From an uncultured Clostridiaceae bacterium (lineage in GTDB: Bacteria; Bacillota; Clostridia; TANB77; CAG-465), in NCBI GenBank assembly GCA_947169155.1, contig CAMVON010000004.1:1-64000 (forward strand): a DNA stretch of 64,000 nt. Reading direction: 5' to 3'. This document shows positions 1 to 64,000 of this stretch, in pieces; position 1 is the first letter of the stretch, and every line of letters begins with the position of its first letter. The translations under genes and the position numbers were made by a program. The notes below the pieces were generated by a model. It was not told the DNA's origin, made no database searches, and saw only the letters and a list, made by a program, of their open reading frames with translations.

Positions 1-347
1 TTAAAGGTGAAATACCTCAAAACGTTTCACATAGAAATAAAATGTGAAACAAAATGAGCACTTTTTAAGGCAAAACACCATAAAACGTTTCACATAGAAT
101 CAAAATGTGAAACAAAATAGGCATTTTTAAAGGTGAAATACCTCAAAACGTTTCACATAGAAATAAAATGTGAAACAAAATAGGCACTTCATGAGGTAAA
201 ATACCTCAAAACGTTTCACATAGGATTAAAATGTGAAACAAAATAGGTACTTTTTAAGGTGAAATACCTCAAAATGTTTCACATAAGATAAAAATGTGAA
301 ACAAAATAGATACTTTTAAAGGTAAAATGCCTTAAAACGTTTCACAT
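1..347. repeat. 63-bp tandem array of palindromes
   Basis: Six copies of one unit repeat at an exact 63-bp spacing; the copies of the left arm GTTTCACAT start at 24, 87, 150, 213, 276 and 339. In the first five units the arm is followed after 9 bases by its complement ATGTGAAAC; the sixth copy keeps only the left arm. Most units also carry a smaller palindrome, AGGT-5 bases-ACCT, just before the large one. The text between palindromes is also conserved, so these are not CRISPR spacers. The array reaches the first base of the window and may extend further. Its function is unknown; a multi-site protein-binding array is one possibility. Confidence 0.9.
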
Positions 348-486
348 TTTTAGACAATTTAGCTAATTTTTAGTGTAATTATTTGTAAATTTTGTAAAAT
401 AGTTTCACTTAAACGAATGTTTGTGGTATAACTATTATGATGTTTATAAATAATAATTTAGTTATAAGCAGATAAAGGTGGAATAA

Positions 487-1434
487 ATGGAAAATAAATA
501 TAGAATAATAGAACTAATACAAAAGCTAAAGTTTTTAGAAAATAAATTAGATAGTCTAACATATGGATCGCTAGATATCAGAAATAATAAATATATATAT
601 GTCCATTATAGAAAAGATGGAAAAATTAAGACTGAATATGCAGGAGAATATTCAGAAGAATTATATAATACAATCATTAAAAATAATGAAGAAGTAAAAG
701 ATATAAAAAAAGAAATGAAGGAGATAAAAAAAGAATTATTATCAAAAAAATATAAAATAGAAGCAATAGATGAAAACATACATAATACAGTAACTTTATT
801 AAATGAAAGAATAGAAGAGATTATTTACTATCAAGCTAAAATAGATAATAACGATATTACTAGAGAAGATATATCAAATATTTTAAGTGGAAATTTTGTT
901 AACAATATTCATCCTAAAAATATAACAAAAATATTAAATATAAGAAATGCATGGGAATTCATACTTTATGATGTAATAATTACTTCTAAATCAAATTTTG
1001 AATTATTGTGTGAATTAAATAGAATTATTTTAAGTGGAATAAATCTTAACGCAGGTAAAATACGAATAACTACAAAGAGAATAGAGGGCACAGCATGGAT
1101 TCCGGATATACCAAATGCTAAGGATATTAGTAAAAATATAAATGAGATTATTGATAGACAAATCAGTAATGTTAGTAAAGCGATTGAATTATTTTTGTAT
1201 ATTGCAAAGAAACAAATATTTTTGGATGGTAATATAAATACAGCTTTAATGTTTGTAAACCACTATTTGATTGCTAATGGATGTGGTATTATTTCTATAC
1301 CTGATGATTTAACCGAAAAATTTAGTACAATGCTTATAAATTACTTTAATGGTAAAGATACTAGAATAATAAAAAAATTTATTATAGCTAGATGCTATAT
1401 TAAATTTGAAAATGAAGAAAAATATATAGTTTAA
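487..1434 (+). CDS. Fic-like protein with degenerate active site
   Basis: A 315-residue protein. The N-terminal third is charged and partly coiled, and holds a tyrosine-rich segment near residue 40 (YIYVHYRKDGK) like the region ahead of the catalytic domain in some Fic proteins. The C-terminal half resembles a Fic domain: the segment IFLDGNINTALMFVNHYLI near residue 250 aligns with the Fic core HPFxDGN(G/K)RT. The catalytic histidine position is glutamine and the arginine that binds phosphate is lost (KR or GR replaced by IN), so AMP transfer looks unlikely. The start is supported by AAAGGTGG just upstream. No partner antitoxin gene is adjacent. The family call is from the motif alone. Confidence 0.6.
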   Translation: MENKYRIIELIQKLKFLENKLDSLTYGSLDIRNNKYIYVHYRKDGKIKTEYAGEYSEELYNTIIKNNEEVKDIKKEMKEIKKELLSKKYKIEAIDENIHNTVTLLNERIEEIIYYQAKIDNNDITREDISNILSGNFVNNIHPKNITKILNIRNAWEFILYDVIITSKSNFELLCELNRIILSGINLNAGKIRITTKRIEGTAWIPDIPNAKDISKNINEIIDRQISNVSKAIELFLYIAKKQIFLDGNINTALMFVNHYLIANGCGIISIPDDLTEKFSTMLINYFNGKDTRIIKKFIIARCYIKFENEEKYIV

Positions 1435-1437
1435 TTG

Positions 1438-1465
1438 TTGACATAAAAATAAATTGTGGTATAAT
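1438..1465 (+). promoter_or_regulatory. Promoter of the 1557 gene
   Basis: TTGACA at 1438-1443 and TATAAT at 1460-1465 with a 16-base spacer. It sits directly after the stop of the Fic-like gene and about 90 bases before the ATG at 1557. Confidence 0.8.
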
Positions 1466-1556
1466 AGTAAAGCGTGTAAAAATATGAAACTATTTCACAA
1501 ATTTATGAAAGGAGGAAGATTCGTTTATTTATTATTATTAAAAGGGAGGATTTTTT

Positions 1557-1989
1557 ATGAAGATATCTAAAAAATTGAAAAATGTTATAATTTTAGAGGG
1601 AGAAAAAGCTAATTTAAACGAATTTTTAAAGGAACTATTAAAAGAATATAAGCTATTGTGTGTTAAAACACCAAAGCAATTACGGATCAATTGACAAAAG
1701 ATACATTGAGTCAAATTGGAGATTTAAAGTAATTGATACAGACTTATCTGTAATTTACGGCAGAACAAAAAAGAAATGTTTTATTACATTCTTTAATCCA
1801 GATGTAGAAATACTTGCTTTAGAATTAATTAAAAAGTATAAACTAAATGCAAGTTATAGATACTTTATGGAAGATTTAAAGTTTGGAGTTGTATTAACAG
1901 AAGTATATGTTGATGGTGTTTTAGATGATTTTTATGAAACAAGACCATTTAGCATAAGCAATTATAATGTAGCTAGATGTTTTGAATAA
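1557..1989 (+). pseudogene. Frameshifted small protein, paralogue of the 4015 gene
   Basis: ATG at 1557 follows a clear ribosome site (AGGGAGGA). This frame reads 45 codons and stops at 1692-1694; the remainder is open only in the +1 frame, from 1642 to 1989, and has no ribosome site of its own. Joined, the product is about 143 residues and matches the protein at 4015-4482 along its whole length: the first frame has LKNVIILEGE...CVKTPK against LTDVVSISGE...VKCPK, and the second frame ends YNVARCFE against YGVGMCFA. The slip needed lies near 1676-1682. It could be a decayed gene, a sequence error or programmed frameshifting. Function unknown. Confidence 0.7.
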
Positions 1990-2015
1990 ATAAATAGAAT
2001 AAAAAGGAAAGTAAG

Positions 2016-2044
2016 GGAATGATTAAATATCATTCCTTTTTTTT
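2016..2044 (+). terminator. Intrinsic terminator after 1989
   Basis: GGAATGAT at 2016-2023 pairs with ATCATTCC at 2029-2036 and is followed by a run of eight T. Confidence 0.85.
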
Positions 2045-2065
2045 GTCTAATATTGTCAAAAAAGC

Positions 2066-2123
2066 TACTTGAATACATCAAGTAAGTTGAAATGTTGACA
2101 TAATTTAAAATGCATGTTATAAT
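2066..2123 (+). promoter_or_regulatory. Promoter of the 2268 gene with upstream inverted repeat
   Basis: TTGACA at 2095-2100 and TATAAT at 2118-2123 with a 17-base spacer. Just upstream an inverted repeat, TACTTGA at 2066-2072 and TCAAGTA at 2078-2084, could be an operator; that part is inference. Confidence 0.75.
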
Positions 2124-2267
2124 TATAAAACATTTAGAAAATCTATACACAACTAATAATTTAGGAGGTGATGAAATATTATAAAGATAATATATCGGTT
2201 GTGATTTTAGATGTTTACCATTACGTAGGAAAAGATAAAAATTATTTGAAAGGATGGATTATAAATA

Positions 2268-2945
2268 ATGAATACCATAATCAAAAACAAAGTTGCCCTT
2301 TTAGGAAATGCTGACTTAGTCAAAAATATCGTAAAAGGACTAAAAAATGAGAGAGGTCAAATTGACTTCAATAAAATTGAACCTATGGATGAAGACAGCG
2401 ATGATATAGTAATAGATGAATATACAAATCTATGTATGAATGTATATTTGAGAACAAATGCTGGTACTGAAGAAGAGGCTGAAAAATTAATTGATATGTT
2501 TGAGTTTATCTCAACAACAAGGAATGAGCCTAACACATTTAAAGTACTAACAGATGTACAAATCAATAGTGCTAGATCGCATGTAAAAAGTGAACAGCTG
2601 ATAAAAGATATAGAGAAAATAATAGAAAGAATAAAATCTAAAGCAATATTTAATGGGTATTTAGTTAGAGATGCTTTATGGGGAACTGGCAGTGGGCCAA
2701 AAGATGCAAAAGTCAAACATGACAATACTTTGGTATTTGATACATACAATCAAGCGCCAATTCTGCTTTTTAAAAAGTTATCTGACAAGTATGATAAATT
2801 ACTTATTGAATATACTTATTATATTGATGGGAAGGTAACTAGAGCATACATTAAAAACGGAAATGTTTCTTTTGATTACGATGAAAATAGAGAATATCAT
2901 GAAGATAATCCATTTTCACTAATCACAGAATATGTATGCCTGTAA
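2268..2945 (+). CDS. Api92/YubB-like (DUF1281-type) protein
   Basis: A 225-residue acidic protein. Its first 40 residues (NKVALLGNADLV ... IDFNKIEPM) fit the start of the phage Api92/YubB-like family, whose members begin with a short strand-helix unit and then a DFNKIIPMP-type motif. The C-terminal part, from about residue 140 (LWGTGSGPKDAKV, then a long strand-rich segment), fits the ferredoxin-like domain of that family. Members are common in phages and mobile elements; their function is not established. The ATG has only a weak AAGGA about 14 bases upstream. A stronger AGGAGGTGAT lies at 2163-2172 ahead of a 47-codon frame from 2171 that runs over this start in another frame. The gene is separately promoted and terminated. 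Confidence 0.5.
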   Translation: MNTIIKNKVALLGNADLVKNIVKGLKNERGQIDFNKIEPMDEDSDDIVIDEYTNLCMNVYLRTNAGTEEEAEKLIDMFEFISTTRNEPNTFKVLTDVQINSARSHVKSEQLIKDIEKIIERIKSKAIFNGYLVRDALWGTGSGPKDAKVKHDNTLVFDTYNQAPILLFKKLSDKYDKLLIEYTYYIDGKVTRAYIKNGNVSFDYDENREYHEDNPFSLITEYVCL

Positions 2946-2956
2946 ATATATATAGA

Positions 2957-2985
2957 GAGTCTTGCAAGTGCAAGACTCGTTTTTT
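2957..2985 (+). terminator. Intrinsic terminator after 2945
   Basis: GAGTCTTGC at 2957-2965 pairs with GCAAGACTC at 2970-2978, loop AAGT, followed by a T run. Confidence 0.9.
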
Positions 2986-3017
2986 TATTTAAATAGCAAA
3001 ACATATGAATATTCAAT

Positions 3018-3046
3018 TTGACAATTTTACATAATAATAGTATAAT
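3018..3046 (+). promoter_or_regulatory. Promoter of the 3129 gene
   Basis: TTGACA at 3018-3023 and TATAAT at 3041-3046, spacer 17. Confidence 0.85.
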
Positions 3047-3128
3047 AATATTGTTCTAATAAAGAATAAATGAACTAACTATGTTCATTATATATAAATA
3101 TTAACTAATAACTTATAGGAGGTCAGCT

Positions 3129-3797
3129 ATGATTCATAGCTTGCTAAAAACAAACGAAGACGTACAAAGCTTTAACACGATGTTAATCTTTGTAGTAATA
3201 TTTATAGCAGTTGTAAGTTTAGTGCATATTGGGTTACTTATGTACTTTAGGATTAAATCGCATAAACTATACGATGTTAAGCGAGATAAAACTAAAAAGT
3301 TAGAGAGCGGAAAGTTAAGCAAAGGTCAAGAAAAGAAAGTTACTGAACAACTAGATAAAAGTGAACATGATATTAAACTTATTGACTCAAGAAATAAAAC
3401 TGAGTATTCAATTTTTAAATCTGTTATGTGTATTTTAGTAGTAACATTTACTATTCTGACACTCGCACGTGCATACTTTTTAACTGGTATTGGCGGAAAA
3501 GTAAGTGACATTCATAAAGTTAGTGATGTTTGCAATAATGGTATATGTGTAGAAGCATATTATACTGTTAGATATAATGGTGTAGACCAAGAAACAATGA
3601 CTATCTTTGTGAGAAACACATTACCAGTTACAGTTAAAACTGCAACAATTAAAGAACATATAACCAACAAAACTGTTCAGATAAATGATTTAGATAAAGA
3701 TGAAGAAAGAATCTTATCTTTTGAAATATATCCACAGGAGGGTTATAGGTTTGAAGTTGAGTCTTACGAGATAAAGACTAACGAAGAAAATAAATAA
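3129..3797 (+). CDS. Two-segment membrane protein, paralogue of 5918
   Basis: A 222-residue protein I do not recognise. A hydrophobic segment at about residues 17-40 is followed by a highly charged Lys/Glu/Asp region, a second hydrophobic segment at about 96-118, and a strand-rich C-terminal domain of about 100 residues (VCVEAYYTV-type strands). The same plan, and clear similarity in the last domain (AYYTVRY ... VDQETMTIFVRN against AYYRVDY ... VEQDTLTVFVKN), is seen in the protein at 5918-6625. If both ends face outward, the C-terminal domain is extracellular and the charged part cytoplasmic. The start follows AGGAGG at a normal distance. Transcribed alone, with a consensus promoter and a terminator. 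Confidence 0.8.
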   Translation: MIHSLLKTNEDVQSFNTMLIFVVIFIAVVSLVHIGLLMYFRIKSHKLYDVKRDKTKKLESGKLSKGQEKKVTEQLDKSEHDIKLIDSRNKTEYSIFKSVMCILVVTFTILTLARAYFLTGIGGKVSDIHKVSDVCNNGICVEAYYTVRYNGVDQETMTIFVRNTLPVTVKTATIKEHITNKTVQINDLDKDEERILSFEIYPQEGYRFEVESYEIKTNEENK

Positions 3798-3806
3798 AAT
3801 AATTTA

Positions 3807-3837
3807 GAGTGGGTACATATGTACTCACTCATTTTTT
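3807..3837 (+). terminator. Intrinsic terminator after 3797
   Basis: GAGTGGGTAC at 3807-3816 pairs with GTACTCACTC at 3821-3830 and a T run follows. Confidence 0.85.
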
Positions 3838-3849
3838 ATGACTAAATTG

Positions 3850-3878
3850 TTGACATAACAAAACTCGCGTGATATAAT
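3850..3878 (+). promoter_or_regulatory. Promoter of the 4015 gene
   Basis: TTGACA at 3850-3855 and TATAAT at 3873-3878, spacer 17. It leaves a leader of about 130 bases before the ATG at 4015. A 12-codon GTG frame from 3980 ends at 4018, overlapping the start as ATGA, which could couple translation. Confidence 0.85.
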
Positions 3879-4014
3879 AGACAAGCAACTTAAAATATTG
3901 TACAGACAGAAATTTAATAATGGAGGTGTTTGTGATTTAAAAATTAATTATCTTTTCTAAAGGGGATTTACGGTTCAAAGTGAGAAAAATTTTTGAAAGA
4001 AAAGGAGTGATGTT

Positions 4015-4482
4015 ATGACTAAAATGTCAAAAGCATTAACTGATGTGGTTAGCATCAGTGGAGAAAGTAAGGATATTAAATCATTACTTAAAATTATGAA
4101 AGATAATGGAATTAAAACTGTATCTGTGAAATGTCCAAAAACAGGACAAACTGTTGAAGAAATAAATGATTTCATAGATAAGAAATGGAAAGTCACAAAA
4201 TTTAATGTATTTAGCAATAAAGTATTAGTAGCTACAAAAAAGCCATCACACATTTATATAGTGTATGGAGACAGAAACTTAACATACTCATTAAGAGCAT
4301 TTGCTAATAGATTTGGATTAGATTTAGATCATATATTCGTATCTAATAGCGATGAAACTGGAGTAATTGTTAAAGAGCTACTATGTGAAGGAGCAAGAGC
4401 AGAACAAATTAAAGTATCTGAAAAGTTTAATAAAAAAGACTACGGAGTTGGTATGTGTTTTGCAAATAATGTTGATGTTTAA
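4015..4482 (+). CDS. Unknown small protein, intact paralogue of 1557-1989
   Basis: A 155-residue protein without a recognised domain. It has an N-terminal strand-helix unit (VVSISGESKDIKSLLKIMK), a central Lys/Trp-rich stretch (FIDKKWKVTKF) and a C-terminal helix-strand unit (RAFANRFGLDLDHIF ... GVIVKELLCEG). All three parts line up with the frameshifted gene at 1557-1989, which makes this the intact member of the pair. The opening unit also resembles the start of the Api92-like protein at 2268, so the neighbouring genes may share a fold; that is inference. AAAGGAGTG supports the ATG at 4015. It is soluble, monocistronic and followed by a strong terminator. Confidence 0.75.
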   Translation: MTKMSKALTDVVSISGESKDIKSLLKIMKDNGIKTVSVKCPKTGQTVEEINDFIDKKWKVTKFNVFSNKVLVATKKPSHIYIVYGDRNLTYSLRAFANRFGLDLDHIFVSNSDETGVIVKELLCEGARAEQIKVSEKFNKKDYGVGMCFANNVDV

Positions 4483-4503
4483 TTTGGCATTATAATATAG
4501 ATT

Positions 4504-4533
4504 AGGACCTTGAAATATCAAGGTCCTTTTTTT
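4504..4533 (+). terminator. Intrinsic terminator after 4482
   Basis: AGGACCTTG at 4504-4512 pairs with CAAGGTCCT at 4519-4527, then seven T. Confidence 0.9.
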
Positions 4534-4560
4534 GACTAAAAAAACATCTTTTGATATAAT
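4532..4560 (+). promoter_or_regulatory. Promoter of the acyltransferase gene
   Basis: TTGACT at 4532-4537 begins in the T tract of the preceding terminator; TATAAT at 4555-4560, spacer 17. Confidence 0.8.
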
Positions 4561-4584
4561 AACCAAAAAGATAAGGAGATATTA

Positions 4585-5715
4585 ATGGAGAAAAAAACAC
4601 GAGAATTAAATTACGATATATTAAGAATTATTGCATGTATAGCAGTTATTTTAATTCATATCAGTGCTATATATTATTATTCATTATATGATTCTAGTTA
4701 CTTTGGACAAACATATGATAGTAATCACTTTACAATAGTCTTTCTAAACGTACTAGGAAATTTTGCAGTTCCATGTTTTGTAATGCTAACAGGGGCTTTT
4801 GTTTTATCTAATGACAAAAATCAAGATAGACGTTATTTATACAAAAAAGCAATAAAAAATATTTTAGTACCAACAATAATAATAGGAATAATATATTTTA
4901 TATACAAAGAAGGAGTTACAATTAACAATATAATTCACCATAAAGAAAATTTAATAAATATTAATTATCCACTTAAAATATTAATATTTGGCGAACCATG
5001 TTACCATATGTGGTATATGTCAATGTTAATTGGTTTGTACATAATCATCCCAGATATAATTAAATACACAAGAAAAATAGAAAGACATAAGAAAAGCAGC
5101 ACTATATTTGCTATTATAATATTGTATTTATTAATATGTGGTCATTTTGATACATCAAAACTAAAATATTCAGTAGCAATTTTTATTCCGTATATAAGTT
5201 ATTTATTATTAGGTTATTTAATTAGAAAAGGAACAATTAATAAAAAGAATAATATAAAAGCTATGTTATTTATAATGGTAGCAATAGCAATAATGTTTGT
5301 CCATTCTTTTTTAGTAAATGAATTTCATCTTTGGAATCAAGAAAATGAATTGGTTTTAGGACTGTTTGGAAAAGGTGCATTTAATCCTTTAATTATACTT
5401 TCTTCATGTTGCTTGTTTATAGGATTTTCGTATATGAAAATTGATTCGAAATTTAGCTTTAAGCGATTACCTCAGGAAACATTATATATATACTTGTTCC
5501 ATGTATTAGTTATAGAGACAATATCAAAACCTATAATATATAAAGTTGGAATGAAATTAACTCCACTTGTAGCAATACCACTATATGTTATGCTTACTTT
5601 TATTATTTCATGGATAATAACAAAAATATATATGTGGTTATTTAGTAAAATAAATAAAGATTATAAATTAGAAAATAAAATATATAAAATATTAAATTTA
5701 GAAAATAATAATTAA
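4585..5715 (+). CDS. Membrane acyltransferase (acyltransferase 3 family)
   Basis: A 376-residue integral membrane protein with about ten hydrophobic segments. The N-terminus carries the family signature around the first helix (YDILRIIACIAVILIHISA), with the conserved Arg and His, then a second helix with VPCFVMLTGAF and the motif WYMSMLIGLYIIIP near residue 145. Proteins of this family (OatA, WecH and relatives) move acetyl or other acyl groups across the membrane to sugars or peptidoglycan, so this one probably decorates a cell-surface polymer; the acceptor is unknown. There is no extracellular esterase domain. AAGGAGA precedes the ATG, and the gene stands alone between its own promoter and terminator. 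Confidence 0.9.
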   Translation: MEKKTRELNYDILRIIACIAVILIHISAIYYYSLYDSSYFGQTYDSNHFTIVFLNVLGNFAVPCFVMLTGAFVLSNDKNQDRRYLYKKAIKNILVPTIIIGIIYFIYKEGVTINNIIHHKENLININYPLKILIFGEPCYHMWYMSMLIGLYIIIPDIIKYTRKIERHKKSSTIFAIIILYLLICGHFDTSKLKYSVAIFIPYISYLLLGYLIRKGTINKKNNIKAMLFIMVAIAIMFVHSFLVNEFHLWNQENELVLGLFGKGAFNPLIILSSCCLFIGFSYMKIDSKFSFKRLPQETLYIYLFHVLVIETISKPIIYKVGMKLTPLVAIPLYVMLTFIISWIITKIYMWLFSKINKDYKLENKIYKILNLENNN

Positions 5716-5719
5716 AGAG

Positions 5720-5747
5720 TAGAACAGAAATCTGTTCTATTTTTTTT
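5720..5747 (+). terminator. Intrinsic terminator after 5715
   Basis: TAGAACAGA at 5720-5728 pairs with TCTGTTCTA at 5731-5739, then eight T. The loop as drawn is only two bases, so the terminal pair is probably open. Confidence 0.8.
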
Positions 5748-5783
5748 CACTATTACTTAATTCAAGTAAAATAATATTTTTTC

Positions 5784-5812
5784 TTGACATAACACAAAAC
5801 GGATGGTATAAT
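5784..5812 (+). promoter_or_regulatory. Promoter of the 5918 gene
   Basis: TTGACA at 5784-5789 and TATAAT at 5807-5812, spacer 17. Confidence 0.85.
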
Positions 5813-5917
5813 AAGCTTGCTTTTAAAATATAAGTCACGATGGCTTTCAATAATTTGAAAGTTGAATTAGAAGCTACACTAATGTGTAACATCGTAAGAA
5901 ATAGGAGGGACATGTAT

Positions 5918-6625
5918 ATGTCAAATAAAATTATTGAATTGTCTCAATTTGGAGGCAGCGTCGCAGTATTCCTTTTAGGATTACTAATTGCAATACTAGT
6001 TATACTAGGTATCTCTGGGGTGATTTATTCCATTCACTCACGTAAAGAAAAGAGGCTTAGAGAAACGAAGTATAAAGCAGATAGTGATTACTCAAAGAGG
6101 AATCTAGAAATTGTAGAAAATGATGAATTAAACTACGACCAAAAACAAGCCGAAAGACAAAAGGCTAGAGATGAAAGGGATGACGTCTACAAAGAAGTAG
6201 ATGACAAAATCAAAGTACTAGATAAAAGGTACAATGCAATAGATAGTTTCCTTTCAGCACTTAGAATTGGTGGGTTCGTTATTTTCTGGACAGTTTGGAT
6301 TTGCTTCATAATCGTCGGAGGATCAATTGGTGGTTCTGTCAAAGACATTAGAGAAGTAAAAGACACAGCAAAAGACAACATTGCAGTAACTGCATACTAC
6401 AGAGTAGACTACGAAAGAGTAGAACAAGATACTTTAACAGTATTCGTTAAGAACGAATCAGATAAAGTTCTAGACAAAGCTACAATTTCAGAAAAAGAAA
6501 CTGGTGCTTCAACTAATGTTTATACATTAGAACCAGGACAAGAAAAAATAGTCTCAATTGTTGTTTATCCTAACAAGGATGGCAAGTATGAATTCGAAAT
6601 TAGCAACGTTGAATTTCATCAATAG
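5918..6625 (+). CDS. Two-segment membrane protein, paralogue of 3129
   Basis: The frame is open from 5840, but GGAGG at 5904-5908 places the start at 5918 (or 5912), giving about 235 residues. The plan equals that of the 3129 protein: a hydrophobic segment near the N-terminus (VFLLGLLIAILVILGIS), a long charged stretch rich in Lys, Glu and Arg that is probably helical and cytoplasmic, a second hydrophobic segment (GGFVIFWTVWICFIIVGGS), then a strand-rich domain of about 95 residues with AYYRVDYERVEQDTLTVF. I know of no assigned function. Codon use and AT content match the neighbours. Monocistronic. Confidence 0.8.
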   Translation: MSNKIIELSQFGGSVAVFLLGLLIAILVILGISGVIYSIHSRKEKRLRETKYKADSDYSKRNLEIVENDELNYDQKQAERQKARDERDDVYKEVDDKIKVLDKRYNAIDSFLSALRIGGFVIFWTVWICFIIVGGSIGGSVKDIREVKDTAKDNIAVTAYYRVDYERVEQDTLTVFVKNESDKVLDKATISEKETGASTNVYTLEPGQEKIVSIVVYPNKDGKYEFEISNVEFHQ

Positions 6626-6639
6626 TTGATCACATAACG

Positions 6640-6670
6640 GTGAGCAGAGTAATATCTGCTCACTTTTTTT
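6640..6670 (+). terminator. Intrinsic terminator after 6625
   Basis: GTGAGCAGA at 6640-6648 pairs with TCTGCTCAC at 6655-6663, then seven T. Confidence 0.9.
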
Positions 6671-6679
6671 GCATTTTTC

Positions 6680-6708
6680 TTGCAATTTCAATAAAAAGGG
6701 TTTATAAT
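6680..6708 (+). promoter_or_regulatory. Promoter of the VanZ-like gene
   Basis: TTGCAA at 6680-6685 and TATAAT at 6703-6708, spacer 17. Confidence 0.65.
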
Positions 6709-6756
6709 ACATAAACGTTGTATTAAAATATATGTGAAGGAGATAAAGTAACTCTA

Positions 6757-7308
6757 TTGAACATGAAAGATAAACAAGATATAAATAAAGAAAATAATAT
6801 AAAGTATATATTAAAACAAATAATATACGCTTTGTTTGTTGTATGTATAGCTGTTATAATTTTTAGTTTTTCAAATGAAGTAGCAGATGAATCATCTAAT
6901 ACTAGTGCGGGTGTAATAGAAAGATTAATAAATCTAATATATAAAAATATTACACAAGAAGAACTAATTAAAAAAATAGAAATACTTCAACCTATTATTA
7001 GAAAGTGCGCACATTTTATTCTATATGCATCTTTAGGATTTTTTACATATAATCTTGTAAGAACAATAAAGAAAAATATTTTAAAAAATAGGAAAAATAC
7101 AACAAAAACATTTTTAATCATTTCGCAGATATTTTGTACAACATATTCAATTTCAGACGAAATACATCAAAAGTTTATTCCTGGTAGAAGTGCAGAGTTA
7201 AGAGATGTAATTATTGACAGCTTAGGAGCTTTAACTGGTATTTTAGTCTGCATAGTCTTTTTAAGACTAATAGAAAAAATAGTTATAAATTTAAAAGAAA
7301 AAAATTAA
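6757..7308 (+). CDS. VanZ-like membrane protein
   Basis: A 183-residue protein with about four hydrophobic segments (near residues 18-38, 82-100, 115-133 and 157-175). The family marks are present: FSNEVADESS after the first helix, RKCAHFILYASLGFF with the conserved Lys-x-x-His-Phe near residue 85, and ISDEIHQKFIPGRSAELRD before the last helix. VanZ proteins give low-level teicoplanin resistance by an unknown route, and most homologues, including probably this one, have no proven function. The start is either TTG at 6757, twelve bases after AAGGAGAT, or ATG at 6763. Confidence 0.85.
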   Translation: MNMKDKQDINKENNIKYILKQIIYALFVVCIAVIIFSFSNEVADESSNTSAGVIERLINLIYKNITQEELIKKIEILQPIIRKCAHFILYASLGFFTYNLVRTIKKNILKNRKNTTKTFLIISQIFCTTYSISDEIHQKFIPGRSAELRDVIIDSLGALTGILVCIVFLRLIEKIVINLKEKN

Positions 7309-7341
7309 TAATAATTAAAAACTGAAATTTGGTAAAAATAA

Positions 7342-7375
7342 ACCTAGAATAGCAAAATATTCTAGGTCTTTTTAT
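7342..7375. terminator. Bidirectional terminator
   Basis: ACCTAGAATA at 7342-7351 pairs perfectly with TATTCTAGGT at 7358-7367; T-rich on both exits. It serves the VanZ-like gene and the converging gene that ends at 7375. Confidence 0.85.
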
Positions 7376-8028
7376 TATCTTATTCTATTTAATCTACAAA
7401 TTTTTAGTTTATTATGACGGTTTAAATATCTAAATACACCATTTGGTTTTTCACTACTTGCTACATTCCAAATTGTATTACACATTATATCTGCAATTTG
7501 AACCATATAGTTTTTTCTAGAATCCCAGTAAGAAACATCTAATTTAAAACGCATACCTCTTTCAATAATATAATGAGTTTTAAGATACATCTCTAATGAA
7601 TTAATATCCTCAATTTTCATAGAGGATCTATCTACGTTTATTTGCAAGATTTCACCACTACCTGTTTTAATCATTCTTTTTGAAATCATAAAATCTACTA
7701 GCTTACGTATAACAAAGTTATAATATAGGTGTGTTTCATCTATTTCAATTCCAATTCTATCTTTATCTACTATTATTCCAACTATATACATTCCATCCAT
7801 TTCTTGTAGTTTAATAACTATATCCATTTTTTCTTCCATATTTAAGTAGTTGGCTTTAAGTTCTGTTTCAAAATCCATATTAAGTTTCTCTTTTAATTCG
7901 TGGTTAATTTCAACATATGATTTTTTTATATCTGTATAGTTATTTGTATAAATACCACCAATTACAAAGAATCTATCTGAACTATTTTTATGAATATTTC
8001 CAGATTCATCTAAAAATAAATATTGCAT
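7375..8028 (-). CDS. DUF3800 family protein
   Basis: A 217-residue soluble protein. The N-terminus MQYLFLDESGN carries the FxDESG motif typical of DUF3800, followed by FFVIGGIYTN, and the C-terminal part has QIADIMCNTIW, another conserved stretch with an acidic residue. The acidic residues suggest an RNase H-like metal-binding fold, which is inferred for the family rather than shown here. DUF3800 genes often sit in defence or mobile regions. GGAGG lies upstream of the ATG and a TATAAT on this strand at 8058-8063 gives a short leader. Transcribed alone, against the flanking genes. Confidence 0.75.
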   Translation of the reverse strand: MQYLFLDESGNIHKNSSDRFFVIGGIYTNNYTDIKKSYVEINHELKEKLNMDFETELKANYLNMEEKMDIVIKLQEMDGMYIVGIIVDKDRIGIEIDETHLYYNFVIRKLVDFMISKRMIKTGSGEILQINVDRSSMKIEDINSLEMYLKTHYIIERGMRFKLDVSYWDSRKNYMVQIADIMCNTIWNVASSEKPNGVFRYLNRHNKLKICRLNRIR

Positions 8029-8080
8029 ATATAACCTCCAACATTTAGACTACTAAAATTATATCACAAGATAAAATAAT

Positions 8081-8107
8081 AAAAAAGACCATAGAAATAC
8101 TATGGTC
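8081..8107 (-). terminator. Orphan reverse-strand terminator
   Basis: On the reverse strand GACCATAG (8107-8100) pairs with CTATGGTC (8094-8087), followed by six T. No gene on this strand ends here; the gene at 7375-8028 starts just beyond it. Confidence 0.7.
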
Positions 8108-8217
8108 AAAATTGTGTCTTTTTGAAAAATGATAATAATATTATATCATATCTAGAAGCAAAAATAAATACATTTAAAAGTGTTTTTGTATTTCATTGAA
8201 TTTTCACATAAACTCGT

Positions 8218-8245
8218 TGATTTAACACAATTTTTCTAATATAAT
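8218..8245 (+). promoter_or_regulatory. Promoter of the alarmone synthetase gene
   Basis: TTGATT at 8218-8223 and TATAAT at 8240-8245, spacer 16. The mRNA leader would be only about 10-20 bases. Confidence 0.65.
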
Positions 8246-8262
8246 ATAAGTGTGAGAGGGAG

Positions 8263-8955
8263 GTGAGTAAAGCAACTGAATTAATATTATCTAATAATAA
8301 TTTAAAAGAAAAGGATGATGAAATAGAATTAGAGAGTAAACAATATAATGATCTGTTAACTATATATGGGTTAGCAATGAACCAAGTGGTAAATACAGCT
8401 ACAAATATTAAAAACAGATTAAATGAAATATATAACTATAATCTAATAGAAAAGATAGATTGTAGAGTTAAATCTAAAGATAGCATATTAAGAAAGATGG
8501 ATAAAAAGGATATCCCATTTACATATCAAGCAATGGTAAAATATGTAGATGATATAGCTGGAGTTAGAATTATTTGCCCATTACAAGATGATGTATTACT
8601 CGTAAAAGAGGTAATAAAAAACATGCCAAATATTCATGTAATACAAGAAAAGGACTATATTACTACTCCAAAGAAAAGTGGATATTCTGCATATCACTTA
8701 ATTGTTGAAACACCATTAACTATAAATACAGAAACAGTAATAATGAAAGTAGAAATACAAATTAGAACTGTAGCTATGGATTTCTGGGCAGAGATGGAGC
8801 ATGACATCAGATACAAGAATAAGACTAATAAGCAGCTTACAAAAACAGAATCTAAAAAGCTTACATGGTATGCTAAAAAGTTAGAAAAACTACAAGAAAA
8901 AATGGTTAGATTATATAGAAAACAAGAAGATAATACCACTATGGTAAATTATTAA
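8263..8955 (+). CDS. Small alarmone synthetase, RelA/SpoT domain (RelQ/YjbM type)
   Basis: About 230 residues, the usual size of single-domain (p)ppGpp synthetases. Visible RelA/SpoT marks are RVKSKDSILRKM near residue 68 (ATP binding), DDIAGVRIICP (GTP-binding region), KSGYSAYHLIVE and the EIQIRT motif followed by FWAEMEHDIRYK. There is no hydrolase (HD) domain and no TGS/ACT part, so it makes alarmone but cannot degrade it. The C-terminal helix is Lys-rich. The start is uncertain: the open frame begins at a GTG that overlaps GGAGG at 8259-8263, too close for normal initiation, and the next in-frame ATG is over 100 bases away. Confidence 0.9.
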   Translation: MSKATELILSNNNLKEKDDEIELESKQYNDLLTIYGLAMNQVVNTATNIKNRLNEIYNYNLIEKIDCRVKSKDSILRKMDKKDIPFTYQAMVKYVDDIAGVRIICPLQDDVLLVKEVIKNMPNIHVIQEKDYITTPKKSGYSAYHLIVETPLTINTETVIMKVEIQIRTVAMDFWAEMEHDIRYKNKTNKQLTKTESKKLTWYAKKLEKLQEKMVRLYRKQEDNTTMVNY

Positions 8956-9005
8956 AAAATAAAACAATAATTAAATAAAATAAAAATAAGTTAAATAAAA
9001 ATGAG

Positions 9006-9036
9006 GTTAGCCATGTGTCTTTGTGCCATGGCTAAC
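9006..9036 (+). repeat. Perfect 10-bp hairpin without T tract
   Basis: GTTAGCCATG at 9006-9015 pairs with CATGGCTAAC at 9027-9036 across an 11-base loop. No T run follows, so it is not a standard terminator. It lies between the alarmone synthetase and the membrane protein gene and could be an mRNA processing or protection element. Confidence 0.6.
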
Positions 9037-9113
9037 TTAAATAATGCTTTAAATGACCTAAAAGTCATATTAAATAAAATCAAGATATGAAAAAATATAA
9101 GAGAGGTGGCTAA

Positions 9114-10787
9114 GTGGAAAAATTAAAAAAATTAAAGAATTACTTTTCTATCATTGATATAATATTCTGTTTGTTTTTAGGAACTGCATTTAGTATATAT
9201 CCAGAATATTACACAAAAGGTAGTTGTGAGGCAAGTCCTCATCTAGTAATTAAATCAATAGGATTGTTTTGTATTATATTCATAGTAAGCATTGTTATTA
9301 AAATGTTAATTAGTAAAATTAATAGCATAGAGGATAAAAAAGATGGATTAATAAGTAATTTATTTAATAAAGAAAATAAGATATACAAATATAGACTATT
9401 CATTTTAGCTGGAATAATCCTATTGCTTTGGTTACCAGTAATAATAAGTTTATATCCTGGAACATTATCAAATGATACATGGAACCAATTAAATCAATAT
9501 ATAAATCTATCTAATGGTGAACATCTTCGTGATCATCATCCAGTATTTGATACTATATACATTGGTTCACTAATAGTTCCAATAGCAAAATTAAGTGGGA
9601 ATTGGCAACTAGCGTTTTTCATATATGTAATAATTCAAGCAATTATAACAAGTTTAGTATTTGCTTATTCACTAATATTTGCAAAAGAAAAACTAAAATT
9701 AAATAATGTATTTATTATTATATTTTTAGTTACATACGCAATTTTACCTATATTTCCTGCAAGTGTACAAGCTATAAATAAAGATGCACTATTTTCATGG
9801 ATATATGTTTTGTTCTTCATAAACTTTTTAGATATTGTTAGAACAAAAGGAAGTCAATTAGAAAATAATAAGTTTTTTGCTGCAACTATAGTATTAGCAC
9901 TATTTTGTTGTTTAACTAAAAAGGTTGGAATGTATGTATTACTATTATCTTTAGTGCTATTACTATTATTTAAAATAAGCAATAAGAAAAGAATAATTTG
10001 TATTATAGCTTGTGTTATTATTTTAATGAAGATAATAATGCCTTTTATACTTGAAAAATTCCAAATTGAAAAAAGTGGTCAACAAGAAAAATATTCATTA
10101 TTCTTCCAACAAACAGCTAGATACTTAAAAGAGAATATGGATGATATTAATGAGGAAGATAGACTACTAATAGAAGAAGTAATTGGACAAGATGTAAATG
10201 AAATTGTAAAAGTATATGATGAAAAATATGCCGATCCTGTAAAGGGATATACACAACGAGCTACAGACGATAAATATACAAAATATTTATTCGTATGGGC
10301 AAAACTTGGGCTAAAACATCCATCATCATACATAGATGCAACAAATTGTATGTGGTCTGGTTGGATTAATTATACTATGTATAAGCCATTGATGAATATG
10401 AATCATCATAACCAATTAGATACAGATTATATGGATGAAAGTGTAAGTCAAAGACATGGTACAGCAAAATCTGCAGAGTTTATACAAAATGCATATGATA
10501 CTTTATACAAAATACCAGTAATTAAATATCTATTAACACAAGGTATGTATATAGTAATTATTCCGTTATTTGCTTTATCTACAACATTGAAAAAAGGTGG
10601 AAAAGGCAAGGGCTATTGGATAGGAATTATACCACTATTTTTATCTATTGCATTAGGTTGTTTACTAGCACCAGTTGCAGATAATATTGAAGGTCAAAGA
10701 TACTTATTCCCAGTAACATTTACATCTGTAGCAGTATTAATGTGGACAGTATTTGTACAAAAAGAAAAAGAGCAAGAAATAAAGTAA
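9114..10787 (+). CDS. Large polytopic membrane protein, DUF6020/GT-C-like
   Basis: A 557-residue protein with ten or more hydrophobic segments. A loop after the third segment has YPGTLSNDTWNQL and then DHHPVFDTIYIGSLI; acidic and histidine residues at this position are typical of membrane glycosyltransferase-like families (DUF6020 and other GT-C folds). A large hydrophilic loop lies at about residues 320-455 and three segments close the protein. It probably acts on a lipid-linked sugar at the membrane, consistent with the polysaccharide operon just downstream, but substrate and reaction are inferred. GTG start with AGAGGTGG upstream. It ends at its own terminator, so it is not cotranscribed with the operon. 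Confidence 0.65.
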   Translation: MEKLKKLKNYFSIIDIIFCLFLGTAFSIYPEYYTKGSCEASPHLVIKSIGLFCIIFIVSIVIKMLISKINSIEDKKDGLISNLFNKENKIYKYRLFILAGIILLLWLPVIISLYPGTLSNDTWNQLNQYINLSNGEHLRDHHPVFDTIYIGSLIVPIAKLSGNWQLAFFIYVIIQAIITSLVFAYSLIFAKEKLKLNNVFIIIFLVTYAILPIFPASVQAINKDALFSWIYVLFFINFLDIVRTKGSQLENNKFFAATIVLALFCCLTKKVGMYVLLLSLVLLLLFKISNKKRIICIIACVIILMKIIMPFILEKFQIEKSGQQEKYSLFFQQTARYLKENMDDINEEDRLLIEEVIGQDVNEIVKVYDEKYADPVKGYTQRATDDKYTKYLFVWAKLGLKHPSSYIDATNCMWSGWINYTMYKPLMNMNHHNQLDTDYMDESVSQRHGTAKSAEFIQNAYDTLYKIPVIKYLLTQGMYIVIIPLFALSTTLKKGGKGKGYWIGIIPLFLSIALGCLLAPVADNIEGQRYLFPVTFTSVAVLMWTVFVQKEKEQEIK

Positions 10788-10801
10788 ATAATATAAAATG
10801 G

Positions 10802-10828
10802 TACACCCGAAAGGGTGTATTATTTTTA
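10802..10828 (+). terminator. Intrinsic terminator after 10787
   Basis: TACACCC at 10802-10808 pairs with GGGTGTA at 10813-10819, loop GAAA, then TTATTTTT. Confidence 0.85.
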
Positions 10829-10954
10829 ACCTAAAATTAGCAAAAACAAAAAGATTACCAATGTGTCAACTTGACATTTTGAACAACATACAAATATGAA
10901 TAAATATTCATAAAATAAATTACATAAAAAACGCAAATTTTTTGCACTTTTTTG

Positions 10955-10983
10955 TTGACTATTTATATTAATAATGATATAAT
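10955..10983 (+). promoter_or_regulatory. Promoter of the polysaccharide operon
   Basis: TTGACT at 10955-10960 and TATAAT at 10978-10983, spacer 17. The first convincing start codon is at 11408, so transcripts carry a leader of about 420 bases. Confidence 0.75.
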
Positions 10984-10989
10984 AAAATC

Positions 10990-11407
10990 CGTCGAATATA
11001 TAATTTGAGTAAAAGTAAATTGTAAAATTTATGAAGTTGAAGATTAATGTAAAGTGCAACTTAGGAAAAACGTAACATTATCACACCACTAAATGTAGTA
11101 TAGCGATAATTATATGGATATTTTAGACGGGATAAAAGAACTTAGTTATAGACAGATGAAGCACGAACTAAAATACGTATGTTATTCTAAACGTAGTACA
11201 AGCAGTAGATTCAAATGCAGCAAAGTTTTAATGTACAAGATAGGGGTTGTGTTCTATCTGTATTTTTTTGCGTTTAAAAGAAACACACAAAAAAGTACAC
11301 AATGCATTAAACAATCATAAAGAGTAATCATTTTACATCACACATCATAAAACTTATTACCAGTTATATACATTACGAAATTAATTTAAGTTTTGGGGGA
11401 ATACAAA
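10990..11407 (+). ncRNA. Long structured 5' leader of the polysaccharide operon
   Basis: No supported gene lies between the promoter and the ATG at 11408. A 68-codon frame (11114-11320) has no ribosome site and an unlikely composition. The leader contains a hairpin with ATTATC and GATAAT arms closing an inner ACTA-AATG-TAGT hairpin near 11075-11112, and a terminator-like hairpin at 11238-11269. It matches no riboswitch class I can recognise. Conditional termination before the operon is the natural reading, but the ligand or protein is unknown. Confidence 0.5.
11238..11269 (+). terminator. Attenuator-like terminator inside the leader
   Basis: AGATAG at 11238-11243 pairs with CTATCT at 11254-11259, then GTA and seven T. 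It lies about 250 bases after the promoter and about 140 bases before the first gene. Confidence 0.6.
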
Positions 11408-12217
11408 ATGTCAAATTTAAATGAAGCAGAAGATTACAAGATATTAAGTTTTGAAACAGATGCAAAAATACCAGAAGTTAAAAACGAGAATGATATTATT
11501 AAATTTAACGAAGCACAAGAAGTAGCTCAACCTACAACTAAACACAAGCTAGGTGCTTACCACTACTTCAAAAGAGGATTAGACATAGCTATATCTTCAG
11601 TAGCTTTAGTGTTGCTTTCACCAGTATTTTTAGTTACAAGTATTGCTATTAAATTAGACTCTAAAGGACCAGTTATTTTTAAACAACAAAGAATTGGTAA
11701 AGACGGAAAAATATTTGAAATCTATAAATTTAGAAGTATGGCTGCAGATAATGACGCTTCAGATTTATCTACACCAGATAAACATACTAAAGTTGGAGAT
11801 TTCATTAGAAAAACAAGTATAGATGAATTACCACAACTTGTAAACATCTTAAAAGGTGATATGGCAATTATTGGACCAAGACCTTGGACTCCAGTGTATT
11901 ACCAAGATATGACTGAAGAGCAAAAACATAGATATGACGTTTTACCTGGTATTACAGGATTAGCTCAAGCAAGTGGTAGAAACTGTACTAATGTAATAGA
12001 CAGAATTAACTATGATCTTGAATATGTAGACAACTATAGCTTAAAAAGTGATATAGACATAGTATTTAAGACACTTAAAGTTTTAGTATGTAAAGAAGAC
12101 GGTGCTGATGGTGGTAAAGGTACAGTACAAAATGATTTAGACTTACTAAGAAATCAACACTTAATTATAAATAATGAGGTTAATATTGAGAACACAGATT
12201 TAAAAACAACATTGTAA
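11408..12217 (+). CDS. Undecaprenyl-phosphate sugar-1-phosphate transferase
   Basis: A 269-residue protein. After a hydrophilic N-terminus of about 50 residues comes one hydrophobic re-entrant helix (IAISSVALVLLSPVFLVTS) and the monotopic sugar-transferase domain: SKGPVIFKQQRIGKDGKIF, IYKFRSM, SIDELPQLVNILKGDMAIIGPRPWTP and LPGITGLAQASGRN. The Asp-Glu in SIDELPQ is the catalytic pair of this family (PglC, WcaJ type). It loads the first sugar phosphate onto undecaprenyl phosphate on the inner membrane face and so starts each repeat unit. ATG at 11408 follows GGGGGAA; the frame is open from 11393. First gene of the operon. Confidence 0.93.
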   Translation: MSNLNEAEDYKILSFETDAKIPEVKNENDIIKFNEAQEVAQPTTKHKLGAYHYFKRGLDIAISSVALVLLSPVFLVTSIAIKLDSKGPVIFKQQRIGKDGKIFEIYKFRSMAADNDASDLSTPDKHTKVGDFIRKTSIDELPQLVNILKGDMAIIGPRPWTPVYYQDMTEEQKHRYDVLPGITGLAQASGRNCTNVIDRINYDLEYVDNYSLKSDIDIVFKTLKVLVCKEDGADGGKGTVQNDLDLLRNQHLIINNEVNIENTDLKTTL

Positions 12218-12231
12218 AGGAGATAAAATAT

Positions 12232-13080
12232 ATGAAATATACTAATTATTCTGTGTTAATGTCAGTTTATCATAAAGAAAATCCAAAATATTTAATTCAA
12301 AGTATGGATAGTATGTATAATCAAACAGTAAAGACAAATGATTTTGTTTTAATTTGTGACGGACCATTAAACGATGAATTATATAAAGCGATAGAATTTG
12401 AAAAAGAGAAGTTTGGAGACATTCTTAATGTGGTCAGATTACCAGAAAATAAAGGATTAGGAAATGCTTTAAGAATCGGTGTGGAAATATGTAAAAATGA
12501 ATTAATAGCAAGAATGGATTCTGATGATATATCAAAAAGAGATAGATGTGAGAAACAATTAAGAGTATTTAATGAAAACGAAGGGGTTAGCGTTGTAGGA
12601 GGATGGATTGAAGAATTTACAGATACAATAGAGGTAATAAATTCTATGAGAGTTGTTCCTGAAACAAACAAAGAAATAATAGAATTTTCAAAATTCAGAA
12701 GTCCGTTTAATCATCCAACAGTAATGTATAAAAAGAATGATGTATTAAAAGCCGGAAATTATAGAAGTGATATCAGAAATACGCAAGATTATTATTTGTG
12801 GATTGATATGCTTACAAAAGGATATAAAGGATACAATATTCAAGAATCATTACTATGGATGCGCGCTAACTCTAATTTATTTAAGAGAAGAGCAGGAAAA
12901 GAATACTTAAAATTGCAAATAAACTTATTAAACATAATGAAACAAAGAAAATACATTTCAAATTTTCAATATATAAAAAGTTTTACTTTGAGAACATTGT
13001 CTTCGTTGGCACCAAATTGGTTGAGAAAAATGATGTTTAAAAAAGTATTAAGAAAAGAAGTAAAACAAATTAAGGAGTAA
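12232..13080 (+). CDS. Family 2 glycosyltransferase
   Basis: A 282-residue cytoplasmic or peripheral GT-A enzyme. It opens with YSVLMSVYHKENPKYL (nucleotide-sugar binding), has NKGLGNALRIGVE and the metal-binding DSDD motif at about residue 97 (IARMDSDDISKRDRCEKQL). That arrangement resembles AmsE-type enzymes of exopolysaccharide loci. It adds one sugar to the lipid-linked repeat unit, but donor and linkage cannot be read from sequence. The start has AAAGGAGAT upstream; it begins 14 bases after the sugar transferase and ends 3 bases before the next gene. Confidence 0.9.
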   Translation: MKYTNYSVLMSVYHKENPKYLIQSMDSMYNQTVKTNDFVLICDGPLNDELYKAIEFEKEKFGDILNVVRLPENKGLGNALRIGVEICKNELIARMDSDDISKRDRCEKQLRVFNENEGVSVVGGWIEEFTDTIEVINSMRVVPETNKEIIEFSKFRSPFNHPTVMYKKNDVLKAGNYRSDIRNTQDYYLWIDMLTKGYKGYNIQESLLWMRANSNLFKRRAGKEYLKLQINLLNIMKQRKYISNFQYIKSFTLRTLSSLAPNWLRKMMFKKVLRKEVKQIKE

Positions 13081-13083
13081 AAC

Positions 13084-14199
13084 ATGAAAATAATGTTTAT
13101 AATTCCACGTATGAACGGTGGAGGAGCAGAAAGAGTTGTAGCAAATTTAGCAAACTCATTTTCAAAAGAAAATAAAGTAATGGTGTGCACTTTGGTATCA
13201 AATGAATCTTTCTATGATTTTAACAGTAACAATATTGATTTTAAAAGTGCAGGTTATTCAATTGATAGAAAAAACAAAATATCAACTTTAAATTCTTATA
13301 GGAAACTATTCTTTAAGTCTTTAAAATATTTAAAAAGAAAAATTAATGAGTTTGATCCAGATTGTATTATTTCATTTTTAATTGAAACAGATATTTTAAC
13401 GTATTTGGTTACTCGAAAAAATAAAAAAATAGTAAGAATTAATTCAGAAAGAAATGATCCAACAAGAAGAAACAAAATTATAAAAATAATTCTAAAACAC
13501 ATTTACAAAAAATCAGATTTATTTGTTTGTCAAAGCAAAAAAATTTATGACTATTATAAATATATTGATGCCAGAAAAAAAGTAATTATTAGTAATCCAA
13601 TTGACAATACAAAATTACCACAAATAGTAAAAGATGAAAGTAATCACAATATTGTATCAGTCGGTAGATTAACTAGCCAAAAAAATTTTGAATTACTTAT
13701 TAACAGTTTTATAATAGCAAAAAATTCAATACCAGAAGATAGCAAATTAATTATATATGGAGAAGGAAAACTAAGAAGTAAGCTAGAAGAATTAATTGCA
13801 AGTAATAAGTTAAAAGAAAGAATTTTGCTACCTGGAGCAAAAAAAGATATTTTAAACGTTATTAATGGTTCAGCATTATTTGTTATGTCATCTAACTATG
13901 AAGGCTTTCCAAATGCATTGTTAGAAGCAATGGCTATAGGATTACCTGTAATATCAACAGATTTTTACACAGGAGTAGCAAAAGAATTAATAAAGAAAGA
14001 TAATGGAATAATTGTTGGTATAAATAATGAATTAGAAATGTCTGAAGCAATTATAAAAATGATGAATAGCGACACTTTAAGAAATACATGCAGACATAAT
14101 AATATTAAAATCAGAAACAAGTATAATATAGATACTATTTCCTCACAATGGATGAAAGCAATAGAAAAGGAAGTTGAAATTAATGAATCAAAGAATTAA
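13084..14199 (+). CDS. Family 4 glycosyltransferase
   Basis: A 371-residue GT-B retaining enzyme. The N-terminal half begins MKIMFIIPRMNGGGAERVV with the glycine-rich acceptor loop; the C-terminal half has SVGRLTSQKNFELL, IIYGEGKLR and the EGFPNALLEAMAIGLPVIST motif that binds the nucleotide sugar (E-x7-E). It is close in plan to the enzyme at 15100, and the two may add similar sugars. Its last 26 bases overlap the next gene, so translation is probably coupled. Confidence 0.92.
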   Translation: MKIMFIIPRMNGGGAERVVANLANSFSKENKVMVCTLVSNESFYDFNSNNIDFKSAGYSIDRKNKISTLNSYRKLFFKSLKYLKRKINEFDPDCIISFLIETDILTYLVTRKNKKIVRINSERNDPTRRNKIIKIILKHIYKKSDLFVCQSKKIYDYYKYIDARKKVIISNPIDNTKLPQIVKDESNHNIVSVGRLTSQKNFELLINSFIIAKNSIPEDSKLIIYGEGKLRSKLEELIASNKLKERILLPGAKKDILNVINGSALFVMSSNYEGFPNALLEAMAIGLPVISTDFYTGVAKELIKKDNGIIVGINNELEMSEAIIKMMNSDTLRNTCRHNNIKIRNKYNIDTISSQWMKAIEKEVEINESKN

Positions 14200-15103
14200 A
14201 CAAATATTAAAAAATCCTTCATTATTATTTGAAATTTTAGGACATAGAGGATTGCTAAATTTTATAAAAGATGAACAATATTTAAAGATTCTTTATAGAA
14301 TAAGAATGAAAAAAAATTTAAATATAAAAGATCCGGTGAATTATAATGAAAAACTTCAATGGCTAAAATTACATAATAGAAAAGAGATTTATACTAAAAT
14401 GGTTGATAAATACGAAGTAAAAGAATATGTAAAAAACATTATTGGAGAAGAATATATAATACCAACTATAGGAATCTATAATAAATTTGAAGACATTGAA
14501 TTTGAAAAATTACCAAACCAATTTGTTATTAAATGCACCCATGATTCTGGTGGAATAGTTATTTGTAAGGATAAAACATTGTTCAACTATAAAAAAGCAA
14601 AGAAAAAAATTAATAAATGTTTAAAACATAATTTTTATTATGGACAAAGAGAATGGCCATATAAAAATGTAAAACCTAGAGTATTAATCGAAAAATATAT
14701 GGAGGATAATATAAATAAATCTATGCGAGATTATAAGTTTTTTTGTTTTAATGGGGAACCAAAGCTGATGTACATATCCGAAGGACTAGAAAATCACGCA
14801 ACAGCAAAAATATCATTTTATGATATGGATTTTAAAATTACAGATTGTAAAAGAAGTGATTATAAACAACTTGATTATACTCCAAAAAAGCCTAAAAATT
14901 TTGAATTAATGAAAAAATTTGCGGCTATATTATCGAAAAATATTCCTCATATCAGAGTTGATTTTTATGAAATAAATGAAAAGTTATACTTTGGAGAATT
15001 AACCTTTTTCACTTGTTCAGGATTCATGCCTTTTGAAAGTGAAAAGTGGAATAACGAACTGGGAGAATTAATTAACATTAATAAAATGGAGGAAAATAAA
15101 TGA
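14174..15103 (+). CDS. TupA-like ATP-grasp protein
   Basis: A 309-residue protein of the TupA-like ATP-grasp family. Marks are the segment PVNYNEKLQWLKLHNRKEIYTKMVDKY in short form (NEKLQWLKL near residue 57), QFVIKCTHDSGGIVICKDK (nucleotide-binding loop), DYKFFCFNGEPKLMY, and HIRVDFYEINEKLYFGELTF with the metal-binding acidic residues. TupA makes the peptide part of teichuronopeptide in an alkaliphilic Bacillus, so this family is expected to form amide bonds, here probably adding an amino acid to an acidic sugar of the polysaccharide. That fits with the UDP-glucuronate and galacturonate genes downstream. Overlaps the next gene by ATGA. Confidence 0.85.
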   Translation: MKLMNQRIKQILKNPSLLFEILGHRGLLNFIKDEQYLKILYRIRMKKNLNIKDPVNYNEKLQWLKLHNRKEIYTKMVDKYEVKEYVKNIIGEEYIIPTIGIYNKFEDIEFEKLPNQFVIKCTHDSGGIVICKDKTLFNYKKAKKKINKCLKHNFYYGQREWPYKNVKPRVLIEKYMEDNINKSMRDYKFFCFNGEPKLMYISEGLENHATAKISFYDMDFKITDCKRSDYKQLDYTPKKPKNFELMKKFAAILSKNIPHIRVDFYEINEKLYFGELTFFTCSGFMPFESEKWNNELGELININKMEENK

Positions 15104-16185
15104 AAATTACATTTTTAATTAGTTCTATGTCAGGAGGAGGTGCTGAAAGAGTAACTTGTAACTTGGCAAATTATTTAAATAATCGTGGAAATGAAGTATG
15201 TGTTATAACAATGTCTGATAATGAAGATACGTATTATTTAGATAAAGGAATTAATAGAGTATATTTACTAAAGAAAAAAGAAAAAAGAAACAAGATAATA
15301 GATAATATTACAAGGTTCAAACGTCTTTCTAAATATATGAAGGAAACAAAATGTGATGCATATGTTGTAATGCTTCCAATAACAACAATAATGATGATGT
15401 TATTAAAAAACAAGACTAAGGCAAAAATTATTGCATCTGAAAGGGTGGATCCAAATTCATATAGCCCATTGATGAAAATAATATTAAAAAAAATGCTAAA
15501 AAAGGCAGATGGACTAGTTTTCCAAACAGAAGATGCTATGAATTATTATAATCTATTTGAAAAAAAACAAATAGTAATACCAAATGCTATCAATGAGGAT
15601 TTTATAAATTTTAATTATTCTGGCAAAAAAGCAAACAAAATAGTATCAGTAGGAAGATTATCAAAACAAAAAAATTTTGAACTACTAATTGAATCATTTA
15701 GTGAAATAATTAAGAATCATCCAAATATTGATTTGATAATTTATGGAGAAGGACCTGAAAGGCAAAGGTTACAACAAAAGATTAATTCATTAGATTTAAA
15801 TGAAAATATTAAGTTACCAGGATATTCAAAAAATATTAAAGACGAGATAAAGGACGCAAAAATATTTGTTATGAGTTCAAATTATGAAGGCATGCCAAAT
15901 GCACTTATGGAAGCAATGGCTATGGGAATTCCTTGTATATCTACCGATTGCCCATGTGGTGGGCCTAAATTTTTAATAAAAAATGAAGTTAATGGTTTAC
16001 TAGTAAATGTTAATGACAAAAAAGAATTGATAGTACAAATTACTAGATTACTTGATGATCATAAATTATCTGAAAAAATTGGTAGTAATGCTAAAAGAAT
16101 AACAAAAGAACTAAATCCAGAAATAATATATGGAAAATGGGAAAAGTTTATTAATAGCATAACAAAAAATAAAGGAGGGAATTAG
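15100..16185 (+). CDS. Family 4 glycosyltransferase
   Basis: A 361-residue GT-B enzyme. MKITFLISSMSGGGAERVT opens the protein; SVGRLSKQKNFELLIESF, LIIYGEGPERQRL and EGMPNALMEAMAMGIPCIST form the C-terminal nucleotide-sugar site. It is clearly related to the 13084 enzyme and lies one gene away, so duplication within the locus is likely. The ATG overlaps the stop of the TupA-like gene (ATGA), and the gene ends directly before the GTG of the polymerase gene. Confidence 0.92.
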   Translation: MKITFLISSMSGGGAERVTCNLANYLNNRGNEVCVITMSDNEDTYYLDKGINRVYLLKKKEKRNKIIDNITRFKRLSKYMKETKCDAYVVMLPITTIMMMLLKNKTKAKIIASERVDPNSYSPLMKIILKKMLKKADGLVFQTEDAMNYYNLFEKKQIVIPNAINEDFINFNYSGKKANKIVSVGRLSKQKNFELLIESFSEIIKNHPNIDLIIYGEGPERQRLQQKINSLDLNENIKLPGYSKNIKDEIKDAKIFVMSSNYEGMPNALMEAMAMGIPCISTDCPCGGPKFLIKNEVNGLLVNVNDKKELIVQITRLLDDHKLSEKIGSNAKRITKELNPEIIYGKWEKFINSITKNKGGN

Positions 16186-17625
16186 GTGAAATTAAAAAAT
16201 GGATTAAGAATACTGCTATTATTATTAAATATAGTTTTATTAATTCTATTTCTTGAAATTTCCAAAAACATTATTTTCGCAATATTAATGACTTTGTACA
16301 CATCACTAATATCAATATTAATTGTTAACTTTAAGAAAAATGCTTTTTTTGTTTTTTACTTAATATCATTTGGAACATTCTTGTTACTAAAACCAATTGC
16401 TATAGAAATGTTAAATTATACAAGTGAATACAGAGTTATGTTATCTAATGAAGAGAAAAATATCACATATATATGTTTAATATTATCGATAGTGTTTCTA
16501 GCAATTGGCTATGGATTTAGCAAAATCATAAAAAAAGACACCACTTTAAATAATGATATCATTGATGAAAAAATAACTACATTTAAAAAAGTATCTTTTT
16601 ATATAAGCATCATATTTCTTATTTTAGAAATAATTGATAACATAATTAGATTACAATTCATTAAAGAAGTAGGATATACCGCTAGTTATTTAACAAACAT
16701 ATACAGTAATCGAGGCCTAATAGAACCTTTTAAAAGTTTAGCATATTTAGCACCAATAGCTTATTCACTATTTTTTGCCACTTGTCCATCAAAAAAAGAG
16801 TGTAGAATACCATTTGTTCTTTTATTAATAAGTGGAATAGTTCAGGTAATGGCTGGAAATAGATTTGAAATAGTATCAATTGTGTTCTTTATATTAATCT
16901 ATGAATCAATAAGAGCAAACAATGAAAATAATGAAAAATGGATTAACAAAAAACATATAATTCTTTTAATAGTATTAAGCCCAATTATTATTGCTTTGCT
17001 GCAATATACAATATATTGGCGAGATGGAAGTGTAATTAAAGTAAGAGAAAATGTATATTCTGATTTCTTTTATTCTGTTGGTGGATCGTCAGATTTAATT
17101 GGTTTTGGAAACAGATATATAGAAGAATTAAACAATCATCCATACTCTTTTGGAAATACTTACAGAGCGTTAAATGATAACATAATTTCAAAAACTATTG
17201 GTTTTTCAAAGAGTTATCAAAATCAGAGTATTGATAAAGCATTAAATGGCCATTCATTAGCGTCTTCATTAAGCTATAAAATATATCCTAAAAAGTATTT
17301 AGCAGGATATGGAATGGGAGATTGCTATATTGCAGATCTGTATGTTGATTATTCTTATATTGGAGTAATTATAGGCAATATTATAATAGGTTTTACAATT
17401 GGATTTATAACAAAAATTAATATAAAGAATTATGTTCATTTTTTTGTTTGTATCTTTTCTATAGTATATATATTAAGAATACCTAGAGATACGTTTGACT
17501 ACTTATTAGCACAATTTGTTGGATTAAAAAACTGGTTATTTATTATTGCGTTTATTTGTATAATAAAAATAAAAAAAAGGAGAAATAAGAATGAAAAAGA
17601 TAGCTATATTAATATCGGAGCTTAA
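16186..17625 (+). CDS. Polysaccharide polymerase (Wzy-like)
   Basis: A 479-residue membrane protein with about eleven hydrophobic segments and one large outside loop near residues 280-390 containing YWRDGSVIKVRENVYSDFFY and HPYSFGNTYRALND. The plan matches O-antigen polymerases of the Wzy type, which join lipid-linked repeat units on the outer face of the membrane. The low sequence identity normal for Wzy leaves some doubt, but its place in the operon beside the flippase fits. GTG start with GGAGGG a few bases upstream. Its last 35 bases overlap the next gene. Confidence 0.82.
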   Translation: MKLKNGLRILLLLLNIVLLILFLEISKNIIFAILMTLYTSLISILIVNFKKNAFFVFYLISFGTFLLLKPIAIEMLNYTSEYRVMLSNEEKNITYICLILSIVFLAIGYGFSKIIKKDTTLNNDIIDEKITTFKKVSFYISIIFLILEIIDNIIRLQFIKEVGYTASYLTNIYSNRGLIEPFKSLAYLAPIAYSLFFATCPSKKECRIPFVLLLISGIVQVMAGNRFEIVSIVFFILIYESIRANNENNEKWINKKHIILLIVLSPIIIALLQYTIYWRDGSVIKVRENVYSDFFYSVGGSSDLIGFGNRYIEELNNHPYSFGNTYRALNDNIISKTIGFSKSYQNQSIDKALNGHSLASSLSYKIYPKKYLAGYGMGDCYIADLYVDYSYIGVIIGNIIIGFTIGFITKINIKNYVHFFVCIFSIVYILRIPRDTFDYLLAQFVGLKNWLFIIAFICIIKIKKRRNKNEKDSYINIGA

Positions 17626-18694
17626 TTTTGCCGGCGCACAAATAATGATTTATGAATTATTAAAAAAAATACATAGTAAATACACAATTAAAGTATTTGT
17701 CAAAAATAAAGAATTGCATAATGATTTGGAAAATAAAATTAGAGAATTAAATATTGAAATCGTTTATATAGGTGATTCTAGTGATTGTGGAAAATTTAAG
17801 AAAATATTAAATTTTATAAAACTAAAAAAAGAAATTAATTTATTTAAACCTGATCTTATACATTGTCATTTGGTAGAAAAATTTGCATTCTTATATTCAT
17901 TAATTTACAGAAAACAGATAGTATTCACTATTCATAGTTGGCCTGATAGAATTATAACAAGAAATAATAATAAAATATTAATTTTAAAACTATTAAAAAA
18001 GCATCAAATTTACTTTGTGGGATGTGCAAAGTGTGTTTCAAATAGATTTGATGAAATAATCAATAATAAAGAGATTGGATATAATTATATCAGAACAATT
18101 TATAATCCAATAGATCTATCAAAATTTACCAATTTTAACAAATTAAATAAAATAAATAATCAATCATTTACTTTTGTTAATGTTGGAAGGTTATCACCAA
18201 TAAAGAATCAAAAATTATTGATAGACTCTTTTTATCAAATTCAAAAAGAATATAATTGCAAATTAATTATTATCGGTAATGGAGAATTAAAAAATAAATT
18301 AAATGAATTAATTGAAAATTATAAACTTAAAGAAAAGGTTGAATTAAAAGGTAACTTAAGTAATGAGGAAGTCAATAAAATGGTATTTAATAGCGATTGC
18401 TTCGTCTTAACATCAGACTCGGAATGTTGCCCAATGGTAATATTAGAAGCATTAGCACTACGAGTTCCTATTATTTCCACAGACGTTGGTGGGGTTAGTG
18501 AAATAACAAATAAAAATTGTATATTAATAAATAAAGGTGATGAGGAAGAATTAGTAAAATCAATGAAAAAAATTATTAATAATAAAACTATTTATAATGA
18601 AATGGCTCAAAAAGGATTTGAAACAATAAAACAATTTGATTCTGAAAAAATAGCTCAAGAATATTGCAAACTTTATAATGAAATTATTAATTAA
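17591..18694 (+). CDS. Family 4 glycosyltransferase
   Basis: A 367-residue GT-B enzyme. MKKIAILISELNFAGAQIMIYELLKK opens it in the usual way, with LIHCHLVEKFAFL after the first subdomain; the C-terminal half has NVGRLSPIKNQKLLIDSF, LIIIGNGELKNKL, and SDSECCPMVILEALALRVPIIST as the donor-site motif. It is less like the 13084 and 15100 enzymes than they are like each other, so it probably uses another donor or acceptor. ATG with AAGGAGAAATA upstream, overlapping the polymerase gene by 35 bases. Confidence 0.92.
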   Translation: MKKIAILISELNFAGAQIMIYELLKKIHSKYTIKVFVKNKELHNDLENKIRELNIEIVYIGDSSDCGKFKKILNFIKLKKEINLFKPDLIHCHLVEKFAFLYSLIYRKQIVFTIHSWPDRIITRNNNKILILKLLKKHQIYFVGCAKCVSNRFDEIINNKEIGYNYIRTIYNPIDLSKFTNFNKLNKINNQSFTFVNVGRLSPIKNQKLLIDSFYQIQKEYNCKLIIIGNGELKNKLNELIENYKLKEKVELKGNLSNEEVNKMVFNSDCFVLTSDSECCPMVILEALALRVPIISTDVGGVSEITNKNCILINKGDEEELVKSMKKIINNKTIYNEMAQKGFETIKQFDSEKIAQEYCKLYNEIIN

Positions 18695-18710
18695 AAAGGA
18701 GGATATAAAG

Positions 18711-19268
18711 TTGATTAAAAGCAAAGAGGATTTAAATTATTATTTGAAATGTGATAAATCCGCATTAAGAATAACTTATAAACATCCAAGAATTGGATTT
18801 AACAGAGATATAATATGGAAGTTTGAAATATTATTAAGAAAATGTGAGTATCTAAATAATTGTCACTCTATAATAAACAAGCTCCTATTTTTATTTTATA
18901 AAGTTAAATTTCATAATTTATCAATAAAGCTTGGTTTTTCAATTCCATTGAATGTATTTGGACCGGGATTGTCTATTTCACACTACGGTACAATCATTGT
19001 AAACTCAAAAGCTAAAGTGGGTAAAAATTGTCGATTACATGCTGGTACTATGATAGTAGCAACTAACGGAATTAACGAAGCAGCAACAATCGGGAATAAT
19101 GTATATATAGGTTGTGGAGCAAAAATAATTGGAAATGTTACTATTGGAGATAATGTGTGTATAGGAGCGGGAGCTGTTGTAACAAAATCTTTTGAAAGTA
19201 ATATTACAATTGCAGGAGTGCCAGCTAAAATAATATCTGAAAATAAACTTATTAAAAATAATAGTTAA
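18711..19268 (+). CDS. Hexapeptide-repeat O-acetyltransferase (CysE-like)
   Basis: About 185 residues. The C-terminal half is a left-handed beta-helix of hexapeptide repeats (IIVNSKAKVGKNCRLHAGTM, then AATIGNNVYIGCGAKIIGNV, then TIGDNVCIGAGAVV), with the catalytic His of the family in SISHYGTIIV. Such serine-acetyltransferase-like enzymes in capsule loci acetylate a sugar or a sugar precursor. The TTG at 18711 is chosen because AAAAAGGAGG sits directly before it; an in-frame ATG at 18678 lies inside the previous gene and has no ribosome site. Confidence 0.85.
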   Translation: MIKSKEDLNYYLKCDKSALRITYKHPRIGFNRDIIWKFEILLRKCEYLNNCHSIINKLLFLFYKVKFHNLSIKLGFSIPLNVFGPGLSISHYGTIIVNSKAKVGKNCRLHAGTMIVATNGINEAATIGNNVYIGCGAKIIGNVTIGDNVCIGAGAVVTKSFESNITIAGVPAKIISENKLIKNNS

Positions 19269-19293
19269 AAAATCATAATGAAAGGAATATAAT

Positions 19294-20841
19294 ATGTCAA
19301 AAAGTAGAACAGAAAACACAGTTAGAAATATTAGTGCTGGTTTATTTAATAGGATGATAACGATTATCTTACCATTCATCAATAGAACAGCAATATTATG
19401 GATATTAGGAACAGAATTTACAGGACTAGCTAGTTTGTTTTCATCAATATTAAACGTATTAAACCTTGCTGAATTAGGATTTAATACAGCAATAGTACAT
19501 AGCTTATATAAACCTATGGCAAATAAAGATGAAAAGAAAATATGTGAAACTGTCTCATTGTTTAAAAAAATATATAACATTATTGGAACAATAGTTTTAA
19601 TTGTAGGATTATTATTGGTGCCATTCTTACCATATTTAATCAAAGGAGAGTATCCAAATTCTATTAACTTATACACTATTTATATATTATACTTGGTCAA
19701 TTCAGCAATTAGTTATTACTTATTTGCGTATAAAGAATGTTTGTTAATCGCTGATCAAAGAGATGACATAGCTAAAAACATTAGAACTTTTGTTAATATT
19801 ATAAAATATATTTGTCAATTTATTGTATTATTAGTGACAAAAGATTTTTATCTATATCTCATTGTCTCTATATTTGGAACTATTTTAACAAATATATGTA
19901 TTCAATTTGCTACAGTAAAAATGTATCCGTTTTACAGGAAGATAAAAGGAAAGCAAAAAATTGGTAATGATCTAAAAAAACAAGTTCAAGGATTGATGAT
20001 TAATAAAATTTGTGACACTTTTAGAAACTCATTTGATTCTTTAATTATATCAAGTTTTATAGGCCTTACAGCAACTGCAATATACGGAAATTATTATTAC
20101 ATATATTCTGCAATATACGGAATAATGTTAGTGATATGTAATGCAATGAGTGCAAGTGTAGGAAATAGCATAGTCAAGAAAGATGAAAATGAAAATTATA
20201 AAGATTTATTAATACTATCACAATTGTTTTCGTGGATTCTTGGTGTAGCAACAGTATGTCTACTATGTTTATATCAACCGTTTATGAAAATTTGGGCTGG
20301 CAGTGATTTGCTTCTACCAACCTTTGATATGATATTGTTCTGTATTTATTTTTACATTATTAATATGAATAATATTAGAAACCAATATGTATCTGGCACA
20401 GGTATCTGGTGGAAACTTAAGATATCATATGTAATAGAAGCAATTTCAAATCTTTTATTAAATTTTATTTTAGGAAAACTATTTGGAATTACTGGAGTAA
20501 TATTAGCAACAATAATAACTATATTCTTATTTAATTATTTACAAAGAAATAAAGTACTTTTTAATAATTATTTTAAAAACAATAGTATTTTAGTATTTTA
20601 TAAAGAGCAATTTTATTATTTGTTTATAACAATTATTGCATCAACTATTTCCTATCTAGCATGCTTACTTATTAGAGACAATAGTATATTACATATTATT
20701 ATTAAAGGAATTATAGCCTTTTCAGTTTCTAATATAGTAATTGCACTAAGTTACATGTATACAAAGAGATTTAAAGATACAAAAGTAATGATTAATAGAA
20801 TTATTAATACTTTGCTCCATAAAAAGAAAGCAATTAAATAA
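19294..20841 (+). CDS. Repeat-unit flippase (Wzx-like, PST family)
   Basis: A 515-residue protein with about twelve to fourteen hydrophobic segments, the length and plan of polysaccharide transporters. The N-terminus (NTVRNISAGLFNRMITIILPFINRTAIL) and the segment FTGLASLFSSILNVLNLAELGF are typical of Gram-positive Wzx proteins. It would move the finished lipid-linked repeat unit to the outer face for the polymerase at 16186. AAAGGAATATAAT precedes the ATG. Confidence 0.9.
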   Translation: MSKSRTENTVRNISAGLFNRMITIILPFINRTAILWILGTEFTGLASLFSSILNVLNLAELGFNTAIVHSLYKPMANKDEKKICETVSLFKKIYNIIGTIVLIVGLLLVPFLPYLIKGEYPNSINLYTIYILYLVNSAISYYLFAYKECLLIADQRDDIAKNIRTFVNIIKYICQFIVLLVTKDFYLYLIVSIFGTILTNICIQFATVKMYPFYRKIKGKQKIGNDLKKQVQGLMINKICDTFRNSFDSLIISSFIGLTATAIYGNYYYIYSAIYGIMLVICNAMSASVGNSIVKKDENENYKDLLILSQLFSWILGVATVCLLCLYQPFMKIWAGSDLLLPTFDMILFCIYFYIINMNNIRNQYVSGTGIWWKLKISYVIEAISNLLLNFILGKLFGITGVILATIITIFLFNYLQRNKVLFNNYFKNNSILVFYKEQFYYLFITIIASTISYLACLLIRDNSILHIIIKGIIAFSVSNIVIALSYMYTKRFKDTKVMINRIINTLLHKKKAIK

Positions 20842-20858
20842 ATGAAAGGAATGAAATT

Positions 20859-21905
20859 ATGAATAAAATTAATTTAGAAAACAAAAACATATTTATAACA
20901 GGAACATCAGGATTCATAGGATATTATTTAGCAAAAAGAGTATTAACTGAAGTAGAAGGCGTTAAAGTAATTGGTCTAGATAATATGAATGATTACTATG
21001 ATGTAAGATTAAAAGAAGCAAGATTAAAAGATTTAGAACAATATTCAAATTATACATTTATTAAAGGTGATCTTGCAGATAGAGAATTAATAAATAAAAT
21101 ATTTGAAGAATATAAACCAAGTGTTGTAGTTAACTTAGCTGCACAAGCAGGTGTTAGATATAGTATTACTAATCCAGATGCATATATTAATTCTAACATT
21201 ATTGGTTTCTATAATATACTTGAAGCATGTAGATACAATCCAGTAGAACACCTAGTATATGCATCAAGTAGTTCAGTATATGGTGGAAATACTAAAGTGC
21301 CATTTTCAACTGAGGATAAAGTGGACAACCCTGTGTCACTTTATGCAGCAACAAAGAAAAGTAATGAACTATTAGCACATAGTTATTCTAAACTATATAA
21401 TATTCCATCAACTGGTTTAAGATTCTTTACAGTATATGGACCAGCTGGAAGACCAGATATGGCATACTTTGGTTTTACAAACAAACTAATTAAAGGTGAA
21501 ACTATTAAAATATTTAACTATGGAAATTGTAAAAGAGACTTCACATATGTAGATGATATTGTGGAAGGAATATTAAGAGTAATGCAAGGAGCACCAGAAA
21601 AGAAAAATGGGGAAGATGGATTACCTATACCACCTTATGCAGTATATAACATAGGAAATAGTAATCCAGAAAACTTATTAGACTTTGTGACTATATTACA
21701 AGAAGAATTAGTAAGAGCTGGAGTACTACCACAAGATTATGACTTTGAAGCACATAAAGAATTAGTACCAATGCAACCAGGAGATGTACCTGTAACTTAC
21801 GCAGATACAACACCACTTGAAAAAGATTATGGTTTCAAACCTAACACATCATTAAGAGAAGGTTTAAGAAAATTCTCTGAATGGTATAAAGAGTTTTACA
21901 TGTAA
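20859..21905 (+). CDS. UDP-glucuronate 4-epimerase-like SDR
   Basis: A 348-residue extended short-chain dehydrogenase/reductase. GTSGFIGYYLAKRV is the NAD-binding loop; DNMNDYYDVRLKEARL after strand 2 is characteristic of UDP-glucuronate epimerases; YAATKKSNELLAHSY holds the catalytic Tyr-x3-Lys. It should convert UDP-glucuronate to UDP-galacturonate, using the product of the dehydrogenase encoded next. Related epimerases for other UDP sugars cannot be excluded, but the paired dehydrogenase supports this reading. Confidence 0.9.
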   Translation: MNKINLENKNIFITGTSGFIGYYLAKRVLTEVEGVKVIGLDNMNDYYDVRLKEARLKDLEQYSNYTFIKGDLADRELINKIFEEYKPSVVVNLAAQAGVRYSITNPDAYINSNIIGFYNILEACRYNPVEHLVYASSSSVYGGNTKVPFSTEDKVDNPVSLYAATKKSNELLAHSYSKLYNIPSTGLRFFTVYGPAGRPDMAYFGFTNKLIKGETIKIFNYGNCKRDFTYVDDIVEGILRVMQGAPEKKNGEDGLPIPPYAVYNIGNSNPENLLDFVTILQEELVRAGVLPQDYDFEAHKELVPMQPGDVPVTYADTTPLEKDYGFKPNTSLREGLRKFSEWYKEFYM

Positions 21906-21937
21906 TTTTGATTTGTTAGTGAAAGGAGAAATATAGT

Positions 21938-23104
21938 ATGAAAATAGCAGTAGCAGGAACAGGATACGTTGGATTATCTTTAGCAACTTTATTAAGTCAA
22001 AAAAATGAAGTTTACGCTATAGATATTATTCCAGAAAAGGTTGATATGATAAACAAAAGGGTTTCTCCAATAAGAGATGAATACATAGAAAAATATTTTG
22101 CAGAAAAAGAATTAAACTTAACAGCAACACTAGATTACAAAGAAGCAATTAAAGATGCTGAATATGTTGTAATTAGTACACCAACAAACTATGATACAGA
22201 AACAAATTACTTTGATACATCTTCAGTAGAAGATATTATTAAAAAAGTAATTGAAGTAAATCCTAACGCAACAATGGTAGTTAAATCTACTATTCCAGTT
22301 GGATTTATTAAAGGTGTTAAAGAAAAATATAACATAGACAATATTTTATTCTCACCTGAATTCTTAAGAGAAGGTAAAGCCCTATATGATAACTTATATC
22401 CTTCAAGAATTATAGTTGGAGAAAAAAGTGAAAGAGCAACTATATTTGCAAACTTACTTAAAGAATGTGCATTAAAAGAAGATATAGATGTATTATTCAT
22501 GAATAGCACAGAAGCAGAAGCTGTTAAATTATTTGCAAATACATATCTAGCATTAAGAGTTGCATACTTTAATGAATTAGATACATATGCAGAAATTAAT
22601 GGATTAAACACAAAAGATATCATTGATGGTGTATGTTTAGACCCAAGAATTGGAACTCACTATAACAATCCATCATTTGGATATGGCGGATACTGTTTAC
22701 CAAAAGATACTAAACAATTACTTGCAAACTACAACAATGTACCACAAAACCTAATTAGAGCAATTGTTAGATCTAACAAAACAAGAAAGAACCATATTAC
22801 AGAAATGATAATGAGAAAAAATCCAGATGTAGTTGGAATTTATAGATTAACAATGAAATCTGAATCAGATAACTTTAGATCAAGTGCAATACAAGGTATT
22901 ATTAGAAGATTAAAAGATGAAGATGTTGAAGTAGTAATTTATGAACCAACATTAAAAGATGATACTTTTGCAGATTGTAGAGTAATAAAAGATTTCAAAG
23001 AATTCTCTAATGAATCAGATGTTATTATAGCAAATAGATTTGAATCTACATTAGAACCAGTAAAAGATAAAATTTATACTAGAGATATATTCTTTAGAGA
23101 TTAA
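21938..23104 (+). CDS. ugd: UDP-glucose 6-dehydrogenase
   Basis: A 388-residue protein, the length of the short E. coli-type enzyme. [19 protein letters not shown] is the NAD-binding loop; [23 protein letters not shown], and [14 protein letters not shown] with the catalytic Cys, are diagnostic. It oxidises UDP-glucose to UDP-glucuronate, the acidic donor for this polysaccharide and the substrate of the epimerase upstream. Last gene of the operon, followed by a terminator. Confidence 0.95.
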
Positions 23105-23112
23105 TAATAAAG

Positions 23113-23141
23113 AACGCCTTAGTTTACTAGGGTGTTTTTTA
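23113..23141 (+). terminator. Terminator of the polysaccharide operon
   Basis: AACGCC at 23113-23118 pairs with GGTGTT at 23131-23136 with further pairing inside the loop, then a T run. Confidence 0.75.
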
Positions 23142-23169
23142 TTGACTTAAAATGTCAAAATGATATAAT
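23142..23169 (+). promoter_or_regulatory. Promoter of the 23218 gene
   Basis: TTGACT at 23142-23147 and TATAAT at 23164-23169, spacer 16, starting within a few bases of the terminator T tract. Confidence 0.75.
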
Positions 23170-23217
23170 TTTAAATAGTAATATCAAAAATAATTATTTA
23201 GAGGGAGATTGATAAAC

Positions 23218-23898
23218 ATGCCAATGATAAACACACAATTTACAACATTAAGTTCAGAAAAATATAGTTATGAACTACTATTAAAATTATTAGAAACTTT
23301 AGATTTTGAAATTGAAGATTTTGCAAAAGAGAATAAAGTAGCAATAAGCTATTCTAATCCGGAGTATGAATTAGATGAAATATATGCAATCGCTACAATA
23401 CTATTTGGAGATGTTAAACTTAATTATTATGAAGAAACAGGTCATGATGTATCAGATTATTATTACAAAACAGAAACAGAAATAGATAACAAAGCATATA
23501 GGATAATTACATCAGAATATTGTTATGGAGATAACACTGTGTTTGATGGAGAATCTGTTTGGAAATATATAAAAGCTAAATGTGAAAGAAAAGCTAAAAA
23601 AGAGAACGTGGAAATTTGCTGGTATGATGAAGATGGAGAGCTTTATCCAGATAAAGATGAATTTAGTGATTTATGTAATGATGTTTTGGATGAGTTAGGT
23701 GGCTTAGAAAAAATTAGTCAAAAAATTAAAAATAAAAAGAAAATTAAAGTAAAAATTTATAAAAATATTGTAAAAGAGTTAATAAAAAGAGCAGATGAAC
23801 TTAATTATAAAGAATTAGAAGAATTATTTAATACAAAATTTAATGATTTACTTAATTCTGATAACGACAGCTATTTGTTTGAATATAAATATGAGTAA
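23218..23898 (+). CDS. Hypothetical acidic soluble protein
   Basis: About 226 residues, rich in Glu, Asp, Tyr and Lys, with no signal or membrane segment and no domain I recognise. The middle part is Tyr-rich (VSDYYYKTETEIDNKAYRI) and is followed by a mixed region and a helical Lys-rich C-terminus. Start: GGAG at 23204-23207 suits the ATG at 23218; an in-frame TTG at 23209 is too close. It has its own promoter and ends about 80 bases before the regulatory region of the Hxs operon, so a link with that operon is possible but unproven. Confidence 0.7.
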   Translation: MPMINTQFTTLSSEKYSYELLLKLLETLDFEIEDFAKENKVAISYSNPEYELDEIYAIATILFGDVKLNYYEETGHDVSDYYYKTETEIDNKAYRIITSEYCYGDNTVFDGESVWKYIKAKCERKAKKENVEICWYDEDGELYPDKDEFSDLCNDVLDELGGLEKISQKIKNKKKIKVKIYKNIVKELIKRADELNYKELEELFNTKFNDLLNSDNDSYLFEYKYE

Positions 23899-23975
23899 TA
23901 ATTTTTACTTCGTGACAAAAAATAAATACTTTAAGTCTAATAAATATAGATACTTGTTATTATAAATAAAGTTAT

Positions 23976-24002
23976 ATTTTGTACACATAAAAAGTACAAA
24001 AT
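23976..24002. promoter_or_regulatory. 27-bp palindrome at the Hxs promoter
   Basis: ATTTTGTAC at 23976-23984 and GTACAAAAT at 23994-24002 form a perfect inverted repeat with a 9-base centre, ending two bases before the -35 box. Position and symmetry suggest an operator for a dimeric regulator. Confidence 0.6.
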
Positions 24003-24003
24003 C

Positions 24004-24032
24004 TTGTGAAATCAACATAATTATAGTATAAT
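24004..24032 (+). promoter_or_regulatory. Promoter of the Hxs operon
   Basis: TTGTGA at 24004-24009 and TATAAT at 24027-24032, spacer 17, directly before the MORN-repeat gene. AATGTCGAAA at 24036-24045, just past the -10 box, matches 8 of 10 positions of a Spo0A box. Confidence 0.7.
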
Positions 24033-24058
24033 CTTAATGTCGAAAAAGGAGAAAAAAT

Positions 24059-24946
24059 ATGAAATTAAAAATTCTTGATAGAGATTTTTTAAAAGATAAG
24101 GGAAATGAAGAATTAAAAGACGAAAAAAATAGAAAAGGTAATAAAGATAAAAACAAAGTTGAAGTAGTTGAATCACCTATAGAAATTATAGAAAATGAAG
24201 ATATAGATGAAGAAAATAATGATAATATGAATGAAGAAGAATCAAGCTCAAGTATAAGAGATGTTACAAAGAAAATAATATTATGGGCTTTAGGGATTAT
24301 TATTATTTTATTAGGAGTAGTATATATAAGTAAAATAATTGTTCCAGCAATAATATTTATATTAGCTGGAATATTACTTTTACCTCCTGTTAGAAAGTAT
24401 TTTAAAGAAAACAAAACTATAAATGGTTTGGTATATGTTTTTCTTTTTATAGCACATATTGTATTTTATGCTAATATTCCAAGTGAAACAAACACATTCT
24501 CTAATACATCAAATATGACGCAAATTGTATTAGACACTTCTGCTGAGGCTTCAAATAAAGGCAAGTATACTGGACAAGTTGAAAGCGGTAAAAGAACAGG
24601 TCAAGGAACTTATATCTGGGAAGATGAAACAACTTATGTGGGTGAATTTAAAGATAATTTACCTAATGGAAAAGGAAAAATAACATTCTCTAATGGTGAA
24701 GTTTACGAAGGTGATTTTACTAATGGAAAGAAAAATGGAAAAGGAAAATATACATTTTCAAACGGTGATGTTTATGAAGGAGACTTTTCTCAAGATATAA
24801 TGAAGGGAAATGGAAAGTATACTTTCGCTAATGGAGACGTGTATGAAGGACAATTTGATAGTAATATGTTTAATGGAAAAGGAACATATACAAAAGATGG
24901 AACACCATACACTGGTACATGGGAAAATAATAAATTAAAGGAGTAA
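24059..24946 (+). CDS. MORN-repeat membrane protein of the Hxs operon
   Basis: A 295-residue protein. Residues 1-70 are very charged and acidic; three hydrophobic segments follow (about 73-92, 95-112 and 122-140); from about 165 to the end come about five MORN repeats of the GKG-x-YTFSNGDVYEGDF type. In bacteria MORN repeats are usually a surface or membrane-linked protein module; here they should lie outside if the N-terminus is inside. The gene ends four bases before hxsA, so it is the first gene of the operon. A role in displaying or anchoring the modified His-Xaa-Ser product is inference from position only. Confidence 0.85.
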   Translation: MKLKILDRDFLKDKGNEELKDEKNRKGNKDKNKVEVVESPIEIIENEDIDEENNDNMNEEESSSSIRDVTKKIILWALGIIIILLGVVYISKIIVPAIIFILAGILLLPPVRKYFKENKTINGLVYVFLFIAHIVFYANIPSETNTFSNTSNMTQIVLDTSAEASNKGKYTGQVESGKRTGQGTYIWEDETTYVGEFKDNLPNGKGKITFSNGEVYEGDFTNGKKNGKGKYTFSNGDVYEGDFSQDIMKGNGKYTFANGDVYEGQFDSNMFNGKGTYTKDGTPYTGTWENNKLKE

Positions 24947-24950
24947 TTTA

Positions 24951-25385
24951 ATGGAAGATAACAACAAAATTAAAAAGAAGTTAAATGACTTCTTATATGA
25001 AGAAGAAGGTAATATAAGCAGAGGTAAAATTCTTACTGTTGGCTCATTACTACTGGTTGCAGGAATGTTCTTTGCCGGAGATATCTGGGCGGCACATAGA
25101 TCACATTCATCACATTCATCACATAGATCACATTCATCTGGAGGTGGCGGTGGTGGTGACCATTATAGCCATGTAAGTCATCAAAGTCATACAAGCCATA
25201 ACAGTGGAAGTTATCATGCAAGTCACAATAGTCATAGTAATTCACACGCAAGCCATAATAGCCATAGCAATACTCATACAAGTAGCACACATAGTAATGT
25301 ACAACCAGCACATACAAATGTTGTGCCTCCACCAAAGCCAACTTTTAACACGCCACAAACACCAAAAGGAATACCAGAGTTATAA
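24951..25385 (+). CDS. hxsA: His-Xaa-Ser repeat protein HxsA (modification substrate)
   Basis: A 144-residue protein. Residues 1-25 are charged (ending YEEEGNISRGK), residues 27-43 form one hydrophobic segment (ILTVGSLLLVAGMFFAG), then IWAA leads into HRSHSSHSSHRSHSS, the exact HxsA signature. A Gly run follows, then a second region of spaced SH pairs (VSHQSHTSHNS ... HASHNSHSN), and a Pro/Thr-rich tail. HxsA proteins are the proposed peptide substrates of the radical SAM enzymes HxsB and HxsC; the product is unknown. The short charged leader before the hydrophobic stretch looks like a class III (prepilin-type) signal, fitting the peptidase gene downstream. It sits directly between the MORN gene and hxsD. 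Confidence 0.9.
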   Translation: MEDNNKIKKKLNDFLYEEEGNISRGKILTVGSLLLVAGMFFAGDIWAAHRSHSSHSSHRSHSSGGGGGGDHYSHVSHQSHTSHNSGSYHASHNSHSNSHASHNSHSNTHTSSTHSNVQPAHTNVVPPPKPTFNTPQTPKGIPEL

Positions 25386-25396
25386 AGGAGATTATT

Positions 25397-25780
25397 ATGG
25401 ATAATTATAAAATAGATAAAGATAATATTACTTTTTATATTGATACAAATATATATAATGACGCAGTAATAAAAAAAGCAATATATAACTTTATAGAGGA
25501 TAGAAAAGTTATTCTTAATAAAATTAATGAAAAAACTGTAGTTGTTGTTTCTAAAAAAAGTAATGATGATATAGAAAATTTTGTAAAAAATTTTTATAGT
25601 GAATTGCTAAATGAATCACTAAGATTTGAAGTTATGAATGAAACTAAAAATATTAGAGAGTTAATTCTTGGTAGAGCATTATATTCTACATGCATTGATA
25701 CTGAAGAAAACGAAGAAACAACAGAAAAAGATAACAAATACAACATTAATGATATTGCCAAGAATTGGTTTGAGGAATAA
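25397..25780 (+). CDS. hxsD: His-Xaa-Ser system protein HxsD
   Basis: A 127-residue soluble protein between hxsA and the peptidase gene. It has ITFYIDTNIYNDAVIKKAIYNF and, later, a strand with VVVVSKKSNDD and a helix with FVKNFYSELLNESLRFEV, the two-part plan of HxsD, a small protein found with HxsB and HxsC and expected to bind or deliver the substrate leader. The C-terminal part is acidic. The family call rests on size, composition and its place beside HxsA, B and C rather than on a strict motif. AAAGGAG precedes the ATG. Confidence 0.8.
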   Translation: MDNYKIDKDNITFYIDTNIYNDAVIKKAIYNFIEDRKVILNKINEKTVVVVSKKSNDDIENFVKNFYSELLNESLRFEVMNETKNIRELILGRALYSTCIDTEENEETTEKDNKYNINDIAKNWFEE

Positions 25781-25782
25781 AT

Positions 25783-26802
25783 ATGTTAGTAACACTTGAA
25801 ATATTACTTACACTATTTACATGTATAATATCTACAATTACTGATATTAGAAATAAAAAAATATATAATAAAATACTAATAGTTACAAATATTGTAGCTA
25901 TTATTTTATATGTATTGTTTTATAAGCAAATTGAAATAAGTTTTATAAGGCAACATGTTTTTAACATATTAACTACTATAATAATTAGTTTCATGTTTTT
26001 TTACTTTAACATATGGGCAGCAGGAGACGCTAAGTTATTTATAACTCTGTCAGTGTGTATACCAGTTCAATTATTTGAAAGAAATCCAATTAGTATATTT
26101 CCATCAGAATTACTACTAATACTAATTTTTAGTTCAGCTTTTATATACATACTATTTGAGACAATATATTTATTCATAAAAGACAAAAGTAGATTTGAAA
26201 AGAACGAAAGAGATAATAAAAATATTAAAGAAACAATAACAAATTTTGTTTTGACTACATCTGTATTAACATTAATTAATAATATACTATTTTATTTATT
26301 ACCAGAATTTATGAGTCAAAATATCATTTTATCTATCATTATATCAATGTTTATAGGAATAAGTCTAAATGAAATTAAAGATAAAAAAGAAATAATTATT
26401 ATAGTAACACTATTACTAAATATTGTACTATTTATAATAGCAGGAGTACATCTTACTTGGCTAAATTTAGTTTATTTACTTGTTTCAATGATAACTATGG
26501 AATTTAGAAAAGTGTCTGGTAAATATAATTATAAAGAAATTGAAACGGATAAAGTACAAGTTGGTATGATATTAAGCGTCGAAAGCTCTATGTTGTTTAG
26601 AAATTCTAGAGTTAAAAATCTACCAGGATTATCAACAGAACAAACAGATTCTAGATTAAAAGATAAAGAGGTAGATGCTATAAAAAGATGGGCAAAAACA
26701 AAAAAAGGAATAAATCATATGATAATTGTAAAATATATTCCATTTGCACCATTTATGTTATTAGGATATTTAGAATTTATAATTTTGAAAGTGATATTAT
26801 AG
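25783..26802 (+). CDS. A24 prepilin-peptidase-like membrane protein
   Basis: A 339-residue protein with about nine hydrophobic segments. Two aspartates sit in the positions expected for A24 aspartic proteases: TDIRNKKIYNKI after the first segment and AAGDAKLFITLSV (the GxGDxK site) at about residue 80. A hydrophilic stretch near 230-300 is not part of classical prepilin peptidases, and there is no N-methylase cysteine domain. No pilin genes are nearby. The operon position suggests that it cleaves the leader of HxsA, inside the membrane face; that is inference. It begins 2 bases after hxsD and ends 8 bases before hxsC. Confidence 0.75.
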   Translation: MLVTLEILLTLFTCIISTITDIRNKKIYNKILIVTNIVAIILYVLFYKQIEISFIRQHVFNILTTIIISFMFFYFNIWAAGDAKLFITLSVCIPVQLFERNPISIFPSELLLILIFSSAFIYILFETIYLFIKDKSRFEKNERDNKNIKETITNFVLTTSVLTLINNILFYLLPEFMSQNIILSIIISMFIGISLNEIKDKKEIIIIVTLLLNIVLFIIAGVHLTWLNLVYLLVSMITMEFRKVSGKYNYKEIETDKVQVGMILSVESSMLFRNSRVKNLPGLSTEQTDSRLKDKEVDAIKRWAKTKKGINHMIIVKYIPFAPFMLLGYLEFIILKVIL

Positions 26803-26810
26803 GAGGAAAA

Positions 26811-27971
26811 ATGAACAATCGACCATTTATATTAAAAGGAAATATAACAATCAATAGTAATAAAGAATATATAATAGGTACTGTTATAATTAATCAAAAA
26901 GTAGATGAAGACAAAAGTAAATATGTATTGGTATTAGATAAAGAACACAAAGATTTATTTGAAAAAGGATACGAAGGTTATATATTTACAAATTGGTTAC
27001 CAGATAATTGTAAAGAAATAGATTATGTAACTGAACTATTTGGAATAGAAACATTAATAAACTATGATGTTATAGAATTCAATGATGATTATGTTAAAGT
27101 TTTATATAGAGATGATTCGACAGATAATTTTATACAAGTAACTAATCAATGTAATTCTAATTGTATAATGTGCCCTGATGCTGAAGAAGTAAGAAACACA
27201 AGACAAAAAATTAGTATAAACAGATTGTTACGCATTATTGATTGTATTCCAAATGATACAGAACATATATGTATAACTGGTGGAGAACCAGGAATGATAA
27301 AATATGATCTCATTAAAGTATTAAAAAAATGTAAAGATTGTTTACCAGAGACTCAATTTTTACTTTTATCCAATGGGAGAATTTTTTCAGATCATGATTT
27401 CACAGAAGAATTTGTAAAAAACATACCATATAATATAAGAATTGGAATACCATTATATTCAGATATCGCAAAAGAACATGACGCGATAACTCAAGCTACA
27501 GGAAGTTTTGAGCAAACAATAACCGGTTTAAATAATTTACTTAAACACAATTTAGATATAGAAATTAGAGTTGTGGTTATGAAAAAAAATTATCAAAAGT
27601 TATCAAGTATTTCAAATTTTATATGTAATAATTTAAATAAAGTAAATCACGTTAATTTTATGGCATTAGAAATGACAGGAAGTGCATATAAAAACAAGGA
27701 AAATGTATGGGTTAATTTCAATGAATCTACTATAGATTTGTATAATGCTTCAACAACATTAATAAAAGAGGGAATAGATGTTAATTTATATAATTTCCCA
27801 ATATGTAAAATAGATAAAAGACTTTATAGCCTAGCACAAATGAGCATTAGTGACTATAAGGTTAGATATTTAGATAAATGCAATAATTGTATAGTAAAAG
27901 AAAAATGTGGAGGCTTTTTTCCTTCAACAATGAATATTCAAAATAGTGAGGAAGAGAAATGTACAAATTAA
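26811..27971 (+). CDS. hxsC: Radical SAM maturase HxsC
   Basis: A 386-residue protein. After an N-terminal region of about 110 residues without known motif, FIQVTNQCNSNCIMCP carries the CxxxCxxC motif for the SAM-bound [4Fe-4S] cluster, followed by HICITGGEPG (the GGE motif that holds SAM) and a TIM-barrel-like remainder. The C-terminus has a short cysteine group (KCNNCIVKEKCGGFF) for an extra cluster, as in HxsC. With HxsB it is expected to modify the His-Xaa-Ser repeats of HxsA. AGGAGG lies before the ATG. Its last 13 bases overlap hxsB. Confidence 0.9.
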   Translation: MNNRPFILKGNITINSNKEYIIGTVIINQKVDEDKSKYVLVLDKEHKDLFEKGYEGYIFTNWLPDNCKEIDYVTELFGIETLINYDVIEFNDDYVKVLYRDDSTDNFIQVTNQCNSNCIMCPDAEEVRNTRQKISINRLLRIIDCIPNDTEHICITGGEPGMIKYDLIKVLKKCKDCLPETQFLLLSNGRIFSDHDFTEEFVKNIPYNIRIGIPLYSDIAKEHDAITQATGSFEQTITGLNNLLKHNLDIEIRVVVMKKNYQKLSSISNFICNNLNKVNHVNFMALEMTGSAYKNKENVWVNFNESTIDLYNASTTLIKEGIDVNLYNFPICKIDKRLYSLAQMSISDYKVRYLDKCNNCIVKEKCGGFFPSTMNIQNSEEEKCTN

Positions 27972-29359
27972 ATTATTTTAATTTTGATAAAAAAAGTGGA
28001 AAATATCTATTAACAAATGACTTAGGTAAGTATACTTTTGTCGAAGCAAAATTTTTAGATAAAATTATAAAAAAGAAAGAACTACCACAAAATTTAGAAA
28101 ATGAGTTATTAGAAAAGAAATTTATATATAAAGAAGATGATGAAATTTTTGCTCAGGAATCAGCAAAATATGTAAGAAGCCAGAAAAATTACCTGTTTTT
28201 GGCACCATCTTTGCATATTTTTGTTGTAACTAAAAATTGTAATTACAGATGTGTATATTGCCAAGCAGGGAACTTAAATCAGGAAGAAAAATATAACATG
28301 GATAAAGAAACAGCCAAGAGAAGCGTAGATATTGCTTTATCTTCACCAAGTAAAAATCTCACTTTTGAGTTTCAAGGTGGAGAACCATTACTAAATTTTG
28401 AAATTATTAAATATATAGTTGAATATAGCAAATCCGAATGCAAAGACAAACATATTGAGTATAATATTGTTACAAATCTTTCTTTGCTTACAGATGATAT
28501 GATTAAATTTATAAAAGAAAATAACATTGCTATTTCTACATCACTAGACGGAGATTACAAACTACAAAATATAAATAGACCTTATCCTAATAATGATTCT
28601 TATAATGCAACTTTAAAAGGAATAAATAGATTAAAAGAACACGGAATTAACACATCTGCAATTCAAACTACAACTAAATATAGTTTAGATCAATATAAAG
28701 AAATTGTAGATGAATACATAGAACAGGGATATACAGGAATATTTATTAGACCATTGACTCAACTAGGAAAAGCAGATAAAAATTGGAACACAATAGGCTA
28801 TTCTGCAGAAGAATATTTACTGTTTTATAAAAACGTATTAGAATATATTATTGATTTAAACATAAATAAAAAAATCAATATTTCTGAAAGACATACTGCA
28901 TTATTTTTAAAGAAAATAATGGACAACTTTCCTGCAAATTATATGGAATTAAGATCCCCATGTGGCGGAGTACTTGGCCAAATAGCATATTATTATAATG
29001 GAGATGTTTATACTTGTGACGAAGCAAGAATGCTTGGAGAAATGGGAGATGATATTTTCAAGATTGGAAATGTTGATGAATTGGACTACGAAAAAATTAT
29101 TAATTCACCTACAACAGATGCTTTAAGTGTTTCTTCTTGTATAGAATGTTTAAGTAAATGTCACAATTGTGTATATTCGCCATATTGTGGCACTTGTCCG
29201 GTTGTAAACTATGCACAAGAAAACAACATATTTAGTAGAATACCAAATAACTATAGATGTAATATATATAAAGGCATGATAGACACAATATTTGAATATC
29301 TAAATAAAAGTGATGAAAAAATAATGGAAGTATTTACTAGATGGGTTAACGAAGAATAA
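27959..29359 (+). CDS. hxsB: Radical SAM maturase HxsB (SPASM type)
   Basis: A 466-residue enzyme. The N-terminal 75 residues hold a short basic domain, perhaps for leader recognition. HIFVVTKNCNYRCVYCQAG has the CxxxCxxC cluster motif and FEFQGGEPLLNFEII the SAM-binding glycines. The C-terminal third has a SPASM-like set of cysteines (RSPCGGVLG, VYTCDEARML, SCIECLSKCHNC, YCGTCPVV, RCNIYKG) for auxiliary iron-sulfur clusters, as in peptide-modifying enzymes. It closes the operon with hxsC overlapping its start and a strong terminator after it. Confidence 0.92.
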   Translation: MYKLNYFNFDKKSGKYLLTNDLGKYTFVEAKFLDKIIKKKELPQNLENELLEKKFIYKEDDEIFAQESAKYVRSQKNYLFLAPSLHIFVVTKNCNYRCVYCQAGNLNQEEKYNMDKETAKRSVDIALSSPSKNLTFEFQGGEPLLNFEIIKYIVEYSKSECKDKHIEYNIVTNLSLLTDDMIKFIKENNIAISTSLDGDYKLQNINRPYPNNDSYNATLKGINRLKEHGINTSAIQTTTKYSLDQYKEIVDEYIEQGYTGIFIRPLTQLGKADKNWNTIGYSAEEYLLFYKNVLEYIIDLNINKKINISERHTALFLKKIMDNFPANYMELRSPCGGVLGQIAYYYNGDVYTCDEARMLGEMGDDIFKIGNVDELDYEKIINSPTTDALSVSSCIECLSKCHNCVYSPYCGTCPVVNYAQENNIFSRIPNNYRCNIYKGMIDTIFEYLNKSDEKIMEVFTRWVNEE

Positions 29360-29363
29360 ATAG

Positions 29364-29405
29364 AAAGCTATAAATTAAGAAAACCTTAATTTATAGCTTT
29401 TATTT
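29364..29405 (+). terminator. Terminator of the Hxs operon
   Basis: A 15-bp stem: 29364-29378 pairs with 29386-29400 (AAAGCTATAAATTAA with TTAATTTATAGCTTT), T-rich exit. Its position just before the converging gene at 29468 suggests use from both sides. Confidence 0.9.
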
Positions 29406-29467
29406 ATATCATTTTATTATTTGTTTCTTTATTGTTAGTTATTCGTTTATATCTTTATTTACTTACT

Positions 29468-30109
29468 TTATTTTTCCTGTCTATTCTTAATCCACAAAAT
29501 CCCTTTACCAATTCCAAATGCACCACCAACAATAAGTATAAACCAAATAATGCTCATATATATTGGTTGTTTATATACCATAAGGAATGGATATGGACCT
29601 TCATATACTTTTAGTATATTTAGAGTAATAAATACTATAGCATAAGCTATTGTAAAGTAAATTGCTCTAAAATTATCTTTTAATCCTTTTATATTATGGC
29701 TTTCAAAGAACATGAAAGATATAAATGTAATGATAGGACAAAGTGTATGATAAAACAAGTTAGATCCTAAAAAGAATATCCAAATTATTATATCTTTTCC
29801 ATAGTATGGTGTAAGTATAAATACAACTACTAAAAATGTAACAAGTAAAGATAGTGTAGCAGAGTATTTTAATATACTAACCCATTTAGGAATTTCTTTG
29901 CTTTTATTTTTTATATTTCGTATTAAAAATACTACATATATTGCAGCACTAATTAATGCAAAATAATTACTTAGTTGTGTATAGTATTCCCATGCAGGAT
30001 AACCCATGCCTGTAATTGTTTTAACAAGTCCTGTAATACCTAATATAACTAGTATAATATTAAGTATTAAAGCAATAATTTTATTCTTTTTTTGTTTTGT
30101 TTCTTCCAT
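29468..30109 (-). CDS. Pr6Pr family membrane protein
   Basis: A 213-residue protein with six hydrophobic segments. The motif YYTQLSNYFALI after the first segment, the TPYYGKDIIIW stretch, NLFYHTLCPIITFISFM with its His in the fourth segment, and YEGPYPFL before the fifth are those of Pr6Pr proteins. The family has no established function; it is related to FAR-17a/AIG1-like lipid hydrolases only distantly. It has a short leader with GGAG and is transcribed towards the Hxs operon. Confidence 0.8.
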   Translation of the reverse strand: MEETKQKKNKIIALILNIILVILGITGLVKTITGMGYPAWEYYTQLSNYFALISAAIYVVFLIRNIKNKSKEIPKWVSILKYSATLSLLVTFLVVVFILTPYYGKDIIIWIFFLGSNLFYHTLCPIITFISFMFFESHNIKGLKDNFRAIYFTIAYAIVFITLNILKVYEGPYPFLMVYKQPIYMSIIWFILIVGGAFGIGKGILWIKNRQEK

Positions 30110-30234
30110 AAAAATAACTCCTTAAATTATTGTGTTTATACATATATCATACAATATTTGCAATACATTTTGCAATTATATAATTAAATATAATTTTATG
30201 AATATACTAATAATAAGGAGGATTATATATTTAT

Positions 30235-30708
30235 ATGGACATAAACTTAAAAAAGATAGGAAAGATAGCTTTATTTATTGTTATTCCTTTAATTGTAGGT
30301 GGAATATCTGCATTAATTACTATGAATCAAATGGAATTATTTGAAACAGTTGCTAAACCGCCTCTAGCACCGCCAAAATGGCTTTTTCCGGTAGCTTGGA
30401 CTATTTTATATATACTTATGGGTATAGCAAGTTACTTCTTGTATTTAGCTGATTCTGAAGAAAGTAAAGAAGCTTTAACATTATATTGGGTACAACTATT
30501 TTTTAACTTTTTCTGGAGTATAATTTTCTTTAATCTTGAAGCATATTGGTTTGCTGCAATTTGGTTGTTTATAATGTGGATAATTATACTAATATTATTA
30601 ATTAAAAGTTATAAAATAGACAAAAGAGCATTCTGGTTATTATTACCATACTTCTTATGGACTACATTTGCTTTTTATCTAAATGTAGGTATAGCTATTT
30701 TAAATTAA
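30235..30708 (+). CDS. tspO: TspO/MBR family protein
   Basis: A 157-residue protein with five hydrophobic helices, the standard size. KPPLAPPKWLFPVAWTILYILMGIA is split across the first loop and second helix in the canonical way; the Trp-rich helices (FNFFWSIIFF, LPYFLWTTFAFYLN) line the porphyrin or sterol site. Bacterial TspO proteins bind tetrapyrroles and respond to stress, but a transport role is not settled. AGGAGG lies upstream of the ATG at 30235. Confidence 0.93.
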   Translation: MDINLKKIGKIALFIVIPLIVGGISALITMNQMELFETVAKPPLAPPKWLFPVAWTILYILMGIASYFLYLADSEESKEALTLYWVQLFFNFFWSIIFFNLEAYWFAAIWLFIMWIIILILLIKSYKIDKRAFWLLLPYFLWTTFAFYLNVGIAILN

Positions 30709-30727
30709 TACTATTACTAATAAGCAT

Positions 30728-30774
30728 TATTTTCACCAGATACTATCCAAATACGATATTAAAGGGTGAAAATA
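30728..30774. repeat. Long-armed inverted repeat after tspO
   Basis: TATTTTCACC at 30728-30737 is complementary to GGTGAAAATA at 30765-30774 across a 27-base centre, just before the terminator at 30784. Function unknown. Confidence 0.6.
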
Positions 30775-30783
30775 GCTAAAAAA

Positions 30784-30817
30784 GAAGATAGAATTTCAAT
30801 TTCTATCTTCATATTTT
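30784..30817. terminator. Bidirectional terminator between tspO and the thioredoxin gene
   Basis: GAAGATAGAA at 30784-30793 pairs with TTCTATCTTC at 30801-30810; T-rich on both sides. Confidence 0.85.
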
Positions 30818-30829
30818 TATTTTAACTAT

Positions 30830-31279
30830 TTATTCTAATCCTTGTTTTAACATATCAACAATATAGTCTTTTTCAACAACACCGCTATTTCTTGTAATTT
30901 CCTCACCATCTTTAAATACAATAATAGTTGGAATGTATTGTATGCTATATCTTTCTGAAATATTAAATGCAGTATCAACATTTACTTTGTAAAAATAATA
31001 CTTATCACTATATTTTTTATCTTGTGCTAGTTCTTCAATAGTTGGTGAAAGTATTTTACAAGGACCACACCAATCTGCATAAAAATCTACAAGTACAGGT
31101 TTATCTGCATTAAGTACAAGTTCATCAAATTGCTCTTGATTAATTGTTTTTATACTTTCTGTACTAATTGTACTATTAGATTTTGAACCATTTGCATTAT
31201 TTAGTATCATTGAAATTATAACAAGACCTATAACAAACGCAATTATAGCTGCAATTAAAATAATTTGTTTCTTATTCAT
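30830..31279 (-). CDS. Membrane-anchored thioredoxin-like protein
   Basis: A 149-residue protein. One N-terminal hydrophobic segment (IILIAAIIAFVIGLVIISMI) acts as signal anchor, a short Ser/Asn linker follows, and then a thioredoxin fold with VDFYADWCGPCKILSP (active-site WCGPC) and the cis-proline region IPTIIVFKDGEE. Exposed outside the membrane, it would reduce or rearrange disulfides using electrons from the CcdA-like protein encoded just upstream, with which it shares an operon. Confidence 0.92.
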   Translation of the reverse strand: MNKKQIILIAAIIAFVIGLVIISMILNNANGSKSNSTISTESIKTINQEQFDELVLNADKPVLVDFYADWCGPCKILSPTIEELAQDKKYSDKYYFYKVNVDTAFNISERYSIQYIPTIIVFKDGEEITRNSGVVEKDYIVDMLKQGLE

Positions 31280-31303
31280 ATATTTCTCCTTTAATTATTT
31301 TCA

Positions 31304-32032
31304 TTATTTAAACATTACATATATACCCATTATAACAAGTATTAAGCCACATATTTTCTTAACTATATTATAGTGTTTTTTAATAAATGAAAAAGTATCT
31401 TTTAATTTTTCTGTAAGTATAGCAGAAATAATAAATGGTAATCCTAAACCCAGTGAGTATAGTAGTATTAGTAATATTCCTTTTAAAATATTTGTTTCTT
31501 TAGATATAAGTAGTAGTGCACTACTTAAAAATGGACCAACACATGGAATCCAAGTAACAGACAATACTATACCAAAAAGAATAGAGGTGGCAAAATTTAA
31601 AAAGCTAAATTTTTGTACATTAAAATGTAGTTTATCTAAAACTTTAAGATGTACAGGTATTAATCCCATATAGCTTATACCAAGTATTATAATTAGTAAA
31701 CCAAGAATAATTGATGCAAATTTTGTGTTAAGGTTAAGTAAATTTCCAAGTAAGCTTGCAAAAACAGATAATATAACAAAAGTAATGGTAAAACCAATAA
31801 CAAAACCAATTGCGTTAGTTAGTCCAACATCTTTTTGTTTAGTTTCTTTTGTTTTAATATTTACACTAATATTATTTCCTAATTTTTCTGTAGTTATTTT
31901 CTCAACTTCTTTATCATCTACTTTTTTCTTACCAGATCCCATTAAGTATGAAAGATAAATTGGAAGCATTGGCAAAATACAAGGAGATATAAAGCTTGCA
32001 ACTCCTTCTAAAAAAGTAAAAATGTAATCCAT
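31304..32032 (-). CDS. ccdA: CcdA-like thiol-disulfide transporter
   Basis: A 242-residue protein with six hydrophobic helices. FISPCILPMLPIYLSYLMGSG and TWIPCVGPFLSSALLL each supply one conserved Cys in a Pro-Cys context, the pair that carries reducing power across the membrane in CcdA and DsbD. A charged insertion of about 40 residues (VDDKEVEKI ... KETKQKDVG) sits after the first helix. It is the first gene of a two-gene operon with the thioredoxin-like gene 24 bases downstream. Confidence 0.92.
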   Translation of the reverse strand: MDYIFTFLEGVASFISPCILPMLPIYLSYLMGSGKKKVDDKEVEKITTEKLGNNISVNIKTKETKQKDVGLTNAIGFVIGFTITFVILSVFASLLGNLLNLNTKFASIILGLLIIILGISYMGLIPVHLKVLDKLHFNVQKFSFLNFATSILFGIVLSVTWIPCVGPFLSSALLLISKETNILKGILLILLYSLGLGLPFIISAILTEKLKDTFSFIKKHYNIVKKICGLILVIMGIYVMFK

Positions 32033-32093
32033 ATTTTTTACCTCACTTAATATACTAATATTATACCATATTGTTTTATATTTTTAATAAATT

Positions 32094-32126
32094 AAAAAAA
32101 AGAAGATAGATATAAAATCTATCTTC
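32094..32126 (-). terminator. Terminator of the AAA/TOPRIM pair
   Basis: On the reverse strand GAAGATAGAT (32126-32117) pairs with ATCTATCTTC (32111-32102), followed by a T run ending near 32094. Confidence 0.85.
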
Positions 32127-32129
32127 AAA

Positions 32130-32948
32130 CTAAGATTTTAGTTCTATGATTCCAAGATCAATAAGAGATAAACAAAACATACTGATAAAAAAATTATAGT
32201 CATTTGATTCCTCATACTTAAGTATTTTTTTATTGAAAATAGAAATATCATCAATATCTATTGAATTTATATCAATACTATTTAGTTGATTTATAAATTT
32301 ATCTACTAGAGAATTAATACAACTAAAGTTTTTAATTTTATTTGTTGCATATCCATTTTTTGAACAATAATCTTTGATAGGGCCAAAATCTTTATTATAA
32401 TCATTTTGAGTAAATAAAGACATCAAAAGGATTTCTATACAAGGATAGCTAACTAGTAGCATACCACCCATCTCAAAATCCGAATCATCATCAGTACCAA
32501 AAGAGTTGTTAAATTTTTCAAAAAGTTTAATTATTATGTCTTTACATTGTTGCATGTCTTCAGGTCTATCTCCGTCAAAAAGAAAATACTTTCTTGAATT
32601 AAAGGCATCAACTTTATAATCATAGTTGCTTATACTACGATTAATTAAATCAAAAGTTGAATTATAGTATTCTTCTAAGGAAATAGTAGGGTTTGAAATA
32701 ATGCTCTTGATGTTACTATTAATTGAGTTTATAACATATACAATCGAATTACTATTATCTTTGCTAACAAAGCAACGAACTTTATCTTTAGATCTACGTT
32801 TTTGAATAAGATTGTATCCAAGAAGCTTAGTAAATAGTTTGTATATTATATCAAATTCTGCACCTTCTCCCTCAACTATATATATTACTTTACCAATATT
32901 TTTTGAAGTATTAATATAATAATCGTTACTTAAGTTTAGGTAAGCCAT
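32130..32948 (-). CDS. RloB/AbiLii-like TOPRIM protein
   Basis: About 272 residues. YIVEGEGAEFDIIYKLF near residue 25 supplies the TOPRIM glutamate, YFLFDGDRPED near 150 the Asp-x-Asp pair, and SYPCIEILLMSLF near 195 matches the S-N-P-x-x-E-x-x-L segment of RloB-like proteins. TOPRIM proteins of this kind act as nucleases together with a paired ATPase (AbiL, RloAB, and more distantly PARIS). The ATPase gene lies immediately upstream and overlaps it by about 23 bases. ATG at 32948 follows GGGG at a normal distance; a GTG at 32960 is also in frame. Anti-phage action is inferred from the pair. Confidence 0.65.
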   Translation of the reverse strand: MAYLNLSNDYYINTSKNIGKVIYIVEGEGAEFDIIYKLFTKLLGYNLIQKRRSKDKVRCFVSKDNSNSIVYVINSINSNIKSIISNPTISLEEYYNSTFDLINRSISNYDYKVDAFNSRKYFLFDGDRPEDMQQCKDIIIKLFEKFNNSFGTDDDSDFEMGGMLLVSYPCIEILLMSLFTQNDYNKDFGPIKDYCSKNGYATNKIKNFSCINSLVDKFINQLNSIDINSIDIDDISIFNKKILKYEESNDYNFFISMFCLSLIDLGIIELKS

Positions 32949-34059
32949 CAAATACCCCACTTAAATACATCTTTTCCATATTTTGAGATTCACGTGGCTT
33001 TAAGTCACTTACTCTTGTTAAAACAGTTCCTTCGTTGGTAAAGTCAGTAGTATAAATTTGATCAGGTCGTAGTAAATTTGTTTTTAATAGATTTGTTGAA
33101 TGAGAGACAACAAATAACTGAGCTCTTTTTGAATGTTTCATAAAATATCTAATAAAACATTCTTCTAATTCATTATGAAAGCCACTTTCAAACTCATCGA
33201 TTATTAGTATAGCATCATTTTCTATAGCATCTAACATATATGGAGCAAGAATAGCAATAGCGTTATTACCTGTTGATTCTAATGCATATGGTAAAGCAAA
33301 ATCAATATTTTTCTTTTGAAAGAATAATACTTTTTTATCGCCAAAATTAAAGCCTACATTTTCTCCTTTATATTTGCTTGTATATAATAATTTTTGATTA
33401 TATCCTATTTCATTTAAAAAATTATTTACTTTCTCTGTACCTTGGTTTTCATAATATTTAAATGAAATTATTTCATTAGCTGCATATCCCATAATTGTTT
33501 TAGCGTCTTGTAGTACATATAAAGATTTTTCTAATTTATTATACCAGTATGCTAAAACATCGTTATCTGTAAAATGAGTGTCAAAATATGCTCTTCGAAC
33601 GTAAGATTGTGTTGATGGTAAGTTTTCAGTAACAATATTAGATTCGGGTAGAATATATGATCCACTTGATTTTACTCTATTAATCACTTCTTTATTATCA
33701 ATAAAGACTTTTTCAGAAAGAATTCCATTTTCTTTTCTAGTAATTGTAATCTCATAATTAATTATAGAAGACAAAACTTTAAATTCATAATTAATTTTTG
33801 TATCATTTGGTGAAAACAAGCAAGTATAATTAATAAAATCAATAGGTTTATTAAATACTAATAAATCTAAAAGAAAAATCATTGATGCTAGTACATTGCT
33901 TTTACCTGATGCATTCCCTCCGATGAATAAAGCACCTTTCAAAATATTATCATTAGTTTTATTGGTATCATTCAATATTTCATAACCAGTAGAATTAAAA
34001 TCTATTGTTGTTTTGTTTTTTATTGATTTAAAGTTTTCTAATGTTATTTTAGATAACAT
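32926..34059 (-). CDS. AAA ATPase, RloA/AbiLi-like
   Basis: About 377 residues. It starts MLSKITLENFKSIKN, the usual opening of SMC/ABC-like ATPases, with a Walker A at FIGGNASGKSNVLASM, a middle insert, then a Walker B at AILIIDEFESGFHNELEECF and the switch histidine in LFVVSHSTNLL. Proteins of this type (AAA_15/AAA_21, COG1106-like) sense infection or foreign DNA and control a partner nuclease. GAAGGATG is upstream of the ATG at 34059; the frame is open for 24 more codons but without a ribosome site. First gene of the pair. Confidence 0.85.
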   Translation of the reverse strand: MLSKITLENFKSIKNKTTIDFNSTGYEILNDTNKTNDNILKGALFIGGNASGKSNVLASMIFLLDLLVFNKPIDFINYTCLFSPNDTKINYEFKVLSSIINYEITITRKENGILSEKVFIDNKEVINRVKSSGSYILPESNIVTENLPSTQSYVRRAYFDTHFTDNDVLAYWYNKLEKSLYVLQDAKTIMGYAANEIISFKYYENQGTEKVNNFLNEIGYNQKLLYTSKYKGENVGFNFGDKKVLFFQKKNIDFALPYALESTGNNAIAILAPYMLDAIENDAILIIDEFESGFHNELEECFIRYFMKHSKRAQLFVVSHSTNLLKTNLLRPDQIYTTDFTNEGTVLTRVSDLKPRESQNMEKMYLSGVFDGLPKLK

Positions 34060-34135
34060 AAAATCACATCCTTCACTATAATTATAACACCAAAGGCAAT
34101 ATAATGCAACTTTTTTACAGAAAATCGACATTTAA

Positions 34136-34192
34136 TGTAAAAAAAATACACATAGCAACAAAAGAGACAATAATCTTCTATTGCCACGTGTG
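34136..34192 (-). terminator. Terminator of the amidohydrolase gene
   Basis: On the reverse strand ACACGTGGCAA pairs, with two G-U pairs, with TTGCTATGTGT across a 27-base centre; a run of eight T follows. Confidence 0.65.
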
Positions 34193-34198
34193 AATTAA

Positions 34199-35482
34199 CT
34201 ATAATAATGTATCTAATGCATCTTCAACATTTTCCATTTTCTTTACCTTAGGATTTTGTATTAATCTTCCTTTTGTAATTACCATATCTACATGTCTTAA
34301 TGCTTTAATATCTTCTAGAGGATTATCCTCTGTTACAATCATATCTGCACAGAAACCTTCAGCAATTGTACCAATTTCTTGTTCTAAACCAATTACTTTA
34401 GCATTTACTTGAGTAGCTGTGTGAAGTGCGAAAGCGTTTGAAACATGGCAGTATTTAGTAAAGTAGTAAATCTCTCTCCACATATCATAATGTGTAATGT
34501 ATGGACAGCCAGTATCTGTTCCAAGACCTACAGTAATTCCTTCTTTTAAGCATTCATTTGCACAATCTACTATTCCTTGGAAAACCACGTTACCATTAAA
34601 TTGGTCATCTTCTTTAAAATTAGTAACTTCAAGTGGAAGCAAAGCATATGGCATAACAGCACTAAGTGTTGCTACATGGTATGCACCTCTTTCTTTGAAA
34701 AGTTGTATAATTTCATCTGTTGTTTTTGCTCCATGCTCAATAGTATCAACACCATTTTCTAGAGCAACTTTTACACCTTCAGTAGACTCAACATGTGCTG
34801 CAACTTTTAAACCATTTGCATGAGCAACGTCACATGCAGCTTTAACCATTTCTGGTGGCATTTTTAATACACCTGGTTCACCTCTAACTTCAGCATCTAG
34901 AACTCCACCTGTAATCATAAGCTTAAGTAGATCTGGTTTTGTTTCAATTATTTTTTTAGCATATTTTACAGCTTCTTCAACACTAGTTGCTTCATATGCA
35001 AGAGAGCCTGCCATATGTCCATGAGGAACAGAGATAGCTTCATTTGCAACAAGCATTCTAGGTCCTAGTATTTTTCCACTATTTATTTTATCTCTAATTT
35101 TAGATTCACTATTCTTAATTCCACCAACAGCACGTAGTGTTGTAACACCACTCATAAGTTCCATCTGTGCATTTTTCTTAACCACCATTGGAACAGCAGC
35201 ATAAGAAATTGGGTTAGAAGTAATTAGTTTTACAAGTTTTCTTAAATCTTGTTGTTTTTTCTTAGGTTTACCACCTGCTGGCATATGAACGTGTAGATTA
35301 ATAAGACCAGGCATAATGTACTTACCTTTTAAATCTACTATTTCATATCCTTTAAGTTTAGCACCTTTTTTATCCTCAATTCTAGATATTTTTTCGCCAT
35401 CAACAAAGATAACCTTACCTTTGTGTGGAACCATATTTTCCGAACCATCTAGAATTATTCCGTTAATATATACTTTATTCAT
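34199..35482 (-). CDS. Metal-dependent amidohydrolase
   Basis: A 427-residue protein of the imidazolonepropionase/dihydroorotase-like superfamily. LPGLINLHVHMPAGG has the HxH metal pair after the first beta domain; LLKLMITGGV offers the bridging lysine; VAAHVESTEGV and IEHGAKT hold further histidines, and GLGTDTGCP the metal-binding Asp. Substrate cannot be read; relatives act on cyclic amides, dipeptides or Xaa-Pro peptides. No transporter or pathway gene is next to it. It has its own terminator and stands alone. Confidence 0.9.
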   Translation of the reverse strand: MNKVYINGIILDGSENMVPHKGKVIFVDGEKISRIEDKKGAKLKGYEIVDLKGKYIMPGLINLHVHMPAGGKPKKKQQDLRKLVKLITSNPISYAAVPMVVKKNAQMELMSGVTTLRAVGGIKNSESKIRDKINSGKILGPRMLVANEAISVPHGHMAGSLAYEATSVEEAVKYAKKIIETKPDLLKLMITGGVLDAEVRGEPGVLKMPPEMVKAACDVAHANGLKVAAHVESTEGVKVALENGVDTIEHGAKTTDEIIQLFKERGAYHVATLSAVMPYALLPLEVTNFKEDDQFNGNVVFQGIVDCANECLKEGITVGLGTDTGCPYITHYDMWREIYYFTKYCHVSNAFALHTATQVNAKVIGLEQEIGTIAEGFCADMIVTEDNPLEDIKALRHVDMVITKGRLIQNPKVKKMENVEDALDTLL

Positions 35483-35630
35483 ATATATCTTCCTCCTTTG
35501 TTACTACGTCTAAAATTTATGGTTGTATTATATCACAAAGAAAATGAGCTGGAAGAATTAGAAAAAAATAATGTCAATTTAGCATAAAATATAATGTTTT
35601 AATAACAAAAATGAAACATTAATATAGATA

Positions 35631-35659
35631 AAAAATAGAGTAAGAATAATCTTACTCTA
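35631..35659 (-). terminator. Terminator of the 35673 gene
   Basis: TAGAGTAAGA and TCTTACTCTA arms at 35636-35645 and 35650-35659; on the reverse strand a T run follows. Confidence 0.85.
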
Positions 35660-35672
35660 AATACTTACTATA

Positions 35673-36197
35673 TTAAAATACATTTTGACTACTAAAACCA
35701 ATATACATTATATCTATATAGAAAAATATTGCAAACATAATAGCATAAACTATCATATGTTTTTTAGATACTTTAAATTTGTGAAATATTATACTAAGTA
35801 TAAATCCAGCAATTCCAGAAATAGCAGCAATTATTATTAAAGATAAAAATAGGCTACCTGTAAAGTTTTGTAAAGAAGATGCTTCATTAATATATCTTCC
35901 ATTAAATCCTTTTGCCATACTAAAGTATCCACCTTGGGCAAAATGTTTAACCCATACTATATCTATAATCATTGAAGAGATGTAACCAAGAATCATTGTA
36001 ATTATTGATCCCTCACGTTGAGTAGAATCTTTTTTACTACTATTTACTTTTTCTTCTTTAACAGTTGTCTTTTCCTTGTTTTCAACATGCTTTGGTGCCT
36101 CAACATTTACTGCTTGTTCTACATGTTCGTCATGTTCTTCAACAATGTTATGGTGTCTAACTTCTTCATCATAAATAGCAGCATAACCACTTCTCAT
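35673..36197 (-). CDS. Hypothetical membrane protein with acidic cytoplasmic head
   Basis: About 174 residues. The first 75 residues are hydrophilic and rich in Glu, His, Val and Lys (DEEVRHHNIVEEHDEHVEQ), with low complexity; then come three hydrophobic segments (about 78-95, 115-140 and 150-168), with a loop VKHFAQGGYFSMAKGFNGRY between the first two. I do not recognise it. The ATG at 36197 follows GGAGGTGAG; an in-frame TTG at 36212 is upstream of that ribosome site and was not chosen. Confidence 0.75.
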   Translation of the reverse strand: MRSGYAAIYDEEVRHHNIVEEHDEHVEQAVNVEAPKHVENKEKTTVKEEKVNSSKKDSTQREGSIITMILGYISSMIIDIVWVKHFAQGGYFSMAKGFNGRYINEASSLQNFTGSLFLSLIIIAAISGIAGFILSIIFHKFKVSKKHMIVYAIMFAIFFYIDIMYIGFSSQNVF

Positions 36198-36333
36198 ACA
36201 TCTCACCTCCAATGAACATACTCGTCCTAATTTAAGTATAGCATAAAAGGTTAAAAATAATAAAGAAAAAAATTGTGAAATTATAATTTTATGTATATTA
36301 TTTGTAATATATCCGTTATAATAGAGGTTTCTC

Positions 36334-36362
36334 TTTACAATTTATGTAAACTGTGCTATAAT
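36334..36362 (+). promoter_or_regulatory. Promoter of the 36383 gene
   Basis: TTTACA at 36334-36339 and TATAAT at 36357-36362, spacer 17; the leader is about 15 bases and holds GGAGG. Confidence 0.8.
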
Positions 36363-36382
36363 ATTTCTCGGAGGTAAATGAT

Positions 36383-37021
36383 ATGGAAAGAAATAATTTT
36401 TGTTCCGACTGTGCAAATTTGCAAAAGAAATTGAAAGGAGTAGTGGATTACATTGAAGAAAATCCAAACTCAGAGCCAAATGCTTACGAGATGATGGATC
36501 ACTTGTTTGATTATTACAGACTTAGAAAGCAAGCATTAGGAAAAGAGGACAACTGTGTAAAAGAAGTTGCCAAATTATACCACAAGGTAATGGCAAAGAG
36601 AATGCCACAACTAAGGTCATATGACTACATTGATGGAATGTTATACAACATTTTCAACTCTGTAATAACAAAAGGAGAGATTGATGGAAGTTTTAATAAC
36701 ATTTTAGGTGAGTCTTATGAAGCACAAGATTTATTTAGAAGACTTTTTGGTGTAGACTTTTATATTAGACAAAGAGTAAGAGACCTAAATAACTCAAAAC
36801 CATTTCCAAAGGATGCTATCGTCTATGATAATCACGATGAGTTTGAAGCTTTAAGAAAATGCTTTTTTAATCCAAAGTATACAGACTCAGATGTAAACTT
36901 AGATGTAGCAGTAAGAGTGATGGAGCATATTGCTAAAGCCTATGATCGTACGATTTATGATTTCAACGAATTACAAAAAGATGATTGTTGGCCATTTTCT
37001 CAAAACGAAAAATACAGATAA
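36383..37021 (+). CDS. Hypothetical helical protein
   Basis: A 212-residue soluble protein that I do not recognise. It opens with a small cysteine pair (CSDCANL) and is then mostly helical, with MMDHLFDYYRLRKQAL, YIDGMLYNIFNSVI and DLFRRLFGVDFYIRQRVRDL. A third cysteine pair or clear zinc site is absent. Strong GGAGG and a short leader suggest good expression. It is monocistronic with a terminator 10 bases after the stop. Confidence 0.8.
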   Translation: MERNNFCSDCANLQKKLKGVVDYIEENPNSEPNAYEMMDHLFDYYRLRKQALGKEDNCVKEVAKLYHKVMAKRMPQLRSYDYIDGMLYNIFNSVITKGEIDGSFNNILGESYEAQDLFRRLFGVDFYIRQRVRDLNNSKPFPKDAIVYDNHDEFEALRKCFFNPKYTDSDVNLDVAVRVMEHIAKAYDRTIYDFNELQKDDCWPFSQNEKYR

Positions 37022-37031
37022 GAAGTTTAAA

Positions 37032-37058
37032 GTAAACACAATTTGTGTTTGCTTTTTT
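37032..37058 (+). terminator. Terminator after 37021
   Basis: GTAAACAC at 37032-37039 pairs with GTGTTTGC at 37045-37052 with one G-U pair, then six T. Confidence 0.85.
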
Positions 37059-37118
37059 ATTGCCTATTATATAGACAAAAGTAGTCAAATAATTACAAGA
37101 AAAAGAGAATCATTATAT

Positions 37119-37147
37119 TTGAAAACATAAAAATCATATGTTATATT
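37119..37147 (+). promoter_or_regulatory. Promoter of the candidate small RNA
   Basis: TTGAAA at 37119-37124 and TATATT at 37142-37147, spacer 17, about 7 bases before the first hairpin. Confidence 0.55.
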
Positions 37148-37153
37148 ATATTT

Positions 37154-37225
37154 GCTTAACAAAATTGAGCCTTTGTTAAGCTAGTGTACATAAAGAGAGA
37201 CAGCTATATGTCTCTCTTTTTATAT
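37154..37225 (+). ncRNA. Candidate small RNA of two hairpins
   Basis: Between a promoter and a strong terminator there is no start codon with a ribosome site. The region forms a perfect hairpin, GCTTAACAAA at 37154-37163 with TTTGTTAAGC at 37172-37181, a 10-base linker, and a terminator, AAAGAGAGAC at 37192-37201 with GTCTCTCTTT at 37210-37219 plus a T-rich tail. The expected transcript is about 70 bases. The loop ATTGAGCC is the only exposed part besides the linker and could be its pairing site. No known RNA family was recognised. Confidence 0.5.
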
Positions 37226-37342
37226 TATTAAAATAGTATATAATTTCACGTTTTTTAATATAGTCATTTCACTAGTTTTGTCATCGCACAAAGCGACCTC
37301 AAAAACAAGCTACTTTTTCTTTATTTCAGCATTTTCAAGGAG

Positions 37343-37375
37343 TATAATAGCCTCGCCTTCTGGCAAAAGGAGGTG
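37343..37375 (+). promoter_or_regulatory. Toxin promoter and ribosome-site-sequestering stem
   Basis: TATAAT at 37343-37348 starts a leader in which CTCGCC can pair with GGTGAG and so cover the toxin ribosome site (AAAGGAGG at 37366-37373). Fst-type toxin mRNAs have a stem of this kind; the -35 box is weak. Confidence 0.55.
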
Positions 37376-37384
37376 AGAGACAAT

Positions 37385-37453
37385 ATGAAATGCTTAATAA
37401 ACATTTTAAAGAATATATTTACAATACTACTAGCTATATGCGAAATTATTTAG
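37385..37453 (+). CDS. Type I toxin: 22-residue hydrophobic peptide
   Basis: ATG at 37385 encodes MKCLINILKNIFTILLAICEII (written with its 22 residues as MKCLINILKN then IFTILLAICEII), a single membrane segment with a positive N-terminal end, ending at TAG 37451-37453. AAAGGAGG lies 11 bases upstream. Just after it stands a bidirectional terminator, and an antisense RNA is read towards it from the right. This is the plan of Fst/TxpA-like type I toxins, which insert in the inner membrane when not repressed. The sequence itself is not a close match to a named family, so the call rests on the locus structure. A GTG at 37373 in the same frame is a less likely start. Confidence 0.65.
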   Translation: MKCLINILKNIFTILLAICEII

Positions 37454-37461
37454 ATATTTCT

Positions 37462-37587
37462 TTAAAAAGCAAGACCACAAGTAGCAGCTTGTGGTCTTAT
37501 TTTGTTTCTTATGAAATACTTTATAAACATTTAAGCATTAAGGGGAACCACTATGGATTCCATTGTACAATAAGTACACCTTATTGC
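37462..37587 (-). ncRNA. Antisense RNA (type I antitoxin)
   Basis: A reverse-strand promoter at 37594-37622 starts an RNA near 37587 that ends at the shared terminator, about 120 bases. It contains no gene. The DNA it covers at 37511-37532 repeats the toxin start region 37385-37406 with 20 of 22 positions equal (ATGAAATnCTTnATAAACAT plus two more T), so the RNA is complementary to the toxin start codon region and can block translation. It also overlaps the toxin mRNA at the terminator. Confidence 0.65.
37471..37498. terminator. Shared bidirectional terminator of the toxin-antitoxin locus
   Basis: AAGACCACAAG at 37471-37481 pairs with CTTGTGGTCTT at 37488-37498; T-rich exits in both directions. 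Confidence 0.9.
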
Positions 37588-37593
37588 ACTATT

Positions 37594-37622
37594 ATTATAC
37601 CATAAAGAGTAGGCGTAGTCAA
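37594..37622 (-). promoter_or_regulatory. Promoter of the antisense RNA
   Basis: On the reverse strand TTGACT (37622-37617) and TATAAT (37599-37594) with a 17-base spacer: stronger than the toxin promoter, as expected for an antitoxin RNA. Confidence 0.75.
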
Positions 37623-37771
37623 TAAATCAAATATGCTTGATTGCCATATTTTAAGCTATTTTTAGACAATTTGCTAATATTAAATTGTATAATAATTTCT
37701 TGTGTAAAATTTATACCAAACTCACTTTTTTGTGATATAATAACCACGTAAGAAAGATAAGGAGTTAGATT

Positions 37772-39934
37772 ATGAACAAAGAAATTATTGCTGAGATTGC
37801 ACTAGAGCTAAGTGTAAAAGACAGTCAAGTAGAAAATGTACTAAAATTATTAGAAGAAGGAAACACAGTACCATTCATTGCTCGTTATAGAAAAGAAGCA
37901 ACTGGTGCATTAGATGAAGAACAAATACGTAAGATAAATGAAGTATATGAATACCAAGTAAACCTATTAAAACGTAAAGAAGATGTTATTCGTTTAATAG
38001 ATGAAAAAGGTATGATGACAGAAGAACTTAAAGCTGAAATTATGAAATGTACAAAGCTTGTTGAAGTAGAAGACTTGTACAGACCATATAAAGAAAAGAA
38101 GAAAACAAAAGCAACAGAAGCTATTGCTAACGGTCTAGAGCCTTTTGCAAAAATAATAATGTCATTTCCAATTAATATAGATATAAATGCAAAAGCTGCA
38201 GAATATTTAAATGAAAAAGTTGCAACTGTAGAAGATGCAATTCAAGGTGCAAAATATATTATTGCAGAATGGATTTCAGACAACGCATCATATAGAAAAT
38301 ATATACGTAATAACATATACAAATTTGGTACAATTAAATCTAAATTAAAGAAAAACGCAAAAGATGATGAATTAGTATACAAAATGTATTATGATTACTC
38401 AGAAAAAATTAAATATGCAAAACCACATAGAATTCTTGCAATAAACAGAGGAGAAAAAGAAGGCGTTCTTAATGTAACTCTAGAAATAGATACAGAGCAC
38501 ATAAGGGCTTTCTTAGATAAAAAGATAATTAAGAAAAAAGAAAGCCCTGTTACAGAAATTGTTGAAGACGCTATACAAGATTCATATAAAAGACTAATAT
38601 ATCCTTCAATTGAACGTGAAATAAGAGCAGATTTAAAAGATGAAGCAGAAGAAGGAGCTATTGGTGTATTTAGCCAAAACCTTGAGAAACTATTACTAAC
38701 TCCACCAATGAAAGATAAAATTGTTTTAGGTTTTGACCCAGCCTTTAGAACTGGTTGTAAGCTTGCAGTAATAGATGCAACATCTAAAGTATTAAATATT
38801 TCTAAGATTTATCCACATGAACCACAAAACAAATGGGATGAAGCAAAGAAAATAATTAAAATGCTAATTAAGACATTCAATGTAGATATAATAGCTGTAG
38901 GAAATGGAACTGCATCTCGTGAAAGTGAAAAACTAGTTAGTGAAGTATGTAACGAGTATAAAGATAAAAAAGTAGAATATATTATAGTAAGTGAAGCTGG
39001 AGCATCTGTATATAGTGCATCAAAACTTGCAATAAGTGAATTTCCTACACTTCATATAGAAGAAAGAAGTGCTATATCTATTGGAAGAAGACTACAAGAC
39101 CCATTATCTGAACTAGTAAAAATAGATCCAAAAAGTATAGGTGTTGGACAATACCAACACGATGTTAACCAAAAAAGACTTGGTGAGTCACTAGACTTTG
39201 TAGTAGAAAAGAGTGTTAACTTAGTAGGTGTAAATGTAAATACTGCAAGTCCATCTATTTTCCAATATGTATCAGGATTAACTAAAACAAATATAACTAA
39301 GATAATAGACTATAGAGAAGCACATGGAAAAATAATGTCTCGTGAGGAATTATTAAAGAAAAAAGTATTAACTCCAAAAGCATATGAACAATCTATTGGA
39401 TTTATGAGAATAATAGATGGAGACAATATGCTAGATAAAACTTCAATTCACCCAGAAAGTTATGAAGCAACAATGAAACTTTTAACAAGTCTTGGGGCAA
39501 AAGTTGAAGACATTGGTACGCCAGAATTAAATAACAAACTTAATATGCTAAATTTAGAAAAATACTCAAAAGAAAATGAGATAGATATGTTTACTCTAGA
39601 AGACATTGTAAAATGCTTAAAAATGCCAAATAGAGACTTTAGAGATGACTTTGAAAAGCCACTTTTAAAAAGTAATATACTAAATATTGAAGATTTAAGA
39701 GTTGGAATGAAACTTGAAGGAACAGTAAGAAATGTTGTAGATTTTGGTGCATTCATAGATATAGGTCTTCATGATGATGGTCTAGCACACATATCTAAAT
39801 TAACTAAAGAATACATTAAACATCCATTAGATGTTGTTAATGTTGGAGATATAGTGACATGTTATGTAGATAAGATTGACATGGAACGTAAGAAAGTAAA
39901 TCTAACTTTAATTAAGCCAGACGACGTTGCTTAA
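37772..39934 (+). CDS. tex: Tex-family RNA-binding protein
   Basis: A 720-residue protein of normal length for Tex. The N-terminal helical part has GNTVPFIARYRKEATGALDEEQIR; a YqgF/RNase H-like domain follows (ILGFDPAFRTGCKLAVID region near residue 320, and AVGNGTASRESEKLV); then helix-hairpin-helix motifs (VGVNVNTASPSIFQYVSGL) and a C-terminal S1 domain (VGMKLEGTVRNVVDFGAFID). Tex binds nucleic acid and influences transcription; its exact job in this lineage is not known. AAGGAG lies upstream of the ATG. Confidence 0.96.
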   Translation: MNKEIIAEIALELSVKDSQVENVLKLLEEGNTVPFIARYRKEATGALDEEQIRKINEVYEYQVNLLKRKEDVIRLIDEKGMMTEELKAEIMKCTKLVEVEDLYRPYKEKKKTKATEAIANGLEPFAKIIMSFPINIDINAKAAEYLNEKVATVEDAIQGAKYIIAEWISDNASYRKYIRNNIYKFGTIKSKLKKNAKDDELVYKMYYDYSEKIKYAKPHRILAINRGEKEGVLNVTLEIDTEHIRAFLDKKIIKKKESPVTEIVEDAIQDSYKRLIYPSIEREIRADLKDEAEEGAIGVFSQNLEKLLLTPPMKDKIVLGFDPAFRTGCKLAVIDATSKVLNISKIYPHEPQNKWDEAKKIIKMLIKTFNVDIIAVGNGTASRESEKLVSEVCNEYKDKKVEYIIVSEAGASVYSASKLAISEFPTLHIEERSAISIGRRLQDPLSELVKIDPKSIGVGQYQHDVNQKRLGESLDFVVEKSVNLVGVNVNTASPSIFQYVSGLTKTNITKIIDYREAHGKIMSREELLKKKVLTPKAYEQSIGFMRIIDGDNMLDKTSIHPESYEATMKLLTSLGAKVEDIGTPELNNKLNMLNLEKYSKENEIDMFTLEDIVKCLKMPNRDFRDDFEKPLLKSNILNIEDLRVGMKLEGTVRNVVDFGAFIDIGLHDDGLAHISKLTKEYIKHPLDVVNVGDIVTCYVDKIDMERKKVNLTLIKPDDVA

Positions 39935-39996
39935 TTTCTTGCAAAATAGCAACTTTCATGATATAATTATGTACTAAAACATTGGAGGTAGATTTT

Positions 39997-40209
39997 ATGG
40001 TATATTGTGAAAAATGTGGAAAAGAAGTTGAACCTTCTCTTGAAAGTTATAATTCAGAGTTCGAGTACAACAACAATATCTACAAGTACAGAGCATTTAG
40101 AGGTTTTTGCCCACAATGTAATAGTTTGATTGAAAAAAATCCAATACAAAATATTGCAGCAAAGCAAGATGCAATAAACAGAGCAATGGAAAGCTCATCA
40201 CATATGTAA
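39997..40209 (+). CDS. Small zinc-ribbon protein
   Basis: A 70-residue protein. Two CxxC knuckles (MVYCEKCGKEVE at the start and GFCPQCNSLI near residue 42) should bind one zinc ion, as in YgiT/MqsA-type zinc-finger N-termini, but no helix-turn-helix part follows. The C-terminal 20 residues are helical. The ATG at 39997 follows GGAGG; an ATG at 39982 is too far upstream of nothing and lacks a ribosome site. Its partner, if any, is unknown; it is separated from tex by its own promoter-like sequence. Confidence 0.75.
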   Translation: MVYCEKCGKEVEPSLESYNSEFEYNNNIYKYRAFRGFCPQCNSLIEKNPIQNIAAKQDAINRAMESSSHM

Positions 40210-40218
40210 ATAATGATT

Positions 40219-40249
40219 AAAGCAAGGAATAATCCTTGCTTTATTTTTT
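40219..40249. terminator. Bidirectional terminator
   Basis: AAAGCAAGGA at 40219-40228 pairs with TCCTTGCTTT at 40233-40242, T-rich on both exits; it overlaps the end of the converging Rpn gene. Confidence 0.85.
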
Positions 40250-41101
40250 ATTATTTAATTTTTGAATTTCTTCTTTAGTTAAACCAGTAAGTTCTACTAT
40301 ATCACTAAGTGGCATATTCTTTTTAAGCATGTTTTTTGCTATTTCTATTTTACCTTTTTCAATACCTTCTTCAATAGCATCTCTTCGAATATTTGCTTGG
40401 CGTATCAATTCTTTTTGTCTTGCCACTGCAGCCCAATATTCTTGTTCATTACTATTTATTTCATCTAATTTTTCTTTTGCCTTTTTTATATTCTCATTTT
40501 CAGTCATAATAGTTTCCTCCAAATTTTCAGGAGAGATTAAAAACTTACACCAATTTAACAACGTTTTTTCGGTATTTGTTAAATCGCTTTTCTCCTTTAG
40601 TTTCTTTAGTTCAATTATAACTAAATATAATTTTTCTGTCAATATAACATCTTTATATCGATCTTCCCTAACATGCCATCTTGTTACATATTCATCTAAA
40701 AACATTAAATTATCTAATTCAAAGTCTGCTATTAAGACACAGATTGCCTTTCTACTTTTATTATATAATTGACCGGAATCAAGTGAATCAGTATACATTT
40801 TTGCCCAATAAAAAAGAATTCTATCAGCAATATCTTTTTCTTTTGCAACTTGCATTTCTAAATCTATATCACTAGTATCACCTAATATTTCGACTTTTGC
40901 TTTAATATCTGTTACTCCACTTTTGCCCTCAATTACATCACTTTCTAGATTTGGATTTACATTTAGTTCTATTTTATCAAAATTCATTTCTGTTGCTGCA
41001 TTAATAAAATCTAAAGCTATACTTTCGCTACCAACATTACCAAATATTTTTTTAAATGCATAATCATTTGTTGGTTTAATTCTTTGTCTTACTATTTCCA
41101 T
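40241..41101 (-). CDS. Rpn family recombination-promoting nuclease
   Basis: A 286-residue protein. The start RIKPTNDYAFKKIFGN is the hallmark of the Rpn/PD-(D/E)XK nuclease family; VTDIKAKVEILGDTSDIDLEMQ holds the catalytic Asp and Glu-x-Gln; RILFYWAKMYTDSLDSGQLY and KAICVLIADFEL follow in the usual order. The C-terminal helix near residue 210-250 is followed by IAKNMLKKNMPLSDIVELTGLTKEEI, a small helix-turn-helix-like tail common in this family. Such proteins are often mobile or defence-linked. No transposase or terminal repeats were seen around it. Confidence 0.93.
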   Translation of the reverse strand: MEIVRQRIKPTNDYAFKKIFGNVGSESIALDFINAATEMNFDKIELNVNPNLESDVIEGKSGVTDIKAKVEILGDTSDIDLEMQVAKEKDIADRILFYWAKMYTDSLDSGQLYNKSRKAICVLIADFELDNLMFLDEYVTRWHVREDRYKDVILTEKLYLVIIELKKLKEKSDLTNTEKTLLNWCKFLISPENLEETIMTENENIKKAKEKLDEINSNEQEYWAAVARQKELIRQANIRRDAIEEGIEKGKIEIAKNMLKKNMPLSDIVELTGLTKEEIQKLNNKK

Positions 41102-41232
41102 TTTGTCCTTTCCAAAAGGCCTTTTTTATTGAATTAATTCACAAAGAATTATAGCTTACAAGTATTGAAAGTTCAATGAAAATTGAAAATAATTGGTCGT
41201 AAAATTACTACAAACTTAATATCTATTTTTGT

Positions 41233-41658
41233 CTATAAATATCGCTTTAAACTATCAATATTTTGTTGTTGAAGTGATATAAAGTCACTAAGAATTGAAC
41301 GAACAGTTGAGTCAAGTTCATCACCATCATGAAGTAGTTTAGTTCCTTTAACTACACCCATATTGTTTCCTTGAATTAGTATTTCAGCAACTTTTGAATC
41401 ACTTTTATCTGTCATTGTGTTCATTTGCACTCCTATCCAAGACATAGCTTTTTGAACAGGTGGAACTTCTTGTTCATCCTCACCAACAGATAATAATAGA
41501 TTGCCTGTTCTGTCGTAAATATTTTCATATTCTTTCTTTTGCTTTCTTAAAGTAGATTTCAAAGTAGTACTCTCAGCTTTATCCATACAATAGTCAATAC
41601 CTTCCATACCAACTTTAGAATTTAAATTAATTTCTTTTAATATTTCTATATCTTTCAT
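41233..41658 (-). CDS. Ferritin-like four-helix protein (DUF2383-like)
   Basis: About 141 residues, almost wholly helical: GMEGIDYCMDKAES, LKSTLRKQKKEYENIY, VQKAMSWIGVQMNTM and DFISLQQQNIDSLKRYL give four amphipathic helices, like DUF2383/PA2169-type ferritin-like proteins. Those often have iron-binding Glu/His residues; here a clear set is not visible. The ATG at 41658 fits AGGTG better than the GTG at 41667. Role unknown; a stress or storage role would be inference. Confidence 0.55.
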   Translation of the reverse strand: MKDIEILKEINLNSKVGMEGIDYCMDKAESTTLKSTLRKQKKEYENIYDRTGNLLLSVGEDEQEVPPVQKAMSWIGVQMNTMTDKSDSKVAEILIQGNNMGVVKGTKLLHDGDELDSTVRSILSDFISLQQQNIDSLKRYL

Positions 41659-41763
41659 ATTAATCACCTAAAAGTATTATTAACTAAAAGGAGTGCTTTT
41701 ATACAACAAAATTCGGTTGAAATTAATAATTATTTATGAGATAATAATTTTGAGGTAAATTTT

Positions 41764-42621
41764 ATGACTATAGTATATATAATAATTGGAATTACTATAT
41801 TTTGCACTATATTTTATTTGTTAAATTATAAACTAATAACAATTTCAAAATATAAAATAGAAGATAAAAAAATACCAAAGTCTTTTGATGGATACAAAGT
41901 ACTTCACCTTTCAGACTGGCATTGTACAAATTATGGAAAAAATAATTCAAGATTAATTAATCTAATAAAAAAGCAAGACTATGATGTAATATTTGTATCT
42001 GGAGATTTTGCTGTAAGACAAACACATGAATATCTTCCCGCGATAGAATTCTTAAAAGAATTAACAGACAAACCAATATTCTTTATATGGGGAAATCATG
42101 AGCTTGCACTAACAAAAGAAGAGTATCTAGATTTTTGGGATAAATTAGATAAAATTGGGGTAAGAGTAGTAGAAAATGAGCATATAGCATTAATTAAAGG
42201 AAATGACGAAATAATGCTTTATGGATTAAGATATAATTCACAAGACCATGATACAAAGTATATTAAGAAACCAGAAATGGAGAATAAATATTTAAGAAAC
42301 TATATTGCTGCTTTAGGCCAGCTGGATAAAAATAAATACAATATTTTACTTACACATGATCCAATGTATTATAATGTATATGTAAAAGAAGGTTTTGACC
42401 TTGTATATGCAGGACACTTACATGGTGGAGCAATTAGAATTCTTGGTTTTTGTCTATCTAAATTAAAAAGTGGATTAGTAATAACAAGACTTGGAGCAGG
42501 AATGAAGAAAAAAGAAAATACGAAAATGATAGTAAGTAGAGGTATAGGAAACTCAACAATACCTATTAGAGTTTTCAATCCTCCAGAAATTAGCATTACT
42601 ACATTTTATCATAAGGACTAA
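41764..42621 (+). CDS. Membrane-anchored metallophosphoesterase
   Basis: A 285-residue protein. One N-terminal hydrophobic segment (IVYIIIGITIFCTIFYLL) is followed by the calcineurin-like fold: VLHLSDWHC (DxH), VIFVSGDFA (GD), FFIWGNHELA (GNHE), LLTHDPMYY and YAGHLHGGAIR (GHxH), so the two-metal site is complete. Relatives (YaeI/YkuE type) act on lipid or nucleotide phosphoesters at the cell surface; the substrate here is not known. The gene is followed at once by its terminator. Confidence 0.93.
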   Translation: MTIVYIIIGITIFCTIFYLLNYKLITISKYKIEDKKIPKSFDGYKVLHLSDWHCTNYGKNNSRLINLIKKQDYDVIFVSGDFAVRQTHEYLPAIEFLKELTDKPIFFIWGNHELALTKEEYLDFWDKLDKIGVRVVENEHIALIKGNDEIMLYGLRYNSQDHDTKYIKKPEMENKYLRNYIAALGQLDKNKYNILLTHDPMYYNVYVKEGFDLVYAGHLHGGAIRILGFCLSKLKSGLVITRLGAGMKKKENTKMIVSRGIGNSTIPIRVFNPPEISITTFYHKD

Positions 42622-42643
42622 CAATTATTTGTTAGTCTTTTTT
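42616..42643 (+). terminator. Terminator after 42621
   Basis: GACTAACAA at 42616-42624 pairs with TTGTTAGTC at 42629-42637, then six T. Confidence 0.85.
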
Positions 42644-42689
42644 ATTTATATATTTTAAATGATATTATAAAGTAAACATTAAAAACCAT

Positions 42690-42718
42690 TTGACTTTACA
42701 TAAAGTGTGTGCTATAAT
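42690..42718 (+). promoter_or_regulatory. Promoter of the PspC pair
   Basis: TTGACT at 42690-42695 and TATAAT at 42713-42718, spacer 17; the leader to the first ATG is about 100 bases. Confidence 0.8.
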
Positions 42719-42824
42719 ACTCTAGCAACTAGATTTTTTTGCAAAGCTATTATTATAGCGGGAGGAGGACAGCAATTATTATTGCAAAACAATTTTTCAA
42801 AATTATTAAAAAGGAGGATTGTGT

Positions 42825-43043
42825 ATGTCAAAAAGATTTAAAGCAAGAAGAAATCAGCTAGAGAGGTCAACAGATGACAGATGGATACTAGGTGTACTTG
42901 GAGGTATAGCAGACTATTTTGGATGGAGCTCTAATTTAGTTAGAGGAATTTGGATAGTTCTTGGTATATTCTTCCATAAAGTATGGTGGTTATTCATTTT
43001 AGCATATGTTGCTGCAGGTATTTTTATACCTGAAGAAAAATAA
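42825..43043 (+). CDS. PspC domain protein
   Basis: A 72-residue protein. A basic N-terminus leads to TDDRWILGVLGGIADYFGWSSNLVRGIWIVLGI in the order of the PspC domain (shown here as two halves: GVLGGIADYFGWSS and NLVRGIWIVLGIFF), and a second hydrophobic segment ends in IPEEK. Small PspC proteins sense or buffer membrane stress in Gram-positive bacteria. The ATG at 42825 follows AAGGAGG. It is cotranscribed with a second PspC gene 22 bases later, presumably a duplicate. Confidence 0.88.
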   Translation: MSKRFKARRNQLERSTDDRWILGVLGGIADYFGWSSNLVRGIWIVLGIFFHKVWWLFILAYVAAGIFIPEEK

Positions 43044-43065
43044 TTAAAAAGGAGGAAAAAGACTA

Positions 43066-43266
43066 ATGTCTAATAACGGAAAAAAATTAACAAAATCTAG
43101 AACAGATAAAAAAATATCTGGTGTATGTGGGGGATTGGCTGAATATTTCGGCGTGGATTCTATTTGGATTAGACTTGCATGGCTAGTATTGCTATTTTGT
43201 TTTGGTACTGGAATATTATTATATATTGCGTTTGCATTAATAATGCCAGAAGCACCAAAAGAATAA
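43066..43266 (+). CDS. PspC domain protein
   Basis: A 66-residue protein with a basic start (KKLTKSRTDKK), then ISGVCGGLAEYFGVDSIWI and RLAWLVLLFCFGTGILLYIA, ending in IMPEAPKE: the standard single-domain PspC layout. It is more typical than its partner upstream and is the second gene of the pair. AAGGAGGAAAAAG precedes the ATG. A terminator follows the stop. Confidence 0.92.
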   Translation: MSNNGKKLTKSRTDKKISGVCGGLAEYFGVDSIWIRLAWLVLLFCFGTGILLYIAFALIMPEAPKE

Positions 43267-43278
43267 ATTGATCGGGTT

Positions 43279-43306
43279 GAGAGTAGAAATTATCTACTCT
43301 CTTTTG
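43279..43306 (+). terminator. Terminator of the PspC pair
   Basis: GAGAGTAGA at 43279-43287 pairs with TCTACTCTC at 43293-43301, then TTTTG. Confidence 0.8.
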
Positions 43307-43352
43307 TTATATTTTCTACTCAGTATTTATTTAAATAATTTTAAAATTTCAG

Positions 43353-43381
43353 TTGACAATGTTTAACACATAAAATATAAT
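43353..43381 (+). promoter_or_regulatory. Promoter of the purA leader
   Basis: TTGACA at 43353-43358 and TATAAT at 43376-43381, spacer 17. No equally good promoter lies between here and purA. Confidence 0.8.
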
Positions 43382-43407
43382 AAATATGTATTGAGTAGGT
43401 GAATAAT

Positions 43408-43494
43408 ATGCAAGGGGTGGCGATGTTTAAAAAACGTATAAAAAACATCAGCAAGATGAAATATTCTTGTTCACTTGTAAAACATAAATTTTAG
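43408..43494 (+). CDS. Short basic leader peptide before purA
   Basis: A 28-codon frame (or 23 codons from the ATG at 43423, which follows AAGGGGTGG) encodes a Lys-rich peptide containing MFKKRIKNISKMKYS and ending VKHKF. It ends exactly where a 14-bp terminator stem begins, so ribosomes reading it would approach or touch the hairpin. That is the geometry of a translated attenuator leader; it might also be an independent small protein with its own terminator. The mRNA can fold further hairpins (GATGTT with AACATC, CAAGA with TCTTG). No match to a known purine riboswitch was seen. Confidence 0.45.
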   Translation: MQGVAMFKKRIKNISKMKYSCSLVKHKF

Positions 43495-43530
43495 ATAAGA
43501 AGGTAGGATACTACCTTCTTATCTTTTTTT
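43493..43530 (+). terminator. Strong terminator between leader and purA
   Basis: A 14-bp perfect stem, 43493-43506 (AGATAAGAAGGTAG) with 43511-43524, loop of four, then eight T. It lies about 65 bases before purA. Confidence 0.9.
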
Positions 43531-43546
43531 GTGACTAGCAAAATAA

Positions 43547-44866
<1,320 letters not shown>

Positions 44867-44875
44867 GGAGAAAAA

Positions 44876-46231
44876 ATGGAAATAAACACATTAATGAGTA
44901 TATCTCCAATAGACGGAAGATATAGAAAAACTGTAGAAAAGATAAGCGAGTATTTTAGTGAGTTTGCATATATAAAATATAGAGTTATAGTAGAAATAAA
45001 GTGGTTAGAAAAAATTCTAAATACAAAAGAAATAGCACAATTTAAAGGGAATCTAAGTGTTCTAGAAGATATTATTTCAAACTTTAATTTAGAAGAATGT
45101 GAACGTGTAAAAGAATTTGAACAAACAACAAATCATGATGTAAAAGCTATTGAGTACTATATTAGAGAAAAGATAAAAGGAACAGATATAGAGCCATATT
45201 CACATTTTGTACATTTTGCATGTACATCTGAAGATATAAATAATATTGCACATTCACTAATGTTAAAAGATACATTAAATAATATTGTTGTACCTCAAAT
45301 GGATGAAATTATAAAAGACGTAGAAGCAAAAGCAATTGAACTTAAAGATTTGCCGCTTCTTGCACATACTCATGGACAGCCAGCAACTCCAACCACAGTT
45401 GGAAAAGAGCTCGCAGTATTTGTGTATAGATGGAATTATATTAAAAACAAAATAATGAGTATAAAACTAAAAAGCAAATTTAATGGTGCAACAGGTAATT
45501 TTGCAGCACATAGTGTATGCATAGATATAGATTGGATTGAATTTGCAAAAGAGTTTGTAGAAAGTTTTAAATTAGAGTATAATCCATTAGTTACTCAAAT
45601 TGAATCACACGATACAATATGTGAAGTTATGAGTTATATTAAGTTATTCAATAATATAACAATGGACTTTAACCAAGATATGTGGACATATATTTCAATG
45701 AAATATTTTAAGCAAAAAACAGTTGCAACAGAAACAGGCTCATCGGTAATGCCACACAAAGTTAACCCAATTAATCACGAGAATTCTATGGCAAATATTA
45801 GAATGGCTAATAGCATAATAGATAACTTCACAAATAATCTTCAAGTGTCTCGTATGCAAAGAGATTTAAGTGATTCATCTAACTTAAGAAATATAGGTGT
45901 GGTACTTGCGCACACTATAATTAGTATTACTCAAACAATAAAAGGATTTGCTAAAATGGAACCAAATGAAGATGTGCTAAGAGAAGATCTAGAAAATAAT
46001 CCTGAAGTTCTTGCAGAAGCAATACAAACAATGTTAAGAAAGAATGGTTATAACAATGCATATGAAATGTTAAAAGATTTAACTCGTGGAAAAGAAGTTA
46101 CACTAGATACAATGAGAGAGTTTGTAACTAGTTTAGATATACCAAATACAGACAAAAATAAACTATTAAAATTAACACCTACAAATTATGTAGGACTATC
46201 ATCTAAACTTGTAGATTATGCAAAAAAATAA
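44876..46231 (+). CDS. purB: Adenylosuccinate lyase
   Basis: A 451-residue protein of the long, E. coli-like form. It opens LMSISPIDGRYRKTVEKIS; FVHFACTSEDINNIAHSLM and THGQPATPTTVGKELAVF hold active-site residues, and TGSSVMPHKVNPINHENSM is the fumarase/aspartase superfamily signature. It releases fumarate from adenylosuccinate to give AMP and also works in the IMP pathway on SAICAR. Cotranscribed with purA and followed by a terminator. Confidence 0.97.
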   Translation: MEINTLMSISPIDGRYRKTVEKISEYFSEFAYIKYRVIVEIKWLEKILNTKEIAQFKGNLSVLEDIISNFNLEECERVKEFEQTTNHDVKAIEYYIREKIKGTDIEPYSHFVHFACTSEDINNIAHSLMLKDTLNNIVVPQMDEIIKDVEAKAIELKDLPLLAHTHGQPATPTTVGKELAVFVYRWNYIKNKIMSIKLKSKFNGATGNFAAHSVCIDIDWIEFAKEFVESFKLEYNPLVTQIESHDTICEVMSYIKLFNNITMDFNQDMWTYISMKYFKQKTVATETGSSVMPHKVNPINHENSMANIRMANSIIDNFTNNLQVSRMQRDLSDSSNLRNIGVVLAHTIISITQTIKGFAKMEPNEDVLREDLENNPEVLAEAIQTMLRKNGYNNAYEMLKDLTRGKEVTLDTMREFVTSLDIPNTDKNKLLKLTPTNYVGLSSKLVDYAKK

Positions 46232-46235
46232 AAAG

Positions 46236-46258
46236 CAGGAATAATTTCCTGTTTTTTT
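46236..46258 (+). terminator. Terminator of purA-purB
   Basis: CAGGAA at 46236-46241 pairs with TTCCTG at 46246-46251, then a T run. Confidence 0.75.
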
Positions 46259-46438
46259 ATGTAAATATCTTTATTTTATGTCAATTGTATGTTATAATAA
46301 TCGTTGTAAGACAATATACTTTATACCAAAAAATATATAATTATAGGAGGGTTATTATGATTAAATGTGGTGTAAAAAAATTAAATGAGGTAAAAGAAAT
46401 TTTTACTGAGTGTCGTCAAAACGATTCAACACTATACT

Positions 46439-47122
46439 ATGATGGACGGATTACCATCAGCTAGAATTAAGTGTTATATCATGGCAGACAAAATTGTAGA
46501 CAAGTATAATTCATTTATCAAAAAGAACAAGCAAGAACTTGTTAAAAAAGGATGGAAATTATCTTCTAAAGCTGACAGTTTTCAAAATAAGGAGTTACGC
46601 ATAAACATAGTAACTAGTTTATTTAAAAACAGCGTAGATGTTACATTTGATTTTGATACAGTAGATAAGGCATATGAACATATTGACGAAGAAGTTCAAT
46701 GTATTGTAAAAAAGATTCTTAATCTTGATGAAAAAGCTAGACTAAATATAGATGTAACAATTGGAGATAAAAGAGGTTTAAGATTAAGCCCTGGATTATA
46801 CGAACAATTATTATATGAAGCCGGATATAAAAATACAAAATTTTTAGAAAAACGTTATAGAAAGTTTGAAATCTTAGACGGATTAAACATAACAACAAAT
46901 ATTTATGTTTCAGGAAATTCAAGAGATAGCGAGGTGGATTATGTGGTAAATTTAGAAAATAGTATTATAAATACTTCACAAATCCAAGATGCAATGAATA
47001 ATGCAATGTATTACTATTACGTAAAATATGTAAAACTGCATTATGAATTATTATCACAAATTCAACCAAGCTTTATAAAAGTTAACCAAAACTTTTATAA
47101 CTCTATAGAAGCATTTATATAA
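46439..47122 (+). CDS. Hypothetical protein, perhaps missing its true N-terminus
   Basis: A 227-residue soluble protein without a recognised domain; it has Lys-rich helices (VDKYNSFIKKNKQELVKKGW), a strand pair (NSVDVTFDFDTV) and a C-terminal Tyr-rich helix (NNAMYYYYVKYVKLHYEL). The ATG at 46439 has no ribosome site. A good one (TAGGAGGG) precedes an ATG at 46357 that reads 35 codons (MIKCGVKKLNEVKEIFTE...) in the other frame and overlaps this one until 46463. One +1 shift near 46449 would join both into a 255-residue protein. Either the gene is frameshifted or the upstream frame is a separate leader. Confidence 0.65.
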   Translation: MMDGLPSARIKCYIMADKIVDKYNSFIKKNKQELVKKGWKLSSKADSFQNKELRINIVTSLFKNSVDVTFDFDTVDKAYEHIDEEVQCIVKKILNLDEKARLNIDVTIGDKRGLRLSPGLYEQLLYEAGYKNTKFLEKRYRKFEILDGLNITTNIYVSGNSRDSEVDYVVNLENSIINTSQIQDAMNNAMYYYYVKYVKLHYELLSQIQPSFIKVNQNFYNSIEAFI

Positions 47123-47128
47123 AAAAAT

Positions 47129-47160
47129 AAGAAAAGGTACAAAAGTATCTTTTCTTTTTT
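47129..47160. terminator. Bidirectional terminator
   Basis: AAGAAAAGGTAC at 47129-47140 pairs with GTATCTTTTCTT at 47145-47156 (one G-U pair), loop AAAA, T-rich on the right; it separates converging genes. Confidence 0.8.
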
Positions 47161-48436
47161 ATGTGTTTTGTATAATTAATTCTTGTGAGAACATGTTATT
47201 GCCCACACTAGTATAAATTTCAGAATTTTTCTTTGAATCAACAAGACGTTTAACTTCCCAAAGACCTAATCCAGATTTTATCTTTTTACTTGATACACCT
47301 TTTTCAAATATTTTATCCACATCAATATTTTCATCTTTTATACTATTAGATATCTTAATTAATTTTGCATTTTTAACTTTATCTTCTTCAAAAGATATAT
47401 TAAGTATTTTAGCTTTTGTTTTCTCACTAGCTTCAATTGCATTATCTAAAAGTATTCCTAGTATTCTAGAAAGTTCAGCAAAGTTAAATGATATGTCATT
47501 GATGCTTGTATCTATATTTATATTAAAATCTATATCTTTATCTATTGCTTTGCAGTATTTACAACTAAGTATTCCATATATTGCTGGTTGATTCACAAGA
47601 TCAGGCTCTAGTTTTGAATCATAACAAATACTTTTAGATTCAAGTACTACATGTTTTAAATAACTATCTAGTGCATCATATTGCTTAGTTGCTATATATC
47701 CATACATTATTTGTAATATATTATCATAATCATGTTTAATTATTCTCAATCTATCAATAGTAGAAGATAAGTCTTTTAAGTAAATTTCAGATTTTATCTT
47801 GTTATATTTTGAGTTTATATAATGATTTGCAAATTTACATATAGATAGTAGTATTGTTAGCATTAAAAATATAAAATAAAACTTATGACTAAACATACTA
47901 ATATCTGGTGAAAGAATAATAGGTAGACTAAATAGTATCATATAAAAGGTTAATGTAGATACCATATTACTACCAGCATTGTCTATTATTAGATTTAGCT
48001 TACTACTATTATGTTTTACATATATTAATACAGGAATAGATGTCACAGCAAGAAATATTGTTGGCAACATCATAGATAATAAAGTGTAATTAAGTATATT
48101 GCTAAATACTAGATATATAGATGACGCTAAATTATTACTAAGAGATAAAAGCATACAAGTAATAAGAGTACCTGCTGTTGTACACTTTAAATCTTCTTTC
48201 AAGACAAACTTGTGAATTATTAATAGTGATATAGCATAAATTAAAGATAAATTACTATGTTTTAATACCATTAATAATTCAAAAGTCGACGATGTAATAA
48301 TAAGTACTACTAGTATGTTAATTTTAGTTAATATAGGTAATTTGCTATCATTAAAATTATTGTATAAACGAGTTACGAAATGAAACATTATTAATACTTC
48401 AGAAAGTACAACTAATAATGTTATTAAAACATTCAT
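47159..48436 (-). CDS. GHKL sensor histidine kinase, AgrC-like
   Basis: A 425-residue protein. Residues 1-200 have six or seven hydrophobic segments without a large outside domain, as in AgrC/ComD-type peptide receptors. The cytoplasmic part has IDRLRIIKHDYDNILQIMYGY with the phosphate-accepting His, LGILLDNAIEASEKTK (N box) and SSKKIKSGLGLWEVKRL (G box). These kinases normally work with a LytTR-type response regulator and a peptide signal; neither is encoded here. A reverse-strand TTGACA (48496-48491) and TATAAT (48475-48470) lie upstream, with a 15-base spacer. Confidence 0.88.
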   Translation of the reverse strand: MNVLITLLVVLSEVLIMFHFVTRLYNNFNDSKLPILTKINILVVLIITSSTFELLMVLKHSNLSLIYAISLLIIHKFVLKEDLKCTTAGTLITCMLLSLSNNLASSIYLVFSNILNYTLLSMMLPTIFLAVTSIPVLIYVKHNSSKLNLIIDNAGSNMVSTLTFYMILFSLPIILSPDISMFSHKFYFIFLMLTILLSICKFANHYINSKYNKIKSEIYLKDLSSTIDRLRIIKHDYDNILQIMYGYIATKQYDALDSYLKHVVLESKSICYDSKLEPDLVNQPAIYGILSCKYCKAIDKDIDFNINIDTSINDISFNFAELSRILGILLDNAIEASEKTKAKILNISFEEDKVKNAKLIKISNSIKDENIDVDKIFEKGVSSKKIKSGLGLWEVKRLVDSKKNSEIYTSVGNNMFSQELIIQNT

Positions 48437-48650
48437 AATAATCCCTTCTTTCGTAACAACGTTTCAAATATTATAACAATTTATCCACATTGTCAACAAT
48501 TTAAAGGTTAAAAAGTCATTTTCTACAAAATTCTACAATTATTAAAAGATATATAAAAATTAGTATTTGTCTATCTATATACACTTTTGTCTAAAGTATT
48601 GAAGCTGTAATTTAAGAGAGTATAATAGCTTTGTGACGGAGGTAGATCAT

Positions 48651-49112
48651 ATGGAGAAAATAGAAAGTATATATGAAATTATGGTTAAAAGCAAGTTTGT
48701 ATATTACATGAGCGATGTAATTCGAGACATTAATGTTATAGATTTTGCAATCATTAGCAGTAATTTAGAATATCAAACAAAAGTATATAAAATAATGATA
48801 GACAAGTATGTCTTTGAGCTAGATAGAATTGGTTTTTCAAAAGCTATGGAATTACAGCAAAATAATAATTATTATCATTTATCTGAAGCTTCAATAATTA
48901 GAAATAGTCTGAGTTCTTTAAGAAAATGGATTATTCGCTCATGTGGATATATGTGTATAAGAAATATAGCAAAGGAGCAAGATATTAAAAGTATAGATTC
49001 ATATATGAAAAAGTATTCTTTAAATGACGAGGTTGTAGATATAAGAACGCTAAGAAATAAATTAGAATACATAGACGATGGAATACTAACATATTTAAGA
49101 GGTGAAAATTAA
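48651..49112 (+). CDS. Hypothetical helical protein
   Basis: A 153-residue protein, mostly helical, no membrane segment. It has FVYYMSDVIRDINVIDFA near the start and LSEASIIRNSLSSLRKWIIRSCGYM in the middle. I do not recognise it. GGAGG is placed correctly for ATG at 48651; the frame is open from a GTG at 48633 without a ribosome site. Its stop overlaps the next start (TAATG), so the two are an operon and probably work together. Confidence 0.75.
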   Translation: MEKIESIYEIMVKSKFVYYMSDVIRDINVIDFAIISSNLEYQTKVYKIMIDKYVFELDRIGFSKAMELQQNNNYYHLSEASIIRNSLSSLRKWIIRSCGYMCIRNIAKEQDIKSIDSYMKKYSLNDEVVDIRTLRNKLEYIDDGILTYLRGEN

Positions 49113-49519
49113 TGGAAAGACAAGACAAAATATACTATATATTATCCCAGAAAGCACCAAAGCTTTATGAAGATATTATAGTAATAGATGGGGCGATTGA
49201 ACAAATAAATGTGGAGTATAAAAAAGAAGTGCTAAGAAGACTAGAAGGAAGATATTACATCACTTTAAATAGGTTAAAATACAATTTATACAATAAAAAG
49301 ATAGATAAAAAAATACAAAAAGATATATATACTTTAAAAAAAGCACTAAATACAAAACTTGGAACTTTAAAACTATTTCTAACTAGAGCAGCAATACTAA
49401 CGTTTGTAGATAGATATGAGCTAGAAGAAATAATTGAAAAGATATATGAAGAAAATAATACATCAATTCTAGATGAATATTTTGCAAAATTAGATGAGCT
49501 AAGTTATGAATACATTTAG
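49112..49519 (+). CDS. Hypothetical helical protein
   Basis: A 135-residue basic, mostly helical protein (IYYILSQKAPKLYEDIIVID, LKKALNTKLGTLKLFLTRAA, ELEEIIEKIYEE). It does not match a family I know. It shares an operon with the preceding gene by a one-base overlap. Its general plan (a helix with a Lys-Leu-rich core, then an acidic end) resembles that of its neighbour, so remote duplication is possible but not shown. Confidence 0.75.
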   Translation: MERQDKIYYILSQKAPKLYEDIIVIDGAIEQINVEYKKEVLRRLEGRYYITLNRLKYNLYNKKIDKKIQKDIYTLKKALNTKLGTLKLFLTRAAILTFVDRYELEEIIEKIYEENNTSILDEYFAKLDELSYEYI

Positions 49520-49574
49520 ACTTGTTATTTTTCTAAATTATTGGTAATATATACATATAATTTAGGAGGTAGCT

Positions 49575-50321
49575 ATGAGGGCACTAATAACAGGAGCATC
49601 TTCTGGAATAGGAAGAGATATATCAAAAGAACTTGCAAGAAGAGGTTATGATATAGTAATTGTTGCAAGAAGTGAAGACAAGCTAAATGAATTAAAAAAT
49701 GAAATAACTAATGTTCAAGTTGAAGTTATACCAATGGATATTAGTAAACTAGATAATTGCAAAGAGTTGTATGAAAAAGTTGGATATGTAGATATACTAG
49801 TAAATAATGCTGGCTTTGGACTATTTGGAAAATTTAATACAACAGATATAAATAGAGAAATGGAAATGGTAGATCTAAATGTAAAATCTCTACATTTTCT
49901 AACAAAACTATTTTTAAAAGATATGGTAGAAAAAGATAAAGGATATATTTTAAATGTATCATCTATTGCAGGACATTTGCCAGGACCATTTATGAGTACA
50001 TATTATGCAACTAAGCACTATGTATTTAATTTATCTGAATCAATCAATGAGGAATTAAAGAAAGATAAATCTCATGTAAGAGTAGGAACACTAAATCCAG
50101 GACCAGTTGAAACAAACTTTAACAAAGTTGCAAATGTTAAGTTTAACTTGAGCTCACTAACTAGTGACTATGTTGCAAAGTACACTGTAGATAAAATGCT
50201 AAAGGGTAAAACAGATATTACTCCAGGCTTTGGTGTAAGATGTACAAGATTTTTTGCTAAGGTTGTACCAGATACACTAATGGCAAAAATAGTATATAAT
50301 ACACAAAAGAAAAGAGGGTAA
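49575..50321 (+). CDS. Short-chain dehydrogenase/reductase
   Basis: A 248-residue classical SDR. ALITGASSGIGRDISKELA is the cofactor loop, VDILVNNAGFG the NNAG motif, and NVSSIAGHLPGPFMSTYYATKH gives Ser, Tyr-x3-Lys of the active site. LNPGPVETNF follows in the usual place. An Arg just after the second strand (VIVARSEDKL) suggests NADP. It resembles YqjQ/DltE-type reductases; substrate unknown. Monocistronic, with TTAGGAGG upstream and a terminator after. Confidence 0.95.
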   Translation: MRALITGASSGIGRDISKELARRGYDIVIVARSEDKLNELKNEITNVQVEVIPMDISKLDNCKELYEKVGYVDILVNNAGFGLFGKFNTTDINREMEMVDLNVKSLHFLTKLFLKDMVEKDKGYILNVSSIAGHLPGPFMSTYYATKHYVFNLSESINEELKKDKSHVRVGTLNPGPVETNFNKVANVKFNLSSLTSDYVAKYTVDKMLKGKTDITPGFGVRCTRFFAKVVPDTLMAKIVYNTQKKRG

Positions 50322-50354
50322 AGACTGAACTATAAACAATAAAATTAACATAAA

Positions 50355-50390
50355 AAGAAGAAAATTTACGTTTTCTTCTTTTCTTTTTGC
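50355..50390 (+). terminator. Terminator after 50321
   Basis: AAGAAGAAAA at 50355-50364 pairs with TTTTCTTCTT at 50371-50380, T-rich exit. Confidence 0.8.
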
Positions 50391-50467
50391 CTATACCATG
50401 TTATAATTACTTCGAATCGAAATAATAAACATCAATGAATAACTATTTTATTGAAAAGGAGAGGTGA

Positions 50468-50959
50468 ATGACTATGAACCAAATTATACTAGATTCATAT
50501 TACTTGGTTAAATTACACCAAGATAATGGAGAATGCATCAGCATTAGAAGATTGACAGATTTGTTATATGTATATGAAGCTGCATTTATGAATGTACATG
50601 AAGTAAATAGAATTTATGACGATGAATTTCTATTTGGTAGTAATGATATATTTGTTCCTGCAGTAGACAATGAGTTTGAAAGTTTTAAAGAATGCGAAAG
50701 CATCATGATTGAAAATAAAAGACTAAAAGCTATAACAAAAAGAATAAGTAAGCAAAAGAAAGCTGACCTTGGATTCATATATAGATATTTTAGAAATATA
50801 TCAGACAGTAAAGTTCATGAATTTATAATGTCAGAAGACTCACCAATTGAAGAAACATATCAAAACCCAGAATTAGTATACTATAACGTTGTGCACAACA
50901 TTGGAATCGAAAAAGCAAGGATGAAGACATGGTACTACGACTTTGTTATGAAGTTTTAA
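50468..50959 (+). CDS. Panacea-domain-like protein
   Basis: A 163-residue protein. ISIRRLTDLLYVYEAAFMN with the later EVNRIYDDEFLFGSNDIFVPAVDNEFES (quoted in parts: IYDDEFLFG and VPAVDNEFESF) has the order of the Panacea (SocA/DUF4065) domain, where the first helix is followed by a loop before a GPVVP-like turn; EFIMSEDSPIEETYQN near the end fits its closing HxxPW-like helix. Panacea proteins are antitoxins for many toxins, but no toxin-sized gene is adjacent, so it is an orphan or has another role. Start at 50468 or 50474. Confidence 0.5.
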   Translation: MTMNQIILDSYYLVKLHQDNGECISIRRLTDLLYVYEAAFMNVHEVNRIYDDEFLFGSNDIFVPAVDNEFESFKECESIMIENKRLKAITKRISKQKKADLGFIYRYFRNISDSKVHEFIMSEDSPIEETYQNPELVYYNVVHNIGIEKARMKTWYYDFVMKF

Positions 50960-50967
50960 AAATAAGA

Positions 50968-51000
50968 GAAAGAGTAAGAATTTTTACTCTTTCTTTTTTT
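50968..51000 (+). terminator. Terminator after 50959
   Basis: GAAAGAGTAA at 50968-50977 pairs with TTACTCTTTC at 50984-50993, then seven T. Confidence 0.85.
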
Positions 51001-51022
51001 ATACTTTCATGTTATATTGTTT

Positions 51023-51700
51023 ATGGTGAATAACGTGAAAAAATATAGCAAAATAACTAAAATAAGTGAATTAAATAAGTATTACGATAAGCTTCAAAAA
51101 GAGTATGGAGCAAAAGAACTAAATTCAATATATAATGGTGGGTGCGAAGAAAATCCAGATGTATGTTTTATATTTATGAATCCAACTGGTAGAAATGTGG
51201 CATCAACAAAAGAATGGAAAGGAAGACGTTCTCCTTGGATTGGTACTAAAAACATATGGAAGTTAATTCATGCAGTAGGTCTTCAAAGTGATGAAATATT
51301 TAATAAAATTCAAACAATTAAACCTAATGATTGGACTCAAGAGTTTGCAGATGAGGTGTATGAAGATATAGCCACTCATAAAGTTTTTATTACAAATCTT
51401 GGGAAATGTACACAAATAGATGCAAGACCACTTCCAGATAAGGTATTAAAAGAGTATTTAGAATTACTAGAAAAAGAAATAGAAATAATAAATCCAAAGA
51501 AAATTATAGTATTTGGAAACCAAGTAAGCAGTATATTTTTAAATGAAAAAATATGCGTTAAAAGTGTAAGGCAAAAAGATTTTTTAAAAGAAATAAACAA
51601 AAAGACATATCCTACATATGCAGTATTCTATCCTGTAGGAAATGGAATGAGAAATATAGATTTAGCTATTGAAGATATTAAAGATATAATAAAAAAATAG
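51023..51700 (+). CDS. Uracil-DNA-glycosylase-like protein
   Basis: A 225-residue protein. VCFIFMNPTGRNVAS near residue 50 matches the first motif of the uracil-DNA glycosylase superfamily (GxNPG/A-type), followed by SPWIGTKNIWKLIHAVGL, FITNLGKCTQID, and the strand IIVFGNQVSSIF. The second catalytic motif (HPS-like) is not plain near the C-terminus (VFYPVGNG), so activity is uncertain. No ribosome site precedes the start; TATATT at 51013-51018 lies so close that the mRNA may be leaderless, starting at or near ATG 51023. Confidence 0.7.
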   Translation: MVNNVKKYSKITKISELNKYYDKLQKEYGAKELNSIYNGGCEENPDVCFIFMNPTGRNVASTKEWKGRRSPWIGTKNIWKLIHAVGLQSDEIFNKIQTIKPNDWTQEFADEVYEDIATHKVFITNLGKCTQIDARPLPDKVLKEYLELLEKEIEIINPKKIIVFGNQVSSIFLNEKICVKSVRQKDFLKEINKKTYPTYAVFYPVGNGMRNIDLAIEDIKDIIKK

Positions 51701-51727
51701 AGTGGAATAACCACTCTATCTTTTTTT
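51697..51727. terminator. Bidirectional terminator
   Basis: ATAGAGTGG at 51697-51705 pairs with CCACTCTAT at 51711-51719 and T-rich exits follow both ways. Confidence 0.85.
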
Positions 51728-52265
51728 AGCTAAGTTTAAATAGCATTGCTATAGATTCAACCATATTTCCAATTTCTGTAATTAGTAATATTATACCTGT
51801 AACCATAGTAATTGTTGCAATAGTTGCAAATGGGTTAATTATTAAAACTAGTCCAAACACTAGATGAACAAGTGCTGTAACAAGCATTAATACCCAAGTA
51901 GGAGAAGATGCAGATTTTAAATTAAAAGCAAATTGAAATTTTACTATAAACTGTATAATTTGCCATGCACCAATTATGACTCCTAAAAAATCATTTAATA
52001 TGTTAGGTCTAAATATTAAGAAAAGACCAATTATTGTATATATAGTTCCTTGAATCAATTCTGTACTAATAGTTTTATTCTCAATATTTGAAGTAAAATA
52101 TGAAACCATATGAATAATTCCAAGTAGTGCAAGAAATGCACCTATAACTATAACTATAAAATTAAGTGAAGCTTCTGGTTTAAAAATTAAAAAGAAAGCC
52201 AAAATAATTAATAGTATAGATGTTGCAATGGAAGCTTTTTCATAATTTTTCACTCTATCAATCAT
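51726..52265 (-). CDS. DUF308/HdeD-like membrane protein
   Basis: About 179 residues with six hydrophobic segments in three pairs; FKPEASLNFIVIVIGAFLALLGIIHM and FRPNILNDFLGVIIGAWQII show the internal repeat (a short xPx turn before each second helix) typical of DUF308/HdeD proteins. In enteric bacteria HdeD helps acid resistance; here no function is known. The ATG at 52265 follows GGAGG; the frame is open a few codons further. Confidence 0.85.
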   Translation of the reverse strand: MIDRVKNYEKASIATSILLIILAFFLIFKPEASLNFIVIVIGAFLALLGIIHMVSYFTSNIENKTISTELIQGTIYTIIGLFLIFRPNILNDFLGVIIGAWQIIQFIVKFQFAFNLKSASSPTWVLMLVTALVHLVFGLVLIINPFATIATITMVTGIILLITEIGNMVESIAMLFKLS

Positions 52266-52417
52266 ATAAATTACCTCCAATTTTTTTAATTATAATCTTA
52301 TACTATCACAACTAATAAAATAATTCAATATATGCATTCTCAAAGGCTTATCTTAATTGACTTTAAATATTATTTGTGATAAGATATTTCTGTAATCTTA
52401 AATGGAGGAAAAGACGG

Positions 52418-52876
52418 ATGAAAAGTGTAATGTTTGTGTGCACAGGAAACATTTGTAGAAGTGCAATGGCACATCATTATTTACAAAAAAGACTTTACGA
52501 TTTAAATCGTGAAGAAGAAATAGCTGTATCATCATGTGGAACAAGTGTCTGGTATGGTGAAAGACCAACAAGAGAAGGGATTGCTGTAATGGACAATTAC
52601 AACGTTGATCTAAGAAAACATTTACCAACTAGTATGTATGATGCGGATTTAGAAAATACAGATTTAATACTTTGTATGACTGAAGATCATAAAGAAAGTA
52701 TTATAGCTGCTTTTCCAAAGTACAAAGATAAAGTATTCACACTAAGAGAATATGTCTATGGAGAAGATGAACCAAAGAAAAACATCTCAGACCCATGGGG
52801 ATACGGAATGCAAGTATATGAGACTTGTGCAAAGGAAATTGTTGAATGTGTGGATAAACTTCTAGAAAAAATATAA
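52418..52876 (+). CDS. Low-molecular-weight protein-tyrosine phosphatase
   Basis: A 152-residue protein. VMFVCTGNICRSAMAHHYL has the C-x4-C-R-S phosphate loop with the nucleophile Cys; SDPWGYGMQVYE carries the general-acid Asp near residue 125. It would remove phosphate from tyrosine or, as YwlE does, from phospho-arginine. Start at 52418, eight bases after GGAGGAA; the frame is open from 52376. It begins an operon with rpiB and the lipid-carrier transferase, an order also found in other Bacillota. Confidence 0.93.
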   Translation: MKSVMFVCTGNICRSAMAHHYLQKRLYDLNREEEIAVSSCGTSVWYGERPTREGIAVMDNYNVDLRKHLPTSMYDADLENTDLILCMTEDHKESIIAAFPKYKDKVFTLREYVYGEDEPKKNISDPWGYGMQVYETCAKEIVECVDKLLEKI

Positions 52877-52889
52877 AGGAAGTGTGTAT

Positions 52890-53360
52890 ATGATTATAAT
52901 AGGTTCAGACCATACTGGAATTGAGTTAAAAAACAATATAATTAACTACTTGAAAGCTAAAAATATTGATGTAATAGACCAAACAAATTATGAAGACCAA
53001 TCTGGAGATGATTATCCAGACAGAGCATATGAAATATGCAAAAAAGTTCTAGATACAAAAGATGCACTAGGTATTGCAATTTGTGGTACTGGAATTGGCA
53101 TCTCTATTGCTTGTAACAAAGTAAATGGAATAAGAGCATCAGTTTGTACAGACAAATACATGGCTAAGATGACAAGACAAGATAATAATGCAAATGTTTT
53201 GTGCTTAGGTGCAAGACTAGAACTTGAAAATGTATATGAAATTGTAGATGAATTCATAAATACAGAGTTTGCTGGTGGAAGACACCAAAGAAGAGTAGAA
53301 AAAATTGCTCAAATTGAAAAATGTGAAAAGGAAGGTGTAGCATATGGCGGTAGTTTATAG
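52890..53360 (+). CDS. rpiB: Ribose-5-phosphate isomerase B
   Basis: A 156-residue protein. IIIGSDHTGIELKNNIINYL has the substrate-binding Asp-His; the pattern SGDDYPDRAYEICK and IAICGTGIGISIACNKV with the active-site Cys and GxGxG loop identify RpiB/LacAB; VCLGARLE follows. It interconverts ribose and ribulose 5-phosphate in the pentose phosphate pathway. ATG at 52890 is placed after AAAGGAAG. The end overlaps the next gene by 17 bases. Confidence 0.95.
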   Translation: MIIIGSDHTGIELKNNIINYLKAKNIDVIDQTNYEDQSGDDYPDRAYEICKKVLDTKDALGIAICGTGIGISIACNKVNGIRASVCTDKYMAKMTRQDNNANVLCLGARLELENVYEIVDEFINTEFAGGRHQRRVEKIAQIEKCEKEGVAYGGSL

Positions 53361-54417
53361 TGTTACAGTAATAGCATTTTTAGTGTGTATTATTTCTACA
53401 CCTTTTGTAATAGAAATGTGTAAAAAACACGGACTTGTTGATGTTCCAAAAGATAGCAGAAGAGTACATTCAAAACCTATGCCAAGAGCAGGTGGAATTG
53501 CAATATTTGCATCATCAATGATTGCACTTCTTGCTTACTATCTATTTACTATGAATGTTCCATCAATTGCTTTTAATAGACAATTTTTAGGATATTTAAT
53601 AGGTGCAATACTAATATTTACAATGGGAATAATAGATGATATTTTCTCACTTAGAGCAAAATATAAATTCATATTTGAACTTGCAGCAATTATTGTAGTA
53701 TATATTTTTGGTGTAAGAATAAATAGTATTGGAAGTCTAAATCTTGGATGGTTTGCATTTCCTGCAACATTTCTTTGGATAATAACAATACAAAATGCAA
53801 TGAACTTAATTGATGGACTAGATGGACTAGCTGCAGGTCTAACTTCTATTAGTGCATTATCTCTTTTAATGCTATTTATATCTACATCTGCAAGCTTAGA
53901 AGCTATAATTATTACAGCAGCAATTGTTGGAGCAGGAATTGGTTTCTTACCATACAATTTCAATCCTGCCAAAACATTTATGGGAGATTGTAGTTCGAAT
54001 TTCTTAGGATTTACTATGGCAGTTGTGACTATACTTGGATTTTCAAGAGGATATACTGCTGTAGAATATTTGGCACCAGTATTAATACTAGGTGTTCCAA
54101 TTTTTGATACACTATTTGCAATGGTAAGACGTGCTGTAAAAAGAAGACCACTTTTTGCACCAGATGGTGGACATGTTCATCATAGATTAATTAAAGCTGG
54201 TTTCTCACAACGTCAAGCTGTATTAATACTTTATACAATAACATCTACACTATGTATCATAGCAGTATCACTAATTACACTAGATGTATGGAAATTAGGA
54301 CTACTTGTTACAATGAGTACAATATTTATTACTTGCTGGATTGCATCTATGATTAGATCAAGAGACAAGCAAGGAGACGAAACAGTAAACAATAATTTCA
54401 AGGAACAAAATCCTTAA
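53344..54417 (+). CDS. tagO: Undecaprenyl-phosphate GlcNAc-1-phosphate transferase (TagO/WecA-like)
   Basis: A 357-residue protein with about ten hydrophobic segments, of the MraY/WecA family. RRVHSKPMPRAGGIAIF is the first cytoplasmic motif, GIIDDIFSLRAK the metal-binding Asp-Asp, NAMNLIDGLDGLAAGL and FMGDCSSNFLGF the others, and GGHVHHRLIKAGFSQRQA the basic HxHH loop that marks WecA/TagO rather than MraY. It starts wall teichoic acid or other envelope glycans by loading GlcNAc-phosphate on undecaprenyl phosphate. Confidence 0.93.
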   Translation: MAVVYSVTVIAFLVCIISTPFVIEMCKKHGLVDVPKDSRRVHSKPMPRAGGIAIFASSMIALLAYYLFTMNVPSIAFNRQFLGYLIGAILIFTMGIIDDIFSLRAKYKFIFELAAIIVVYIFGVRINSIGSLNLGWFAFPATFLWIITIQNAMNLIDGLDGLAAGLTSISALSLLMLFISTSASLEAIIITAAIVGAGIGFLPYNFNPAKTFMGDCSSNFLGFTMAVVTILGFSRGYTAVEYLAPVLILGVPIFDTLFAMVRRAVKRRPLFAPDGGHVHHRLIKAGFSQRQAVLILYTITSTLCIIAVSLITLDVWKLGLLVTMSTIFITCWIASMIRSRDKQGDETVNNNFKEQNP

Positions 54418-54457
54418 AATTATTTAATATAATTTTTTTGAAGGGAGATAATATATA

Positions 54458-54901
54458 ATGAAAGAACAATTATTACAAGACTTAAAAGAAGCTATGAAAA
54501 ACAAAGATACATTAATGAAAGATACAATCACAATGTTAAGAGCTGCTATACTACAAGTAGAAAAAGATAATTTAAAAACTCTAAATGATGATGAAATTTG
54601 TGGTATTGTTGCAAAAGAAGTTAAAAAGAGAAAAGAATCTGTTACAGAATATGAAAATGCAGGAAGACAAGACATTGCAGATAATCTAAAAAGAGAAATA
54701 GAAATATTATCTAAATATCTACCAGAACAACTTAGTGAGGAAGAAATAGCTAAAATGGTAGAAGAAGCAATAGCTGAGTCAGGTGCTACATCTCCAAGAG
54801 ATATGGGAAAAGTTATGGGAATACTTAGACCAAAAACTCAAGGAAAAGCAGATGGTAAAGTAGTAAGCGATATAGTTAAAGAAAAACTTGCTGCACTTTA
54901 A
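54458..54901 (+). CDS. yqeY: GatB/YqeY domain protein
   Basis: A 147-residue protein: LLQDLKEAMKNKDTLMKDTITMLRAAI at the start, KEVKKRKESVTEYENAGRQDIAD in the middle and MGKVMGILRPKTQGKADGKVVSDIVKE at the end (each quoted only in part of the whole) match YqeY, which has the tail domain of the amidotransferase subunit GatB. It is common in Bacillota, often near rpsU, and has an undefined link to tRNA. Separate from the operon upstream by a promoter-like gap. Confidence 0.94.
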   Translation: MKEQLLQDLKEAMKNKDTLMKDTITMLRAAILQVEKDNLKTLNDDEICGIVAKEVKKRKESVTEYENAGRQDIADNLKREIEILSKYLPEQLSEEEIAKMVEEAIAESGATSPRDMGKVMGILRPKTQGKADGKVVSDIVKEKLAAL

Positions 54902-54912
54902 TACAAAAAATA

Positions 54913-54945
54913 GGCCAAGTAAATAATCTACTTGGTCCTTTTTAT
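54913..54945 (+). terminator. Terminator after 54901
   Basis: GGCCAAGTA at 54913-54921 pairs with TACTTGGTC at 54929-54937 (one G-U pair), then a T run. Confidence 0.8.
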
Positions 54946-54967
54946 ATAATAGAAAAGAGGAAATATA

Positions 54968-56215
54968 TTGAATATTGAAAAAATAATAGACGAAAAATTT
55001 AAAAGTATATATATATCATATAACTTTACAATTCCAATGAAAAATAAAGAAATGTTTTCATATAATGCTCTTCTTGGAGCAATAATGCAAAAAGGAGCAA
55101 AAAATTATCCTAACCTAAAATCTATAGAGAATAAATTAAGCATGCTTTATGGTGCAACATATGATATCAATGTAGACAAATATGGAGATTTATATAACTT
55201 CCAATTTAGAATGAATTTTATTAATAGAAAATTTTTACCAGACAATGAAGAATTATTAGATGAAGTTTTAGATTTTCTATATGAGATGATTTACAACCCA
55301 AAAGATTGGACAGATGATGAAATTGAAAGAGAAAAAGAATTCATATTGGAAAAAATAAATGAAAGAAGAGATGAAAAGCTAGCGTATGCATCTCAAAAGA
55401 TGGAAGAAATTCTTTGCAAAGATGAGCCATATGGAACATATATTTTTGGAGACGAAAAAATCGTTAAATCTGCCACAAAAGAAGATTTAAAGAATGCATA
55501 TGAAAATATTATAGGTAGCACAGTAAATGTCTATGTAGCAGGAAATTTGAACGGATACGAGGATATTGAAAAGACAATTGAAGAAAAATTTGCAAGCAAA
55601 GTTACAAATACACAAAAACTTGAAGATTTACCAACAGATAATACTAAAATAAATAGCAAAGAACATATATATACAAAAGACTCTGAGCCACAAGATATAG
55701 TTCAAAGTGCAATCTCTCTTGGAGGATATATTAAGGGTATAACTGTAGAAGATTTACTTCCACTAGCAATATTTAATGGAATATTTGGCGTAACACCTTC
55801 ATGTAAACTATTCCAAAATGTAAGAGAAAAAGCATCTTTATGCTATACAATAAGTGCAAAAATTTTAAAATTAAAAGGATTAATTATAGTATATGCAGGA
55901 ATTAATGCACAAAATTATGAAAAAGCAGTTAGCCTAATTAAAGAGCAACTAGAAGATATGAAAAAAGGAAACTTTACAGATGAAGAATTACAATGCTCTA
56001 TAGATAGTGCTATAGCAAGTTTAAGAGATGTAAGAGAATCTAAATATTTAAGTTGTATGTTTAAATATAGCAATAAAATTGCATATAAAAAAGATATGTC
56101 TTTTGAAGAAATAGAGGAAGCATATAAAAAGATTACTCGTGAAGATATAATAAGAGTAGCAAATAAAATTGAATTTACAAATGAGTTCATAATAGGAGGT
56201 GTACAAAATGCGTAA
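54968..56215 (+). CDS. yfmF: M16-like protein YfmF
   Basis: A 415-residue M16 (insulinase-like) protein lacking the HxxEH zinc motif. It has NERRDEKLAYASQKMEEILC, EPYGTYIFGDEK, FNGIFGVTPSCKLFQNVREK and LCYTISAKI, the core elements of the inactive partner in M16B pairs; in Bacillus YfmF with YfmH takes part in modifying elongation factor P. TTG start with AAGAGGA upstream. The stop overlaps the start of yfmH by 8 bases. Confidence 0.9.
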   Translation: MNIEKIIDEKFKSIYISYNFTIPMKNKEMFSYNALLGAIMQKGAKNYPNLKSIENKLSMLYGATYDINVDKYGDLYNFQFRMNFINRKFLPDNEELLDEVLDFLYEMIYNPKDWTDDEIEREKEFILEKINERRDEKLAYASQKMEEILCKDEPYGTYIFGDEKIVKSATKEDLKNAYENIIGSTVNVYVAGNLNGYEDIEKTIEEKFASKVTNTQKLEDLPTDNTKINSKEHIYTKDSEPQDIVQSAISLGGYIKGITVEDLLPLAIFNGIFGVTPSCKLFQNVREKASLCYTISAKILKLKGLIIVYAGINAQNYEKAVSLIKEQLEDMKKGNFTDEELQCSIDSAIASLRDVRESKYLSCMFKYSNKIAYKKDMSFEEIEEAYKKITREDIIRVANKIEFTNEFIIGGVQNA

Positions 56216-57497
56216 TATGACAGTGGAATATTCAAAAGAGCTAGATGAAAGCACATTTAGTACAAAGCTTTCTAATGGACTTAGTGTATATATTTGTAAA
56301 AAGCCTGGGTTTAATAAAAAAATGGGGTTATTTGGAACAAAATATGGGTCAGTAATAAATGATTTCGTAGATATAGAAACAGGTAAAAGGATACAAGTGC
56401 CAGATGGTATTGCTCACTATCTTGAGCACAAGCTTTTTGAAAAAGAAGGAGCAAATGCACTAGATTTATTCTCTCAAATGGGAGTATCATCAAATGCATA
56501 CACATCTTTTGATCAAACAGTATATTATTTTGAAACAGCAGATAAATTTGATGAGTCTGTTGCAATGTTAGTAAAACTAATTAAAGAACCATATTTTACA
56601 GCAGAAAATGTTGAAAAGGAAAGAGGAATTATCGGTCAAGAAATAAGCATGTATGACGATAATCCAAACTTTAAGGTATATTTTAATGCATTAAGGGCAA
56701 TGTATCAAAAAAATCCTGTAAGAATAGATATTGCAGGAACAATAGAAACAATATCACATATTACTCATGAACTACTATATACTTGTTATAACACATTTTA
56801 TAGTCCACAAAACATGTTCTTCATTATAGTAGGAGATGTAGATGTAGATAAAACATTAGATTTAATAGAAGAAAATATTAATAAATATCCAAATCCTAAA
56901 ACAAGTGAAGAAATACAAAAATATATTCCAGAAGAACCAAAAGAAATTGCTCAAAAAGAAATTGAGGAAAAAATGGATATATTTTTACCACAACTATGTA
57001 TTGGATATAAACTACCACTTTGTTCGGGTTATGATATTCAAAAAAATGAAGTCCTAGCAGATGTCGTAGGGGAAATGTATTTTTCTAAACAATCAGATTT
57101 CTTTGTAAATATGTATAATTCGGGAAAAGTAAATAGTTCAATAGATTTACAATATGAAGGAAGTAAATATTTTTCACATATCATGTTAACGACAACAACT
57201 ACAAATATAGATGAAGTACAAAAAGATATTTTAAAATATATTAACAAGATAAAAGTGGAAAATGTGGATAATGAGTTATTTGAAATTGTAAAAAGAAAGA
57301 AGATTGGAGAAACTATTCTTTCTGCAGATAGTTTAAATATTGCATATAGAAGAATAATAGATAGTATTCTTTATGATACAGATACATATGTAGATGTTGA
57401 AATACTTGAAAAGTTAACACCTCAAGACATTAAAGAGTTCTTAAATAATTTAAAAGAAGATAATCAAGTAATATCTAAAATATTGCCAAAAGAATAA
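56208..57497 (+). CDS. yfmH: M16 peptidase-like protein YfmH
   Basis: A 429-residue M16 metallopeptidase. GIAHYLEHKLFEKEG contains HYLEH, the inverted zinc motif HxxEH, with the third ligand Glu in the helix around ENVEKERGIIGQEI. It pairs with YfmF. In Bacillus subtilis this pair is named for its role with EF-P 5-aminopentanol modification; the same is assumed here. ATG at 56208 follows GGAGG inside the overlap with yfmF; a GTG at 56199 is in frame. Confidence 0.93.
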   Translation: MRNMTVEYSKELDESTFSTKLSNGLSVYICKKPGFNKKMGLFGTKYGSVINDFVDIETGKRIQVPDGIAHYLEHKLFEKEGANALDLFSQMGVSSNAYTSFDQTVYYFETADKFDESVAMLVKLIKEPYFTAENVEKERGIIGQEISMYDDNPNFKVYFNALRAMYQKNPVRIDIAGTIETISHITHELLYTCYNTFYSPQNMFFIIVGDVDVDKTLDLIEENINKYPNPKTSEEIQKYIPEEPKEIAQKEIEEKMDIFLPQLCIGYKLPLCSGYDIQKNEVLADVVGEMYFSKQSDFFVNMYNSGKVNSSIDLQYEGSKYFSHIMLTTTTTNIDEVQKDILKYINKIKVENVDNELFEIVKRKKIGETILSADSLNIAYRRIIDSILYDTDTYVDVEILEKLTPQDIKEFLNNLKEDNQVISKILPKE

Positions 57498-57504
57498 AAA
57501 TAAT

Positions 57505-57540
57505 AAAGCTTGCATATAATATATATGTGAGCTTTTTCGT
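57505..57540 (+). terminator. Terminator after yfmH
   Basis: Arms 57505-57518 and 57522-57535 (AAAGCTTGCATATA with TATATGTGAGCTTT, two G-U pairs) and a T run. Confidence 0.75.
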
Positions 57541-57542
57541 AT

Positions 57543-57552
57543 TTTGTCGAAA
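57543..57552. promoter_or_regulatory. Spo0A box upstream of the Spo0E-like gene
   Basis: TTTGTCGAAA, 10 of 10 to the Spo0A consensus, 24 bases ahead of the -35 box of the Spo0E-like gene. Confidence 0.75.
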
Positions 57553-57575
57553 AAATAGAAATATAACAAATTTTG

Positions 57576-57604
57576 TTGACAACTAACCACACAAATGATA
57601 TAAA
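57576..57604 (+). promoter_or_regulatory. Promoter of the Spo0E-like gene
   Basis: TTGACA at 57576-57581 and TATAAA at 57599-57604, spacer 17. Confidence 0.75.
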
Positions 57605-57650
57605 GAATTCACTCAAAATATCAAGTATTTTGAGGAAAAAAGAGGGATAT

Positions 57651-57794
57651 ATGAGTATCATCGAAAAAATTGAAATATTAAAACAAAAATTAGATAAAGA
57701 AATAGAAAGAAATGCTCCATATGAGCAAATATTAAAAACAAGTAAAGATATAGATGATTTACTAGCAAAATACTATTTAGAAGAGATTAAGTAA
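57651..57794 (+). CDS. Spo0E-like aspartyl-phosphate phosphatase
   Basis: A 47-residue peptide, all helical: MSIIEKIEILKQKLDKEIE then SKDIDDLLAKYYLEEIK. The S-x2-x-D-x2-L-x-x-YY end is the Spo0E motif (SQELDxLIxxYY), with the Asp that removes phosphate from Spo0A~P. So it should delay sporulation. The ATG at 57651 follows GAGGGATAT; an open frame further upstream has no ribosome site. A Spo0A box before its promoter suggests feedback: Spo0A controls its own phosphatase. Its last 18 bases overlap the converging gene. Confidence 0.85.
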   Translation: MSIIEKIEILKQKLDKEIERNAPYEQILKTSKDIDDLLAKYYLEEIK

Positions 57795-58100
57795 ATCACT
57801 CAAGTTTGTATTTAAAAGTATTAAACCAAGTATAATTATTAGCGTATAGTTCTTGTTAAAGTCTAAGAATAATAGGCAAATAATAGCTATTATAATTAGA
57901 TCATCAATTTCTAGTTCTATACCAAAAAGATTTAAGCCATTTGAACGTGAAGATTCTTCTTGCTTTTCTTCTTGAACTTCATTTTCTGTATTATCATTAG
58001 AATTATTACTAATATTACTACCTACCTTAAAAGGAATTGTATTATTTAGATTATACTGTGGTTTAAAACCATATGTATTTGGAAACATGTTAGGATACAT
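57777..58100 (-). CDS. Hypothetical protein with C-terminal hairpin of membrane segments
   Basis: About 107 residues: an Asn/Gln/Ser-rich first half (YPNMFPNTYGF, NISNNSNDNTENEVQEE), then LFGIELEIDDLIIIAIICLLFL and YTLIIILGLILLNT as two hydrophobic segments. The plan is that of small sporulation or coat-linked proteins, but I do not recognise it. Start at ATG 58100 or GTG 58109, the latter overlapping the stop of the gene upstream. Third gene of a reverse-strand operon. Confidence 0.7.
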   Translation of the reverse strand: MYPNMFPNTYGFKPQYNLNNTIPFKVGSNISNNSNDNTENEVQEEKQEESSRSNGLNLFGIELEIDDLIIIAIICLLFLDFNKNYTLIIILGLILLNTNLSDLLNLF

Positions 58101-58101
58101 T

Positions 58102-58443
58102 CTAATCACTACCTTTATCTTTTAGAGAATCAAGTATAGATATAACATTAAGGATTGTTATATAGTTTTGCATCTTATCTTGTCTAGATTTTCTAAGAAA
58201 TGGTTTGAGAGATAATAATAATTCTTTTTGTGGAGAGTTAGAATTCATTTTAGACATTATTTTAGATATTTTAAGTAACGTACTAGGGTCAATGGAACTG
58301 TCACTTGTATTATTGCTAGTATTGTTATTTATATTGTTAAGCAGTGAGGATAGATTTGAACTATCTTCACTCTTTTTTTCGTTAAGTTTATCCTGGATAC
58401 TAGAAATTAGGTCATTTAAAGCTTGTGATTTATCTTCATCCAT
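58102..58443 (-). CDS. Hypothetical protein, Ser/Asn-rich
   Basis: A 113-residue hydrophilic protein with low-complexity Ser/Asn stretches near residues 25-55 and a conserved-looking end (ELLLSLKPFLRKSRQDKM and ILDSLKDK), a motif also seen in small clostridial proteins of unknown function. It starts inside the end of the short gene upstream (ATGGATGA) and is followed closely by the 57777 gene, so the three are an operon. Family not identified. Confidence 0.7.
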   Translation of the reverse strand: MDEDKSQALNDLISSIQDKLNEKKSEDSSNLSSLLNNINNNTSNNTSDSSIDPSTLLKISKIMSKMNSNSPQKELLLSLKPFLRKSRQDKMQNYITILNVISILDSLKDKGSD

Positions 58444-58594
58444 TATTTTTATTATTTATTCCCATCATTTTAGCAAGACCAGAAAGCTCATCTGAAGACA
58501 TATTCTTAACCATATTAGTTACTTTTTCTAATTTTTCTTTATCTAATCCTCCAAGAATTTGTAGTAACTGCTCATTCATTTTGTTATCATTCAT
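58436..58594 (-). CDS. Hypothetical 52-residue protein
   Basis: ATG at 58594 with GGAGA eight bases upstream encodes a small helical protein: MNDNKMNEQLLQILGGLDKE, then KLEKVTNMVKNMSSDELSGL and AKMMGINNKNNG. It ends at TGA 58438-58436, overlapping the start of the next gene by eight bases, which is strong evidence for translation as the first gene of the operon. Its motif SSDELSGLAKMMG recalls short C-terminal helices of sporulation or phage scaffold-type proteins but I make no call. Confidence 0.65.
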   Translation of the reverse strand: MNDNKMNEQLLQILGGLDKEKLEKVTNMVKNMSSDELSGLAKMMGINNKNNG

Positions 58595-58649
58595 ACTATC
58601 ATCTCCTATATATTAGATTATATGCAAAGGTACAAAATAATGTTCTCAA

Positions 58650-58659
58650 GTTGTCGAAA
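58650..58659. promoter_or_regulatory. Possible Spo0A box between divergent operons
   Basis: GTTGTCGAAA, 9 of 10 to TTTGTCGAAA, lying between the reverse-strand operon starting at 58594 and the forward promoter at 58688. Confidence 0.55.
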
Positions 58660-58687
58660 CTTGCGATGAAAAGTATATAAAATCTTA

Positions 58688-58716
58688 TTGACTATTATAT
58701 ATTCTAGTGGTATAAA
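58688..58716 (+). promoter_or_regulatory. Promoter of the VirB4-like operon
   Basis: TTGACT at 58688-58693 and TATAAA at 58711-58716, spacer 17. Confidence 0.75.
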
Positions 58717-58740
58717 TTATGCTCAAAGGAGGGATGTAAT

Positions 58741-59259
58741 ATCATTCAAGAAAATATAACTAACTTATTTAATTTTATAGATATTACAGATTCATATGTT
58801 TTAGTCAAAGATAAAGATAAAACAAAGAAAGTATATGTCTATGAAATAGAGCCAGTCACATTTTTAAATTTTTCAATGGAATTACAAACTAATATTTTAA
58901 ATCTATATAACGAGTATTTACGTTCAATGAAATACGAGTTTCAAATTTATATTTCAAATCAAAAAATTAACATTCAAAATTATATTTTAAACCTAGATAG
59001 TGTTTCTAAACAAAATCCCAAAACAGAAGCAAAAGAATATATTAAAGCGATAAAACAAGAACTTGAAAAAGAAAAAATATATGTAACAAAATATTATATT
59101 ATTATTGCTTTAGATAGAACAGAAAATGAAGATATAATGCAGGTTGATACTATGATAAATAAACTAAATAATATTGGATGCAAAGCAAGAAGAATTAAGG
59201 TAAAAAAAGAGCTTTGTAAAATATTATACGAAGGTATTAACAAAGAGGTGGTATCATAG
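58741..59259 (+). CDS. VirB4 N-terminal-domain-like protein
   Basis: About 172 residues. The part after 58876 is not the whole gene: the frame is open back to the AAAGGAGGG at 58725-58733 and the upstream part (NLFNFIDITDSYVLVKDKDK ... YEIEPVTFLNFSMELQ) fits the N-terminal domain found in VirB4/TraC-like transfer proteins, followed by FQIYISNQKINIQNYI. No ATG lies between; ATC at 58741 or ATT at 58744 is the likely start (an ATG at 58734 is at once followed by TAA). It appears to be the front part of a VirB4 protein encoded as a separate gene, ahead of the ATPase. Confidence 0.6.
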   Translation: MIQENITNLFNFIDITDSYVLVKDKDKTKKVYVYEIEPVTFLNFSMELQTNILNLYNEYLRSMKYEFQIYISNQKINIQNYILNLDSVSKQNPKTEAKEYIKAIKQELEKEKIYVTKYYIIIALDRTENEDIMQVDTMINKLNNIGCKARRIKVKKELCKILYEGINKEVVS

Positions 59260-60935
59260 AAGAGCTATTGCCAGATACTATAGAAAACACAAGCTTTAAA
59301 TATATTATCGTAGATAACAAATATATAGCTTCAATAACTATAAATAAATTACCAGAGTATATTTATTTTTTAGATTTTATAAAAGAGTTACCAAAAAATG
59401 TAAATTATAGTTGCTCATTATATATTACAAAGCTTGATCCAATTAAGGCAATTAATGATATTACATTTAGTATAGGAAATACAAATGGTGAAATAGGAAC
59501 AATAAGCTCAAACCAAAGAAATATTGATGTTGTCCTTAAAGCAAAAGAAGAAGCAAACATTTTGAGAAGAAAGATACAAATAGAAAACCAAGAAATATAT
59601 TGTTTAAAAATCATATTAACATTTTATTCATTAAATCCAAAAGAGTTATACAAAAATTTATTGGAGACAAAATCAACTTTTTATTCTAAAGGAATTTTAT
59701 CGGAGATAACAAATTTTAGACATCTAAACTACTATTTAAATAATATCCCATTATTCTTAAATAAAAATACTAGTAATAAATTATATGTAACAACAGATAG
59801 TCTTTCAAATTTATTTCCATTTTATATTGAAAACATAGTAGATGAAAATGGAATAATAATAGGAAAAAATGAAGAAAACAGACTATGTCTGCTAGATATA
59901 TTTAGTAACAAATATGAAAATTCAAATATGTGTGTGTTTGGCTGTAGTGGAGCTGGCAAATCTTTTTTTACAAAACTATTTATTCTAAGAAATTACTATC
60001 ATGGCATAAAACAAATAATATTTGATGTGGAAAACGAATATGATGCTATTTCTCAAAGATTAAATGGCGTAAATCTAGGCCAAAATCAATATATAAATAT
60101 ACTTGAAATTACTAAAAAAGATATTGAAAATGCAGCTATAGAAGGAAAAAATTATTTAGAATACAAGATAGATAAAATATTAAATTTTTTAAGCAATTAC
60201 ATTAATATTAGTAAAGCAAAATTAAGAGAATATATAAAAGTTACATATAGCAAATATGGAATTACTAATGATATAAATACAATAAAATTAATAAAAGAAA
60301 AAGACAATATTTATCTATCACCAAAGTTAATTAACTCAAATAAGTATCCTACATTAAAAGATATTAAGGTGGATGAAGAATACAGAGCACAATATGAAAA
60401 ATGTATTCAAAATGAGTTAAATTATTTTTCAAAGATTACAAATATAGAGATTAGTAATCATCTAATTGTCATTAAAATGAACGAATTAATACAATATCCA
60501 CAAATAGTTGTAGATTTACTAAAAAATATAATGAACTATATAGGAGATACAAAGACGATTGTATATATCGATGAAGTATGGAAGTATTCAAAAAGTGAAA
60601 ATATATTACTAGAAATATTTAATATGTATAAAACAATAAGAAAAAGAAATGGTGCAATAGTTACAATTACACAAGATGTTGCAGATTATTTTGAATACAA
60701 AGATGGAAAGTATGCCAAAAGTATACTTAATAATTCTTGCTTTAAAATGATATTTAAAACAGATCCTAAAGAATTAAATAATATTATAATAAACAAAGAA
60801 TCAAATAACAATGTGGCGTTTTTAAATAAAGGTGAAGCAATGCTTTTTGTTGGAAATAACAATTTAAAAATTAAAATTCAAGCTAATGATTTTGAAAGAG
60901 GTATAATATATGCTAATGATAATAGCAGTAGATAA
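59256..60935 (+). CDS. VirB4/TraE-like ATPase
   Basis: About 559 residues. After a strand-rich N-terminal domain come Walker A (VFGCSGAGKSFFTKLF near residue 225), FDVENEYDAISQRL after the second strand, TIVYIDEVWKYSK as Walker B and ITQDVADYF as the sensor motif, the order in type IV secretion VirB4 ATPases. The start is at 59256 (ATA) or 59253 (ATC), five and two bases after GAGGTG; the TTG at 59268 is 17 bases away. It overlaps the preceding stop. No channel, coupling or relaxase genes are in the window, so its partners are unknown. Confidence 0.8.
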   Translation: MEELLPDTIENTSFKYIIVDNKYIASITINKLPEYIYFLDFIKELPKNVNYSCSLYITKLDPIKAINDITFSIGNTNGEIGTISSNQRNIDVVLKAKEEANILRRKIQIENQEIYCLKIILTFYSLNPKELYKNLLETKSTFYSKGILSEITNFRHLNYYLNNIPLFLNKNTSNKLYVTTDSLSNLFPFYIENIVDENGIIIGKNEENRLCLLDIFSNKYENSNMCVFGCSGAGKSFFTKLFILRNYYHGIKQIIFDVENEYDAISQRLNGVNLGQNQYINILEITKKDIENAAIEGKNYLEYKIDKILNFLSNYINISKAKLREYIKVTYSKYGITNDINTIKLIKEKDNIYLSPKLINSNKYPTLKDIKVDEEYRAQYEKCIQNELNYFSKITNIEISNHLIVIKMNELIQYPQIVVDLLKNIMNYIGDTKTIVYIDEVWKYSKSENILLEIFNMYKTIRKRNGAIVTITQDVADYFEYKDGKYAKSILNNSCFKMIFKTDPKELNNIIINKESNNNVAFLNKGEAMLFVGNNNLKIKIQANDFERGIIYANDNSSR

Positions 60936-62019
60936 TAATGAAATAGAAGAAAAAATAAAAGAAGAATACTATTTAACATATGAAATTTTAGTTATTAAGT
61001 CCAAAGATGCACTATTAGCACTATATGATGAATATAAAGGGGCAATCTTAATTATTAGAGATAAATTAAAAGGAAATGTTTCATTTGAATCTACAATTAA
61101 ATATATAAAAAACGTAGATAATAACATCCATATAATTGTAATTACAGAAAAAATAACTCAAGAATATAAAGAATTTTTGTTTTCTAAAGAAATATTTAAC
61201 ATAGTTGAAGGAGAAAATATTAGTATCGAGAATATCTCTGAAAATATACATAACAAGAAGCTTGTTACATATAAGAATAAAAGTGAGAATAAAAAATCAA
61301 ACATTATTATTGTTACTGGAGCTAAGAATTCGGGAAAAACAATATGTTCATTAAACATTGCAAATTATATATCAAAAATAAGAAAAGATAAAAAAGTATT
61401 ATTAATTGATTTAGATTTTCAAAACCCAAGTATCTACATATATTTGAAAACTCATACAAATTATGGATTAAAAGATTTAATCAAAGATTTTGAACAAAAT
61501 AGTATACGAGCGAAAATAAATTATGAGGATACAAATAGTAGAGTACCAAATTTAATGTATATTCTAAACAATATACCTATGAATGAGCCTAATACTAAAA
61601 CATTATTCTCTTTAATAGATTTACTTGGAAATCTTTACGATTATGTTATCATAGATACATCGTTTTTCTTAATGAATAAAATATATAAAAGAAAAGAATA
61701 CAATATTATTCATGTTATAAAAGATAGTGTTAAAGGATATAAGGACTATCTGTACGATACAATTAATCTAGAGAAAAACAGTAAAGTAAAATTGTTATTT
61801 AACTGCAAAAGGAAAGGAATAAAAAGGGCAGATTTGACAATAGAATCATATGTTAAAACAAATATATTTTTAGATTTTATAGACAAGTACAAATTTGTAT
61901 ATAGAAATAGTAACATAAAAACAATTTTAAAAGTAATTGGAATAAAAAAGAAAAATAAGTTTAAAGAATTATTAATCCGCAAATTAAATGAAACAGGAGA
62001 TGATATATATGAAGGATAA
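60910..62019 (+). CDS. CpaE/MinD-like ATPase
   Basis: A 369-residue protein. The first 130 residues resemble a receiver-like domain (YLTYEILVIKSKDALLALYD) without clear phosphorylation site, then a MinD/ParA ATPase: IIVTGAKNSGKTICSLNIANY (Walker A, without the second lysine of true MinD), VLLIDLDFQNPS and YDYVIIDTSFF. Two-domain proteins of this sort are CpaE-like and place secretion or pilus machines at the cell surface. It overlaps the VirB4-like gene by 26 bases and presumably helps to place or energise that ATPase; this is inference. Confidence 0.75.
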   Translation: MLMIIAVDNNEIEEKIKEEYYLTYEILVIKSKDALLALYDEYKGAILIIRDKLKGNVSFESTIKYIKNVDNNIHIIVITEKITQEYKEFLFSKEIFNIVEGENISIENISENIHNKKLVTYKNKSENKKSNIIIVTGAKNSGKTICSLNIANYISKIRKDKKVLLIDLDFQNPSIYIYLKTHTNYGLKDLIKDFEQNSIRAKINYEDTNSRVPNLMYILNNIPMNEPNTKTLFSLIDLLGNLYDYVIIDTSFFLMNKIYKRKEYNIIHVIKDSVKGYKDYLYDTINLEKNSKVKLLFNCKRKGIKRADLTIESYVKTNIFLDFIDKYKFVYRNSNIKTILKVIGIKKKNKFKELLIRKLNETGDDIYEG

Positions 62020-62701
62020 TAAGCAAGAAATAAAAAGAAATAAAGAAGAACTAAAAAATATACTAATAAAGACAATAGATAAAGGTGGAAATTATATTAT
62101 CAAAGCAATGCCAGTAAATAAACATATAAAGGATATACTATCCGATGTAAAAGAGTGCATAACAGATGGAGAGTTTAAAAATATAGTTTCTATAGCAATA
62201 GAAAGCAGTTTAAAAGAAGGAAAAGAAATATTAGGATTAACTGATAGAGAGTTAAAGCACATTAATAAAATGATAAATACAGCATTTGCAGGAGGTTTAA
62301 CTAAAAACATAAATATTGGTGTGGCAACGATAGAAAATATTAAAAAATATGGAAATCTATTCTATAATTATATCGAAGACTTCTTTGAGAGCTTAAAAGC
62401 ATACATAGCAAGTACTGGATTTGAGGAAAGAGTAAATATTGCAGTATCTAAATGCTTAAACAAAGTTGATGAATTTAAACAAATATGTTCAAATTGGTAC
62501 AATGCTTATGATAAATTTGATTTAAACAATCTTACAAACTTAGCAGATAAATTAGACAAGTTAAAAGATAAAGTTGGATTTAATGACAAATGTGTAAGCG
62601 AGAACACTATAATACAAAATGTTACAGAGCTAGTTAAGCAGAATAAAAAGAAACTAACCAAAAATCAGTTTGATATTTGTGCAAATTTAGACCAAATATA
62701 A
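62009..62701 (+). CDS. Hypothetical helical protein of the VirB4-like operon
   Basis: About 230 residues, mainly amphipathic helices (NKQEIKRNKEELKNILIKTID, IKDILSDVKECITDGEFKNI, DLNNLTNLADKLDKLKDKVG), with a stretch of alternating hydrophobic residues near residue 90 (AFAGGLTKNINIGVATIENI). No domain recognised and no signal peptide. GGAGATGATATAT before ATG 62009, overlapping the ATPase stop by 11 bases, places it as the fourth gene of the operon. Confidence 0.75.
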   Translation: MKDNKQEIKRNKEELKNILIKTIDKGGNYIIKAMPVNKHIKDILSDVKECITDGEFKNIVSIAIESSLKEGKEILGLTDRELKHINKMINTAFAGGLTKNINIGVATIENIKKYGNLFYNYIEDFFESLKAYIASTGFEERVNIAVSKCLNKVDEFKQICSNWYNAYDKFDLNNLTNLADKLDKLKDKVGFNDKCVSENTIIQNVTELVKQNKKKLTKNQFDICANLDQI

Positions 62702-62762
62702 TTTTTATATTTAAAAATGAATAAAATTGTTGTATAATACACTCATAGGATAGGTGATAATT

Positions 62763-63101
62763 ATGAATTTTTATGATAACATCAATAACTTAATAACAGC
62801 ATTCAAACAAACAAATGAATATACTGAATATAAAGCATTAAAAGAAGAACTAAAAAAGAACCCAGAAACATATAATATGCTTAAAGATTTTAAAGACAAA
62901 CAAGCTGAACTTCAAATGGCATACATCAATGGACAAGAACCAGATAAATCTAAACAAGAAGAAATGGAAAATCTATATTCTATTGTTGCTCAAAACTCAG
63001 ATTGTAGAAAAATACTTGAATGTGAAATGAGAATAAATGTTATACTTGCAGATCTTCAAAAAGCTTTAGGAGATGCTATAGAAGAACTAGTTAAATTCTA
63101 G
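62763..63101 (+). CDS. YlbF family protein
   Basis: A 112-residue protein, all helical: NLITAFKQTNEYTEYKALKE, ELKKNPETYNMLKDFKDKQ and ENLYSIVAQNSDCRKILECEMRINV are the three parts of the YlbF/YmcA fold. In Bacillus YlbF and YmcA form a complex with YaaT that steers RNase Y and development. The ATG at 62763 follows AGGTGATA; the frame is open from GTG at 62754. It begins a short operon with the 63111 gene. Confidence 0.88.
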   Translation: MNFYDNINNLITAFKQTNEYTEYKALKEELKKNPETYNMLKDFKDKQAELQMAYINGQEPDKSKQEEMENLYSIVAQNSDCRKILECEMRINVILADLQKALGDAIEELVKF

Positions 63102-63110
63102 AGGTGTGTT

Positions 63111-63269
63111 ATGTGGGTAAAAGACGTTAGAAATTACGATGTAGATATATACGAAGGAGAAAAATTAATATATTCTGGAAACGTAAATGACTGCCCAGAA
63201 GAAATTAAAAAAAGAGAAACAGCAAATATGACAATAGGTCATAAAAGAATTAAAATAGAATTAAAATAA
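63111..63269 (+). CDS. Hypothetical 52-residue protein
   Basis: A small basic-acidic protein (MWVKDVRNYDVDIYEGEKLI, GNVNDCPEEIKKRETANMTI, GHKRIKIELK) starting nine bases after the YlbF stop, with GAGGTG upstream. Its alternating strands suggest a compact beta fold. Not recognised. Cotranscription with the YlbF gene suggests a linked role. Confidence 0.65.
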   Translation: MWVKDVRNYDVDIYEGEKLIYSGNVNDCPEEIKKRETANMTIGHKRIKIELK

Positions 63270-63299
63270 CAATTATGTAAATTATTTATTATTAAACTA

Positions 63300-63328
63300 T
63301 TGAAAAATATGTGATAATATGTTATAAT
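63300..63328 (+). promoter_or_regulatory. Promoter directly before a terminator hairpin
   Basis: TTGAAA at 63300-63305 and TATAAT at 63323-63328, spacer 17. The predicted start falls inside the hairpin at 63332. Confidence 0.6.
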
Positions 63329-63331
63329 TTT

Positions 63332-63370
63332 GTCCAGTGAGGTTTAATTTTATCTCATTGGACTTTTTTT
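63332..63370 (+). terminator. Terminator before the nucleotidyltransferase gene
   Basis: GTCCAGTGAG at 63332-63341 pairs with CTCATTGGAC at 63354-63363 (one G-U pair), then seven T. It ends the YlbF operon and may also act on the promoter just upstream. Confidence 0.8.
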
Positions 63371-63393
63371 ATGTTTAAATTTGGAGTGAAAAG

Positions 63394-64000
63394 ATGAATT
63401 ATAGAGATGCCCTAAATAAGTTTATTGATGATATGAACTATTTAAAAAACGACGAAGTCGAAGGAATCATATTCTATGGTAGCTTTCATACAGGTACATA
63501 TAACGAGTTTTCAGACATAGATTTAATGATACTATATGATGACGATTCAGACATTAATCAAATAAAAGGATTCAAAACTGTAAATGGATTACAAGTTGAA
63601 TATTATGAGAGAACTGTTTCTAAATTATTTGAAAGAGCAAACTCAGATTATATGAAATGTGAAGATTCATTATTATCAATAGTAGGTTATGGTGAAGTTA
63701 TATTTGATAGAAATGGTAAAGTAAAAGAACTTAGAGATTATGTTTTAGAAAAATACCAAAGACCATTACCAGGATACATTAAGCAAGAAGCACTATACGA
63801 AATCGCTTCATGTAAAAAGAGTGTTTTAGCTTGTGAAGAATTAAGAGTTCAAAATGATCCATATTTTGATAACTATTATTATATAACAGTTGAGAAAATT
63901 AGATTGTTCTATCATAGATTAAAAGGATTTTCTAATTTATCACAAACAAAAGTATTTAAGCTATATACAAATGAACATCTTAGAGAAGTTCAACATAAAA
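63394..64000 (+). CDS. Nucleotidyltransferase domain protein (partial)
   Basis: At least 202 residues, cut by the window end. IIFYGSFHTGTYNEFSDIDLMILY has the GS-x10-DxD motif of Pol beta-like minimal nucleotidyltransferases; the helical part after residue 130 (IKQEALYEIASCKKSVLACEE) may be a HEPN-like or C-terminal helical domain. Such proteins modify antibiotics, RNAs or proteins with nucleotides, or act as MNT/HEPN antitoxins; the substrate cannot be read. ATG at 63394 follows GGAG. The rest lies beyond 64000. Confidence 0.75.
   Translation, partial: MNYRDALNKFIDDMNYLKNDEVEGIIFYGSFHTGTYNEFSDIDLMILYDDDSDINQIKGFKTVNGLQVEYYERTVSKLFERANSDYMKCEDSLLSIVGYGEVIFDRNGKVKELRDYVLEKYQRPLPGYIKQEALYEIASCKKSVLACEELRVQNDPYFDNYYYITVEKIRLFYHRLKGFSNLSQTKVFKLYTNEHLREVQHK

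Follow-up and report, generated by a model that had tools for sequence, protein, structure and literature searches.

The window, by which we mean the whole 64,000-nucleotide stretch of DNA analysed here, carries six close-packed genes on the + strand, at the positions that an earlier note on this DNA had given them. The operon starts with a gene for a 295-aa MORN-repeat membrane protein (24059..24946), followed by hxsA3, which encodes a 144-aa precursor (24951..25385), hxsD, for a 127-aa accessory protein (25397..25780), a gene for a 339-aa membrane protease of the A24 (prepilin-peptidase) family (25783..26802), hxsC, for a 386-aa radical SAM maturase (26811..27971), and hxsB, for a 466-aa radical SAM/SPASM maturase (27959..29359). 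Pfam searches bear out the earlier placement of the MORN gene in first position and of the A24 gene between hxsD and hxsC. A strong terminator-like hairpin with a 17-bp stem (29363..29401, + strand) marks the operon end.

Upstream, a script found a perfect inverted repeat, ATTTTGTAC-N9-GTACAAAAT (23976..24002, no strand assigned), immediately 5' of a promoter-like site, TTGTGA-17-TATAAT (24004..24032, + strand), which itself stands 26 bases 5' of the first start codon. Judged by its sequence, the repeat is possibly an operator; it is absent at other loci, and a conserved upstream operator was thus rejected. The earlier note had placed all genes behind one promoter. A suitable site is indeed present, but as promoter-like sites are no more frequent than expected by chance in this AT-rich DNA, a single promoter is plausible at most. 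Neither of the flanking genes (23209-23898 and 29468-30109) was found in 27 other genomes of the genus, and therefore no empty site could be defined for testing operon insertion.

Identity of the Hxs proteins

Gene identities were judged against NCBIfam curated cut-offs and Pfam gathering scores, given below as the second value of each pair. The suggestion that this is an Hxs radical SAM peptide-modification operon held, as HxsB (TIGR03978, 511.2 vs 370 bits), HxsC (TIGR03977, 324.7 vs 267.9 bits) and HxsD (TIGR03976, 61.2 vs 50 bits) all exceed the curated cut-offs. Chance similarity is ruled out by E-values of 1e-16 to 1e-153 for HxsD, HxsC and HxsB, together with conservation of the whole cluster at other loci. 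Both radical SAM proteins contain the CxxxCxxC motif reported before (CNSNCIMC, CNYRCVYC), and HxsB additionally matches the Pfam radical SAM (PF04055, 70.7 vs 29.5 bits) and SPASM (PF13186, 23.3 vs 21.5 bits) domains. Matches of HxsB to prokaryotic viperins in PADLOC reflect general radical SAM similarity, and a defence-system reading was rejected.

The structural model of HxsB (pLDDT 89.4) aligns with two SPASM maturases at about 22-23% identity, namely CteB (5wgg; Z 35.0 over 402 residues, aligned from residue 5) and TigE (8vpo; Z 27.3 over 391 residues). Residues 7-52 form three strands and two helices in this model, and gave no sequence-level match; going by the model, residues ~1-75 may be a CteB-like (RRE-like) N-terminal domain and a putative leader binder. 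Unlike the substrates of CteB and TigE, HxsA3 has neither cysteines for thioethers nor TIGSVS/TVGG-type repeats. A role as an RRE was rejected for HxsD, whose model (pLDDT 83.8) shows a ferredoxin-like alpha/beta sandwich and, at the C-terminus, long helices. Because its best structural match (Z 7.6) was to unrelated proteins, HxsD was left without a structural assignment, and its sequence gave no meaningful match in the PDB.

The repeat protein, with 15 H-x-S motifs in 144 aa, had been called hxsA and credited with an HRSHSSH repeat, which it does contain. A repeat precursor it is, but it fails the classic HxsA model (TIGR03979, 17.1 vs 121.65 bits) and passes that of the curated subtype HxsA3 (NF038309, 103.8 vs 65 bits), hence the gene name hxsA3. 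To our knowledge, no product or chemistry of an Hxs system is known, and we found no biochemical paper on these systems in the open-access literature. The classic system (TIGR03976-TIGR03979, NF038296) goes back to in-silico work of Haft and Basu, who are cited for it in PMC9062424. It shares with this operon HxsB, HxsC and HxsD that pass the same models, and an export-like precursor with H-x-S repeats. The two differ in that the repeats of classic HxsA come after a spacer that follows an ordinary N-terminal signal peptide, and a PG_binding_1 domain is frequently present, whereas HxsA3 has an EEEG leader and a constant membrane module directly followed by the repeats.

The A24 and MORN genes are standing parts of the HxsA3 subtype

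The MORN and A24 genes had been described as lying outside the defining hxsABCD set, which is correct; neither occurs at any of the ~22 classic HxsA/HxsA2-type loci examined, where gene order is mostly A-D-B-C or D-B-C-A. They had also been regarded as unusual extra members of this one operon, and this we cannot uphold. Across 12 HxsA3 loci, this operon included, A24 is present in all 12 and MORN in 11, the only locus without MORN being L040. The loci bearing them span distant Clostridia families, two gene orders and one metagenomic contig. Of 287 genomes of the order, eight have HxsA3, and these eight are precisely the ones with the A24 subfamily, against 0 of the 279 others (Fisher p 1e-15); as the search profile was built from six of these eight genomes, the weight of this result rests on the 279 absences and on the remaining two genomes, G561 and G613. 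Moreover, divergence of A24 tracks that of HxsB (Spearman 0.84; Mantel, 0 of 2000), and so does divergence of MORN (Spearman 0.78; Mantel, 3 of 2000). The two genes are thus standing parts of the HxsA3 subtype and not oddities of one genome. A scan of genome contigs with HxsB returned 80 loci, mostly other radical SAM enzymes, with true HxsB only at L039 and L040; viral contigs, scanned with HxsC of this operon alone, yielded no relatives.

The A24 protein scores 36.6 vs 26.5 bits against Peptidase_A24 (PF01478), a model matched by all eight A5 members, while the divergent orthologue at locus L141 scores 19.0, below the gathering score. Both catalytic aspartates, D21 and [AP]GD82, are invariant among the A24 homologues compared, the second one in a GxGD-like context. 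In these respects the protein resembles known A24 prepilin peptidases (archaeal FlaK and EppA, and the bacterial PilD type). Its single sequence match in the PDB is FlaK (3S0X, E 0.053), and its match to EppA in NCBIfam is weak and C-terminal (E 0.01). It differs from them in being tied to a peptide-modification operon, in having its own conserved C-terminal domain, and in residing in a genome (96% complete) where no pilus-type ATPase (PF00437) scores above the cut-off (best 19.6 vs 24.9). As this ATPase is present in 13 of 14 control genomes, its absence above cut-off makes a pilus role of the operon's A24 protein unlikely, and we rejected that role. The genome also holds a second, more typical A24 gene, an observation that counts against the operon's enzyme being a leader peptidase.

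The MORN protein has five C-terminal PF02493 stretches (112.9 bits) and, by hydropathy, hydrophobic segments at ~66-142; the repeats are predicted to face outside. Its orthologue at L141 contains peptidoglycan-binding domains, as do long classic HxsA proteins. No NCBIfam model scores above cut-off for either the A24 or the MORN protein of the operon, NF038309 spans the precursor alone, and we found nothing in the open-access literature on an association of A24 or MORN with HxsA3.

The HxsA3 leader and a proposed route of maturation

Residues 1-20 of HxsA3 (24951..25010, + strand) form a leader ending in DFLYEEEG, the proposed A24 cleavage point. The motif [ED]E[GA]|[NS]I is found in all 12 HxsA3 homologues, where the proposed -1 residue is Gly, replaced by Ala in one of them. 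Then follows a constant segment with a membrane helix (25011..25091, + strand), 27 residues long in 11 of the 12 homologues and 28 in that of L141, which ends in a signal-peptidase-I-like site abutting AHRSHSSH. Every one of the 12 homologues has [AVI]-x-[AG] at the close of this segment and [AGT]-H right after it, in agreement with the -3/-1 rule. Together with hydropathy and the peptidoglycan-binding domains of relatives, the invariant leader/helix module favours the predicted membrane-displayed or exported product that the earlier note had proposed.

We consider it rather probable that the HxsA3-type Hxs operon is a six-component radical SAM system for a ribosomally made, modified and exported peptide, in which A24 cuts the leader. 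HxsB would bind the leader through its RRE-like N-terminal domain; together with HxsC, and aided by HxsD, it would modify the His-Xaa-Ser repeats while these are still in the cytosol. Judging from related maturases, the modification would most likely be dehydrogenation or cross-linking, either at His and Ser side chains or between them. After this, the precursor may enter the membrane via its constant 27-residue segment, where A24 would cleave after EE(G/A) in the manner of prepilin peptidases, leaving a pilin-like product with its repeats outward. Signal peptidase may later free the product just N-terminal to the repeats, and the MORN protein may face outward beside the product, holding or scaffolding it at the envelope. 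In this scheme the gene identities, their conserved co-occurrence, the intact catalytic residues and the constant leader/helix module are observed directly, while the order of events, the cleavage sites, the topology and the chemistry are inferred, as is what MORN and HxsD do. The more specific idea, namely that A24 serves HxsA3 systems as a dedicated GxGD aspartyl leader peptidase and that what results is a pilin-like, His/Ser-modified surface peptide, anchored in the membrane and made with a MORN-repeat envelope companion but no pilus machinery, is put forward tentatively, as a real possibility.

EpeX is a radical SAM-modified peptide. The epipeptide system EpeX/EpeP (PMC10885120) resembles this scheme as a RiPP system with a dedicated membrane-embedded protease, but EpeP is an intramembrane M50 metalloprotease, whereas the HxsA3 operon has an aspartyl A24 enzyme, two radical SAM enzymes and a repeat protein.

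Competing readings and significance

Cleavage by A24 has to be set against features of its presumed substrate. Typical prepilins carry Glu+5, which is missing in HxsA3; the hydrophobic stretch of HxsA3 begins ~6 residues past the proposed cut instead of at once, and no prepilin-type signal model of Pfam or NCBIfam matches HxsA3 at E up to 1, so that G|N-I-S is a resemblance only. GxGD proteases include signal peptide peptidases. It is conceivable that housekeeping signal peptidase I matures HxsA3 before the repeats (DIWA|AHRSH) and releases the modified repeat domain, with A24 later degrading the leader-plus-helix remnant in the manner of a signal peptide peptidase, or acting on some other substrate. 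The site abutting the repeats, present in all 12 homologues at fixed spacing from the leader, could account for all processing. On the other hand, such a route leaves unexplained both the near-invariant EE[GA][NS]I, which lies well beyond the cytosolic end of the helix, and the lack of an A24 neighbour for classic HxsA with its ordinary signal peptide. We consider this route unlikely, if by no means negligible, and both cuts may occur.

Two further readings concern the partners and the product. That A24 and MORN merely share the operon, as passengers or with some unrelated role in the envelope, might be argued from their absence from the defining Hxs set, from how widespread both domains are, and from the second A24 gene; but their near-constant presence at HxsA3 loci in two gene orders and distant families, the exact A24/HxsA3 co-occurrence and the correlated divergence with HxsB make it very improbable, and passengers or chance neighbours were rejected on these data. 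The His/Ser repeats could instead serve mainly, once exported, as a surface peptide that binds metal (Zn, Cu, Ni) or is adhesive, with a light or local radical SAM modification and no cross-linked scaffold. The up to 15 H-x-S motifs of this HxsA3 would suit such a role, and a passage of PMC10206099 describes a copper-binding RiPP with a His-to-butyrine cross-link made by another enzyme class. However, two dedicated maturases point to dense modification, and no metal-handling genes were identified adjoining the operon, so we regard this reading as improbable. It is compatible with the operon logic.

What, then, does the subtype offer? It is a self-contained, testable unit comprising a precursor with its leader, two maturases and an accessory protein, plus candidates for the leader peptidase, whose catalytic residues are known, and for an envelope partner, and EE[GA][NS]I plus the 27-residue module gives a usable search signature for further members. 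In a 2023 review on the leader proteases of RiPPs, A24 and prepilin peptidases both go unmentioned. If A24 is indeed the leader peptidase, an intramembrane aspartyl protease would join the RiPP-processing toolkit, and the prepilin-peptidase fold would be seen uncoupled from pili.

Composition of the operon

The Hxs operon in the window is real and conserved, and its six genes lie as the earlier note had described them: all on the + strand and tightly packed, with spacers of 2 to 11 bases and a single 13-base overlap. NCBIfam profiles placed three products over their cut-offs, namely HxsB (27959-29359; TIGR03978, 511 bits vs 370), HxsC, the second radical SAM protein of the operon (26811-27971; TIGR03977, 325 vs 268), and HxsD (25397-25780; TIGR03976, 61 vs 50). 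The repeat protein (24951-25385), previously read as HxsA, falls far below the cut-off for classic HxsA (17 vs 122) and is instead the precursor subtype HxsA3 (NF038309, 104 vs 65). The assignments of the two remaining genes stood in Pfam searches: a Peptidase_A24 protein is encoded between hxsD and hxsC (25783-26802; 36.6 vs 26.5), and a protein with five MORN stretches in first place (24059-24946; 113 bits). The operon is a variation on the known, in-silico-defined Hxs system and not a new kind.

A promoter-like site lies 26 bases 5' of the first gene, such sites being no more frequent here than in shuffled DNA. On its upstream side it is adjoined by a perfect 9-base inverted repeat (23976-24002), which was not found 5' of related operons. 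The operon's 3' end carries a 17-bp hairpin with a T run (29363-29401).

The HxsB model (pLDDT 89.4) resembles anSME (Z 36.2, residues 82-466) and CteB (Z 35.0, residues 5-456); as the latter alignment includes the CteB N-terminal domain, the HxsB N-terminus is likely to have a leader-binding role. The HxsD model (pLDDT 83.8) is an alpha/beta sandwich with long helices at its C-terminus, for which no convincing structural neighbour was found (best Z 7.6). By analogy with related SPASM enzymes, the favoured candidate for the chemistry is a His/Ser-centred cross-link or dehydrogenation.

A24 and MORN genes in HxsA3-type loci

The A24 and MORN genes had been regarded as two unusual extras of this operon. 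This view cannot be kept, as all 12 HxsA3 loci, the window's included, have A24 and 11 of them have MORN. The order MORN-hxsA3-hxsD-A24-hxsC-hxsB is shared by the window, L036, L037, L038, L123, L124, L126 and L141, a metagenomic contig of the viral collection. L035, L134 and L125 follow a second order, hxsD-hxsD-like-A24-hxsC-hxsB-MORN-hxsA3, the additional HxsD-like gene of L125 being no more than a weak match; L040, from Lachnospiraceae XPB1003, has this second order without MORN. The extra HxsD-like gene (NF038315) adjoins hxsD at L040:2410-2607, L134:3078-3296, L035:11870-12112 and L142:1013-1249, and is missing from the window operon.

In a control set, neither A24 nor MORN was matched in six classic plasmid Hxs loci (Aeromonas, Nostoc, Leptospira, Adhaeribacter, Paraburkholderia, Methylobacter) or in 16 Hxs loci of viral-collection contigs (L142-L157), some of the latter being truncated by a contig end and so weaker as evidence of absence. 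Among 287 genomes of the order, an A24-subfamily profile found exactly the eight HxsA3 genomes, with a single copy each, at the operon (Fisher p about 1e-15). Because six of these eight supplied the profile, its independent weight lies in the absence from 279 genomes and the finds in the other two (G561 and G613). In pairwise comparison, A24 and MORN diverge in step with HxsB (Spearman 0.84 and 0.78, respectively), as expected for genes travelling together. MORN and A24 thus belong to the HxsA3-type system.

Two of the second-order clusters extend into common genes (L134:8226-17000 and L035:1794-6808), both encoding a DUF5050 protein, a 255-259 aa protein and a coiled-coil-like protein; the L134 extension also encodes a ClpB-like AAA protein, a Ser/Thr kinase, an FHA protein and a radical SAM activase-like protein. 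In another locus (L039:8143-11880), HxsB has no other Hxs genes nearby and lies two genes 5' of a TPM-domain protein with a His/Ser-rich C-terminus (SGHGSGGHSAGHSSHSAGHSSHSSGGGGGHRF), possibly an alternative type of substrate.

Precursor, protease and MORN protein

Twelve HxsA3 sequences share a module between regions of variable length. The leader closes with [ED]-E-[GA], and [NS]-I are the next residues; then come 27 residues (28 in L141) with a hydrophobic helix, terminating in [AVI]-x-[AG], and directly afterwards the repeats begin with [AGT]-H-x-S-H. The membrane segment is thus bracketed, at a fixed spacing, by two possible processing points: one prepilin-peptidase-like, on the cytosol side, with Gly at -1 (Ala in L141), and one signal-peptidase-I-like, just outside the membrane. 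The leader has only a loose similarity to archaeal class III signals (G|Q-x-S), lacks the Glu at +5 of prepilins and matched no prepilin signal model in Pfam or NCBIfam. The L040 HxsA3 (L040:6111-6881) also has a C-terminal extension, unmatched in Pfam, of two similar units (ASFYATNNPDV..HFIDYGMAEGR and SVYQANYPDL..HYKDTGKAEGR).

The A24 protein keeps both catalytic aspartates, D21 (TD..) and D82 ([AP]GD.KL), without exception across the sequences compared. Its sole relative of known structure by sequence is archaeal FlaK (3S0X, E 0.053), and its C-terminus weakly matches EppA (E 0.01). The source genome (1.57 Mb, 96% complete) has one further, more typical A24 gene and no pilus/secretion ATPase scoring above the PF00437 cut-off, which fits a dedicated, non-pilus use of the operon's A24. 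Neither A24 nor prepilin nor aspartyl proteases figure in a 2023 review of the proteases that act on RiPP leaders, where the sole intramembrane case is the M50 enzyme EpeP (PMC10885120).

The MORN protein of every locus that has the gene carries at least one hydrophobic segment near the N-terminus ahead of C-terminal MORN repeats, which suggests that the repeats lie outside the cell. In the L141 locus (L141:1954-2922) it also bears a PG_binding_1 domain (56 bits); in classic systems this domain is borne by the long HxsA proteins themselves. By this comparison, envelope attachment may have shifted from the precursor to a partner protein in the HxsA3 type.

Distribution and significance

HxsA3 is rare and patchy, being found in 8/287 genomes of the order, 3/391 of a class sample, and 1/151 and 1/38 of the families of G144 and G948; HxsB was over cut-off in 2/398 genomes of a phylum sample. 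Neither gene flanking the operon (23209-23898 and 29468-30109) has a match in any of the 27 further genomes of the genus, which places the operon in a variable region. Polysaccharide genes identified by eye (flippase, epimerase, UDP-sugar dehydrogenase) are located upstream (19294-23104), and a two-gene AbiL-like defence pair is encoded on the - strand at 32130-34131 (an AAA ATPase with a 171-bit match to AbiLi, and a partner whose match to AbiLii is weak). In the plasmid collection, Hxs is common mobile-element cargo; Hxs-type HxsB relatives occur there in 355 records (316 from Klebsiella, 282 predicted conjugative).

No mention of an A24 or MORN link to HxsA3 (NF038309) was found in the open-access literature searched. 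The novelty moves from the extras of a single operon to the HxsA3-type class, characterized by a dedicated protease of the A24 family and, in most loci, a MORN protein.
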